Origin: Bacillota bacterium
GTDB taxonomy: Bacteria > Sysuimicrobiota > Sysuimicrobiia > Sysuimicrobiales > Segetimicrobiaceae
Reading direction: 5' to 3'
Assembly (NCBI GenBank): GCA_021324295.1
Contig: JAJPJJ010000030.1
Location: forward strand, 1 to 46,681
DNA length: 46,681 nucleotides
Made by a program: the position numbers and the translations under genes. The notes below the pieces were generated by a model that was not told the DNA's origin, ran no database searches, and saw only the letters and a program-made list of their open reading frames with translations. Below are positions 1-46,681 of the stretch, one piece after another; positions within the stretch are counted from its first letter, which is position 1, and the number at the start of each line of letters is the position of its first letter.

Positions 1-123
1 GTCCTGACAGATAGCTGGCCCGCCCCCAGAAGCGCCCGAGGGCCCGCAAACCGCAGGAAACGTGGCTCCGAGGCGCGTCCGCCCTGGTCAAGTTCCGAAG
101 CCGCTGGTGGCTTCCTCCCGCCA

Positions 124-152
124 TTGACACCACAGACCGGTGAGGATATACT
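124..152 (+). promoter_or_regulatory. Strong sigma-70-type promoter, reading towards prkA
   Basis: A perfect -35 box TTGACA (124-129), a 17-base spacer and a -10 box TATACT (147-152) lie on the plus strand. Transcription would start near 159. The first likely start codon downstream is prkA near 640-649, so the transcript would carry a leader of about 480 bases. Upstream, an inverted repeat GAAGCC/GGCTTC (97-114) could be the end of a preceding transcript, but it lacks a T-run. Confidence 0.6.
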
Positions 153-639
153 CGGCTCAAAGTTTGCACCCGAGCATGGATCCGATACGCAGCACGTGCA
201 CGCGCCAGGCCCGTCTCGGAGATCGTCCGGCATCACACGGCGGGTACGCGTGGAGCGGCACATCAGAGCAGGCATCGTGAACAGGGGTGCGGATGAACGC
301 GACGGCCCGGCGGGGAGCACAGGCTCTCGCGCGCGGGCCTGTGTGTTTATCGGCCGCCGTCGTCCGGCGCGGCGGGCGTCCGTCCGATCGTTCTGGGGAT
401 CGGCCGGGACCGCCGTCCGAACAGCGCTTCACCTCCGTTCGATCCATGCCTCCGCTGCGCATCGTCGACCACCGGGCCAGAACCGACGTCGGGATGGGCG
501 CGTAGATTGGGAAGAAGAAGACCTAAACAGTGCGCAGCGTGGATTGGGCCGTTGACCCCTCGTCGATAAGGATCGCCCGACCAGGAAATAAAGAGAAGGG
601 GAGACGCCTCAGCCGGTCACAGGCGCACCTCGAAGCCAG
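153..639 (+). other. Long leader or intergenic stretch before prkA; no gene seen
   Basis: Open frames exist here on both strands, as everywhere in DNA this GC-rich, but none has a convincing ribosome site or recognisable protein features. The stretch lies between a strong promoter and prkA and may be an untranslated leader or hold a small RNA. I recognise no known riboswitch motif in it. A second weak promoter-like TTGACC (552-557) lacks a good -10 partner. Confidence 0.4.
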
Positions 640-2313
640 GTGGAGGCTATGGATACGATCAGCACAATCGCGGACTATCTGGAGGCGAGCCGCCGCGACC
701 GGCGTCTGGCCCGCACGACGCTGCACTACATCTCCGACATGATCGACTACTTCGGCAAGGCCCGGGTGTTCGAGGGTGTCTACGGGATGGACAAGCAGCT
801 CGACGCCATCGTCGCGTTCTTCAAGGGATACGCGATGAGCATGGAGCGACGGCTGCTCCTCCTGGTCGGTCCCCAGGGATCCGGGAAGTCGATGACCGTC
901 GACAAGTTGAAGCGCCGGCTCGAAGAGTACTCGCACAAGCCCGACGGCGTCCTGTACGCGGTGGAGGGATGCCCGTTCCACCAGCATCCGTTCGACCTGG
1001 TGCCCCCGGACGCCCGGGACGCGGAAGGCATCTGGTGGCACGAGGAGGCGGTGCCCTGCCCGGTCTGCGAGCGCAAGATCGCCGCGCACGGAGGGTGGCG
1101 GTCGGTGCCGGTCGTGCGGACCTTCATCTCGGTCCGCGACAAGGTCGGGGTGGCCAAGCACACACCGACGGATCTCCGCCGCGAGGACATCACCAACTTC
1201 GTCGGCAACATCAACTTCGCGATGCTCAAGGAGCGCGGGTCGACGTACGACCCGGAGGCGTACGACTTCGAGGGGAAGGTCATCTGGGCCAACCGCGGCA
1301 TCCTGGACTGGACCGAGGTGTTCAAGAGCCGCCGCCAGCTCCTCTCGCTGTTGCTGGAGCTCATCCAATCGAAGCGGATCGACCTCGCGAACTTCCCCAC
1401 GGTGCACGTCGACGCGGTGGTCATCGGCCACACCAACTACCCGGAGTACAACGTGTTCCTGGCCGAGGACATCATGGAGCCGCTGCGCGGCCGCATCCAC
1501 AAGGTGGACTTCCCCTACAACGTCGACGTGCAGGGCGAGATGCAGATCTACCGGGGGCTCGTGGAGCGCGCGAACCGCGTCCGGGGCGAGGCCAAGCACG
1601 TGCCGCAGGACGTCTACGAGCTCGCGGCTACGTACGCGGTGCGGACCCGGCAGGAGTCGCAAGGGCTCCGAGGGCTCTCGCCACGGTTCTTCGAGGACGC
1701 GTTCTCGCTCGCGTACACGCGCGCCGGGCGGTGCATCGACCTGGAGGTCATCACCGAGGCGATCGAGGAGACGTTTGCGCACCAGTCGATCAAGGACCTG
1801 AACCAGAAGGACCTCCTCAAGCTGTTCGAGGAGACCAAAGTCGAGTTCGTCAACAAGAAGGTCGATGTGATCGTCGAGGAGATCGTGCCGGCCCACTTCT
1901 ACGATTACGCCCAAAACCTGTACCTGAACTACCTCGACGCGGCCGCCCGCAGCGTGCTGGGCGAGGCCCTCTCGGACGGCGAGAAGGAGCTGCTGGACGA
2001 CGTGGAGGGCATCCTCGTCCAGAAGCGCCAGATCAGCCGCCAGGGGCGGGTCGCGTTCGAGAACGTGCTCCTGGAGCGGCGCGACGAGCTGCGCCGGATG
2101 AGCTACAAGGACAACGAGCACCTGCGCGGCGCGATGAACGAGATCGTCTTCAACAAGATCAAGAACTGCCTCCGCCTGTACGAGAAGACGGAGGAGATGG
2201 ACGCCAAGAGCCGCGACCTGCTCGACGTCCTGCAGCGCAGCGCGATCGAGGAGCACGGCTACTGCCCGTCCTGCGCGCGGGCGCTGTTCAAGATCATCGG
2301 GCGCAGCTTCTAA
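640..2313 (+). CDS. prkA: PrkA-family serine protein kinase / AAA+ protein
   Basis: PrkA is a cytoplasmic AAA+ serine protein kinase (or ATP-dependent protease-like factor) linked to sporulation and stress. The 557-residue product has a Walker A GPQGSGKS at residues 77-84 and the PrkA-typical core with the segment VIGHTNYPEYN. Cysteine/histidine motifs (GCPFHQHPF, PCPVC) follow the Walker region, and a second CPSC pair lies near the C-terminus, so metal binding is possible. It is shorter than the roughly 630-640 residues usual in Bacillus and E. coli. Translation may begin at GTG 640 or ATG 649; GGTGGAGG sits immediately before the ATG, which is too close to be ideal. It is first in a prkA-yeaH-spoVR cluster, a grouping known from many bacteria. 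The gap to the next gene is 132 bases and contains a GC hairpin (2362-2376) without a T-run. Confidence 0.93.
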   Translation: MEAMDTISTIADYLEASRRDRRLARTTLHYISDMIDYFGKARVFEGVYGMDKQLDAIVAFFKGYAMSMERRLLLLVGPQGSGKSMTVDKLKRRLEEYSHKPDGVLYAVEGCPFHQHPFDLVPPDARDAEGIWWHEEAVPCPVCERKIAAHGGWRSVPVVRTFISVRDKVGVAKHTPTDLRREDITNFVGNINFAMLKERGSTYDPEAYDFEGKVIWANRGILDWTEVFKSRRQLLSLLLELIQSKRIDLANFPTVHVDAVVIGHTNYPEYNVFLAEDIMEPLRGRIHKVDFPYNVDVQGEMQIYRGLVERANRVRGEAKHVPQDVYELAATYAVRTRQESQGLRGLSPRFFEDAFSLAYTRAGRCIDLEVITEAIEETFAHQSIKDLNQKDLLKLFEETKVEFVNKKVDVIVEEIVPAHFYDYAQNLYLNYLDAAARSVLGEALSDGEKELLDDVEGILVQKRQISRQGRVAFENVLLERRDELRRMSYKDNEHLRGAMNEIVFNKIKNCLRLYEKTEEMDAKSRDLLDVLQRSAIEEHGYCPSCARALFKIIGRSF

Positions 2314-2445
2314 TCCACCCCACGAATCGGCTCCGGTGATGCGAGTTCGTGGGGGCCTGGGCCCTCCCCGGGAGGGTGTCCGGGACAGGCTCGCAGACAC
2401 AGGGAGAGACGGGGCGGGGGGCCTAGCCACTCCGGGGGACGGCCG

Positions 2446-3600
2446 ATGAAGATTCACCGAGGGCGGATCGCCCAGTACAAGCACGATCAGCTCCTGCGGG
2501 AGTACCTGAAGCAGAACCTCAACGACCTCATCCAGCAGAAAGAGCTGATCGTGGACGGAAAGGTCAAGACGCAGATCGCCACCCTCGACCTCCCCACGCT
2601 CAAATTCGGCGAGGAGGCGCAGTTCCTGGCGCAGGGGGCGGGGGGCGGCGCGTCGGGGGGCGGCGCGTCGGGCAGCGGACCGGGCGGCGAGCAGGTACAG
2701 GCGCTGGGCGGGCTCCTGGGCGGCGATCACCACGGCAAAGAGCTGCACGTGGAGCTGGACTTCGACGAGTTTGTGAAGCTGGCGCAGGAGGTGTTGCTCG
2801 ACGAGCTCCGGCTGCCTGCCTTCCACGAGCCGGCCCGCTCGGGCGAGGTGGAAAGCCAGGACACGCCCGAGCTCGACGACCTCGACCGCATCGGGCTGCG
2901 CGCGGACCTGAACCTCGAGGAGACGATGGTTCAAAGCCTTCTGCGCAACGCGCGGGAGCGCGGGGTCCTCGACTACGACGTGGACGTCCAGCAGGACGCC
3001 TGGTACTTCATCGAAGATCCCACCACATTCCAGAACAACCGCTCCGTGGAGATCTACGTCCTCGACATCTCCGGCTCGATGCGCGGCGAGTATCTGGCGC
3101 TCGTGCGGAAGACGATCTTCATCCTCTGGCACTACCTCGAGCGGCGGTATCCGACGAACCTGCGCCGCTACGTGGTCTTTCAAGATGTCGCCGAGGAGAA
3201 GACGCGAGACGAGTTCTTCTGCGTGGAGTCGAGCGGCGGCACGCACATCAGCACCGGGTTCGAGAAGGCGGTGGAGCTGCTCGAGGGCGTCACGGAATAC
3301 GACAAGTTCCTGTTCATGTTCACGGACGGGGAGACGAGCTCCGGTGACTTCGACCTGGCCAAGAAGAAGTTCGAGGAGGCGGTCGCGGCGTTCGACCTGG
3401 TGAGCTACGGTCACGTCAACCCCGGCGGCCGCGGGATCGGCGGGTTCAGCGAGTACGTCCAGGAGGCCGCGAAGAGCCGCGGCGGGGCGGTCTTTGCCAA
3501 CCTGGTCGACCTGGAGACGATCCGGTCGGCGATGAAGGAGTTCCTAGCGTTCTTCGACGGGCGCACGGCCAGGAGGCACGCCGGCGCGCTCCCGCGCTAG
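2446..3600 (+). CDS. YeaH/YhbH family protein (DUF444), VWA-like
   Basis: This 384-residue protein belongs to the DUF444 family, called YeaH in E. coli and YhbH in Bacillus. Its members sit beside prkA and spoVR and act with them in sporulation or nutrient-stress responses; the biochemical role is not settled. The N-terminus (about 1-65) has the family's charged start, followed by a Gly/Ser-rich linker (about 65-90). The C-terminal half is a von Willebrand A-like domain with a MIDAS motif DISGS at residues 207-211, which is expected to bind a divalent metal. A GGGGGA stretch precedes the ATG at a workable distance. Confidence 0.92.
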   Translation: MKIHRGRIAQYKHDQLLREYLKQNLNDLIQQKELIVDGKVKTQIATLDLPTLKFGEEAQFLAQGAGGGASGGGASGSGPGGEQVQALGGLLGGDHHGKELHVELDFDEFVKLAQEVLLDELRLPAFHEPARSGEVESQDTPELDDLDRIGLRADLNLEETMVQSLLRNARERGVLDYDVDVQQDAWYFIEDPTTFQNNRSVEIYVLDISGSMRGEYLALVRKTIFILWHYLERRYPTNLRRYVVFQDVAEEKTRDEFFCVESSGGTHISTGFEKAVELLEGVTEYDKFLFMFTDGETSSGDFDLAKKKFEEAVAAFDLVSYGHVNPGGRGIGGFSEYVQEAAKSRGGAVFANLVDLETIRSAMKEFLAFFDGRTARRHAGALPR

Positions 3601-3668
3601 GAATCGCATGACCCCGGCGATGTGCTGGGGTGGAGTACGGTGGCTAGCGGAGACGTGGGAGCATGGGC

Positions 3669-4826
3669 ATGGTCGGCGAGTACCAGAGCGTGATCCAAGA
3701 GGTTGAGCGCCTCGCGCGCGCGCGGGGCCTCGCCTTCGATCCGGTGATCTTCCAGATGACGAACAGCGACGAGATCGCCGAGGTCGCGAGCATGGGCCTG
3801 CCGAACCGGTTCATCCACTGGTACTGGGGCGGCACGTACAAGGAGCTGGTGACCCAGCAGAACAAGGAGGTGTTCAGCATCCTGGAGCTGGTGCTCAACA
3901 CCGTGCCGTCGCACGCGTTCCTCCGCAGCAGCAACACGTATCTCCAGAACGTCCTCGTGATCGCGCACGTGTTCGGGCACGCGGACTTCTTCGCCAACAA
4001 CCACTGGTACCGGAAGTCCAACAAGAACATGTTGAACGAGGCGGAGCGCCACGCTCGGCTCATTCGCACGTACGAGCAGCAGTACGGCAAGGAGCGCGTG
4101 GAGAAGCTTCTCGATGCGCTGCTGACCGTGAGCACCTCCGTGAACGCGTTCGAGCGGAACCCGCAGGAGCGGCGCAAGCGCCTCATCTACTCTCTGGAGG
4201 AGCGGGCGCCGCTCGAGGACTTCGAGCGGGCGCTGCTGGAGGCGATCCGGGAGGAGGCCGAGTACTTCGACCTCATCCAGCGGACGCACATCATCAACGA
4301 GGGCTGGGCGACGTTTGTGGAGGCGGAGCTCCTGACCCGCCTGTTGACCGCCCGCGAGTGGGCCAGCATCTCGGTCCAGCTCTGCAACCGGCCCGCCCCG
4401 TACACGATCGGTTACACGCTCTTCAAGCACGTGCGCGACCACGAAGGGTTCGATCGGGCGCTGGAGATCCGCCGGTTCTACGAGGACGTCAGCCTGATCG
4501 ACCTCACGCTGACGGAGGAGCTGGTCCGGCGGCTGGACATCTTTGTCTACGATCCCAAGGAGAAGCAGAAGAGCTACGATCTGCAAAAGGTCAAGGACAT
4601 GCTCATCGCCCAGAAGCTGTACAAGGGCGAGCCGCGGGTGGAGGTCGACCCATCATCGCAGGGGCGGGATCTGCTGCTGGCCCACATGGACGAGGACCGC
4701 AAGCTGGAGCCCAAACGGATCGGCCTGTTCCTCAAGGCGGTCCACACCCTGTGGCGGAACCCCGTGAAGCTGCGCGCCAACGGCAAGGTCTACACGTTCG
4801 ACCGCCGCGGGCTGTCCTCGACGTAG
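3669..4826 (+). CDS. spoVR: SpoVR family protein (short form)
   Basis: SpoVR-like proteins are cytoplasmic and, in Bacillus, contribute to spore cortex formation; E. coli YcgB is a relative. Conserved family features are visible: a GLPNRFIHWYWGG segment near residue 50, an IAHVFGHADFF stretch near 105 and an INEGWATF motif near 210. The product is about 385 residues, whereas characterised members have about 470-510, so part of the C-terminal region is missing or shortened. Two in-frame ATGs occur (3663 and 3669). I chose 3669 because GGGAG (3657-3661) is 7 bases before it but only 1 base before 3663. The gene ends convergently with the next one, 59 bases away; GGGCGC-CTC-GCGCCC (4863-4877) may be a shared weak hairpin. 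Confidence 0.9.
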   Translation: MVGEYQSVIQEVERLARARGLAFDPVIFQMTNSDEIAEVASMGLPNRFIHWYWGGTYKELVTQQNKEVFSILELVLNTVPSHAFLRSSNTYLQNVLVIAHVFGHADFFANNHWYRKSNKNMLNEAERHARLIRTYEQQYGKERVEKLLDALLTVSTSVNAFERNPQERRKRLIYSLEERAPLEDFERALLEAIREEAEYFDLIQRTHIINEGWATFVEAELLTRLLTAREWASISVQLCNRPAPYTIGYTLFKHVRDHEGFDRALEIRRFYEDVSLIDLTLTEELVRRLDIFVYDPKEKQKSYDLQKVKDMLIAQKLYKGEPRVEVDPSSQGRDLLLAHMDEDRKLEPKRIGLFLKAVHTLWRNPVKLRANGKVYTFDRRGLSST

Positions 4827-4885
4827 CCGCGCCGCAGCGCAGCGGCCCCGGGGCGGGTGGGCGGGCGCCTCGCGCCCCCGCGGCG

Positions 4886-5374
4886 CTACACCTCGGGCTC
4901 GAGGACGAGATCGAGCACCCCCGCGCCGCTCCCCGGCCGGGGGAAGTACACCGTGGCCAGCGGGCGGAACCCCGGGACCGCCACCCGGATGTGGATGTGC
5001 GGCTGGATGCCGTCGCCCCCCGGGAAGTTGCTCTGGAAGCGGTACCGGCCGCCGGCGTCCGTGACGACCGTCCCGCGGTGCGCGTCGTCGTACCGGCCGT
5101 TGGGCCCCCGCAGCCACAGCTCGACGCGGGCGCCCCGGATCGGCGCGCAGTCGATCCCGGAGCGGACGATCCCGCTCAGCACGAACCCGGTACCGACCGA
5201 CGAGCGCACGGGTGCGTTGGGCTTGTAGAACGGGTCCTCCGCACCCTGGGGCGTCAGCGAGCACTTGGCGGCCGGCGCGGCGCCGGCGGGGCCGCCGAGC
5301 GCCGCCGTCAGGGCCGCGGCCGCGAGCCACGCGATGGCCCGCTCGCGCCGTCCCGTCCCGTCGCTGGTCTTCAT
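4886..5374 (-). CDS. Secreted intradiol ring-cleavage dioxygenase-like protein
   Basis: The 162-residue product begins with a signal peptide (AWLAAAALTAALGGPAGA). A single domain follows that resembles the beta-sandwich core of protocatechuate 3,4-dioxygenase. Visible family marks are PIRGARVELW, GRYDDAH, TDAGGRYRF and PHIHIRV. In the enzymes, non-haem iron is held by two tyrosines and two histidines. The HIH pair and the first tyrosine (GRY) are present, but the second tyrosine, normally in a PGxYP segment just before the histidines, seems to be absent (PGGDGIQPHIH). It may be inactive or bind metal differently. GGAGGGG precedes the ATG. It follows dnaE2 by 82 bases on the same strand, so SOS co-transcription is possible but unproven. 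Confidence 0.75.
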   Translation of the reverse strand: MKTSDGTGRRERAIAWLAAAALTAALGGPAGAAPAAKCSLTPQGAEDPFYKPNAPVRSSVGTGFVLSGIVRSGIDCAPIRGARVELWLRGPNGRYDDAHRGTVVTDAGGRYRFQSNFPGGDGIQPHIHIRVAVPGFRPLATVYFPRPGSGAGVLDLVLEPEV

Positions 5375-5456
5375 GTCGCCCCTCCAGCTCGATCGGACCT
5401 TGGAGCACCGGTGCTGCTTCGCTTTCCCGACGGCCGCGAGGCACTCCTGCTGGGCC

Positions 5457-8400
5457 TCAGCGGAAGTCGCGGCTGCGCACCGCCGCCGGCCGGCGGCTCA
5501 CCGCGGGCGCCCACAGCGCGTCCACGACGATGTGGACGATGCCGTTCTGCGCCTGCACGCGCCCGGTCACGCCCAGCAGCGCGGCGGTCCTGGCCAGGGT
5601 GGAGTACCGCTCGAACACCCGCTCCCAGAGGACCACGTTCACAAAGCCCGTCTCGTCCTCCAGCGTCATGAATGTGACGCCGGCGGCCGTCCCCGGCGTC
5701 TGCCGGCAGATCACGAGCCCCACGTACCGGACCCGCCGGCCGTCCGGGAGCCCGGCGACCGTGCGCGCCTCCGGGAGCCCGGCGGCCCGCAGCTCCTCCC
5801 GCAGCGCCTCCAGCGGGTGCCCCCGGGGGCTGTGGGCGCAGGTCAGGTAGTCCCAGGAGATCTGCTCGGCGGCGGTCAGGGGCGCAAACGCGGGTATGGC
5901 CTCGCGGACCCGCAGGGGCAGCGCCATGTCCCGCCGGCGCGCGAGGCCACGGACCTGCCACAGCGCCGCGCGGCGATCGACGCCGAACCCCTCGAACGCC
6001 CCGGCCTCCGCGAGGGCCACGAGCGCGTCGCTCGTGAGCCGGGCCCGGCGCACGCAGTCGTCGAGTGAGGCAAACGGCGCCTCAGCACGGGCGTCCACGA
6101 GGTCCCTCCCCTCGCCCTCGCCGAGCCCGTTGACATACCGCAGGCCCATCCGCACCGCCAGGCCGCCCGCGCTCTCGGCGCAGGGCTCGAGGGTGCAGTC
6201 CCACGCGCTGTGCCGGACGTCCACGGGCCGGACGGCGACACCGTGGCGCCGGGCGTCCCCGACGATCGTGGCGGGGCTGTAGAAGCCCATCGGCTGCGCG
6301 TTCAGGAGCGCGCAGGTGAACTCCGCGGGGAAGTGGCACTTGAGGTATGCGGTCGCGTAGGCGATCAGCGCGAAGCTCGCCGCGTGACTACAGGGGAAGC
6401 CGTATTCCCCGAACCCGCAGATCTGAGTGAAGATCCGCTCCGCGAACTCCGGCGCGATGCCCTTGGCCTGCATCCGCGAGAGCAGCCGCTCGCGGTGGCG
6501 CTCGATGCGGCCGCTCCGCCGCCACGCCGCCATGTCGCGCCGGAGCTGATCGGCCTCGCCCGGCGTATAGTCTGCGGCGACCTGGGCGAGGCGCATCACC
6601 TGTTCCTGGAAGAGCGGCACCCCGAGCGTCTTCTCGAGCACCGGGACCAGCGAGGGGTGAGGGTATTCGACCGGCTCCACGCCGGCGCGCCGGCGCAGAT
6701 AGGGGTGCACCATGCCGCCGGTGATCGGGCCGGGGCGCACGATGCTGATCTCGATCACGAGGTCGTCGAAGCTCTGCGGCCGCAGACGCGGGAGCATCGC
6801 CATCTGCGCGCGACTTTCGATCTGGAACACGCCCACCGTATCGGCGCGCCCCACCATCTCGAACGTCGCCGCATCGTGTGGAGGGATCGTCGCCATCGAC
6901 AGCTCGACCCCGCGGTGCTCGCGCAGGAGCCGAAACGCCAGGTCCAGATGCGTCAGCGCCCCCAGCCCCAGCAGGTCCACCTTGAACAGCCCGAGGTCCT
7001 CCAAGTCATCCTTGTCCCACTGGATGACGGTGCGGCCCTCCATCGCGGCGTTCTCGACCGGCACGATCTCGTGCACGGGGTGGTCCCCAAGCAGGAACCC
7101 GCCCGGGTGGATCGACAGGTGGCGGGGGACCCCGATGATCTCGTTGGCGAGGCAGAGCAGGTGGCGGTGCGCGGGCGCGTCCGGATCCAGCCCGGCGGCC
7201 CGCAGCGCCTCCGGCTGCACGTCGCCGCCGTAGTCGAGCAGCCGGGCGAGCCGGTCGAGCGATGTCTCCGGAATGCCCAGCGCCTTGCCGACATCCCGCA
7301 CGGCCGACCGCGGGCGGTAGCGGATCACGTTGGCGACCATCGCCGCGTGGTCGCGGCCGTACCGCTCGTAGACGAACTGGATCACCTCTTCGCGGCGGTT
7401 GTGCTGGATGTCCAGGTCCACGTCGGGCGGCTCGGCGCGCTCCCGGGAGAGGAAGCGCTCGAACAGGAGGTCTACCCGCGCCGGGTCCACCGCCGTGATC
7501 CCCAGGCAGTAGCACACCGCGGAGTTGGCGGCCGACCCCCGGCCCTGGCAGAGGATCCCGCGCTGCCGGCAGAACCGGACGATCTCCCACATCGTCAGGA
7601 AGTACCCGCCGTAATCCAGCTCGTCGATCAACGCGAGCTCCCGCTCGAGCTGCTGGTGCACCCCGGGCGGGATGTGCCCGCCGTACCGCTCCCGGGCGCC
7701 CTCGAACGTGAGGTCGCGCAGCCATGCCGCGGCGTGCATGCCGCGGGGAACCCGTTCCTCCGGATAGCGATACCGCAGCTCCGAGAGCGCGAACGTGCAG
7801 CGGGCGGCGATCTCCTCGGTGCGCGCGACCGCAGCCGGGTCGTCGCGAAACAACGCCGCGAACGCGTGCGGGGGCACCAGGGCGTGCTCGGCGTTGGGCT
7901 TGATCCGCTGCCCGGCGCCCGCGATCGTGATCCCGTGCCGAATGCAGGTGAGCACGTCCTGCACCGGCCGGCGTGCCGGCGTGTGGTAGAGCACCTCGAT
8001 GGCGGCCACGGCCGGGAGGGCGTAACGGGCGGCGCGCGCGCGCAGGCGCGCTTCCTGCCGGACCTCGGTGTCCCGCCGGTGGCGGGCCACCAGCGCGTAC
8101 AGGGCGTCGCCGAACGCCTCCCGGAGCCGCCCCGCGATCGCATCAGGATCGGAGGGGCCGGCGAGGAGGCTCCGGTCTCCTCCCCACAAGGCGATGAGGC
8201 CCCCGGCGTGGGCGCACACTTCATCCCACGTAACGGCGCACGCGCCCTTGGGGGATCGCAGCCGCCCGGCCGTGAGGAGCCGGCAGAGGTTCGCGTAGCC
8301 CTCGCGGGTCCGCGCGAGGAGGACGATCGCCGAGCCGTCGGTGAGCGTGACCTGCGCGCCGACGATCAGGTGGATGCCTGCCTCGCGCGCCGCCACGTGT

Positions 8401-8546
8401 GCGCGCACGATACCATACACGCCGTCGCGATCCACGAGCGCCACCGATCGCAGCCCGAGATGGTGCGCCTCCTCAACCAGCTCCTCGGGATGCGAGGCGC
8501 CTTCGAGGAAGGAGAACACACTCTTGCACCACAGCGGCGTGTACAC
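5457..8546 (-). CDS. dnaE2: Error-prone DNA polymerase III alpha subunit DnaE2
   Basis: DnaE2 is the polymerase of the ImuA-ImuB-DnaE2 mutasome, which carries out translesion synthesis and damage-induced mutagenesis. The 1,029-residue product has an N-terminal PHP domain with the DnaE2-type GASHPEELV. The catalytic PDVDLD motif lies at about residues 374-379 and [13 protein letters not shown] supplies the third acidic residue. An OB fold follows (about 950-1000), and the C-terminus SRDFR matches the usual DnaE2 ending. The normal PHP histidine pair near the start is replaced (LWCKS), so PHP metal binding is probably lost. I chose GTG 8546 because GGTGGAG (8562-8556) precedes it and the protein then starts where the family does; a longer open frame extends back to 8741. 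It starts five bases after imuB ends. Confidence 0.95.
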
Positions 8547-8551
8547 GCGCG

Positions 8552-10036
8552 CTACTCCACCTGACCGTGGAGGAACCACCGACGCCGGCGACGGTCGTAG
8601 TACACCCAGATCAGCGCTCCGCGCCGGGCCTGCACGAAGTGGTAGGCGCGGTCGACCTCCTGTCTCCACCAGCCGCCGGAGAGCACATACGGGCCGAGCA
8701 GCTCCGCGACCGCCCCGTGCGTCACCCCCAGGATGAGCCATCCATCGTCGCGCAGGTGGCGGGACGGAGGCGGCAGGGGCACCGGACGGGTGAGGATCCG
8801 CCTGATGAGCGTCCGCGCGGCGGGTGCCGGCCGCGCGCGCCGGAGCGACGTCACCGGCTCCCAGCAGACGCGGGCTTCGGGCAGGTGCGCGTCCCGCAGC
8901 CGCGCGCGCACGACGGCGTGCTCACCCAGCTCAGCCCGGAGGCGCGCCAGCGCGCGGTTGCCCGCCGCAAGATCCCGCCGCGGATGCTCGGCAAACAACC
9001 GCTGTTGCTCCGGGGACGCCGGCAGGCCCGTGGCCACAATCTCCACATCCGTGATCCCGGCCGGAAGCGGCGAGGCCTCGAGGCGCAGCCGCGCCAGCTC
9101 CAGGATCTGCACGGGATCGAGCGTGGGTGCCGCCGGGCGGATCCATTCGTCCCGCCATCCGTGTCCCTCCAGCCCGATGCGCAGGTGAAGCCCGGCGAGC
9201 GCCTCGCCCCGCGCGGCGAGCTCGGCCAGCATGGGATCGAGGAGGCGCTTGAGCATGAACACGCAGCGCGCCGCATCTGTCTCCGGCGCATCGAGCGCGA
9301 GCCGGCGGCGCACCGGCATGCGCTCCGCCCACGGCCGCAGCGGAGTCCAGAGGGTCCCGGCAGCCGCCTGGTGCAGCCGGTACGCGTCCCTCCCGAACCG
9401 CTCGTGGAGGCCGGCGCCCGGCAGGCGCAGCAGCGCGCTCACGGTGGTGACGCCGAGCGTGCGCAGCGCGTCCCGGACCCCGGGATCGATCGCGAGGCGG
9501 GCCAGCGGCACGTCCATCGACGCCGCCTGCGCGTCCGCCGGGTCGTCGAAGACGCGCGTCGTCCGCACGGCCTGCGCGACCGCGTACGTGCCGAAGCGCG
9601 TGAACCCGACCACCACGACCGCGTGGAAGCCGGCCTCCCGGAGGTCCGCCCGGATCGCCTCCGCCCAACGGGCCGGTGATGGGTGCAGGCGCTCGAGCCC
9701 GGCGGTGCCCAGCCAGAAGACGCCGGGCTCCTCCACCGAGGGCTCCACGTCCGGCGTGAACCGCCGGAGCCGGACGTGGAGCCGGTCGCGGTGCTCGTAG
9801 ACCTGCGCCGGCGAGACGGCGCCCGCCCGGAGGGCGGGGGCCAGCGCCAGCGCGGCGGCGTACCGCATCCCGGGGAGCACGCCGGCGCGGCGGGCCTGTT
9901 CGTTGACCCACACGACCGGACTGTGCGGCCGGTCGTCCTCGACCACGGCGGCCGGGACGCCGCGCCACCCGGGATGGCGCTGGAGCAGGATCTGCAGCGG
10001 GAACGCGGGGAGGCTAACGCAGGCCATCCGGTCCAC
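8552..10036 (-). CDS. imuB: ImuB, Y-family polymerase-like mutasome protein
   Basis: ImuB resembles Y-family polymerases but is catalytically dead. It acts as the hub that links DnaE2, ImuA and the beta clamp. The 494-residue product starts [12 protein letters not shown], with the first catalytic aspartate motif of true polymerases absent. The second motif reads SVEEPGVFW rather than an active SxDE. Helix-hairpin-helix and little-finger-like regions follow. The C-terminus ([10 protein letters not shown]...RWFLHGQVE) matches the tail domain often found in this family (DUF6504-like). GTG 10036 is preferred because GAGGAGG lies six bases before it; ATG 10027 is the alternative. The start overlaps the end of imuA by 23 bases, indicating translational coupling. 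Confidence 0.92.
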
Positions 10037-10637
10037 GGCAGACCTCCTCGGCGCTCCAGGGCCCCCGGCGCTTGTCTTTGACGACGTGCAGCGTGCACCT
10101 GAACAGGTCGGCGGCGATCCGCTCGCGCCGCGTCCATCCCCGCAGCGCAACCAGCGAGCCGAGCGAGGGTGCACGCTCGGCTTTCTGCGTTATGCAGACG
10201 ATCGCCGTGTGGTGCTTCTGAGCCAGCCCCACAAGACGCGCCAGCGCCGGAAGCGGCAACGCCGCGTCCGATCCCAGGTCCAGCACCAGCAGGCCGAAGG
10301 CGCCCGATCGCGCCAGCCGGTCCGCGCTGCGCGCGGCGGCCACCGTGTCGGGGACGCGGACGACGACCAGCGCATCGAGGTCCACTCCGCTGTCCGCGGC
10401 GTCCACAGGAAAAAACGTGCTGTCCTGCAGGGTGATCCAGGCGACGGGCTCGCCCTGCCGCTGGGCGTCCAGCACCAGGCCGAACGCCATGGTCAGGCCG
10501 GCCGTATTCCCCACGCCAGACAGCTCGCTCACCTGGCCGGCCAGAGCCGCCACGGACCATGCCCTGTGGACCGCGGGCTCGGTGGAGGCGAGCGATGGCG
10601 ACAGCGGGCTCGGAGGGTTCCGATCGAAGCTCAGCAT
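10014..10637 (-). CDS. imuA: ImuA-like RecA-related mutasome protein
   Basis: The 207-residue product precedes imuB-dnaE2 and has the size and layout of ImuA, a RecA-fold accessory factor of SOS mutagenesis. Following ELSG (residues 38-41), the place of the Walker A loop reads GVGNTAGLT: lysine is replaced by leucine, so ATP binding is doubtful. A hydrophobic strand LLVLDLG suits the Walker B position. GAGGAG lies four bases before ATG 10637; a GTG at 10640 is also in frame. A LexA-like box sits about 90 bases upstream, inside a promoter. The ImuA assignment rests partly on operon position, because this family diverges strongly. Confidence 0.82.
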   Translation of the reverse strand: MLSFDRNPPSPLSPSLASTEPAVHRAWSVAALAGQVSELSGVGNTAGLTMAFGLVLDAQRQGEPVAWITLQDSTFFPVDAADSGVDLDALVVVRVPDTVAAARSADRLARSGAFGLLVLDLGSDAALPLPALARLVGLAQKHHTAIVCITQKAERAPSLGSLVALRGWTRRERIAADLFRCTLHVVKDKRRGPWSAEEVCRGPDGLR

Positions 10638-10725
10638 CACGCTCCTCGGCCACGCCGTGTGTGCCGAAGCCGGTCGTGCCTGTGGACGTGGGGTTGCTCG
10701 ATGGCCGCGATCAGGAGCGCTCTAT

Positions 10726-10755
10726 ATCGTACGTATGTTCGGTATTGGGAGGCAA
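10726..10755 (-). promoter_or_regulatory. imuA promoter with embedded LexA (SOS) box
   Basis: On the minus strand a -35-like TTGCCT (10755-10750), an 18-base spacer and a -10-like TACGAT (10731-10726) are visible. Positions 10728-10741 read CGTACGTATGTTCG on the plus strand. This matches 13 of 14 positions of the Gram-positive/actinobacterial LexA box CGAACRNRYGTTYG, and the reverse strand matches equally well. The box overlaps the spacer and the -10, an ideal place for repression. Release after DNA damage would switch on imuA-imuB-dnaE2. Confidence 0.75.
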
Positions 10756-10942
10756 GCCGCTCTTCCCGTGAACCAGGCCGTTCTCGGCTCCATAGTTGCC
10801 GCTGGCTGCGACAGCGCTCTGCTTTTGCGGGCACGCCCGGTCTTAGGGCGATATCCGCTGGCATGTGAGGGATCGCGATACCAAGCTGCCGCGCCGGTGC
10901 TGCCCCTGCGGGCTGTTCGGTAGCTTTATCGATGAGGCTCGT

Positions 10943-11488
10943 GTGAATCGATCACCGAAGGGGATGGCATGCGGGCTCCGAAGTCCTCTTACCGTGGACG
11001 TGCTGGAGGTCAAGCACACGCTCGACGGCGCCGTGCACACGTTTCCCTGCCGGGCGGTGGAGGTGACCGGTGAGCGCGCGGTGCTCCTGTACACGCTCCC
11101 GCGTCCCGGCCGCGTGGCCGACCTCTCCCTGCCGGCCGGGACGTTGACGGTCGCGTACTTCTGGCGCGACCGCCCGTATAACGTCTACCACTGGATCGCC
11201 CCGGGCGGGGACACGCTCGGCTACTACTTCAATGTGAGCGGTCCGGTCCGGATCGCAGGCGACCGGGTGGAGTGGGAGGATCTCGAGGTGGATATCCTCG
11301 TGACCCCGGACCGGCGCGTGCGGGTGCTGGACGAGGACCGCATCCCGGTGGTCGCCGCGGGACGCCGCGGTGAGATCGACCGGGCCCGCGCGCGGGTGCT
11401 CGACGAGCACGCGCGCGTGGTGCGGGAGACGGAGGAGGCGTCGGCGGCGCTGCTCGCGCGGATGCACGCAACGGAGGCCCCGGAATGA
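10943..11488 (+). CDS. DUF402 domain protein
   Basis: A 181-residue protein with the DUF402 fold, known from nucleoside di-/triphosphate phosphatases (Ntdp) and FomD. The domain runs from about residue 35 to 150 and includes YFWRDRPYNVYHW and YYFNVSGPVRI, followed by a charged helical tail. Members typically hydrolyse nucleotide phosphates or anhydrides with divalent metals; the substrate here is unknown. GTG 10943 is preferred because GAGG (10934-10937) lies five bases upstream; ATG 10964 is an alternative. It overlaps the following SDR gene by four bases (ATGA), so the two are translationally coupled. Confidence 0.82.
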   Translation: MNRSPKGMACGLRSPLTVDVLEVKHTLDGAVHTFPCRAVEVTGERAVLLYTLPRPGRVADLSLPAGTLTVAYFWRDRPYNVYHWIAPGGDTLGYYFNVSGPVRIAGDRVEWEDLEVDILVTPDRRVRVLDEDRIPVVAAGRRGEIDRARARVLDEHARVVRETEEASAALLARMHATEAPE

Positions 11489-12228
11489 GCCTGCGGAACA
11501 AGGTCGCCGTGGTCACAGGGTCCAGCCGGGGCATCGGGCGGGCGATCGCGCAGGCGTTCGCGCGGGAAGGAGCGGCCGTGCTGCTCAACGCCGCGCACGC
11601 AGTCGAGGAGGTCCGCGCCGCCACGCTCGCGATCACCGCGTCCGGGGGAAAGGCGCTGGCGGTCCAGGCGGACGTCGGCCGGCCCGAGGAGGCGCGCGCG
11701 CTCATCGGGCGGGCCGTGGAGGCGTTCGGGCGGGTGGACATCCTGGTCAACAACGCCGGGATCGTCGACCGGTCGGGGCTGTGGGAGATCGACGAGGACA
11801 AGTGGGCCCGGATGATGGCGGTGCACGTGACGGGTCCGTTCTTCGCCGCGCAGGCCGCCGGGGAGATCATGGTGCGGCAGGGCGCGGGCGTGATCATCAA
11901 CATCGCCTCGATGCGGGGGATCGAGCCGGGCACCGGACCGCTGCACTACAACGTCAGCAAGGCGGCGGTGCTGATGCTGACGAAGTGCCTCGCCCGGGAC
12001 CTGGCGCCGCACGTGCGCGTCAACGCGATCGCCCCGGGCTATACGGACACGGCGTTCCACGCCGAGCGGACGATCGCGGAGCGGGAGCAGATCACCGCGC
12101 GGATCCCTCTGCGGCGGTTCGGCCAGCCAGGGGACGTCGCGCGGGCGGCCGTGTTCCTGGCGTCGGACGAGGCGGCCTACATCACCGGGCACACGCTCGT
12201 GCTGTCCGGCGGTGTGGTGATGCGGTAA
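11485..12228 (+). CDS. SDR-family oxidoreductase (FabG-like)
   Basis: A 247-residue classical short-chain dehydrogenase/reductase. It has the NAD(P)-binding TGSSRGIG at residues 11-18, NNAG near 89-92, Ser142, and the catalytic YNVSK (Tyr155, Lys159). The C-terminus ending SGGVVMR is typical of 3-oxoacyl-ACP reductase-like enzymes. The true substrate cannot be read from sequence; sugar, steroid or 3-oxoacyl substrates all occur in the family. No other fatty-acid synthesis gene is nearby, which argues against a dedicated FabG. It is coupled to the DUF402 gene by an ATGA overlap and converges with the BFN gene 10 bases downstream. Confidence 0.9.
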   Translation: MSLRNKVAVVTGSSRGIGRAIAQAFAREGAAVLLNAAHAVEEVRAATLAITASGGKALAVQADVGRPEEARALIGRAVEAFGRVDILVNNAGIVDRSGLWEIDEDKWARMMAVHVTGPFFAAQAAGEIMVRQGAGVIINIASMRGIEPGTGPLHYNVSKAAVLMLTKCLARDLAPHVRVNAIAPGYTDTAFHAERTIAEREQITARIPLRRFGQPGDVARAAVFLASDEAAYITGHTLVLSGGVVMR

Positions 12229-12238
12229 GGGAACCGCG

Positions 12239-12724
12239 CTACGTGTCCTTGACGTTCTTCTCGAAGTCGGCGGGCTTCACGTGCTCGAGGAACTTCTTGA
12301 ACTCCTCGACCTCGTGCTCGTCGAACGCCTTCTTGAGCTGGATGGCCCCGCTCGCCACCTTCTCGTCCACATAGATCGGCGCTTCGGTCCGCAGGGCCAG
12401 CGCGATCGCGTCGCTGGGCCGCGAGTCGACGACCACGTCGTTGCCGTTGCTCTTGAGGTGGATCTCCGCGAAGTACGTGCCGTTCTGGATGTCCGTCACG
12501 ACGATGCGGCTCACGCTGACCGCGAGCTGTGCGAGCATCTGTCGCATCAGGTCGTGCGTCATCGGGCGGGGCATGCGCATCCCCTGCAGCTCCATGGCGA
12601 TGGACTGGGCCTCGGGCGTCCCGATCCAGATTGGCAGCGCCATCGTCCCCGCCTGATCGACCAGCAGCACGACGGGGTTCATCTGCTGGTCCATCGCCAC
12701 GGTGCGAACTTTCATCGAGATCAT
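12239..12724 (-). CDS. Bifunctional nuclease family protein (BFN, DUF151)
   Basis: The 161-residue product matches the BFN/DUF151 family throughout: an N-terminal segment with VLLVDQAGTMALPIWIG, a THDLM helix, and SRPSDAIALALRTEAPIYV near residues 100-118. Plant and archaeal relatives have been reported to have RNase and DNase activity; in bacteria the gene is widespread, but its role is poorly defined. The acidic/basic tail after residue 120 resembles the UVR-like extension of longer homologues but is shorter. ATG 12724 is supported by GGGAGG seven bases upstream. It has its own extended -10 promoter. Confidence 0.9.
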   Translation of the reverse strand: MISMKVRTVAMDQQMNPVVLLVDQAGTMALPIWIGTPEAQSIAMELQGMRMPRPMTHDLMRQMLAQLAVSVSRIVVTDIQNGTYFAEIHLKSNGNDVVVDSRPSDAIALALRTEAPIYVDEKVASGAIQLKKAFDEHEVEEFKKFLEHVKPADFEKNVKDT

Positions 12725-12756
12725 GAGCCGCCCTCCCGGTCCGCAATCTCAGGGCC

Positions 12757-12765
12757 ATTATATCA
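12757..12765 (-). promoter_or_regulatory. Extended -10 promoter of the BFN gene
   Basis: Read on the minus strand, TGATATAAT (12765-12757) is a perfect extended -10 element (TGnTATAAT). The -35 region 17 bases upstream is poor, as is common with this promoter class. The implied start site near 12750 leaves a leader of about 25 bases containing the GGGAGG ribosome site. Confidence 0.65.
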
Positions 12766-13027
12766 GAGCGGCCCAAGGGCGAGAATCGAGGGCCTGGCGA
12801 CCGCCCGTCCACTACGATGTTACCCGACGGGAGGCCCTTTCAGTCAGCCCGCGGGCGCCCCTGCGTGTCGGCCGGCCGCACGCGGCTCGAGGCAGGAGAT
12901 CGCGCGGCGAGGACGAATACGAGCGCCGGTCATCCACGCCAGGACACAGCTCGCGCACCGGCCCCGCGGCCGTCGCACCCTCGCTGGACGTCGTCGCTCT
13001 CATCTATATCGACCGCGAGGGGTGCAG
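12766..13027 (+). other. Divergent intergenic region before the NlpC/P60 gene
   Basis: This stretch separates the divergent BFN and NlpC/P60 genes. I looked for the c-di-AMP (ydaO-type) riboswitch often found before cell-wall hydrolases and did not find its conserved boxes. TATATC at about 13004-13009 could be a -10 for the plus-strand gene, but no good -35 stands at the right spacing. No gene is supported. Confidence 0.35.
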
Positions 13028-13627
13028 ATGCCGGCACGTCGTGGCGCAGCGATCGGGCTAGCGGTCTGGGCATGCATGTTGCTCGTGCCGCTGGTGTCCG
13101 CGGCGGACCCTGTCCCGGGCCGCGGGGCCGTCCCGGCCACCCGGGCCGCGGTCCCGCCGCCCCCGCCGGGCGATTCCTCCGAGCACGCGCGATCCCAGCC
13201 GCCTTCGCGCGCGGCCGTGCCGGCCGCGGCGCTGGCGCGGACGTCCATCCCGTCGCGGGGTCCGCGGCTCGCGCTCGCTGTCGTTCGAGCGGCGCGCCGG
13301 TTTCTGGGCCGGCCGTACCAGTGGTCCGGGATCGGGGATCGCGGGTTCGACTGCTCCGGGCTGGTGTTCCGCGTCTTCGCGATGGTGGGCCGCGTCGTGC
13401 CGCACTCGTCGTTCGCCCAGTACCACGCGGGCAAGCCGGTCCCGGCCCGCGCGCTGCGCCCCGGAGACCTCGTGTTCTTCCGCACTTACAGCGCCGGCCC
13501 GTCCCACGTGGGCATCTACGTGGGGGCCTCCCGGTTCATCCACGCATCGCCCTCGCGCGGGGTCACGATCTCCTCGATGCGGGAGCCGTACTTTCGGTCC
13601 CGGTATCTGGGCGCGCGCCGGCTCTAG
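13028..13627 (+). CDS. Secreted NlpC/P60 peptidoglycan endopeptidase
   Basis: The 199-residue protein has a signal peptide (GLAVWACMLLVPLVSAADP), then a Pro/Ala/Arg-rich linker to about residue 85 and a C-terminal NlpC/P60 domain. The catalytic triad is clear: Cys109 in FDCSGL, His in PSHVGIYV and a second His in RFIHASP. Such enzymes cut D-gamma-glutamyl-diamino acid bonds in stem peptides outside the membrane. ATG 13028 has GAGGGG just upstream and places the signal peptide at the very N-terminus; the same frame is open farther back but without signal features. No binding domain such as SH3 or LysM is seen; the linker may tether it. Confidence 0.9.
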   Translation: MPARRGAAIGLAVWACMLLVPLVSAADPVPGRGAVPATRAAVPPPPPGDSSEHARSQPPSRAAVPAAALARTSIPSRGPRLALAVVRAARRFLGRPYQWSGIGDRGFDCSGLVFRVFAMVGRVVPHSSFAQYHAGKPVPARALRPGDLVFFRTYSAGPSHVGIYVGASRFIHASPSRGVTISSMREPYFRSRYLGARRL

Positions 13628-13861
13628 TGCGTGCTCTCCGAAGTCTTGGCGAGGGCTGCACACAGACGAACCGGCGGCGGGGTGCCCCGCGCTTCCGGTC
13701 GAGGAACGGAGCCCCACCCCAACGAATCGCGGGCGCACGGTGATTCGTCAGGGGCCCCGGGAGGGCGCGCAGGGCAGGCCCGCCGCGTCCCCTCGTCGGG
13801 GGCGCGCGACGGGGCGCTAGCGGGCCGGTAGCGTTCGCTGGCGCCCGCGGTACCATATAGT

Positions 13862-15304
13862 GTGGTGGCTCCTGACACGGTGGGACGATCGCGGCGCGCC
13901 CCGGGCATGCTCAGGCGCGTGCTCCTCCGCGCGTGGACGGCGGCGCTGGTCTGCGCTGGGGTGGCCGGCCTCGCCGGCGGCGGCTACCCGGTAGGCCCGC
14001 CGGCCGGCGCGGTGTGGCCAATGCGCGGCCGTGACTACGGCATGTCCTCGTTCTCTCCGATCGCCGGCCTCTCCCCAGCGATGCTCGGGAGGCTGCGCCC
14101 CGCGTGGCGCTTCGTCGCAGACGGCGGCATCCCCGGCAGCCCAGCGGTCGACGGACACACGGTGTTCATCGGATCGTCCCGCGGCACGCTCTACGCGCTC
14201 GACCTGGGAACCGGGCGCAAGCGCTGGGAGGTCGCGCTCGGCGCCCGGCCGCAGACCGCCTACGGGTTCCCGACGCTCGGGATCAGCGGCACTCCGATGC
14301 TGGCCGGTGACCGCGTGTACGTCGCGACGGCGCAGACCGACGTGGTGTGCCTCGACGCCGCGACCGGCGGGTTCATATGGCGGACCCGTGTGGGCGATCC
14401 CCGCAAAGGTGAGGCGATCTGGTCGGCGCCGCTCGTCTGGCGGGATCGCGTCTACGTAGGGATCGATGGCGTCCTGGACGAGCCGACCGTGCGCGGCCGC
14501 GTGGTCGCGCTCGACGCCGCAAGCGGGCACATCGTGTGGACCTACGTCGTCCCGCAGTACGCCGGGGGAGGGGGGGCCGGGGTGTTCGGCAGCCCTGCCC
14601 TGGACCCGGCGACCGGCACGCTGTTCGTGGCGACGGGCAATCCGACCCCCAAGAATGCCCCGCCGCCGGGGCCGGACCCCGGCTCGGACTCGATCCTCGC
14701 GCTCGATGCGGCAACGGGACATCTCCGGTGGGCGTTCGGGCCGACGCACCCCCACGACGACCAGGACCTCGACTTCCTCGGCACCCCGAACCTCATCGCC
14801 CGACCCGACGGCCTCGCCGTGGGCGCCGGGGAAAAGGACGGCGTGTACTACGTGGTCGATGCCCGCACGGGCAGGCTCGTGTGGAAGACCGCGCTGTCCC
14901 AGCCGGGCCGGGTGGCGGAGATCATCGGTAGCGGCGCGATCGCGTTCGGCAAGATCTTTCTCGGCACCCAGGACTTTCCGCCAGGGGTGACCACGTTCAA
15001 CCCCGACCTGCCCGGGCGGCTCGTGGCCCTCGATGCGATGACCGGGCGCATCGCATGGCAGCTCGCCGGGCCGAAGCAGATCCTCGGCCCCCCGGCCGTC
15101 TCGAAGGAAGGCGTGGTCTTCGCGGCGGACTACGCCGGCACCGTCTGGGGCGTGAACGGGCGGACGGGCCGGTCGCTGTGGCGCGGGACCCTCGGGGGCT
15201 TCGCCTGGAAGGGCGGCGTGTCCCTGGCCCCCGGTGCGCTGCTCGCGGGTGCCGCCGCGCCGGCGAACGCTCTCGTGGCGTTTGGTCTCTATCCCTCCCC
15301 GTGA
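13862..15304 (+). CDS. Secreted PQQ-type beta-propeller protein
   Basis: The product of up to 480 residues consists of repeated propeller blades typical of PQQ-dependent dehydrogenases and related proteins. Marks repeated about every 40-60 residues are LYALDLGTGRKRWE, VVCLDAATGGFIWRT, ILALDAATGHLRWAF and LVALDAMTGRIAWQ. An N-terminal signal peptide (LLRAWTAALVCAGVAGLAGG) shows it is exported. No haem motif (CxxCH) is present, so it is not a quinohaemoprotein, and cofactor-ligand residues could not be verified. A -10-like TATAGT lies at 13856-13861, directly before GTG 13862, so the in-frame ATG at 13907 may be the true start. Function, dehydrogenase or simple propeller scaffold, is open. Confidence 0.82.
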   Translation: MVAPDTVGRSRRAPGMLRRVLLRAWTAALVCAGVAGLAGGGYPVGPPAGAVWPMRGRDYGMSSFSPIAGLSPAMLGRLRPAWRFVADGGIPGSPAVDGHTVFIGSSRGTLYALDLGTGRKRWEVALGARPQTAYGFPTLGISGTPMLAGDRVYVATAQTDVVCLDAATGGFIWRTRVGDPRKGEAIWSAPLVWRDRVYVGIDGVLDEPTVRGRVVALDAASGHIVWTYVVPQYAGGGGAGVFGSPALDPATGTLFVATGNPTPKNAPPPGPDPGSDSILALDAATGHLRWAFGPTHPHDDQDLDFLGTPNLIARPDGLAVGAGEKDGVYYVVDARTGRLVWKTALSQPGRVAEIIGSGAIAFGKIFLGTQDFPPGVTTFNPDLPGRLVALDAMTGRIAWQLAGPKQILGPPAVSKEGVVFAADYAGTVWGVNGRTGRSLWRGTLGGFAWKGGVSLAPGALLAGAAAPANALVAFGLYPSP

Positions 15305-15416
15305 GGCGGCTGCCGTCGCGCCGCGCGTCCTCCCCGCCCGCGATCCCGGACGTCCGCGCGTGGCGGCCTGGTATGCTGTGCTCGGGAGCGGCGGCCTCGC
15401 GGCGGTGGAGGGATCG

Positions 15417-16823
15417 ATGCACACGTTGCCGGTGATCGACCTGCGCCTGACGGCGGCGATTGCGCTCGGGAAGGCGACCGCAGCGCTGAGCCGGTGCCTG
15501 CGCCGCGGCGGGGGCACGACGATGCCGGGGCGCGTCGCCCGGGCGGTGGAGCCGCGGGTGCTCGGGCGCCTCGCGCGCCGCCTCGCCGCCGGCAGCGTTA
15601 TCGTGGCCGGGACCAACGGCAAGACGACGACCGCGCACCTGCTCGCCCACATCATGCGGACCCTGGGACACCGGCCGGTGCACAACCGCGCGGGCGCCAA
15701 CCTGGCGGCGGGCCTCGCCTCGGCGCTCATCGAGCACGCCGACCTGTGGGGCCGGGAGCGGGGGGACCTCGGGATCTTCGAGGTCGACGAGGCCACCGTG
15801 CCCCGCGTCGTCCCGCAGCTCGCGCCGCGGGTCGCGGTGTTCACCAACCTGTTTCGCGATCAGCTCGACCGCTACGGCGAGATCGACTACATCGCCGGCC
15901 TCTGGAGGTCGGCGGGCGCATCGCTCGCAGCGGATCTCACCTGCATCGCGAACGCCGACGATCCGCTGGTCTACGAGGCCGTGCGGGGACTCCCCGGCAG
16001 GCTCGTGACGTTCGGGATCGAGGACGAGCGGCACGCGCTGCCTGCGCTCGAGCACACGGCGGAGGCCCGCTACTGCTACCGGTGCGGGACCCCGTACGCC
16101 TACGCGGTCACGTACTTCGGCCACATGGGGCGCTACCACTGTGCCTCGTGCGGTGTGCGGCGGCCCGCACCGGACCTCACCGGCCGGGACCTCTCGCTCG
16201 CCGGACCGGACGGCGCCGAGCTGACGCTCGATGCCGGACCCCGGGGAGCCGTGCGCGTCCGCACGGTGCTGCCCGGGCTCTACAACGTGTACAACGTCCT
16301 CGCGGCGGCGGCGGCGGCGCTGCAGCTCGGCGCCGGCCTGCCGCGCGTCGCCGAGGCGCTCGCGACGTTCGCGCCGGCGTTCGGACGGGCCGAGCGGGTG
16401 CGGCTCGGGGAACGCGAGGTCCAGATGCTGCTCGTCAAGAACCCGGCAGGGTTCAACGAGGTCCTCCGCACGGTGCTGGCGACCGGCCCGCTGTCCGTCC
16501 TCCTGATCGCGATCAACGACCGAATCGCCGACGGCCGCGACGTGTCCTGGCTGTGGGACGTGGACGTGGAGATGCTCGCCGGCCGCGTCGCCCACGTCGT
16601 CACGAGCGGCTTGCGCGCCGAGGATATGGCGGTTCGGCTGCTGTACGCGGGCCTCCCGGCCGAGGCGATCGAGGTGGAGCGCGCGTACGACCGCGCGCTC
16701 GGCCGCGCCCTGGGCCACCTCGCGCGGGGGCGGTTGTTTGTCCTACCCACCTACACGGCGATGCTCGCGATCCGCGGCGTCCTCGAACGGTGGGGCGCGG
16801 TCCGGGGATTCTGGGAGACGTGA
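15417..16823 (+). CDS. murT: Lipid II isoglutaminyl synthase, MurT subunit
   Basis: MurT is the Mur-ligase-like subunit that, with GatD, amidates the alpha-carboxyl of D-glutamate in lipid II to D-isoglutamine. The 468-residue product shows the P-loop GTNGKTT (residues 65-71) and a four-cysteine zinc ribbon (Cys220/223 and Cys242/245), which sets MurT apart from other Mur ligases. The C-terminal DUF1727 domain contains the conserved SWLWDVDVE, which supplies the catalytic aspartate. ATG 15417 is supported by GGTGGAGGG a few bases upstream; the frame stays open farther back but without family similarity. It overlaps gatD by four bases (GTGA). The cytoplasmic product acts at the membrane on lipid II. 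Confidence 0.95.
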   Translation: MHTLPVIDLRLTAAIALGKATAALSRCLRRGGGTTMPGRVARAVEPRVLGRLARRLAAGSVIVAGTNGKTTTAHLLAHIMRTLGHRPVHNRAGANLAAGLASALIEHADLWGRERGDLGIFEVDEATVPRVVPQLAPRVAVFTNLFRDQLDRYGEIDYIAGLWRSAGASLAADLTCIANADDPLVYEAVRGLPGRLVTFGIEDERHALPALEHTAEARYCYRCGTPYAYAVTYFGHMGRYHCASCGVRRPAPDLTGRDLSLAGPDGAELTLDAGPRGAVRVRTVLPGLYNVYNVLAAAAAALQLGAGLPRVAEALATFAPAFGRAERVRLGEREVQMLLVKNPAGFNEVLRTVLATGPLSVLLIAINDRIADGRDVSWLWDVDVEMLAGRVAHVVTSGLRAEDMAVRLLYAGLPAEAIEVERAYDRALGRALGHLARGRLFVLPTYTAMLAIRGVLERWGAVRGFWET

Positions 16824-17572
16824 CGCTGCGGCTGCGCATCTGCCACCTGTACCCCGATCTCCTGAACCTCTACGGGGATCGCGGGAACATCATGGTGCTG
16901 GTGCAGCGCGCGCGCTGGCGCGGGATCGACGTGGCAGTGGACGAGGCGCGCCTCGGCGACCGCATCGATCCGGACGCGGCGGATCTGTACTTCATCGGCG
17001 GCGGGGAGGACCGCCAGCAGCGCATCGCGGCTGGCGACCTCGTGCGCCTCAAGCGCGGGCCGCTGGAGGCCGCGGCCGAGGATGGTGCGGTGGTGCTGGC
17101 GGTCTGCGGCGGGTACCAGCTCGTCGGGAGGTTCTACCGGCCGGCCGAGGGCGAGGACCTGCCGGGCCTCGGCCTTCTGGACCTGTGGACGGAGCATCCG
17201 GGCCCGGGCGCCCGCCGCCTGATCGGCAACCTCGTCATCCAACCCGAGGGCGGGGGCCCTCCGCTCGTCGGGTTCGAGAACCACGGCGGCCGGACCCGGC
17301 TGGGGCCCGCCGCGCGGCCTCTCGGGCGGGTCGTCTCGGGCTTCGGCAACAACGGCGACGACGGCTGGGAGGGCGCGGTCTCGGGCCGCGTGTACGGGAC
17401 GTACCTGCACGGCCCGCTGCTGCCCAAGAACCCGGAGTTTGCCGACCGCCTCATTCGCGAGGCCCTGAGCCGGCGCCACCCTGGGATCGAGCTCGCGCCG
17501 CTTCCGGATGTGCTCGAAGCCCGCGCGCGCGCGGCGGTGCTCGCGCGGGTCACGAAGGCCGAATCCGGATGA
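16820..17572 (+). CDS. gatD: Lipid II isoglutaminyl synthase, GatD glutaminase subunit
   Basis: The 250-residue protein is a class I glutamine amidotransferase of the CobB/GatD type that supplies ammonia to MurT. The nucleophile Cys96 lies in AVCGGYQL and the catalytic His197 in TYLHGPLLPKNP. The N-terminal segment LYPDLLNLYGDRGN is typical of GatD. It starts at GTG 16820 inside the last codons of murT, with GGGAG upstream, and ends overlapping the MFS gene by four bases. The murT-gatD pair is characteristic of Gram-positive bacteria and some other Terrabacteria. Confidence 0.95.
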   Translation: MTLRLRICHLYPDLLNLYGDRGNIMVLVQRARWRGIDVAVDEARLGDRIDPDAADLYFIGGGEDRQQRIAAGDLVRLKRGPLEAAAEDGAVVLAVCGGYQLVGRFYRPAEGEDLPGLGLLDLWTEHPGPGARRLIGNLVIQPEGGGPPLVGFENHGGRTRLGPAARPLGRVVSGFGNNGDDGWEGAVSGRVYGTYLHGPLLPKNPEFADRLIREALSRRHPGIELAPLPDVLEARARAAVLARVTKAESG

Positions 17573-18813
17573 GCGTCAGGGCGCCCGGCCTCCGGGGGAC
17601 CCCGCAGGTGCTCGTGGGCATCGCGACCGTCGTCGGCGTCGCGGAGCTGGGCTTCGGCACGGTGGTCCCGCTGCTGCCGCTCTACCTGAAGGAGCGGCTC
17701 GGCGCGAGCGCCACCCTCGTGGGCGTCGTTGTCGCGATGTTCGCCGCGGTCGAGACGGTCTTCAAGACCACCTGGGGCGGCCTCGCGGATCGGATCGGGC
17801 GGCGTCCTGTGATCGTGGGCGGGCTCCTGCTGGCGAGCTGCGCCCCGGTCATCATGGCGGTCCTGCGGGTCCCGGCGCTGTTCATCCCGCTTCGGCTCGT
17901 GGACGGCACCGGCAGCGCCGCCGTGTGGCCCTGCGCGGCCGCCGCGATCGTCGACCGGACCCGGTCGGAGCGCCGTGCCGCGGCGATGGGCACGCTCAAC
18001 ATGTTCTTCCTGGCCGGGCTGGCGCTCGGCCCCACGCTCGGGCTCCTCGTCTCCGGGCGCGTCGGCGAATACCAGGCCGGGTTCTACACGGCGAGTGCGC
18101 TCCTGCTGGCGGCGGCGGGCGTCGCCGCGATCGTCTTCCGGGATCTGCCTGCGCCCCCCGCCGCGATGCCCTCGCGCGCCGGGGCACCGCCGGGCCGGCG
18201 GCGCCCCGGCGCGCTCGTGGCCGATATCCTCGGCACGATCCGGAGATCCCCGTCGCTCCTCGCGATGCTGGCCGTGGGATTCATTCAGATGTTTGGGGTC
18301 TCGCTCCTCGCCCCGATCATCGTCATCTACGCGCACGAGGTCGTGCGGCTCAGCGACCAACTGATCGGCCTCATCTTCCTCGTCTTGGTCCTGGCCGTCG
18401 CGATCGCCTCGGTCCCGGGCGGGCGCCTGGCCGACCGCATCGGCCGGCCGCGGACCGTGGCCTGGGGGATGGTGTTCGCGAGCGCGGGGATGTGGATGCT
18501 GCCCCTCGCCGGGGAGGGCCACATCGCGATCCTCGGCGTGACCGCGCTCCTGCTGGGGGGGAGCTACGCCGTCTCCTCGCCGGCCTGGCTCGCGCTGATG
18601 AGCGAGACGGCGCCGCCGGGCAGCACCGGCCTGGTGATGGGCGCCTCCGAGACGGCGCAGGGAGCCGGCTTCGTCGTTGGCCCGGTGCTGGGCGGGCTGC
18701 TCTATGACCACCTCGGCCCGCGGGCGCCGTTCGTGGGCAGCGCCCTCCTGCTCACGGCCGGCACGGCGCTCGCGGTGCTGACGCTCGGCCGGCGCGACCG
18801 CGGCCCGGCGTAG
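17569..18813 (+). CDS. MFS transporter
   Basis: A 414-residue major facilitator superfamily protein with about 12 predicted membrane helices in two halves. The family motif GGLADRIGRRP follows helix 2, and a second copy, GGRLADRIGRP, appears in the C-terminal half. The central loop (about residues 190-225) is basic and Pro/Arg-rich. It looks like a drug/proton antiporter-type member, but the substrate cannot be inferred. It is coupled to gatD by an ATGA overlap, so it is made with the lipid II amidation enzymes; a role in cell-wall precursor or antibiotic export is speculation. Confidence 0.9.
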   Translation: MSVRAPGLRGTPQVLVGIATVVGVAELGFGTVVPLLPLYLKERLGASATLVGVVVAMFAAVETVFKTTWGGLADRIGRRPVIVGGLLLASCAPVIMAVLRVPALFIPLRLVDGTGSAAVWPCAAAAIVDRTRSERRAAAMGTLNMFFLAGLALGPTLGLLVSGRVGEYQAGFYTASALLLAAAGVAAIVFRDLPAPPAAMPSRAGAPPGRRRPGALVADILGTIRRSPSLLAMLAVGFIQMFGVSLLAPIIVIYAHEVVRLSDQLIGLIFLVLVLAVAIASVPGGRLADRIGRPRTVAWGMVFASAGMWMLPLAGEGHIAILGVTALLLGGSYAVSSPAWLALMSETAPPGSTGLVMGASETAQGAGFVVGPVLGGLLYDHLGPRAPFVGSALLLTAGTALAVLTLGRRDRGPA

Positions 18814-19096
18814 GCGCCGGCCGCGCCCTCGCGGGCCCGTCGCGGCCCGGCCTGGGCCGCCGGGTCCGGGAGCGTCTCCACGTTCGTGCTCGATCGCCCG
18901 ATCGGCAGCCTGGCGGGAGGAATCCTGCAAATCGGTAAGAAGTTGGCGATGACGGGCCGCGGCTTCCGTTGTGACCTCTTCGTCCTCTCATCGCCGCGAC
19001 GCTTGCCTCCCACCGATGGCACCCCGCGTACAGCCCGTCTCTGTAGGGCGCGAGGCGCAGGCATCATCAAATAGCACGAACCCCAGGAGGTGTCCG

Positions 19097-19420
19097 ATGC
19101 CAAAGTACCTCATCAAGGCGTCGTATTCGGCGGACGGGACGAGGGGCCTCGTCAAGGGCGGGGGCGGCAGCGCCCGGCGAGCCGCAGTCCAGCAGATGAT
19201 GCAGGGGCTTGGTGGCAGGCTCGAGGCCTTCTACTACGCGTTCGGAGACGACGATGCGTATGTGATTGTCGACGCGCCGGACAACGTCACCGTGGCCGCT
19301 GTGTCTCTCGCCGTAAACGCGTCCGGGGCGGTCTCCGCGAAGACCGTGGTGCTTCTGACTCCCGAAGAGATCGACGAGGCCACAAGGAAGACCGTGAGCT
19401 ACCGCGCCCCTGGGCAGTAG
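19097..19420 (+). CDS. GYD domain protein
   Basis: A 107-residue single-domain protein of the GYD family (ferredoxin-like fold). It has the opening MPKYLIKASYSADGTRGL and the AFGDDDAYVIVDAPDN segment around residues 50-65. A strong ribosome site AGGAGGTG (19086-19092) precedes the ATG. The family is widespread and of unknown function. The 283 bases before it show no convincing gene. Downstream the DNA is decayed, so it appears monocistronic. Confidence 0.85.
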   Translation: MPKYLIKASYSADGTRGLVKGGGGSARRAAVQQMMQGLGGRLEAFYYAFGDDDAYVIVDAPDNVTVAAVSLAVNASGAVSAKTVVLLTPEEIDEATRKTVSYRAPGQ

Positions 19421-19516
19421 ACCCGAGCGGGGAGCGGCCGCAGGGCCGCTCCCCGGAGGCGCGCGCGATGCGGCGGCTCGTGCGGATCTGTGCGGTCCAG
19501 GGCCGCCGGAGCCTCC

Positions 19517-19680
19517 GTGAAGCGGAGACTCCGAGGAGAGCTGCACTTCCCGTCGATGGAGGGGTTCCAGCAGGCGGCCCGGTTCGAAGGCGCTCAGGAG
19601 GCGATCGCCGACGCCGTGGCTCGACAGGAGGAGCGCCGGTCTTCCTCATCGCCGGCGAGGAGAAGCCCGTTCCCTTCTAG
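19517..19680 (+). pseudogene. Possible frameshifted remnant of an unknown gene
   Basis: From 19517 one frame reads a protein-like stretch (LHFPSMEGFQQAARFEG..., then AIADAVARQEER) to about 19637. The sensible continuation, PVFLIAGEEKPVPF with a stop at 19678-19680, lies in another frame, as if one or two bases were lost near 19635. Both parts have the balanced composition of real protein. I do not recognise the family and no ribosome site is evident. It lies next to the MBL and multicopper-oxidase relics, consistent with a decayed region. Confidence 0.35.
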
Positions 19681-19712
19681 GTACTGCACACCCTCACGGC
19701 GCGCGTGGGCCG

Positions 19713-19820
19713 ATGGCAACCGAGGTCGCCACCGGCATCCATCGCTGCGGCACGCCGCTCGTCAACTGGTACCTCGTGAGCGCCCTGGACGGTGTGACCG
19801 TCGTCGATGCCGGTCTTCCG
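19713..19820 (+). pseudogene. N-terminal fragment of an MBL-fold metallohydrolase
   Basis: About 36 codons from ATG 19713 read like the start of a metallo-beta-lactamase-fold hydrolase, with GIHRCGTPLVNWYLV and VTVVDAGLP. Similarity then stops abruptly. The metal-binding HxHxDH region that should follow is missing, and from about 19797 the opposite strand encodes part of a multicopper oxidase. I read it as a truncated relic joined to unrelated DNA. Confidence 0.6.
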
Positions 19821-19953
19821 ATAGGCCGGCGCTTCACCGTTCGCCTCCGGCACCTGGAAGAAGAGGCCGTGCAGGTGGAACGGATGGTCGAGCGGGGTCG
19901 CATCGATCGATGACATCCCACACCTGGCGCTCGCCCAGGCGCACCGGCTGCCC
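19799..19953 (-). pseudogene. Multicopper oxidase fragment with a 4-base frameshift
   Basis: On the minus strand from about 19953 the frame reads GQPVRLGERQVWDVI, then shifts. The next frame carries DATPLDHPFHLHGLFFQV followed by PEANGEAPAYRK. HPFHLHG is the copper-binding motif of the last cupredoxin domain of multicopper oxidases. A tandem ATCGATCG (19902-19909) explains the break: removing one four-base copy joins the halves into a continuous family sequence. Both ends of the domain are missing. It meets the MBL relic head-on near 19797-19820. Confidence 0.65.
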
Positions 19954-19966
19954 GTGACCTCGTTGC

Positions 19967-19996
19967 TTGACCCTCCCGAGCGGCACTGCCTATACT
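19967..19996 (+). promoter_or_regulatory. Promoter of the DJ-1/PfpI gene
   Basis: TTGACC (19967-19972) and TATACT (19991-19996) are separated by 18 bases on the plus strand. Transcription would begin near 20003, leaving a leader of about 49 bases with GGAGGTG at 20041-20047. Confidence 0.6.
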
Positions 19997-20051
19997 GGCA
20001 TTGGATCTGCTCCTGTTACCCTCGACCCACTACATCCCGCGGAGGTGCGGC

Positions 20052-20594
20052 ATGGAGCTCTCCGGCAAGAAAGTCGCGGTGCTGGCGGAGGACCACTACG
20101 AGAATCTCGAGCTATGGTATCCGGTCCTGCGGCTCCGGGAGGCGGGGGCGCACGTCACGATCGTCGGCCCAAAGGCGGGGGAGAGCTACAAGAGCAAGGA
20201 GGGGTACCCGGCCAAGGCGGACCTCTCGATGGACGACGCCCGCGCCTCGGAGTTCGACGCGGTCATCGTCCCGGGCGGCTATGCGCCGGACCGCATGCGC
20301 CGCCACCCGGCGATGCTGCGGTTGGTCCGGGAGGCGTTCGAGCAGGGGAAGGTGGTGGCCGCGATCTGCCACGCGGCCTGGGTGCCGATCTCGGCCGGGA
20401 TCGTGCGCGGCAAGACGATGACGTGCGTCAGCGCGGTCAAGGACGACGTGATCAACGCCGGCGCGCGCTACGTCGACCAGGAGGTCGTGGTCGACGGGAA
20501 CCTGATCTCGTCGCGGACGCCGCCGGACCTGCCGGCCTTCTGCCGGGAGATCATCAAGGCGCTCGCGGCGGCGAAGGTCGGGGCGCGCGCCTGA
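20052..20594 (+). CDS. DJ-1/PfpI family protein
   Basis: The 180-residue protein belongs to the DJ-1/PfpI (type 1 glutamine amidotransferase-like) superfamily. The nucleophile elbow AAICHAAW carries the conserved cysteine near residue 112, and DAVIVPGGYAPD is the typical strand-turn before it. Members act as protein deglycases, glyoxalases or stress chaperones; which of these applies cannot be told from sequence. The ribosome site GGAGGTG is excellent and the gene has its own promoter. The next gene lies 133 bases on in the same direction and may be co-transcribed. Confidence 0.9.
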   Translation: MELSGKKVAVLAEDHYENLELWYPVLRLREAGAHVTIVGPKAGESYKSKEGYPAKADLSMDDARASEFDAVIVPGGYAPDRMRRHPAMLRLVREAFEQGKVVAAICHAAWVPISAGIVRGKTMTCVSAVKDDVINAGARYVDQEVVVDGNLISSRTPPDLPAFCREIIKALAAAKVGARA

Positions 20595-20727
20595 TGCGCG
20601 CCCGCGGAGCCGTGCGGGACAGGGCCCACCGCGGACGCGGCGTCGGGCGCGGGCCGGTGCTCGGCCGGGCGGCGGTGAGCGCGGGGGAGCGCCGGAGCGG
20701 GCGGATGCGCCGCTCCGGTCCCCCGCG

Positions 20728-21381
20728 ATGATCCTCGAGGGGTTCCCGGTCGGCCCGGTCGGCGCCAACTGCTACATCTTCGGCGACGATGGGACCGGCG
20801 AGGTGTTCGTGATCGATCCGGGCGACGAGCCGGAGCGCATCCTCGAGCGGCTCCGGCAGCTCGGGGCGCGGCCGGTCGCGATCGTCAACACGCACGGCCA
20901 CTTCGATCACGTCCAGGGCGTGGACGCGGTGCGGCGCGCCACCGGCGCGCCGTTCTGGATCCACGAGGCGGAGCGCGAGGTCCTCGAGCAGGGACCGGCG
21001 CGCGCGCAACTCCTGTTTGGGATCTACGTGCCGCCCTCCCCGGTGCCCGACCGGTGGCTGGCGGACGGGGACCGTCTGGAGGTCGGCGGCCTCGCGCTAA
21101 CCGTGAGGCACACGCCGGGGCACAGCCCGGGAGGGGTGTGCCTCCTGGGCGACGGCCTCGCGTTCGTGGGCGACACGCTGTTCGCCGGGAGCATCGGCCG
21201 GACCGACCTCCCGGGCGCCGACCTCGACACGCTGCTCCGGTCGATCGCGCGGGTGCTGCTGCCGCTGCGGGACGATACGGTGTGCTATCCGGGCCACGGG
21301 CCCGAGACGACGATCGGCGAAGAGAAGCGCACCAACCCCTTCATCGCGCCGCTCCTGCGCCGGGGGGAGGAAGGGCCATGA
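20728..21381 (+). CDS. MBL-fold metallohydrolase (glyoxalase II-like)
   Basis: A 217-residue cytoplasmic hydrolase with a complete di-metal site: THGHFDH (the HxHxDH motif), HTPGHSPGG, the bridging Asp in FVGDTLF, and the final His in YPGHGPET. The size and the order of motifs fit the hydroxyacylglutathione hydrolase-like or persulfide dioxygenase-like branch. The short form, without the C-terminal helical domain of true glyoxalase II, is the common type in bacteria that lack glutathione. It overlaps the DoxX gene by four bases. Confidence 0.9.
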   Translation: MILEGFPVGPVGANCYIFGDDGTGEVFVIDPGDEPERILERLRQLGARPVAIVNTHGHFDHVQGVDAVRRATGAPFWIHEAEREVLEQGPARAQLLFGIYVPPSPVPDRWLADGDRLEVGGLALTVRHTPGHSPGGVCLLGDGLAFVGDTLFAGSIGRTDLPGADLDTLLRSIARVLLPLRDDTVCYPGHGPETTIGEEKRTNPFIAPLLRRGEEGP

Positions 21382-21779
21382 TCACCGGCGTCGCTGCGTG
21401 GGGCCCTGTCGCGCTTAGGGTCGGGGCCGGTGTCGTGTTCCTCGTGCACGGCTATCCGAAGCTGTTCGGCCCGCAGCCCGGGCCGAGAGGGTTCGCCCAG
21501 TCTCTCCAGGCCCGCGGGTTCGCCCCGCCGCTCTTCTGGGCGTTCACGGTCGCGATCGCGGAGTTCGTCGGCGGCATCTTCCTGCTCGTGGGGCTCCTGA
21601 CGCGTCTCGTCGCGCTCGTGCTGGCCATCGAGTTCCTGGTGATCATCCTCAAGGTGAAGTGGCCGAAGGGGTTCGGCGGGTGGGAGTACGACTGGACGCT
21701 GCTTGCGATGATGGTGGCGCTGCTGCTGACCGGCCCCGGGCGCTGGGCCCTGGATCACGCCCTGCGTCTGCCGCTGTGA
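21378..21779 (+). CDS. DoxX family membrane protein
   Basis: A 133-residue protein with about four membrane helices and the DoxX signature VFLVHGYPKLFGP near residues 20-32. DoxX relatives are linked to redox balance or thiosulfate/quinone chemistry, but most have no assigned reaction. It starts at ATG 21378 within an ATGA overlap with the MBL hydrolase gene, so the two are coupled. Confidence 0.88.
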   Translation: MITGVAAWGPVALRVGAGVVFLVHGYPKLFGPQPGPRGFAQSLQARGFAPPLFWAFTVAIAEFVGGIFLLVGLLTRLVALVLAIEFLVIILKVKWPKGFGGWEYDWTLLAMMVALLLTGPGRWALDHALRLPL

Positions 21780-21796
21780 CAGCCGGCTAGCGGCAG

Positions 21797-22543
21797 GTGG
21801 CCCCGCCCCGCCTGCTGCTGGTGCACGGCGCCGGGGGGACGTCCCGCGGGTGGGACCCGCAGCGCCTCGCGTTTCCCGGTGCCGTGGCGCCCGATCTGCC
21901 GGGTCATGCCGCGGCGACGGCGGGCGGGGGGACTGCCGCGGGGCGGCCGGGCGCGGCGTACCGCCGCATCGAGGACTACGCGGAGTGGCTGCGGGCGACC
22001 GCGCACGCGCACGGCTGGCTCCCGGCCGTGCTGGCCGGGCATTCGATGGGCGGCGCGATCGCGCTCACCTACGCGCTCTCGTGGCCGGACGATCTCGTCG
22101 GGATCGTGCTGATCGCGACGGGCGCCCGGCTCCGCGTGGCCCCCGAGATCCTGACCGGCATCGCGGCCGACTACCCCGCCGCGGTGGAGACGATCATCGC
22201 GCGGTCCGTCTCCCCATCCGCCGATCCCCGGCTGGTCCGGCGTCTCCGGGAGGCGATGCTCGCGGTCCCGGCGGTCGTGACCGCGGCGGACTTCCAGGCG
22301 TGCGATGCATTCGACATGACGGGGCGGCTCGATGCGGTCCGTGCGCCGGCGCTCATCATCGCGGGCCGGGAGGACCGGATGACCCCCCCGCGGTACGCAG
22401 AGTACCTGCAGGCGCACCTGCCGCGCTCGCGCCTGGTCTGGATCTCCGGCGCCGGGCACATGGTGCACGTGGAGCGCCCGCGCGAGGTGAACGAGGCGAT
22501 CCGCGGGTTCCTCGCCGAGCTCGCCGGGCGGGCACCGCGGTGA
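21797..22543 (+). CDS. Alpha/beta hydrolase
   Basis: The 248-residue protein has the alpha/beta hydrolase fold: oxyanion segment LLLVHGAGGTSRGW at the start, nucleophile elbow GHSMGG, acid in AGREDRMTPP and the catalytic histidine in GAGHMVHVERP. It starts at GTG 21797 with only a weak ribosome site, 17 bases after the DoxX stop, and is probably the last gene of that small operon. The substrate is not predictable; esterase, lactonase or C-C hydrolase are all possible. Confidence 0.88.
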   Translation: MAPPRLLLVHGAGGTSRGWDPQRLAFPGAVAPDLPGHAAATAGGGTAAGRPGAAYRRIEDYAEWLRATAHAHGWLPAVLAGHSMGGAIALTYALSWPDDLVGIVLIATGARLRVAPEILTGIAADYPAAVETIIARSVSPSADPRLVRRLREAMLAVPAVVTAADFQACDAFDMTGRLDAVRAPALIIAGREDRMTPPRYAEYLQAHLPRSRLVWISGAGHMVHVERPREVNEAIRGFLAELAGRAPR

Positions 22544-22686
22544 GTGGACGGCACCCCGCCCCCGCGGCGAGCGTACCGGGATGTGGCGATGGGGATACCT
22601 GGAGGTAGGAGGACGCGAGCCCGGGCTCCGCGAGCCGGCGCCCCGGGTGCTCGCGCAGGCAGCCTGGCACAGAGGGGGGCACACGC

Positions 22687-23220
22687 ATGGGCACAGCCGG
22701 CAAGGCGATCGTCGAGCTGGACGTCGATCAGCTCATCACGGAGCTCACCAAAGACTACCTGGACGAGCTGCTGGCGTTCTACTCGTACTGGATCACGGCC
22801 CAGGTCGCCGAGGGGTTCCACGGCGAGGAGCTCGCGGAGCACTTCGACGAGGAAGCCAAGGACGAGCTCGGGCACGCCCGCAAGCTGGCGGAGCGCATCA
22901 TCGAGCTGGGAGGCAGCCCGGTGGTTCACCCGAAGGACTGGGAGCCCGGCGCGCACGCGCCGTGGACCGCGCCGCGGGTCGACCGGAGCGACGCGGACGG
23001 GATGCTGCAGGACCAGATCAAAGCGGAGCGCGACGCGATCACCGCCTACAACAGGCTGGCCAAGATGACCTTCGGCAAGGACCCGGTGACGTATGCGCTC
23101 GCAAGCGAGCTGCTCGCGGACGAGGTCCGGCACGAGGAGTTCCTGGAGAACCTGCTCGGCCGGAGAGGCCGGGCGCACCTCGAGCCGCGGGAGCACGGGG
23201 AGCGCGAGCGGATACGCTAG
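22687..23220 (+). CDS. Ferritin-like di-iron protein
   Basis: A 177-residue four-helix-bundle protein of the ferritin-like superfamily. Probable iron ligands are an early Glu in the [12 protein letters not shown] helix, ExxH in DELGHA, Glu in [12 protein letters not shown], and ExxH in DEVRHEEF. The spacing suits bacterioferritin/Dps-like proteins, and the C-terminal tail is charged. It may store iron or detoxify peroxide in the cytoplasm. A purine-rich AGAGGGGGG stretch precedes ATG 22687. A 143-base gap with no visible gene separates it from the hydrolase gene. Confidence 0.85.
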
Positions 23221-23311
23221 GGCCGCCCCAACGCATCGCATCTCCGCAGCGCTGTGTCGGGGGCCTCGGCGGGCAGGAGCGCGCGCGGCCACCGGGGAAT
23301 ACCCGGCGGGG

Positions 23312-24121
23312 ATGAGCACGGGGCTCGATCTCGCAGCGGTCCGCGACGCGTCTCCGCGCGAGCTGCGCCTGCGGATGCGCTCCGGGGCCTGGCGGGCGCC
23401 GACCGCCGGGCTGGCCCCGGGGTATGCCCAGGCGAACCTGGTCGTCGTGCCCCGCGCGATCGCGTACGATTTCCTGGTCTTCTGCCAGCGCAACCCCAAG
23501 CCGTGCCCTCTCATCGACGTGACCGAACCGGGGAGCCCGGAGCCGTCGCTTGCCGCGCCCGGGGCGGATCTGCGCACCGACCTCCCGCGCTATCGCGTGT
23601 ACCGGCAGGGCAGGCTCGTGGCCGAGGAGGTCGAGATCACCCGGTACTGGCGCGATGACCTCGTCGCCTTCCTCCTCGGGTGCTCCTTCACGTTCGAGGC
23701 GGCGATGCAGCGCGCCGGCCTCCCGGTCCGCCACATCGAGGACGGCCGCAACGTCGCGATGTACGTCACGGCGCTCGCCTGCCGTCCCGCCGGCGCGCTG
23801 CACGGGCCGATGGTCGTCAGCATGCGGCCCGTGCCGGCGCCGGATGTGCCCCGAGCGGTGCTCGTCACGTCGCGGTACCCCCGCGCGCACGGGGCGCCGG
23901 TCCACGTGGGCGACCCGGCGGCGATCGGCGTGCGTGACCTGAGCCGTCCGGATTTCGGCGATCCTCCCCGGATCGCGCCCGGAGACGTGCCCGTGTTCTG
24001 GGCATGCGGCGTGACCCCGCAGGCAGTGGGGATGGCCGCCGGCGTGGAGCTGATGATCACGCACGCGCCGGGACACATGTTCATCACCGATCTGCGGGAC
24101 GAGGACCTGGCAGCCGGCTGA
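23312..24121 (+). CDS. DUF1445 / YcsI-type putative hydro-lyase (D-glutamate cyclase family)
   Basis: The 269-residue product matches DUF1445 along its full length. Marks are [20 protein letters not shown] at the start, [31 protein letters not shown], and [11 protein letters not shown] followed by [13 protein letters not shown] near the end. The family includes Bacillus YcsI and the C-terminal domain of mammalian D-glutamate cyclase, which makes 5-oxo-D-proline. Conserved cysteines are present. It precedes an ABC importer and 5-oxoprolinase/hydantoinase-family subunits, which fits a role in D-glutamate/5-oxoproline metabolism; that role is an inference. Confidence 0.88.
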
Positions 24122-24318
24122 TCCGTGTCGCCGCCGGCACGCGGGCAGGCTCGAACCGCCCGCCGGCATCGGTCCGTACCAGAGAACGGAGGCGGCCGCG
24201 GCGCTCCCGCTCCGGCGGGAGGCCCGGGGATCGCACCGGTCCCGGGCGGGGGACGATCCCGCGCCCTGGATCGCGCGCGGCGGGCGCGGTCGGAAGACTG
24301 GGGGGGAGGGGGTCAGCG

Positions 24319-25602
24319 ATGCGGCAGCGCGTAAAGCGACGGGAGCTTCTCAAGCTGACCGGCGGCGCAGCGGCGCTCGCCGCCGCAGGGTGGCGCGCCG
24401 GCCCGGCGGGGGCCCAGGCGGAGGAGATCAAGATCGGCGCGCTCTATCCGCTCTCGGGCTCGCTCGCGCGCATCGGCGCGGACATGAAGAAGGCCGTCGA
24501 CATGGCCGCCGAGATCGTCAACACCGCGCGCCCGGACCTCGCGCCGCTTGTGCTCGCGGCCACCGCGGGACTGCCCCGCCTCGGCGGGCGGAAGATCCGC
24601 CTCGTCTGGGCGGACGCGAAGGACCCGGCGACCGCGCGGGCGGAGGCGGAGCGGCTCATCGATCAGGAGAAGGTCGTAGCCCTGATGGGCTGCTATGCGA
24701 GCGCGATCACGGCCACCGCTAGCCTGGCCGCGGAGACCCGGGGGATCCCCTTCCTGAACCCCGAGTCCTCCTCGCCCACCCTCACCGAGCGCGGCTTCAA
24801 GTGGTTCTTCCGCACCGGCCCGCACGATCGGACCTTCACCGAGATGTTCTACCGGATGTTCGCCGACCTCAAGAAGAAAGGCCGGCGCATCGCGAAGTTC
24901 GCGATCCTCTCCGAGAACACGGAGTTCGGGGCCACGGCGGCCAAGGTGGAGGAGGAGCTGGGCAAGCAGCAAGGGTACCAGATGGTCGCGCGCGAGATGT
25001 ACACCTCGCCGCCCGCGAGCCTCGACGCCGAGCTGACGCGCATCCGGGCCGCTGCCCCGGATGTGCTCATCGCCAACGGCTACCTGATCGACGCCGTGAC
25101 GACGATCAAGACGCTAAAGACGATGGGCTACGCCCCGCCCGGGATCGTCGTGCAGGACTCCGGGTACGTCGTGCCCGACTACCTGAAGGAGACGGGGAAG
25201 GACGGGTACTACGTGATCAGCCGGGCGTCGTGGGCGCTCGGCCTCGGTGTCCGCAAGCCGCTCGTCCGGAAGGTCAACGAGCTGTACCGCAGCCGGTACA
25301 ACGAGGACATGGACGAGACGAACGCCCGGAGCTTCACCGGGTTGCTCGTGCTGGCCAACGCGATCAACCTGGGCGGCGGGACGAGCCCGACGCAGATCCT
25401 CCAGGGGCTCCTGCGCACCGATATCCCCGGCTCGGAGACGATCATGCCGTGGCAGGGGATCAAGTTCGACAAGAACGGCCAGAACGTGCACGCGAGCGGG
25501 GTCATGGTGCAGATCCTCGACGGCAAGTACAAAGTCGTCTGGCCGTTCGATCTCGCGGAGACGCCGATCGTCTGGCCGGCGCCGCCCTGGAACAAGCGCT
25601 GA
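24319..25602 (+). CDS. Liv-type ABC transporter substrate-binding protein (Tat signal)
   Basis: The 427-residue protein is a type I periplasmic-binding-protein-like receptor of the branched-chain amino acid/amide class. A twin-arginine signal (KRRELLKLTGG) and hydrophobic stretch at residues 6-33 predict export in folded form. The mature part begins EEIKIGALYPLSGSLA and contains the usual MGCYASAITAT ligand-loop region. It heads a Liv-type importer operon (permease, permease-ATPase fusion, ATPase) followed by hydantoinase-family genes, so its ligand may be an amide, hydantoin or 5-oxoproline rather than leucine. A G-rich GGGGGAGGGGG lies before ATG 24319. The preceding 197 bases show no gene. 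Confidence 0.93.
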   Translation: MRQRVKRRELLKLTGGAAALAAAGWRAGPAGAQAEEIKIGALYPLSGSLARIGADMKKAVDMAAEIVNTARPDLAPLVLAATAGLPRLGGRKIRLVWADAKDPATARAEAERLIDQEKVVALMGCYASAITATASLAAETRGIPFLNPESSSPTLTERGFKWFFRTGPHDRTFTEMFYRMFADLKKKGRRIAKFAILSENTEFGATAAKVEEELGKQQGYQMVAREMYTSPPASLDAELTRIRAAAPDVLIANGYLIDAVTTIKTLKTMGYAPPGIVVQDSGYVVPDYLKETGKDGYYVISRASWALGLGVRKPLVRKVNELYRSRYNEDMDETNARSFTGLLVLANAINLGGGTSPTQILQGLLRTDIPGSETIMPWQGIKFDKNGQNVHASGVMVQILDGKYKVVWPFDLAETPIVWPAPPWNKR

Positions 25603-25683
25603 CCGGGCCGCCGGCCTCGGCGGGGCGGCGGCGTGGCCTGCGAGGCCGCCCACCGGCCCGGCCGGCCTCCGCGGAGGCGCCCC

Positions 25684-26550
25684 ATGGAGCTTCTCCTCAC
25701 CGCCTCGGTGGACGGCCTCGTCATGGGCCTCGTCTACGCCCTGGTGTCTTTGGGGCTGGGCCTGATCTGGGGCGTCATGGACGTGATCAACTTCGCCCAC
25801 GCCGAGTACATGATGCTGGCGATGTACGCGACGTATTTCGCCGGGCGGTGGCTGCACCTCGACCCGCTCGGCGCGCTGCCGGTCGTCGTGGCGCTCGCGT
25901 TCGGGGCCGGAGTCGCGACGTACGTGGTGCTGATCCGCCGCATCGCGGGGGCGCCGGCGGTCACGCAGATCTTCGCGACGTTCGGCCTGCTGTTCTTCCT
26001 CCGCTACCTCGCGTTCGCGGTGTTCGGCCCGAACTTCCGGGGGATCTCCTGGCCGCTGGCGAGCGGCGCCATCGTGCTGGCAGGCGTGCCGGTCAGCGCG
26101 GCCAAGGCGATCGCCGGAGCGGCGGCCGTCGTCACCTTCGCGGTCCTCCACGTCTTCCTGCAGTACACGAAGGCCGGGAAGGCCCTGCAGGCGACGGCCC
26201 AGAGCCCCACCGCGGCGCTCGCGCTCGGGATCGAGGTGGAGCGGATGTACGCGCTGGCGTGGGGGCTGAGCATCGCCACCGCGGCGGTCGGCGGCGTCTT
26301 CCTCCTGCCCTTCTACCAGGTCAGCCCGACCGTGGGAGATGCGTTCCTCCTGATCACCTTCGCGAGCGTGGTGCTGGGCGGGTTCGGCAGCCTCTGGGGG
26401 CCGCTCGTGGGAGGCGTCGCGATCGGCTTGATCGAGGGCGTCGCCGGCACGATGCTCGCGCCGACGTTCAAGCTGCTCTTCGTGTTTGCGGTGTTTCTCC
26501 TCGTGCTCTTCATCCGGCCGGTCGGGATCCTCGGCGGGCAGCAGACGTGA
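25684..26550 (+). CDS. livH: Branched-chain amino acid/amide ABC permease, LivH type
   Basis: A 288-residue inner-membrane permease with about eight helices and the LivH hallmarks GLVMGLVYALVSLGLGL, VINFAHAEYMMLAMYA at the N-terminus and VLGGFGSLWGPLVGG near residue 240. It pairs with the LivM part of the next gene to form the channel. It starts 81 bases after the binding-protein gene, and its TGA overlaps the next ATG by one base. Confidence 0.93.
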   Translation: MELLLTASVDGLVMGLVYALVSLGLGLIWGVMDVINFAHAEYMMLAMYATYFAGRWLHLDPLGALPVVVALAFGAGVATYVVLIRRIAGAPAVTQIFATFGLLFFLRYLAFAVFGPNFRGISWPLASGAIVLAGVPVSAAKAIAGAAAVVTFAVLHVFLQYTKAGKALQATAQSPTAALALGIEVERMYALAWGLSIATAAVGGVFLLPFYQVSPTVGDAFLLITFASVVLGGFGSLWGPLVGGVAIGLIEGVAGTMLAPTFKLLFVFAVFLLVLFIRPVGILGGQQT

Positions 26551-28313
26551 TGGCGACGGTCCTCACCGCCGCGGTGTGGGCCGCGCTCCTGCTCGTCCCG
26601 GCTGTCGTCCGCAACGCCTACTTCCTCAACGGGATGATCCTCGTCTTCATCTACGGCACCGCCGCCCAGGCCTGGAACCTCCTCGGTGGGTACGGCGGCC
26701 AGCTCTCGTTCGGCCACGCCGTGTTCTTCGGGATCGGGGCGTACGCCAGCACGCTGCTGCTCGCGCAGGCCGGGCTGAGCCCGTGGATCGGGATGTGGGC
26801 CGGCGCGGCCGTCGCGGCGGGGGTCTCGCTGCTCATCGGCTACCCGACGTTTCGGCTCCGCCGCCACTACTTCGCGCTGGCGACGCTCGCGCTCGCGGAG
26901 ATCGTGCGGATCGTGTTCCTCAACTGGCCCCTCGTCGGGGCCGCGGTGGGGATGTACCTCCCCGTGCGTCTGATGAACCAATCCTGGGCGATGATCTGGA
27001 ACACCAAGGGGCCCTACTACCTGCTGGCCCTCGCGCTCTTTGCGCTGGCGTGCGCCCTCGTGCGGCTCACCGACCGCGCCCGCCTCGGCGTGTACCTGCG
27101 GACGATCGACGAGGACGAGGACGCGGCCCAGGCGCTCGGCATTCCGGGGCGCCGGTACAAGCTGCTGGCGATGGGGCTGAGCGCGGCCCTGACCGCGCTC
27201 GCCGGCACCCTCTTTGCCCAGTACGTCCTCTACATCGACCCCTCTACGGTCCTGGACCCGTCGCGCTCGGTGCTGTTCGCGATCATGGCGCTGCTGGGTG
27301 GCCGCGGCACGGTCGTCGGCCCCGCGCTCGGGGCGGGGTTCCTGACGCTGCTCTCGCAGTATGGCGGGGGCACCCTGGGCGGGCTGGGGCGCGGGTACGA
27401 CTACGTCCTCTACGGCCTGGCCATCATGCTGGTCGCGGTGTACGAGCCGCGGGGCCTGGTAGGGCTCGTGGAGCGGCTCCGGCGCTCCCGCGGCGCCCCC
27501 GCCGCCGGCCTGGGGCCGTCGCCGGTCGCGTCGCCCGCGACCGATCCCAGACCGGGGGGCGAGCGGCGGCCGCTGCTCGTGGTAGAGCGGCTCTCGAAGC
27601 GGTTCGGCGGCCTGGAGGCGCTGCGGGGTGTCGCGCTCGATGTCCGGCGGGGCGAGATCGTCGGGGTGCTCGGGCCGAACGGCGCCGGCAAGTCGACGCT
27701 GTTTGACTGCGTGACCGGGTTCCTGCGGCCGTCGGAAGGCGCGGTGCGCCTCGCCGGCGAGGGCGGCGAGCGCTCCCTCACCGGCCGCCCGCCGTTCTGG
27801 ATCGCCCAGCAGGGGCTGAGCCGGACCTTCCAGTTGATCCGCGTCTTCCCGGGCCTCACCGTGCTCGAGAACATGCTCGCCGGCCAGGAGCACCGGGGCG
27901 AGCCGCTGCTCCAGGCCTTCCGCCCCAGCCCGCCCGAGGTGTACGCGCGCGCGCTCGAGCTGCTCCGGCTCGTCGGGCTCGAGGCGGCGCGCGACCTCCG
28001 CGCCGGCGCTCTCTCGTACGGGCAGCAGAAGTTGCTCGCGCTCGCGATGGCGCTGGTGCGCCGGCCCCGCCTCGTGCTGCTGGACGAACCGATGGCGGGC
28101 GTAAACCCCACGGTGGTCGAGCGCCTCCGGCAGCACATTCGCGCCCAGCACGCCGAGGGTGTGGCGTTCCTCATCATCGAGCACAACATCGAGGTGCTGA
28201 TGGAGCTGGCCGAGCGGTTGTACTTCCTGGCCGAGGGGCGCGTCGTCGCCGAGGGGCCGCCCGAGGCGATCCAGCGCAACGAGGAGGTCCTCGGCCTCTA
28301 CTATGGACGGTGA
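26550..28313 (+). CDS. LivM-LivG fusion: ABC permease fused to ATPase
   Basis: One 587-residue open frame holds two proteins that are normally separate. Residues 1 to about 310 are a LivM permease (AAQAWNLLGGYGGQLSFGHA near 38-57, ALGIPGRRYKL near 190). A Pro/Ala-rich linker (about 315-345) follows, then a LivG ATPase with Walker A GPNGAGKST at about 375-383, signature LSYGQQ and Walker B LVLLDEP. No stop codon or frameshift interrupts the join. Such fusions occur naturally in some Liv-type systems and fix one ATPase to one permease. ATG 26550 overlaps the livH stop; GTG 26547 is also in frame. It overlaps livF by 11 bases. Confidence 0.93.
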   Translation: MATVLTAAVWAALLLVPAVVRNAYFLNGMILVFIYGTAAQAWNLLGGYGGQLSFGHAVFFGIGAYASTLLLAQAGLSPWIGMWAGAAVAAGVSLLIGYPTFRLRRHYFALATLALAEIVRIVFLNWPLVGAAVGMYLPVRLMNQSWAMIWNTKGPYYLLALALFALACALVRLTDRARLGVYLRTIDEDEDAAQALGIPGRRYKLLAMGLSAALTALAGTLFAQYVLYIDPSTVLDPSRSVLFAIMALLGGRGTVVGPALGAGFLTLLSQYGGGTLGGLGRGYDYVLYGLAIMLVAVYEPRGLVGLVERLRRSRGAPAAGLGPSPVASPATDPRPGGERRPLLVVERLSKRFGGLEALRGVALDVRRGEIVGVLGPNGAGKSTLFDCVTGFLRPSEGAVRLAGEGGERSLTGRPPFWIAQQGLSRTFQLIRVFPGLTVLENMLAGQEHRGEPLLQAFRPSPPEVYARALELLRLVGLEAARDLRAGALSYGQQKLLALAMALVRRPRLVLLDEPMAGVNPTVVERLRQHIRAQHAEGVAFLIIEHNIEVLMELAERLYFLAEGRVVAEGPPEAIQRNEEVLGLYYGR

Positions 28314-29043
28314 GGGCCCCCGCGGCGACGGGGCGCTGCTCGAGGTGGCGGACCTCCACGCGGGCTACGGGCAGCAGGAGGTCCTGCGCGGCGTCTCGCT
28401 TGCGGTGCGCCCCGCGGAGACGGTGTGTGTGATCGGACCGAACGGCGCCGGGAAATCAACGCTGCTCCGGGCGATCTTCGGGTTCCTCCGCCCGTCGCGC
28501 GGGGCGGTGACGTTCGAGGGCGCCTCCCTCGTGGGCCGCCGGCCCCCGGAGATCCTGCGGCGGGGGATCGCGTATGTCCCGCAGGGCGCGAGCGTGCTCC
28601 CCAACCTCAGCGTCGAGGACAACCTGATGCTCGCCGCCTACATCCGGCGGGACCGCGAGGTCGGGCGCGATATCGCGCGCCTGCTGGCTCTCTTCCCCGC
28701 GCTGGGCGCCCGCCGGCGGATGCGCGCCCGCACGCTGAGCGGCGGGGAGCGGCGGATGCTGGAGATCGCCCGCGTCCTCCTGCTGCGCCCGCGCCTCGTG
28801 CTGCTGGACGAGCCGACGATCGGCCTCGCCGGCGCGGCGACGGCGTTCATCTACGACCTGATCCGGGAGTTTCGCGGACAGGGCGTCGCGGTGCTGCTCG
28901 TCGAACAGAATGCACGCACGGCGCTGCGCAACAGCGATCGCGCGTACGTGCTGGACCAGGGCCGCGTCCGCTTCGAGGGCAGCGGCGAGGAGATCCTCGC
29001 CCACCCGGAGGTGCGGCAGGCGTACCTGGGGGGGCGCGCCTGA
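28303..29043 (+). CDS. livF: ABC transporter ATPase, LivF type
   Basis: The 246-residue second ATPase of the importer. Walker A GPNGAGKST lies at about residues 45-53, the signature LSGGERRMLEIAR in the middle, Walker B LVLLDEPTIGL next, and the switch histidine is replaced by glutamine (LLVEQNA), as in LivF proteins generally. It would form a heterodimer with the LivG half of the preceding fusion. It starts inside the 3' end of that gene. Confidence 0.93.
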   Translation: MDGEGPRGDGALLEVADLHAGYGQQEVLRGVSLAVRPAETVCVIGPNGAGKSTLLRAIFGFLRPSRGAVTFEGASLVGRRPPEILRRGIAYVPQGASVLPNLSVEDNLMLAAYIRRDREVGRDIARLLALFPALGARRRMRARTLSGGERRMLEIARVLLLRPRLVLLDEPTIGLAGAATAFIYDLIREFRGQGVAVLLVEQNARTALRNSDRAYVLDQGRVRFEGSGEEILAHPEVRQAYLGGRA

Positions 29044-29119
29044 GCGCGGTCCGGCACGCCTCGGACACGACGGCGCGCGGCGCGCGCCGCCCGTGCACGC
29101 TCCGCGACGGAGGATGGGC

Positions 29120-31189
29120 ATGCGTGAGGCCTGCTACCGGATCGGGGTCGACGTCGGCGGCACGTTCACCGATCTGATCGCCGTTTCCGAGGAGGGGGGC
29201 GCGCTGCTGCCGGTCAAGGTGCCGAGCACCCCGCGGGCGCCGGCGGACGGGGTGCTCGACGCGCTGGGCCGTGCCTTCGCCGCGCGCCCGGGGCGGGCGA
29301 GTTACGTCGTGCACGCGTCGACGATCGGCACGAACCTCTTCCTCGGTCAGATCGGGCTCGACCTGCCCCGGACGGCCCTCCTGACGACCGAGGGGTTCCG
29401 GGACGTCCTCGAGATCGGCCGCCAGCGCCGAGCGGAGCTGTACAACCTGTTCTACCGCAGGCCGCGGCCGCTCGTGCCCCGCCGGCTGCGCATCGGGATC
29501 CCGGAGCGGATCGACGCCGGCGGGGGCGTCGTCCAGCCGCTCGAGGAGGCGCGCGTCCGGGAGGCCGCCTCCCGCCTGCGGGAGGCGGGGGTCGAGGCCG
29601 TCGCGATCGTGTTCCTCCACAGCTACGCGAACTCCGCGCACGAGCGGCGCGCGAGAGACATCCTCCAGGCCGCGCTGCCGGAGGCGGTGATCGTGACGTC
29701 CTCCGAGATCGACCCGGAGTACCGCGAGTACGAGCGGGCGAGCACGACGGTCGTCAACGCCCTGCTCTCGCCGGTCGTCTCGCGCTACCTGCGGGGGCTC
29801 CGCAGCCGGCTGCCGCAGGAGGCGTCCGGGGCGCCCCTCTACGCGATGCAGAGCAGCGGGGGGATCACGACGATCGAAGGCGCCGCGGCCCGGCCCGGGA
29901 CGATCATCGAGTCCGGGCCGGCCGCGGGGGTCGTCGGCGCCGCGGCGCTCGCGCGCCGCCTCGGATGCGACCGCGTGCTGAGCTTCGACATGGGCGGGAC
30001 GACGGCCAAGGCAGGCGCGATCGTGGGCGGCCGCCCGCAGGTCGTGACCGAGTACGAGGTCGGGGGGACGGTCCACGCGGGGAGGATCGTGCGGGGCAGC
30101 GGTTATCCGGTGCGCTCGCCGTTCATCGACCTCGCCGAGGTGAGCGCCGGCGGCGGCACCGTGGCGTGGGTGGAGGGGAGCGCGCTGCGGGTCGGGCCGC
30201 TCAGCGCGGGCGCCGATCCCGGGCCCGCCTGTTACGGCCGCGGCGGCGACCGGCCGACCGTGACCGACGCGCACCTCCTGCTCGGGTGGCTGTCCCCGGA
30301 GGGCCTGCTCGGCGGCCAGATGCGCCTCGCGCGCGAGGCCGCGGAGCAGGCGATGGCCGCGGTGGCGCGGCCGCTCGGGCTGGGGCTGACCGAGGCGGCC
30401 GCCGGGGTCCTCGAGATCGTGAACGCGCAGATGGCGCGCGCGCTCAGGATCGTCTCACTGGAGCGCGGTCACGATCCGCGCGAGATGGTGATGGTGGCGT
30501 TCGGCGGCGCCGGGCCGATGCACGCGGCCGCGCTCGCGGACGACCTCGGGGTGCGGGAGGTGATCGTGCCGCGCCATCCCGGCCTGTTCTCGGCGGTGGG
30601 GCTGCTCGCGGCCGACCTCCGCGCGGATCGCGTGCAGAGCGTCATGCGGCCGATCGAGGCGGTCGAGCCGGGCTGGCTGGATCGCCGGTTCCACGGGCTC
30701 GACGCGGAGGCGCAGGCGGCGGTCCGGGACGGCGACGCGCGCCGGCAGGTCGTGGTGCAGCGCGGACTGGACCTGCGCTACGTGGGGCAGTCGTACGAGC
30801 TGACCGTGCCGGCCGGCGCCGACCTCGCGATGGTCGCGGAGGCGTTCCGCGCCCGGCACGCGGACATCTACGGCTACGCGCCGGCCCGGGAGCCGATCGA
30901 GGTCGTCAACGCCCGCGTGACGGCGTTCGGCATCATGCCGCCGTTGCCGCTGTGGGAGGCCCCGTCCGCCCCGCGCGCCGCGCACGGCCCGCAGGCGCGG
31001 CGCCGCGCGTACCTCGGCGGGGAGTGGCGCGAGGTGCCGGTGCTCCGCCGGGAGGCTCTCGTTCCAGGGGACGAGGTCGCCGGCCCGGCGATCGTGGAGG
31101 AAGACGACGCCACGACCATCGTGCCCGCCGGCTGGCGGTGCGCCGCGGGCGAGGCCGGGACGCTGCGCCTGCGGCGGGCAGCCCGATGA
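29120..31189 (+). CDS. hyuA: Hydantoinase/5-oxoprolinase family subunit A
   Basis: A 689-residue ATP-dependent amidohydrolase subunit of the HyuA/OplA family. It shows the actin-like phosphate motif GVDVGGTFTDL near the N-terminus, the second motif DMGGTTAKAG at about residue 290, and AFGGAGPMHA near 460. With subunit B it hydrolyses hydantoins, N-methylhydantoin or 5-oxoproline, or carboxylates ketones in the acetone-carboxylase branch. Start ATG 29120 has GGAGG six bases upstream; ATG 29114 is in frame but touches the GGAGG. It follows livF by 76 bases and is probably in the same operon. Confidence 0.93.
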   Translation: MREACYRIGVDVGGTFTDLIAVSEEGGALLPVKVPSTPRAPADGVLDALGRAFAARPGRASYVVHASTIGTNLFLGQIGLDLPRTALLTTEGFRDVLEIGRQRRAELYNLFYRRPRPLVPRRLRIGIPERIDAGGGVVQPLEEARVREAASRLREAGVEAVAIVFLHSYANSAHERRARDILQAALPEAVIVTSSEIDPEYREYERASTTVVNALLSPVVSRYLRGLRSRLPQEASGAPLYAMQSSGGITTIEGAAARPGTIIESGPAAGVVGAAALARRLGCDRVLSFDMGGTTAKAGAIVGGRPQVVTEYEVGGTVHAGRIVRGSGYPVRSPFIDLAEVSAGGGTVAWVEGSALRVGPLSAGADPGPACYGRGGDRPTVTDAHLLLGWLSPEGLLGGQMRLAREAAEQAMAAVARPLGLGLTEAAAGVLEIVNAQMARALRIVSLERGHDPREMVMVAFGGAGPMHAAALADDLGVREVIVPRHPGLFSAVGLLAADLRADRVQSVMRPIEAVEPGWLDRRFHGLDAEAQAAVRDGDARRQVVVQRGLDLRYVGQSYELTVPAGADLAMVAEAFRARHADIYGYAPAREPIEVVNARVTAFGIMPPLPLWEAPSAPRAAHGPQARRRAYLGGEWREVPVLRREALVPGDEVAGPAIVEEDDATTIVPAGWRCAAGEAGTLRLRRAAR

Positions 31190-31259
31190 GGCCGCAGCGG
31201 GCGCTGCGCGCGCGGGACGCGGCCGCCGGCCGGCGGCATCCGGAGGGGAGGGCGGGGCG

Positions 31260-32888
31260 ATGAGGCCGGATCCGATCACCGTGGAGGTCATCCGGAACGC
31301 GATGATCTACGCAGCGGAAGAGATGGGGCTCGCGCTGCGGAACGCGAGCTACTCCCCGAACATCAAGGAGCGCATGGACCACTCCTGCGCCCTGTTCGAC
31401 GCGACGGGGCGCCTGATCGCCCAGGCCGAGCACATCCCCGCCCACCTGGGGTCGATGCCGCTCGGGGTGCGGAACACCGTGGCGCTGCTGCGCGAGCGGG
31501 ACCAGCGTCCCGGCGACGTGTTCATCGTCAACGACCCCTACATCGCCGGCACGCACCTGAACGACATCATGATCATCCGGCCGGTGTGGTGGCAGGGGAC
31601 GATCCTGGGGTACAGCGCCAACAAGGCGCACCACGTAGACGTCGGCGGCCGCACGCCCGGCAGCCTCAGCAGCGACGCGCGCGAGCTCGTCGAGGAGGGC
31701 GTGATGGTCCCGCTGCTCTCGATCGTCCGCGGCGGCGATGAGGTCCCGGAGACGGTCGAGATGATCCTGGCCAACGTGCGGTCGCCGGAGACCACGCGCG
31801 GCGACCTCCGGGCGCAGATCGCCGCCGCCTCGCTCGGCGAGCGGCGCGTCCTGGAGCTCGTCGAGCGGTATGGACCGGACCGCGTCCTGGCCGCGTGGGA
31901 CGCGATCCTCGACCAGGGAGAGGCGCAGGCGCGCCGCGCGTTCGGCACGCTGCCGCCCGGCCGGTACGCCGCGGAGGACTGTCTGGAGGACGACGCGACG
32001 CCGGGAGGGCTGGTGTGGATCCGGGCGGCGGTGACCGTGGGCGAGGCGCGCGTCCGCGTCGACTTTAGCGGGACGGATCCCCAGGTGCCGCGGCCGATCA
32101 ACGCGGTGTTCGGGGTGACGGTCGCCGGGACGGTCTACGCCCTCAAGGCGGTGTGCGACCCGTCCTCGCCGATGAACGAGGGCTGGCTGCGCCGGGTCGA
32201 GATCACTGCGCCCCCGGGTACGGTGATCAACCCGGTGCGGCCGGCGCCGGTCGGCGTGGGGAATACGGAGACCAACCAGCGGGTGGCCGATGTCATCCTC
32301 CGGGCGCTGGCGCAGGCTGTGCCGGAGCGTGTGCCGGCCGCCTCGAACGGGTCGATGAGCAACGTGACCGTCGGCGGCCTCGACGCGGCACGCGGGCGGA
32401 GCTGGACGTTCTACGAGACGATCGCCGGCGGAATGGGGGGGCGGCCCGGGCTCGACGGCGTCGACGGCATCCACTGCAACATGACCAACACGATGAACAC
32501 GCCCATCGAGGCGATCGAGCAGGAGCTGCCGGTGCGCTTCCTGGCCTACGAGTTCCGGCCGGGGACGGGCGGCGCGGGGCGGTGGCGGGGCGGGTGCGGC
32601 GTCCGCCGAGCCTGGACGCTGCTCGCGGAGGAGGCGACGGTATCGATCTTGACCGAGCGCACGCGCGTGGCGCCGTGGGGCCTCGCGGGCGGGCAGCCGG
32701 GGGCGCTGGCACGCCACCTCGTGCGCCGCGCCGGCGGCGCGGAGGAGGTCCTGCCGCCCAAGCACACGACGCGGCTGCGCCGGGGAGATGCGCTCGTGAT
32801 GCAGACGCCGGGCGGCGGCGGGTACGGGCCTCCGGAGGAGCGGGATCCTGAGGCGGCGCGGCAGGACGCAGCGGACGGCCTGCTCTGA
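31260..32888 (+). CDS. hyuB: Hydantoinase/5-oxoprolinase family subunit B
   Basis: The 542-residue partner of HyuA. Family marks include ERMDHSCALFDATGRLIAQA near residue 38, the segment NDPYIAGTHLNDI near 93, NKAHHVDVGG near 120, TNQRVADVI near 340 and TPGGGGYG near the C-terminus. Histidines and aspartates in these segments are candidate metal ligands. A G-rich ribosome site lies before ATG 31260, 70 bases after hyuA. Together with the ABC importer and the DUF1445 gene it suggests uptake and ATP-driven ring opening of a cyclic amide. Confidence 0.93.
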   Translation: MRPDPITVEVIRNAMIYAAEEMGLALRNASYSPNIKERMDHSCALFDATGRLIAQAEHIPAHLGSMPLGVRNTVALLRERDQRPGDVFIVNDPYIAGTHLNDIMIIRPVWWQGTILGYSANKAHHVDVGGRTPGSLSSDARELVEEGVMVPLLSIVRGGDEVPETVEMILANVRSPETTRGDLRAQIAAASLGERRVLELVERYGPDRVLAAWDAILDQGEAQARRAFGTLPPGRYAAEDCLEDDATPGGLVWIRAAVTVGEARVRVDFSGTDPQVPRPINAVFGVTVAGTVYALKAVCDPSSPMNEGWLRRVEITAPPGTVINPVRPAPVGVGNTETNQRVADVILRALAQAVPERVPAASNGSMSNVTVGGLDAARGRSWTFYETIAGGMGGRPGLDGVDGIHCNMTNTMNTPIEAIEQELPVRFLAYEFRPGTGGAGRWRGGCGVRRAWTLLAEEATVSILTERTRVAPWGLAGGQPGALARHLVRRAGGAEEVLPPKHTTRLRRGDALVMQTPGGGGYGPPEERDPEAARQDAADGLL

Positions 32889-33213
32889 TCCCTCACGCGC
32901 CGCCGCGAGGCGATCCGCCGGACCGCGAGCGCGCTGCGTGGAGCGGTAGCCTCCCCGTCTTCACACCGCCTCCGCACTCCCTCCATCTCCCAGGCACAGG
33001 GGTGGAGCAGCGCCTCTCGATGCGCCGCGAAGAGACCCAGGTGCTTGCCCGGCCCGATCGAGGACCTGCGGACGCTGGCGACTGCCGAGGGTCCGTCGCC
33101 GATCCGGCAACGTGGTGACGACGCGGGATGCGTCCCTCTGGCTCTCGCCGGCCCGCCCGCGCGATAGTGGCCGCCGGTCGATGGCGGCTGCACACGCGAC
33201 ACGAGCGCCTCGA

Positions 33214-33242
33214 TTGACAGGCGGCCCGTTCTGTGCTGAGAT
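33214..33242 (+). promoter_or_regulatory. Promoter of the riboswitch-controlled gene
   Basis: A perfect -35 TTGACA (33214-33219), a 17-base spacer and a -10-like TGAGAT (33237-33242) lie on the plus strand. The start site near 33249 is about 45 bases before the c-di-GMP riboswitch. The 325 bases between hyuB and this promoter show no gene. Confidence 0.65.
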
Positions 33243-33289
33243 GGACGCGAGCGGGGCGCTTGCAGTGTTACGCCGGACCGCATATCGCT

Positions 33290-33380
33290 CCTCCGTAGGG
33301 GCAAACCCAGGGAGATCTGGGGACGCAAAGCCACGGGACAGGCCAGCGCTGCTGGCAAGTCGGCCGGGTTGCCAGGCGGG
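33290..33380 (+). ncRNA. Cyclic-di-GMP-I (GEMM-I) riboswitch
   Basis: The sequence matches the GEMM-I aptamer in order. GGGGCAAACC (33298-33307) forms the 5' side of the outer stem. A short stem CCAGG/TCTGG is capped by a GAGA (GNRA) tetraloop. The hallmark GGACGCAAAGCCACGGG follows, then a second variable stem (GCCAGCGCTGCTGGC), and GGCCGGGTTGCC (33362-33373) closes the outer stem. The GNRA loop and its receptor, and the G-rich binding core, correspond to those in the Vibrio Vc2 aptamer. A terminator hairpin follows and then a secreted-protein gene, so c-di-GMP probably controls read-through. Confidence 0.9.
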
Positions 33381-33391
33381 GCGTGGAGCCA

Positions 33392-33425
33392 GGACCTCCC
33401 GTGGCACGCGGGAGGTTCCTTGTCT
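33392..33425 (+). terminator. Rho-independent terminator downstream of the riboswitch
   Basis: The arms ACCTCCCG (33394-33401) and CGGGAGGT (33409-33416) form a GC-rich hairpin, extended by an outer GG/CC, followed by the moderately T-rich TTCCTTGTCT. It lies about 20 bases after the riboswitch and 90 before the gene, the usual position for a transcription-attenuating expression platform. Confidence 0.65.
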
Positions 33426-33511
33426 CTGTATCCACCCTCCGTCGATGCCGCCCTCGCGCAGCATCCAGAGTCACGCAGCGAGACGCTGTACTCGGAAGGG
33501 AGGTGTCTCGA

Positions 33512-35047
33512 ATGAGACGAGGGGGTTCGGCTCGGATCCTACGGCGGCTGGCTCTGGCCGCCTCCGCCTTCCTGATCGCCGGCGTCCCCTCAGCGTTCGC
33601 CGGCGCAGTCCTCACGTTGGGGTCGCCCGTCACGGTTTCCGGTCCCACACCGTTCACGCCCGGATGCAACGGCGCGCCGCAGACCGGCACGAACTTCCCC
33701 AATGCGGAGGTGGAGCCGTGGGTCGACATCAACCCGGTCAACGCGAGCAACATCGTGGCCGTCTGGCAGCAGGACCGGTGGTCGAACGGCGGCTCGAACG
33801 GCCTCCTCGCGGGCGTCTCGTTCGACGGTGGCGCCACCTGGACCAGGACGGCGGCGCCATTCGCCCGCTGTGAGGGCGGGACTGCGGCTAACGGCGGCAA
33901 CTTCGAGCGCGCAAGCGACCCATGGGTGAGCTTCGGCCCTTCCGGCAGCGTGTACCAGGCTTCGCTCTCCTTCAACAACTCCAATTTCACCAGCGCGGTG
34001 CTGGTGAGCAAGTCGACCGACGGCGGCCTGCACTGGGGCAACCCGAAGACCGTGATCCTGGACACGGCCCCCACCGTCTTCAACGACAAGGAGTCGATCA
34101 CCGCGGACCCCGGCAACGCGAACCTGGTCTACGTCGTGTGGGACCGGCTCGTCGTCCCGACGGCGCGCGCCCGGGGCGTGTCGTTCGAGCACGCCATCGG
34201 CTTTCGCGGGCCGGCGTGGTTCTCGCGCAGCACGGACGGGGGCGATACGTGGGCGGCGCCGCGGATCATCTTCGATCCCGGCGAGATCAACCAGACGATC
34301 GGGAATCAGATCCTCGTCCTCCCCAACGGGACCCTCATCGACGGCTTCAACCTGATCTTCAACGTCAGGGGCCTGCGGCAGCGGGGCTTCAACGTCGCGC
34401 TCATCCGCTCGACCGACAAGGGTGTGACATGGTCGCGCCCGATCATCGTGAGCAAGCTGCTCTCGCGGCCCGTCACCGACCCCAATACCGGTCAGGCGGT
34501 TCGGACCGGCGATATCCTGCCGGCGTTCGCGGTGGACCGCAGCAGCGGCACCCTCTACGCCGTCTGGATGGACACCCGGTTCAGCGGCGGAGTCAAGGAC
34601 GACATCGCGTTCTCGATGTCCACCGACGGGGGCCTCACGTGGACGGCGCCGGTGAAGATCAACAAGACGCCCGGGAACGCGCCCGCGTTCACCGCCTCCG
34701 TGAAGGCCGGGCCCGACGGCCGGATCGCCGTGACATACTACGACTTCCGCTCCCTGGCCGCGGGGAACACCACCACACTGCCGACCGACTACTGGATGGT
34801 GAACTGCCTCGTCAACTGCACCGCCCCCGCGAGCTGGACGGAGCAGCACCTCGCCGGTCCGTTCGATATGATGCTCGCGCCGAACGCCGGGGGCTTCTTC
34901 GTGGGCGACTACGAGGGCCTGGGCGCCGCAGCCTCCGCCGTGTTGACATTGACGGACGTATTCCAGCCCGTTTTCGCCGCGGCGGTCTCGCCGGCGGATC
35001 CGACCGACGTCTTCACGCTGGCGGCGACGACGCCAGAGGTGAGATGA
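33512..35047 (+). CDS. Secreted Asp-box (BNR/sialidase-like) beta-propeller protein
   Basis: The 511-residue protein has a signal peptide (LALAASAFLIAGVPSAFA). Five Asp-box repeats of the S-x-D-x-G-x-x-W type follow: SFDGGATW, STDGGLHW, STDGGDTW, STDKGVTW and STDGGLTW. These are the turns of sialidase-like six-bladed propellers. I could not confirm a catalytic arginine triad, so it may be a glycoside hydrolase or a non-enzymatic surface propeller. Cysteine pairs in the mature part fit an exported protein. A strong AAGGGAGGTG precedes ATG 33512. The leader carries a c-di-GMP-I riboswitch, which ties the protein to the motile/sessile switch, for example to matrix or adhesion; that role is an inference. 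Confidence 0.85.
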   Translation: MRRGGSARILRRLALAASAFLIAGVPSAFAGAVLTLGSPVTVSGPTPFTPGCNGAPQTGTNFPNAEVEPWVDINPVNASNIVAVWQQDRWSNGGSNGLLAGVSFDGGATWTRTAAPFARCEGGTAANGGNFERASDPWVSFGPSGSVYQASLSFNNSNFTSAVLVSKSTDGGLHWGNPKTVILDTAPTVFNDKESITADPGNANLVYVVWDRLVVPTARARGVSFEHAIGFRGPAWFSRSTDGGDTWAAPRIIFDPGEINQTIGNQILVLPNGTLIDGFNLIFNVRGLRQRGFNVALIRSTDKGVTWSRPIIVSKLLSRPVTDPNTGQAVRTGDILPAFAVDRSSGTLYAVWMDTRFSGGVKDDIAFSMSTDGGLTWTAPVKINKTPGNAPAFTASVKAGPDGRIAVTYYDFRSLAAGNTTTLPTDYWMVNCLVNCTAPASWTEQHLAGPFDMMLAPNAGGFFVGDYEGLGAAASAVLTLTDVFQPVFAAAVSPADPTDVFTLAATTPEVR

Positions 35048-35292
35048 GCCCGTAGCCGGCGGAGCAGCTCTCGCCCCGGGCGCCACGCCGGACGAACGGC
35101 CCTGTGCATGAGCGCAAGGCGCGTATGCCGATGCCGCCAGCGGCTCGCAGGACTTGCGTCCTTCGCGTCAGGCGCAGCGCTCGTCTGCATGCTTCCCGAA
35201 CCGCGCGAACCGGTACGGCGCCCTCGATGGGCCACTCCTCACCGAAAGACCCGTGGGACGACTGATAAGGATGAATGCGGCTCGACATCCGG

Positions 35293-36120
35293 TCAGGTGC
35301 CGGGGCGGATCTGGCGGTACACTGCCCACACCGCGCTCACATACCACCGTGTTTCGGCGTAGGGAGGGATGCCGCGGTACCGCCGAACGGCGCCGTCGCC
35401 CGCGTTGTATGCCGCGAGCGCAAGCCGCCAGTCGCGGAACTCCTGGTAGTACGCCCGCAGCATCGTCGCGGTCCCGACGAGGTTGCCCCAGGGATCGCGC
35501 GCGTCCACGCCGGCCGCGCGGGCGGTCCGCGGCATCAACTGCCCGAGGCCGGTGGCGCCGGCCCAGCTCGTCACGGCGTGATCGAAGCGGCTCTCGATGT
35601 ACACGACCGCCGCGAGCAGCCACGGGTCGACCCCTTCCCGGCGGGCCGCGGTCACGACGTGCTCGCCGATCCACGCGGCCTGCGCCAGCGTGAGCCGCGG
35701 ATTCGACGCCCGGGCCAGCGCCGCGATCGCCCTCGGCGTGCCCGCAACGGCCGCCGGCGGCCCCTGGCGGAACACGCTCAGCCGGCGTAACCAGCCCTTC
35801 GTGACTCGCTCCTGGAAGAACGAGTGCGGGCGCCGGAGCCCTTCGCGGAAGTAGGCCTCGGCGTCCTGGATCCGGCCGGCGGCGGTCGCGGCGATACCCG
35901 CCCAGATCGCGGGGAGCGCCGACTGCGAGCGCTCCTGCGCCAGCCGGGCAAACACAGCGAGCGCCCGCGCCGGCGCGCCGGCGCGGTATGCGTCGATGCC
36001 GTCCTGGAGGGACGCTGGGGCGCTCGGGCCCTCCCCGGCCCAGGCCGCGATCGCGCCGAGGCCCAGGAGCGCGGCGAGCGTGGCGGCTACGCCCCGAGAG
36101 GCCCGGCGGATGCTGCGCAC
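35293..36120 (-). CDS. Lytic transglycosylase (SLT domain) with TPR-like N-terminus
   Basis: The 275-residue product has a signal peptide (GVAATLAALLGLGAIAAWAG). A helical repeat region (about 36-120, AYRAGAPARALAVFARLAQ, AEAYFREGL) follows, resembling a TPR pair, and then a C-terminal SLT domain. The catalytic Glu176 lies in VYIESRFDHAV, with GATGLGQLMPRTA and ALAAYNAGDGAV following as expected. It cleaves the glycan strand of peptidoglycan outside the membrane. It starts at GTG 36120 with no strong ribosome site. It converges with the Asp-box gene; the 245 bases between them show no supported gene. The 265 bases upstream also hold nothing I recognise. Confidence 0.88.
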   Translation of the reverse strand: MRSIRRASRGVAATLAALLGLGAIAAWAGEGPSAPASLQDGIDAYRAGAPARALAVFARLAQERSQSALPAIWAGIAATAAGRIQDAEAYFREGLRRPHSFFQERVTKGWLRRLSVFRQGPPAAVAGTPRAIAALARASNPRLTLAQAAWIGEHVVTAARREGVDPWLLAAVVYIESRFDHAVTSWAGATGLGQLMPRTARAAGVDARDPWGNLVGTATMLRAYYQEFRDWRLALAAYNAGDGAVRRYRGIPPYAETRWYVSAVWAVYRQIRPGT

Positions 36121-36385
36121 GAGGCCGTCGGTTGTTCGGGCTGATGGGTGTGCATCGCGCGTGCGACCTCACGCCTCGTGGGGGGCGGCGTCGCACACTC
36201 TGTGTGCCCAGCGGGGGCGGCGACGATGACACCCTCGTGCGCGAGCCACGCGCGCGAGCTTGCACAAACGTTCCCCGAATCCCGCCTCGAATCTCCGCGC
36301 GGGGCGCTTCAAGTTCCACGCGACGGGCTGGATGGAGGCGATGCCGGGTCATCGCTGGCTGGCGGGCGCTGCGGGGGTCGGGCGA

Positions 36386-37300
36386 CTACGATCCGGACCG
36401 CGGGCGGCCCTCGCGAACTTCCACCCCGAGCATCCGCTCCCACACCTTGACGAGCGCCACGGTGTCCTCCCCGTCCAGGCCGAGGGCGCGGGCGATCGTG
36501 TAGGTGAGCAGCGCCGCCGAGGTCACGGGCAGCGCCAGCCGGACCTCCTGGGCCATCTCCTCGGCGAGCCGCAGATCCTTGTGCGCGAGGTCCACGCGAA
36601 ACGCCGGCGCGAACTCGCGGCTGAGGATGCGCTGACCGCGGCTGGGGATCGCGTTGGTGGCGCCGGATCCTGCGGCGAGCGCGGTGATGAGCTGCGTGGG
36701 GTCGAGGCCCAGGCGGACGCCGAGGGGCAGCGCCTCCGCGAGAACGGCCATGGAGGCGAGCGAGAGCATATTGTTGAGCAGCTTGGTGACGTGCCCGGCC
36801 CCGGTCGCGCCCATATGGAAGATCGCGCGTCCCATCGCCTCGAGGGCCGGTCGGATGCGCGCGAGCGCATCCTCGGGTCCACCGACGTAGATCGTCAGCG
36901 TGCCCTCCCGGGCGCCGCGCACGCCGCCCGTGATCGGTGCGTCGAGCATCGCGATCCCACGGGCCCGGAGGCGCTCCGCGAGCATGCGCGTCGAGGCGGG
37001 GCGGCTCGTCCCCATATCGACGAACACGCTCCCCGCCCGGCCCGATGCGAGCACGCCGCCCTGCCCCAGGACGACCTCCTCGACCTCCGCGGAGGAGGGA
37101 AGACAGGCGATGACCACCGGGCACTCCGCGAGCAGGTCGGAGAGGGAGGCGGCGACGCGTGCGCCCTGCGTTTCGAGCTGCCGGGCCGGCTCCCGCCGCC
37201 GGTGCACGAGGGTGGTGACCGCAAACCCCTTGCGCAGGAGGTTGGCCGCCATGGGCTGGCCCATCACGCCGATGCCGACGAAGCCGATGCGCTCGGTCAT
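36386..37300 (-). CDS. NAD(P)-dependent beta-hydroxyacid dehydrogenase (HIBADH family)
   Basis: A 304-residue member of the 3-hydroxyisobutyrate dehydrogenase / tartronate semialdehyde reductase family. It has the Rossmann motif GFVGIGVMG (residues 6-14), the substrate-binding DAPITGGVRGAREGTL (about 120-135) and the catalytic Lys173 in GHVTKLLNN. It interconverts a beta-hydroxyacid and a semialdehyde; the exact substrate is not evident. It stands alone on the minus strand with only a weak ribosome site before ATG 37300. Confidence 0.9.
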   Translation of the reverse strand: MTERIGFVGIGVMGQPMAANLLRKGFAVTTLVHRRREPARQLETQGARVAASLSDLLAECPVVIACLPSSAEVEEVVLGQGGVLASGRAGSVFVDMGTSRPASTRMLAERLRARGIAMLDAPITGGVRGAREGTLTIYVGGPEDALARIRPALEAMGRAIFHMGATGAGHVTKLLNNMLSLASMAVLAEALPLGVRLGLDPTQLITALAAGSGATNAIPSRGQRILSREFAPAFRVDLAHKDLRLAEEMAQEVRLALPVTSAALLTYTIARALGLDGEDTVALVKVWERMLGVEVREGRPRSGS

Positions 37301-37504
37301 GGACGTACGGCGAACCTCGCCTCTGGTCTCCCGGCGGCGGCCGCTCCGAATGTGGCTCGGTCGCCGGCGAGCGTCCGCGATCGTTCACAGCTTCGGACCG
37401 GAGGGCAGGGCTTCCTGTGCGAGAGCACGTATCCCTCTGCGGAGTCCGTGCACCACGCCGGAGGCATCTGCGGCCACGAAGGAGGACGACGCGGGAGGGA
37501 TGCT
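37301..37504. other. Divergent intergenic region, little recognisable
   Basis: Between the dehydrogenase start and the next plus-strand start I see no RNA motif and no promoter with both boxes. The end of the region carries the good ribosome site GGGAGGG (37493-37499) of the small open frame that follows. Confidence 0.35.
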
Positions 37505-37618
37505 ATGGCGCGCGCCACCGATCTCGACACCGAGCTGGGACAGAGCTTCGGACGGTCCACGACCGGCGACGGCGCCGCCGGTGTCCAGGCCGCCCCGATG
37601 GGGCGATGGCTGCCGTAG
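37505..37618 (+). CDS. Possible small peptide of 37 residues
   Basis: ATG 37505 follows a strong ribosome site GGGAGGG (37493-37499) by five bases. The frame encodes MARATDLDTELGQSFGRS followed by a Gly/Ala-rich stretch and the ending PMGRWLP, with GC-rich third codon positions like the neighbours. It overlaps the start of the next gene (37606) by 13 bases, while that gene has no good ribosome site of its own. It could be a real small protein, a leader peptide that couples translation, or chance. I recognise no family. Confidence 0.35.
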   Translation: MARATDLDTELGQSFGRSTTGDGAAGVQAAPMGRWLP

Positions 37619-38499
37619 CCTCGTACGGCGGGCGCCTCGACTGGCGCCGGACCATCGCCTACATCGACCACAACGGGACCGAGATGGAGCGCGCGCGGCT
37701 GCGCGGCATCCTCGGGCGGCCCCGGCCCGGCGCCAAGGTGATGCGCGCGCTTGAGGCGCGGCAGAACGACGACGGCGGGTTCCCGCACGGGATGGTCCAG
37801 GGCCGCCTCTCGACGATCGAGGCGACGACGACCGCCCTGCGGTGGTTGGACGATCTCGGGCTGCGCTCCAGCCCCTACGTCGAGCGCGCCCTCACCTTCC
37901 TGCTCGCCGCCCAGCGTCCCGATGGGTCGTGGGACGAGCCGCCCGGGCTGATGCGGTACGGGCCGTCCCCCCGCCTCCTGCCCGGCGATCCACGCGTGCG
38001 GAGCCTCTTGACCGCGCTCGTGGGCTTCTGGCTCGTGCGGCTCGGGCATCGCGGCGACGACGCGGTCGCGCGGGCGATGGCGTACCTGCGCGCCCGCCAG
38101 GCCACGGACGGGCGATTCGTAGGGTTCCTGCCAGCGACGTGGCTCGCCGTGGCGGTGTTCCGATTGGGCGAGGGAGCGCAGTCGGCGGCCGCGGCCCGCG
38201 GGCTGGAGGCGCTTACGGCGGTGGCGCCGGAGCGATGGCCTCCCGGCTGGCTGGCCGGGATGCTGAACTGCCTCGGGGATGCCGGCGTTCCCGCGGATCC
38301 GCTCCCGGTCCGGCAGGGCCTCGCGCGGCTCGCCGCTCTGGCCCGGCCGGACGGGTCGTGGTTGTCCGAGGAGGGCGAATTCCACCACGTGGAGGTCACG
38401 CTGCAGGCGCTGCGGGCGCTGCTCCTCTACGATGCCGTCTCGGGCGACGCGGAGCCCTCCGAGCCGGCGGCCGGGCCGGATATGGACGCCGCGACGTGA
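37606..38499 (+). CDS. Prenyltransferase/squalene-cyclase-type repeat protein
   Basis: The 297-residue protein folds, by motif, as an alpha/alpha toroid of the terpene cyclase/prenyltransferase type. It has repeats of the form ...ARQNDDGGFP, AAQRPDGSWDE, ARQATDGRFVG and ALARPDGSWLSEEG. It lacks a DxDD motif of class II cyclases, is less than half the length of squalene-hopene cyclase, and shows no obvious zinc ligands of protein prenyltransferases. No signal peptide is seen. It is therefore a small toroid protein of unknown activity, perhaps binding an isoprenoid or a peptide. ATG 37606 was chosen because protein-like composition begins there. Confidence 0.75.
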   Translation: MAAVASYGGRLDWRRTIAYIDHNGTEMERARLRGILGRPRPGAKVMRALEARQNDDGGFPHGMVQGRLSTIEATTTALRWLDDLGLRSSPYVERALTFLLAAQRPDGSWDEPPGLMRYGPSPRLLPGDPRVRSLLTALVGFWLVRLGHRGDDAVARAMAYLRARQATDGRFVGFLPATWLAVAVFRLGEGAQSAAAARGLEALTAVAPERWPPGWLAGMLNCLGDAGVPADPLPVRQGLARLAALARPDGSWLSEEGEFHHVEVTLQALRALLLYDAVSGDAEPSEPAAGPDMDAAT

Positions 38500-38573
38500 C
38501 GGGCGCCGCGCCCTCCACCGAGCAGGCCCCGAGGGCGCGAGGGCAAGCTATACTGGAGACGAGGGGTACTCCG

Positions 38574-38912
38574 ATGAGCGAGCAGCTGCTCAAGCAGATA
38601 CAGGGCGTGGTCAGCGAGGCGATGGAGGAGCGCCGCGGCCTCGTCGTCTACTCCCGGCTGGAGCCCGTGGAGCTGGACCGGCTCGCCCGGCGGGTGGAGC
38701 GGGACGCGCTCGAGAAGATCCGCGGGCTGCTGCCCGAGGAGACCACCGATCAGCGCGTGCTCGGGCTGCGCAACCGCCTGCAGCGGATGCTCGAGGAGCT
38801 CGAGGAGCTGGGGGAGCAGGGACAGATCCATGAGCGCAGCCGGCAGATGCAGAACGACGAGATCGTGTGGCAGGCCTTCGAGGATATCGCCTGGATGGTA
38901 GGGGTGCAGTAA
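38574..38912 (+). CDS. Small helical protein of unknown function
   Basis: A 112-residue, highly charged and probably all-helical protein (VELDRLARRVERDALEKIRG, LQRMLEELEELGEQGQ) with no membrane segment or known motif. The acidic/basic heptad pattern suggests a coiled coil. A -10-like TATACT (38549-38554) lies 20 bases before ATG 38574 without a matching -35. It follows the toroid protein by 74 bases and converges with the S1 gene nine bases away. I do not recognise the family. Confidence 0.7.
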   Translation: MSEQLLKQIQGVVSEAMEERRGLVVYSRLEPVELDRLARRVERDALEKIRGLLPEETTDQRVLGLRNRLQRMLEELEELGEQGQIHERSRQMQNDEIVWQAFEDIAWMVGVQ

Positions 38913-38921
38913 CCGGGGCCG

Positions 38922-39293
38922 TTACCGCCGCCGGCCGCCGCGCTTGGCCTCGGTATTGCGCTTCAGGTCGAGGAGGCGCTCCTCGCTCTCCTTCATGAAC
39001 TTGGCCAGCTTTTCCTCGAACGTCGCCTTCGCGCGGATCCGAGCCTGGCGCTCCGCGGGGTCCAGGGCCTGCTTGACCGAGAGATCCAGCTTGCCCTTCT
39101 CGTTGTACCCGAGGACCTTGACTTTGACGCGCTCCTGCTCCTTCAGGTAGTCCCGCACGTCCTTGACGTAGGTGTCGGCAATTTCGGAGATGTGGACGAG
39201 GCCGCTTTTGCCGTCGGGGAGCTCAACGAAGGCGCCGTAGTGGGTGATCTTGACGACGACGCCTTCCAAAATCGTGCCCGCTTCAAGGCTCAT
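38922..39293 (-). CDS. S1 RNA-binding domain protein (YabR-like)
   Basis: A 123-residue protein with one S1 domain at residues 1-75 (GTILEGVVVKITHYGAFVEL, GLVHISEIADTYV, GKLDLSVKQAL), followed by a basic, helical tail. It resembles Bacillus YabR, which likewise lies next to the FtsB/DivIC gene in the mfd-mazG region. It is expected to bind RNA or ribosomes in the cytoplasm. ATG 39293 was chosen because the domain starts directly there. Its own consensus promoter lies just upstream, although ftsB precedes it on the same strand. Confidence 0.9.
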   Translation of the reverse strand: MSLEAGTILEGVVVKITHYGAFVELPDGKSGLVHISEIADTYVKDVRDYLKEQERVKVKVLGYNEKGKLDLSVKQALDPAERQARIRAKATFEEKLAKFMKESEERLLDLKRNTEAKRGGRRR

Positions 39294-39335
39294 ACCAGGG
39301 ACGCAGTCCCTCCTTCGCTCAGCAATGCGCAGGAG

Positions 39336-39364
39336 ATTATAGCCTACCCCCCGGGGGGTGTCAA
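39336..39364 (-). promoter_or_regulatory. Perfect consensus promoter with C6G6 palindromic spacer
   Basis: On the minus strand TTGACA (39364-39359), exactly 17 bases, and TATAAT (39341-39336) form a perfect sigma-70 promoter. It lies at the very end of ftsB and drives the S1-domain gene. The spacer contains the perfect palindrome ACCCCCCGGGGGGT (39346-39359, overlapping the -35 edge). This could be a repressor site or could alter DNA shape. Confidence 0.8.
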
Positions 39365-39946
39365 GGAATGGAGCCATCCGCGCGCCCACTCGAGGATCGC
39401 GCGCAGCCGAGCGGTCCATGCGGACCGGCCGGCCGGCGCCGCCCCGGGCGCACGCGCGTCGATCCGGCCGGCGGCCGCCTCCGGCTTGGCCTCCTCTGCC
39501 GGGGCGGCGCCGGGGGGATGCGCGCCCGCAGCGGTGGTCGCGCCGGCGCCGTGGCCGGCCGGCACGATCAGCAGCTCGATCTCCCCCGGGCGCACCAGCC
39601 CGAGCTGCTGGCGGGCGAGCCGCTCGATGTAGCGGTCGTCCGTCTGCAGCCGGTGGATCTCTTCGCGGAGCAGCTCGTTCTGCGCGATCAGGGCCCGGCG
39701 CCGCTGCTCCAGCCGCGCGGCCTGGCGCGCCAGCGTGTAGGTGCGCGCGTACTGGGTCGATAGCGCGACCATCATCGCCGCCATCACGCACACGGCGATC
39801 GCAGCCACGAGCCGCTGCAGGGGGGCCGGCTTCCGGCGTCGCGGCCTGGCGGACCCCCCCGGCGGGCACGCCGCGGTCCGCTCGTGGCCGGCACCCGGTG
39901 CGCCGGATGCGCGCCGTGCGGACCCACCGGGGCGCTGTGGGATCAC
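39344..39946 (-). CDS. ftsB: FtsB/DivIC-type septum formation initiator
   Basis: A bitopic division protein of about 200 residues. It has a basic, Pro/Arg-rich cytoplasmic N-terminus and one membrane helix (LVAAIAVCVMAAMMVAL, about 47-63). A periplasmic coiled coil follows (ARLEQRRRALIAQNELLREE) with the family's ending LARQQLGLVRPGEIELL. A long Ala/Pro-rich tail after about residue 125 is unusual. FtsB/DivIC forms a complex with FtsL and DivIB/FtsQ at the septum. The GTG at 39946 overlaps the stop of the preceding gene (GTGA), but its ribosome site is weak and a later start is possible. Confidence 0.85.
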   Translation of the reverse strand: MIPQRPGGSARRASGAPGAGHERTAACPPGGSARPRRRKPAPLQRLVAAIAVCVMAAMMVALSTQYARTYTLARQAARLEQRRRALIAQNELLREEIHRLQTDDRYIERLARQQLGLVRPGEIELLIVPAGHGAGATTAAGAHPPGAAPAEEAKPEAAAGRIDARAPGAAPAGRSAWTARLRAILEWARGWLHSLTPPGG

Positions 39947-40689
39947 CGGGGGACGACCGGCCCCAGGCGGTGCCGCGGGCGCGGCCACATCCAGGGCACC
40001 GCGAGGGCGGCCAGCGCGGCCAGCAGGACGGGACGGGCGCGCTGCCACAGGTCGAACGCGCGAATGACCGCCAGCCAGAACGGCGTGAGCGTTCCATCGT
40101 GCTCGAGGTGGAACCACGCCAGCGCGACCTGCCGGAGGTAGCGCGCCGTTTCGGGGAACGGCGGCACGCCCCGGTGGTGGACGACGGTGCCCGCCCCGGC
40201 GTTGTACGCGGCGACGGCCAGCACGACGTTGCCGCCGAACCGGTCGAGGAGCCGCCGCAAGTAGGTGGCGCCGACCTCGAGGTTGGCGGCCGGGTCGTTC
40301 ATGCAGGGCGGGGCCGGGCCCACCGTGGCCCCGCAGGCCGCCGCGGCATCCAGCTCCCGCCACGTCGCGGGCATCACCTGCATCAGGCCGTAGGCGCCGC
40401 GCGGGGAGCGGGCCTCGGGATCGAAGCCGCTCTCCGCGGCGACGACCGCCGCGAGCAGCGCGGGGTTGAGGTGGTGCGCGACCGCGGTGCGGTTGATCAG
40501 ATCGGCGTAGGGCACGCCGTGCACCGGCCGCGGACGCGCGGCGCTGCGCGCAAACTCCGCGACCGCCGTCCGAACGTGGACGGTCGTCAGGTAGACGACG
40601 GTGAGTGTGAGGAGGAGGGCCGCCGCGCACAGCGCCGCGTAGAGCTCGGTCCATCGCGGCGCCCCTCCCGTGCGGCGACGGATGGCCAT
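39943..40689 (-). CDS. Membrane-anchored lytic transglycosylase (SLT domain)
   Basis: The 248-residue protein has an N-terminal membrane anchor or uncleaved signal (LYAALCAAALLLTLTVVYL, about 16-34) and an SLT domain with the catalytic Glu86 in AAESGFDPEA, then GAYGLMQVMPATW and VAAYNAGAGTVV. A second hydrophobic stretch near the C-terminus (about 219-233) may be a further membrane helix. It starts nine bases after the enolase stop and is followed, with a four-base overlap, by the division gene ftsB, so a role in septal peptidoglycan turnover is likely. Confidence 0.88.
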   Translation of the reverse strand: MAIRRRTGGAPRWTELYAALCAAALLLTLTVVYLTTVHVRTAVAEFARSAARPRPVHGVPYADLINRTAVAHHLNPALLAAVVAAESGFDPEARSPRGAYGLMQVMPATWRELDAAAACGATVGPAPPCMNDPAANLEVGATYLRRLLDRFGGNVVLAVAAYNAGAGTVVHHRGVPPFPETARYLRQVALAWFHLEHDGTLTPFWLAVIRAFDLWQRARPVLLAALAALAVPWMWPRPRHRLGPVVPR

Positions 40690-40698
40690 GGATGCGTC

Positions 40699-42090
<1,392 letters not shown>

Positions 42091-42345
42091 CTACGTCCCG
42101 GCGTCCTCGAGTACCTCGCAGCAGTCCTCCGCGCCGTGCGGGGCGCCGCGGTCGGGAACCCGGCGCACCCGTACACGGATGCGGCGGCCCGCGACCTCCA
42201 CGCTCACGACATCCCCAGGTCGCACCGGCGCGGCGGGAGGCGCCGCCCGGTCGTTCAGCGTGACCCGGCCCGCGCGGCACAGGCTGTTGGCCAGCGCCCG
42301 GCGGCGGATCAGCCGGCTGACCTGCAGGAACTTATCGAGCCTCAC
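42091..42345 (-). CDS. S4-domain RNA-binding protein (YabO/HslR-like)
   Basis: An 84-residue protein made almost entirely of an S4 domain (RLDKFLQVSRLIRRRALANS, CRAGRVTLNDRAA, VRPGDVVSVEV). Relatives in the same neighbourhood of Bacillus (YabO/RqcP) and the heat-shock protein HslR bind stalled ribosomal particles or tRNA, so a ribosome-rescue role is plausible. It starts at GTG 42345 inside the end of mazG, with a 14-base overlap. The next gene, eno, starts 63 bases downstream. Confidence 0.9.
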   Translation of the reverse strand: MRLDKFLQVSRLIRRRALANSLCRAGRVTLNDRAAPPAAPVRPGDVVSVEVAGRRIRVRVRRVPDRGAPHGAEDCCEVLEDAGT

Positions 42346-43162
42346 GCCACAGGGCGAGCAGCTCGTCGGCCGTGTATTCTCGCAGGGACTGGCCGGACGC
42401 GCGCGCCCTGGCTTCCATGCGATCGAACCGCTCCCTGAACCGGGCGCACGCCGCCCGCAGCGCGAGCTCGGCGTTCTGGCCCAGGTAGCGCGGGAGGGCG
42501 GCGGCGGCGAACAGCAGACCGCCCAGCGCCGCCTCGACGGCCTGCGGCGGAGAAGCCACCGCGGCACGCTCGAGCTCGTCGAGCCGCTCGCGGACCGCGC
42601 GGATCGCCCCGGCGAGGTCGGGCCACGCGACCCCGCGCTCGGCCGCACGCGTCTGCATCTGCTGCGCGAGCGCGAGCGCCGGCAGCGTGCGCGGGAGGCC
42701 GCTGAGGGCGCCCCCGGGCTGCCCGGCCGCGCCGGCTTCGGCCGCCGCGCCTCCGGCGTCGGGCCCCGCGTGCGCCTGCGCACGCTCCTCTTCCTTGATC
42801 CTCTCCCACCGCGCGAGCACCGCGTCGGGCGAGGCCGCCCGGGCTCCCCCAAAGACGTGCGGATGTCTGCGGATCAGCTTCTCCGCGAGCCCCCCCACGA
42901 CGTCCTCGATCGTGAAGCGGCCGTGCTCGGAGGCGATCTGGGCGTGGAAGACGACCTGCAGCAGCAGATCGCCGAGCTCCTCGCGCAACCGCCCCGGCGC
43001 GCCGTCCTCGATCGCCTCGAGCGTCTCGTAGGCTTCTTCGAGGAGGTACGGCCGCAGCGAGAGGTGGGTCTGCTCGCGGTCCCACGGGCATCCGCCGGGG
43101 CCGCGCAGGCGCGCCATGAGCTCGACGAGCTGCGCGAACGCCCGCCCGCGACGGTCGGGCAT
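42332..43162 (-). CDS. mazG: Nucleoside triphosphate pyrophosphohydrolase MazG
   Basis: The 276-residue cytoplasmic enzyme hydrolyses noncanonical or excess NTPs to NMP and pyrophosphate. The N-terminal MazG domain shows GGCPWDREQTH, LLEEAYETLEAIE (the ExxE magnesium site) and REELGDLLLQVVFHAQ. KLIRRHPHVFGG and WERIKEEER follow. An Ala/Gly-rich insert (about 130-155) separates it from a weaker second repeat. Its ATG overlaps the last base of mfd. Confidence 0.93.
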   Translation of the reverse strand: MPDRRGRAFAQLVELMARLRGPGGCPWDREQTHLSLRPYLLEEAYETLEAIEDGAPGRLREELGDLLLQVVFHAQIASEHGRFTIEDVVGGLAEKLIRRHPHVFGGARAASPDAVLARWERIKEEERAQAHAGPDAGGAAAEAGAAGQPGGALSGLPRTLPALALAQQMQTRAAERGVAWPDLAGAIRAVRERLDELERAAVASPPQAVEAALGGLLFAAAALPRYLGQNAELALRAACARFRERFDRMEARARASGQSLREYTADELLALWREAR

Positions 43163-46100
43163 CAGCGCGCTCCCCCGAGGGGCGCCCGCTCACGCTCGAT
43201 CCCCGGGGCGGGCGCGCCGGTGCCGGCGGCGCCCGCGGCGAGCCTCTCCAGGATCTCTCCGATCAGCCGCACCGTCTCCTCGAACGGGGCGCCGTCCGTG
43301 CGGATCAGCACGCCCTCCGGCGTGAACCGCACGCGATCGTGGGGCCGCGCGAGCAGCGCCTCGACCACGCCGGCGCCCACCTCGGCGTCGGCGACGCGCA
43401 GCAGCACGTCGGCGCGCTCCCGCGAGATCGCCGTCACCCCGGCACGACGCGCCAGCACGCGCAGGCGGAGCACCTCGGCGAGGTGCCGGGCGGGCGGCGG
43501 GAGCGGGCCGTACCGGTCCCGCAGCTCCGCGACCGCGGCGTCCCACTCCTCGAGCGTCCCGGCCGCGGCGAAGCGCCGGTAGGCCGCCATTCGCTGGCCG
43601 GGCGACGGGATGTACGTCTCGGGCAGGTAGGCGTCCGCGTCGAGGTCCACCGCCACCTCCGGAGGCTCCTCGACGATCTCCCCGCGGACTTCGCGGACCG
43701 CCTCGTCGAGCAGGCGCATGTAGAGATCGAGCCCGACGGCGGCGAGGTGCCCGTGCTGCTCGGGCCCGAGGATGTTCCCGGCGCCGCGGATCTCCAGGTC
43801 GCGCATCGCGAGGCGGAGCCCGGACCCCAGCTCGACGAACTCGCGCATCGCCACGAGCCGCTGCTCCGCCTCGGGCGTCAGCCGCGCGTGCTGCGGGTAG
43901 AGCAGGTACGCGTACGCCTGCCGATCCCCGCGGCCGACGCGGCCGCGGAGCTGGTAGAGCTGGGCCAGGCCGAGCAGGTGTGCGTCCTCGATGATGATGG
44001 TGTTCACGCGGGGGATGTCCAGCCCGATCTCGACGATGGTCGTGCAGACCAGGACGTCGTACCGCCCGCCCAGGAAGTCGAGCATCACCCGCTCCAGGCG
44101 CGCCTCCGGCATCCGGCCGTGCGCCACGGCCACGCGCGCCTCCGGTACCGCGGCGCGCAGGCGCCGGGCGGCCCGCTCGATCGTCTCCACGCGGTTGTGC
44201 ACGACGTAGACCTGGCCGCCGCGCTCGAGCTCGCGCCGGATGGCATCGCGCACGAGCTGCGGGTCGTCCTCGCGGATATAGGTGAGGATCGGCTGCCGCG
44301 CCTCCGGCGGGGTCTCCATCACCGAGAGATCCCGGAGGCCGGCGAGGGACATCTGCAGCGTGCGCGGGATCGGCGTGGCGGTGAGCGTCAGCACATCCAC
44401 CTGCGTCCGGAGCTGCTTGAGCCGCTCCTTGTGCCTGACGCCGAACCGCTGCTCCTCGTCGATGATCACGAGGCCGAGCGAGCGGAACGCGACGGACGGG
44501 TGGAGCAGGCGGTGGGTTCCGATCAGCACGTCCACGGCCCCCGCGCGGGTCGCCTCCAGGATCGCCCGTTGCTCGCGCGGCGTGCGGAACCGGCTCAGCA
44601 TCTCCACCCGGACGGGGTACGGCGCGAATCGTTCGCGGAACACGGTGTAGTGTTGCTGGGCGAGGATCGTCGTCGGCACGAGGACCGCCACCTGCTTGCC
44701 GTCCATCACCGCCTTGAACGCGGCCCGCAGGGCGACCTCGGTCTTGCCGTAGCCGACGTCCCCGCAGACGAGCCGGTCCATCGGCCGCGGGGCCTCCATG
44801 TCCCGCTTCACGTCGTCGATCGCCTTCTGCTGGTCGGGCGTCTCCTCGTACGCGAACGCGTCCTCCAGCTCGCGCTGCCATGGGGTGTCCGGGGCGAACG
44901 CGTGTCCGCGCGCGCGCTCCCGGGCCGCGTAGAGCTGTAGGAGGTCGCGCGCCATCTCGCGGGCGCGCTCCCGGACCCGCCGCTTCTCGCGCTCCCACTC
45001 CGTGCCGCCGAGCCGGTGGATCTGGGGCGCCTGCCCGTCCACCCCGACGTACCGCTGCACCAGGTTGATCTGATCCGTGGGGACGTACAGCGCGTCCCCC
45101 TGGGCGTACTGGAGGTGCAGGTAGTCCCGTTCGCTCCCGCCGATCGCGAGGCGCACCAGCCCGCGGTACACACCGATCCCGTGGTGGACGTGCACGATGA
45201 GGTCCCCCGGCTCGAGCTCCGTCCAGCTCCCCAGCCGGGCGCCGTCCCGGACCCACCGCACCGCCCTGCGGCGCCGGCGCCAGCCGAGGATCTCGCCGTC
45301 GGTGAGGACCACCAAGTCGTCGAGCGTGAACCCCTCCGTCAGCGCCTGCGGGACGATCGCGACGGTGCCCGGCGCGGGAGGCTCCCGGAGGTCCTCCACG
45401 ACGCCGGCGGGCACCCCGTGCTCGGCGAACAGCTCGCTCATCCGGTGTGCCTGCCGGCTCGATACGACGACGCGCCGACCGGCGGCGAGCCAGCGGCGCA
45501 CCTCCTGCGTCACGCCCTCGATCTGGCCGGCGAACGATTCGACGACGCCGGACGGCAGGTCGACCGCGCGCTCCCCGAGCGGCCGGCGCAGCGTCGAGAT
45601 GGAGAGCGCGCGGTGCCGGGCGAGCGCCTCCTCGATCGTCTCCCAGGGCACGAGCCCGGGCGGTGTCGAGGGCGCGATCCGGCCGGCCTCGATGGCGCGT
45701 GCGCGCGCGGCGCCGGCCTGCGCGTGCAGCGCCAGGGCCTGCCGGGATATCTCCGCGGGCTCGTCGAGCACGCAGACTGCGTCCTCGAGCGCGTCGGGGA
45801 GGGTCGGGCCCGCCGCGCCGGGCGGACGCGCGGGAAGGACCACCGCGGCATCGAGCGCCGCGGTCGTGAGCTGGGTCTCCGGGTCGAACGCCCGGACCGA
45901 CTCCACGTCGTCGCCGGTCCACTCGATCCGCACGGGACGCTCCGCCGTGGAGGGGAAGACGTCGAGCAGGCCGCCGCGCACCGCGAGCTGTCCAGGGGCG
46001 CGGACGAGGTCCGTCCGCTCGTACCCTCCGGCGGCGAGCCGCGCGACCGCGTCTTCGAGCCGGAGGCGCGCGCCCGGCCGGACCTCGAGGCGGGCGCCGG

Positions 46101-46521
46101 CCACCCACGCGGGGTCCGGCAGCGGGGAGAGGAATCCGGCCGGGGACGCGACCACGATGATGGGGACGCGGCGCCGGATGGCCTCCAGCAGGCGCTGCCG
46201 CTCGGCCTCCGCCGCGACAGAAGGAGGGTCCTCCGGGGCGAGCGGCTCCCAGAGGCCGAGCAGGTGGATCTCCGCCGTGCCGGCCGGGAGGAACGCCGCA
46301 AGATCGTCGGCCAGCCTCTCCGCTTGCTCCCGATGCGCGGCGAGGACGAGCCACCGAGAAACGTGGTCTCGCGCCGCCACGATCAGGGCGGCGGCGAGGC
46401 AGGCCTTGGCCGCGCCGGCCGGCCCGGTCACCCAGGGACGCCGGCCCTCGATGAGTTGCTCATAAACAAGGAGAAACTCCCGTCTGCGCTGCAGAAGCGG
46501 GAGCACCCCGGATGCCGCCAC
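43162..46521 (-). CDS. mfd: Transcription-repair coupling factor Mfd
   Basis: Mfd removes stalled RNA polymerase and recruits UvrA to lesions. The product of about 1,119 residues has a UvrB-like N-terminal module, then the RNA-polymerase-interacting domain (PGDLIVHVHHGIGVYRG). The superfamily 2 translocase includes Walker A GDVGYGKTE, the DEEQ box IDEEQRFGV, TATPIPRTLQMSL and the TRG-type QLYQLRGRVGRG. A C-terminal regulatory domain follows. In the N-terminal P-loop position TGPAGAAKA lacks the normal GKT, as expected because this module is degenerate in Mfd. I chose GTG 46521 because GGAGG lies nine bases upstream and the promoter's -10 box covers the ATG at 46545. Confidence 0.96.
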   Translation of the reverse strand: MAASGVLPLLQRRREFLLVYEQLIEGRRPWVTGPAGAAKACLAAALIVAARDHVSRWLVLAAHREQAERLADDLAAFLPAGTAEIHLLGLWEPLAPEDPPSVAAEAERQRLLEAIRRRVPIIVVASPAGFLSPLPDPAWVAGARLEVRPGARLRLEDAVARLAAGGYERTDLVRAPGQLAVRGGLLDVFPSTAERPVRIEWTGDDVESVRAFDPETQLTTAALDAAVVLPARPPGAAGPTLPDALEDAVCVLDEPAEISRQALALHAQAGAARARAIEAGRIAPSTPPGLVPWETIEEALARHRALSISTLRRPLGERAVDLPSGVVESFAGQIEGVTQEVRRWLAAGRRVVVSSRQAHRMSELFAEHGVPAGVVEDLREPPAPGTVAIVPQALTEGFTLDDLVVLTDGEILGWRRRRRAVRWVRDGARLGSWTELEPGDLIVHVHHGIGVYRGLVRLAIGGSERDYLHLQYAQGDALYVPTDQINLVQRYVGVDGQAPQIHRLGGTEWEREKRRVRERAREMARDLLQLYAARERARGHAFAPDTPWQRELEDAFAYEETPDQQKAIDDVKRDMEAPRPMDRLVCGDVGYGKTEVALRAAFKAVMDGKQVAVLVPTTILAQQHYTVFRERFAPYPVRVEMLSRFRTPREQRAILEATRAGAVDVLIGTHRLLHPSVAFRSLGLVIIDEEQRFGVRHKERLKQLRTQVDVLTLTATPIPRTLQMSLAGLRDLSVMETPPEARQPILTYIREDDPQLVRDAIRRELERGGQVYVVHNRVETIERAARRLRAAVPEARVAVAHGRMPEARLERVMLDFLGGRYDVLVCTTIVEIGLDIPRVNTIIIEDAHLLGLAQLYQLRGRVGRGDRQAYAYLLYPQHARLTPEAEQRLVAMREFVELGSGLRLAMRDLEIRGAGNILGPEQHGHLAAVGLDLYMRLLDEAVREVRGEIVEEPPEVAVDLDADAYLPETYIPSPGQRMAAYRRFAAAGTLEEWDAAVAELRDRYGPLPPPARHLAEVLRLRVLARRAGVTAISRERADVLLRVADAEVGAGVVEALLARPHDRVRFTPEGVLIRTDGAPFEETVRLIGEILERLAAGAAGTGAPAPGIERERAPLGGAR

Positions 46522-46543
46522 GAGTCGAAACCTCCGCCCGACC

Positions 46544-46572
46544 ATTGTACGGGCCGCGCCCGCGTGCGTCAA
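46544..46572 (-). promoter_or_regulatory. mfd promoter
   Basis: On the minus strand TTGACG (46572-46567), a 17-base spacer and TACAAT (46549-46544) form a near-consensus promoter. The start site near 46537 rules out the upstream in-frame ATGs of mfd and supports GTG 46521. Downstream genes mazG, S4, eno, SLT and ftsB are close enough to be read from it. Confidence 0.7.
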
Positions 46573-46582
46573 CCGAGCGAAG

Positions 46583-46647
46583 TGCCTCAAAATTATCGAC
46601 ACCGAAGAGCGAATTGTTGCCTCAAAATGCCGGTCACCGGCACCCAG
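46583..46647. repeat. Direct repeat and nested inverted repeats at the window edge
   Basis: TGCCTCAAAAT occurs twice (46583-46593 and 46618-46628). The second copy opens a nested structure: GTTGCCTC ... GAGGCAAC as outer arms and TGCCGGTCACCGGCA as an inner palindrome. It could be a transcript-end hairpin of a gene beyond the window, an operator pair, or the end of a mobile element. The window ends too soon to decide. Confidence 0.5.
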
Positions 46648-46681
46648 GAGGCAACGTGGGTCCTCTCAGTGTACGGGAATA

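What the first reader, a model, noticed from the sequence alone, without database searches (positions are those of the whole stretch)
33214..33511. Complete c-di-GMP-I riboswitch unit controlling a secreted Asp-box protein
A promoter, a GEMM-I aptamer with GNRA loop and GGACGCAAAGCC core, a terminator hairpin and a strong ribosome site stand in order before a secreted five-Asp-box propeller. GEMM-I riboswitches usually control motility, matrix or surface genes, so a sialidase-like propeller of unknown activity becomes a candidate c-di-GMP output in this lineage.
Basis: partly seen in the sequence, partly recalled or inferred. Interest (0 to 1): 0.75.

Follow-up and report, generated by a model that had tools for sequence, protein, structure and literature searches.

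The report
c-di-GMP riboswitch before secreted propeller gene
A standard RNA switch that senses the bacterial signal c-di-GMP sits in front of a gene for a secreted propeller-shaped protein; it is one of 13 such switches in this genome, so the part is known but its target is a new output of the signal.

Summary
Window 33290-33376 matches Rfam RF01051 (c-di-GMP-I / GEMM-I) over its full length (64.3 bits, gathering cut-off 35, E=2e-10), with G20/A47-type contacts intact. Around it stand, in order, a -35 box TTGACA (33214), a terminator-like hairpin (33392-33418), a Shine-Dalgarno (33499-33503) and a secreted 511-aa, five-Asp-box protein (33512-35047). The genome holds 13 GEMM-I aptamers; all 43 held genomes of its order have at least one. 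The only close ortholog in the order (78% identity, another genus) also has a GEMM-I directly upstream; no locus of 80 homologs from other phyla shows one. The aptamer belongs to a sub-group otherwise found before pilT and a sigma factor. Most likely c-di-GMP closes P1 and lets the hairpin form, lowering expression (OFF); the direction is inferred and could be the reverse. The protein is a predicted beta-propeller distantly like sialidases, without their FRIP motif. New member of a known kind. Wider surprise: the genome has no PilZ or EAL match, so riboswitches (plus MshEN) may be its main c-di-GMP effectors.

The parts
33214..33242 (+). sigma-70-type promoter: -35 TTGACA 33214-33219, 17 nt, weak -10 TGAGAT 33237-33242
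   Evidence: read directly; TTGACA at the matching place before the G003 ortholog; 29 of 60 family aptamers have such a promoter vs 2.4 expected
33287..33295 (+). 5' strand of aptamer helix P1 (GCUCCUCCG); 33287-33292 alternatively pairs with 33297-33302 (AGGGGC) in the ligand-free MFE
33290..33376 (+). c-di-GMP-I (GEMM-I) aptamer, long-P3 subtype, G at the Vc2 position 20 equivalent (33300), A47-type core intact
   Evidence: RF01051 64.3 bits, E=2e-10; own model R1 72.4 bits
33373..33389 (+). 3' strand of P1 and linker (CAGGCGGGGCGUGGAGC); can pair with the 5' leader (P1) or with the hairpin's 5' arm (antiterminator candidate)
   Evidence: inference
33392..33430 (+). expression platform: terminator-like hairpin 33392-33418 with weak U-rich tail
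33499..33503 (+). Shine-Dalgarno GGAGG, 8 nt before the start codon
   Evidence: read directly
33512..35047 (+). secreted five-Asp-box (BNR) beta-propeller protein, 511 aa
   Evidence: Pfam BNR_2 7e-14, BNR 2.8e-8; AlphaFold pLDDT 90.1; Foldseek to sialidases

Best explanation
A cis-acting c-di-GMP-I riboswitch transcribed from its own sigma-70 promoter controls a single secreted BNR propeller gene. Shown by sequence: aptamer, hairpin, RBS and gene in order on one strand; conservation of the aptamer-gene pair in a second genus; the ligand-contact base G20. Inferred: when c-di-GMP is high it binds, holds P1 (33287-33295 with 33373-33382) closed, and so leaves the hairpin 33392-33418 free to form and stop transcription (OFF). 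When c-di-GMP is low, the P1 3' strand and linker (33377-33389) pair with the hairpin's 5' arm (33396-33401) and transcription reads through. The propeller would then be made in the low-c-di-GMP state, together with PilT, whose riboswitch has the same layout. In the G003 ortholog the same hairpin lies right against the start codon and its 3' arm holds the only G-rich RBS candidate, so there it could block translation instead.
For: RF01051 hit; 13 aptamers in the genome; 43 of 43 held genomes of the order positive; ortholog at 78% aa identity with GEMM-I at G003:C157:832-918 and the ORF beginning some 50 nt after it; DNA 88.8% identical over 33286-33406 including the hairpin's 5' arm; G at position 20 in 59 of 61 family aptamers including this one; c-di-GMP makers and breakers present: 7 GGDEF, 7 HD_5 (HD-GYP-type) matches. 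P1 3' strand and hairpin do not overlap in the window, the G003 ortholog and three of four pilT loci (3 nt in the fourth), unlike the loci where P1 and terminator 5' arm share bases.
Against: P1 in the window has a C.A mismatch where the ortholog has UCCG:CGGA, and the ligand-free minimum-energy fold pairs the leader with the binding-site bases instead. The antiterminator is not favoured at equilibrium at any transcript length tested, so it would have to act kinetically. The U-tail is weak and the hairpin count near chance. No ligand, transcript or expression data.
Confidence: 0.58

Rival explanations
1. Same riboswitch, opposite sign: c-di-GMP binding turns the propeller gene ON by disturbing the hairpin, as predicted for sister loci where the P1 3' strand is the terminator's 5' arm.
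For: Sister aptamers before the prepilin, a secreted 196-aa protein and the CRP-like regulator have P1/terminator overlaps of 9-15 nt, so ON designs are common in this genome; the unconstrained fold of the window forms the hairpin almost fully once 33418 is transcribed.
Against: In the window and ortholog P1 and hairpin do not share bases, and with P1 forced closed the window's hairpin still forms with probability 1.0.
Confidence: 0.27
2. The aptamer is a decayed copy of the pilT/sigma-factor riboswitch that came along with the gene and no longer switches.
For: P1 mismatch and competing leader hairpin; patchy gene (2 of 43 genomes); 80-90% identity to sigma, own pilT and ortholog aptamers.
Against: The binding core and P2/P3 are intact at 64 bits, and the aptamer-gene pair persists in two genera while the protein diverged to 78%.
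Confidence: 0.1
3. The natural ligand is 3',3'-cGAMP or another dinucleotide rather than c-di-GMP.
For: GEMM-Ib aptamers in Geobacter prefer cGAMP (PMC6456294, PMC8835794).
Against: The window has G at position 20; only 2 of 61 family aptamers have A there. Five of seven GGDEF domains show a canonical GG[DE]EF motif; Hypr substitutions were not examined.
Confidence: 0.05

Closest known systems
c-di-GMP-I (GEMM-I) riboswitches, Rfam RF01051
   Same: Full-length model match above the gathering score; G20/A47-type contacts; GNRA tetraloop; hairpin platform before the gene
   Different: Target gene: a secreted five-Asp-box propeller; no paper in the held library contains four of the terms c-di-GMP, riboswitch, GEMM, BNR, sialidase
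c-di-GMP-I-GGC variant, Rfam RF03167
   Same: Nine sister aptamers in this genome score best against this model
   Different: The model consensus has GACGCGAA where the window and its sisters have G-[ACG]-CGCAAA, so the A47-type base is canonical; the window itself scores best with RF01051
Bacillus thuringiensis Bc1 GEMM-I with long platform (PMC11218506)
   Same: Class I aptamer with terminator hairpin(s) well upstream of a separate RBS
   Different: Two terminators and a chemoreceptor gene (mcpE) there; one weak-tailed hairpin and a secreted propeller here
GH33 sialidases
   Same: Beta-propeller fold and Asp boxes; BNR_2 domain
   Different: TM only 0.39-0.46, 10-19% identity, no FRIP motif

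Membership tests
c-di-GMP-I riboswitch (RF01051) | Covariance-model score over the gathering threshold, full length | tested here: met
   64.3 bits vs 35, model 1-87
c-di-GMP-I riboswitch (RF01051) | Ligand-contact bases G20, A47 (Vc2 numbering; positions named in PMC11218506) | tested here: met
   G20 and A47 equivalents present by alignment; mapping of Vc2 numbers onto the alignment is from my own knowledge of Vc2
c-di-GMP-I riboswitch (RF01051) | Ligand-contact base C92 | tested here: inconclusive
   the conserved GCC near the 3' end is present but which C is C92 was not fixed by a structure alignment
c-di-GMP-I riboswitch (RF01051) | GNRA tetraloop in P2 | tested here: met
   GAGA in the alignment; the receptor in P3 was not tested separately
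c-di-GMP-I riboswitch (RF01051) | P1 helix closing the aptamer | tested here: inconclusive
   Pairs available but with a C.A mismatch and a competing hairpin; clean in the ortholog
c-di-GMP-I riboswitch (RF01051) | Binds c-di-GMP and alters expression | not testable with these tools
   needs in-line probing and transcription assays
c-di-GMP-I-GGC variant (RF03167) | G at the A47-type position | tested here: not met
   window reads GACGCAAA, not GACGCGAA
GH33 sialidase | Propeller fold with Asp boxes | tested here: met
GH33 sialidase | FRIP motif (first Arg of the triad) | tested here: not met
   no [FYW]R[IVL]P in the protein

The most novel reading that the evidence does not exclude
In this bacterial family c-di-GMP acts mainly through RNA. 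None of 12 held genomes has a PilZ match, while each has 4 to 13 GEMM-I riboswitches, with opposite-sign platforms splitting the output: prepilin and some secreted proteins switched on, and PilT, sigma factor, CAP proteins and the Asp-box propeller switched off by the same signal. The propeller is a secreted effector of the low-c-di-GMP state, recruited by copying the pilT/sigma riboswitch onto a horizontally gained gene.
Probability: 0.3. Interest if true: 0.7.

Novelty: new member of a known kind. Interest (0 to 1): 0.42.

Why it matters
It ties a widespread but functionally unknown secreted Asp-box family (homologs in Rokubacteria, Chloroflexi, Burkholderiaceae, Actinobacteria and others) to a defined signal in one lineage, which says when it is made. 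It also points to a lineage whose c-di-GMP read-out looks riboswitch-heavy, with PilZ absent in its family, which can be tested with reporters in laboratory strains.

Tried and rejected
A consensus scan found no sigma-70 promoter; the weak -10 was accepted only after the family-wide comparison. A thermodynamic model of P1, antiterminator and terminator did not show switching at equilibrium, so direction rests on layout. The GGC-variant reading was rejected because the defining base is absent. An in-frame upstream start (GTG 33383, 554 aa) was rejected: it would run through the hairpin, and a signal-peptide-like start with a good RBS lies at 33512. The organism could not be named: one order holding all close relatives (7 families, then only 'same domain'), high G+C and a soil-type pattern of homologs suggest Sysuimicrobiota (CSP1-3; PMC11604079 describes one class and one order), but this is a guess.

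Full report
Observation. cmscan of the whole window against Rfam gives one match over the gathering score: RF01051 at 33290-33376 on the + strand, 64.3 bits, full length, E=2e-10. Upstream is TTGACA at 33214 with a weak -10 at 17 nt; downstream a hairpin 33392-33418 with a weak U-rich tail, then GGAGG 8 nt before ATG 33512. The simple promoter scan reports nothing and the hairpin count alone is near chance. Both gain weight from comparison: of 60 aptamers of the family, 29 have a promoter-like pair of at least 9/12 just upstream against 2.4 expected from mononucleotide shuffles, and hairpins with U-rich tails follow many of them.

Genome context. The window's genome has 13 RF01051 matches; all 43 held genomes of the order have at least one. 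Genes after the other 12 include a T2SSE/PilT ATPase, two CAP secreted proteins, an HD-GYP-type protein with GAF, a CRP-type regulator and a prepilin with N-methylation motif, besides several predicted secreted proteins without Pfam match. Related genomes add a sigma-70 factor, GGDEF, HD-GYP with CHASE4, CAP and an M64 peptidase with FG-GAP repeats. First genes were picked by codon-position G+C, so a few may be wrong. A secreted protein behind GEMM-I is normal here. The ligand is likely made: 7 GGDEF matches and 7 HD_5 matches, no EAL.

Aptamer-gene link. Among 43 genomes of the order only the window's and G003 carry the protein at E<=1e-30. The G003 protein is 78% identical and has its own GEMM-I at 832-918, some 50 nt before its start codon. 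blastn between the window and 18.5 kb of the G003 contig aligns the gene and 33286-33406, but no neighbouring genes, as if aptamer and gene moved or persisted together. Loci of 80 homologs from other phyla contain no match at E<=0.05 to a model built from the family's aptamers (best 18.7 bits, E=0.062, inside a coding region), though some have too little upstream DNA to judge. Six of 17 of these host genomes have GEMM-I elsewhere. The link is thus, as far as held data go, particular to this family.

Origin. The window aptamer is 90% identical to the ortholog's, 80-89% to those before sigma-factor genes and 86% to the own-genome pilT one, and shares with them a long P3 arm that the other own-genome aptamers lack. 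In an approximate tree these long-P3 aptamers group together (supports moderate). Copying of a pilT/sigma riboswitch onto a gained gene is the simplest reading; it is inferred.

Mechanism. Platform layouts in the family fall in three sorts: P1 3' strand containing the Shine-Dalgarno (CCGAAGGAGG); P1 3' strand shared with the terminator 5' arm; and a terminator apart from P1. The window, the ortholog and the own-genome pilT belong to the third. By standard riboswitch logic the second is ON, and the first and third OFF with ligand. Forcing core and P1 in the window leaves the hairpin at probability 1.0 once complete. However P1 has a C.A mismatch in the window, the leader prefers pairing with the binding-site bases in the ligand-free fold, and the proposed antiterminator is never favoured at equilibrium. 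OFF is therefore a moderate-confidence inference. P1 itself is supported by UCCG:CGGA in several long-P3 loci against UUUG:CAAA in three pilT loci, compensating changes at two pairs (read by eye from the sequences).

Protein. Five Asp boxes, BNR_2 7e-14, AlphaFold mean pLDDT 90.1 on a 35-sequence alignment. Best solved structures are sialidases with E down to 5e-13 but TM 0.39-0.46 and 10-19% identity. Invariant residues across 35 homologs include D88, R89, R133, D136, R331, D354, D411 and Y467, which looks like a binding or active site, but the FRIP motif is missing. Activity unknown; probably a glycan-acting or glycan-binding propeller (inference).

Wider point. The 12 held genomes of the window's family have no PilZ match, while 22 of 31 other genomes of the order do. 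The window's genome keeps four MshEN matches. So in this family RNA may carry an unusually large share of c-di-GMP output. One loss event would explain the pattern, and other receptor types were not searched.

Noticed in passing
L023:5706-5799 (G000:C11:38205-38298): A sister aptamer has A at the G20-type position and precedes a CRP/FNR-type regulator with a cyclic-nucleotide-binding domain; a change of ligand (such as cGAMP) is possible. A second A20-type aptamer is L153:672-751.
   Followed up: partly
G000 and 11 genomes of the same family: No PilZ match in any of 12 genomes of the family while most other genomes of the order have one; the window's genome also has no EAL match.
   Followed up: partly
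L157:693-2017, L164:679-1949, L169:716-1959: Three GEMM-I aptamers within about 1.3 kb in three related genomes: one before a CAP gene and two in tandem before a secreted protein gene of unknown function.
   Followed up: partly
L016:3014-5314: The own-genome pilT riboswitch is followed by pilT, then a sigma-factor-like ORF and a MerR-like ORF (by eye); in several relatives the sigma factor is the first gene after the aptamer.
   Followed up: partly
L018:3-1448: A 482-aa predicted secreted protein behind another GEMM-I has no Pfam match; repeats look propeller-like by eye.
   Followed up: no
window 35293-36120: A lytic transglycosylase (SLT) gene lies on the opposite strand just after the propeller gene.
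   Followed up: no
window 24801-32885: Branched-chain amino-acid ABC transporter genes and a hydantoinase B/oxoprolinase subunit gene lie upstream of the riboswitch.
   Followed up: no
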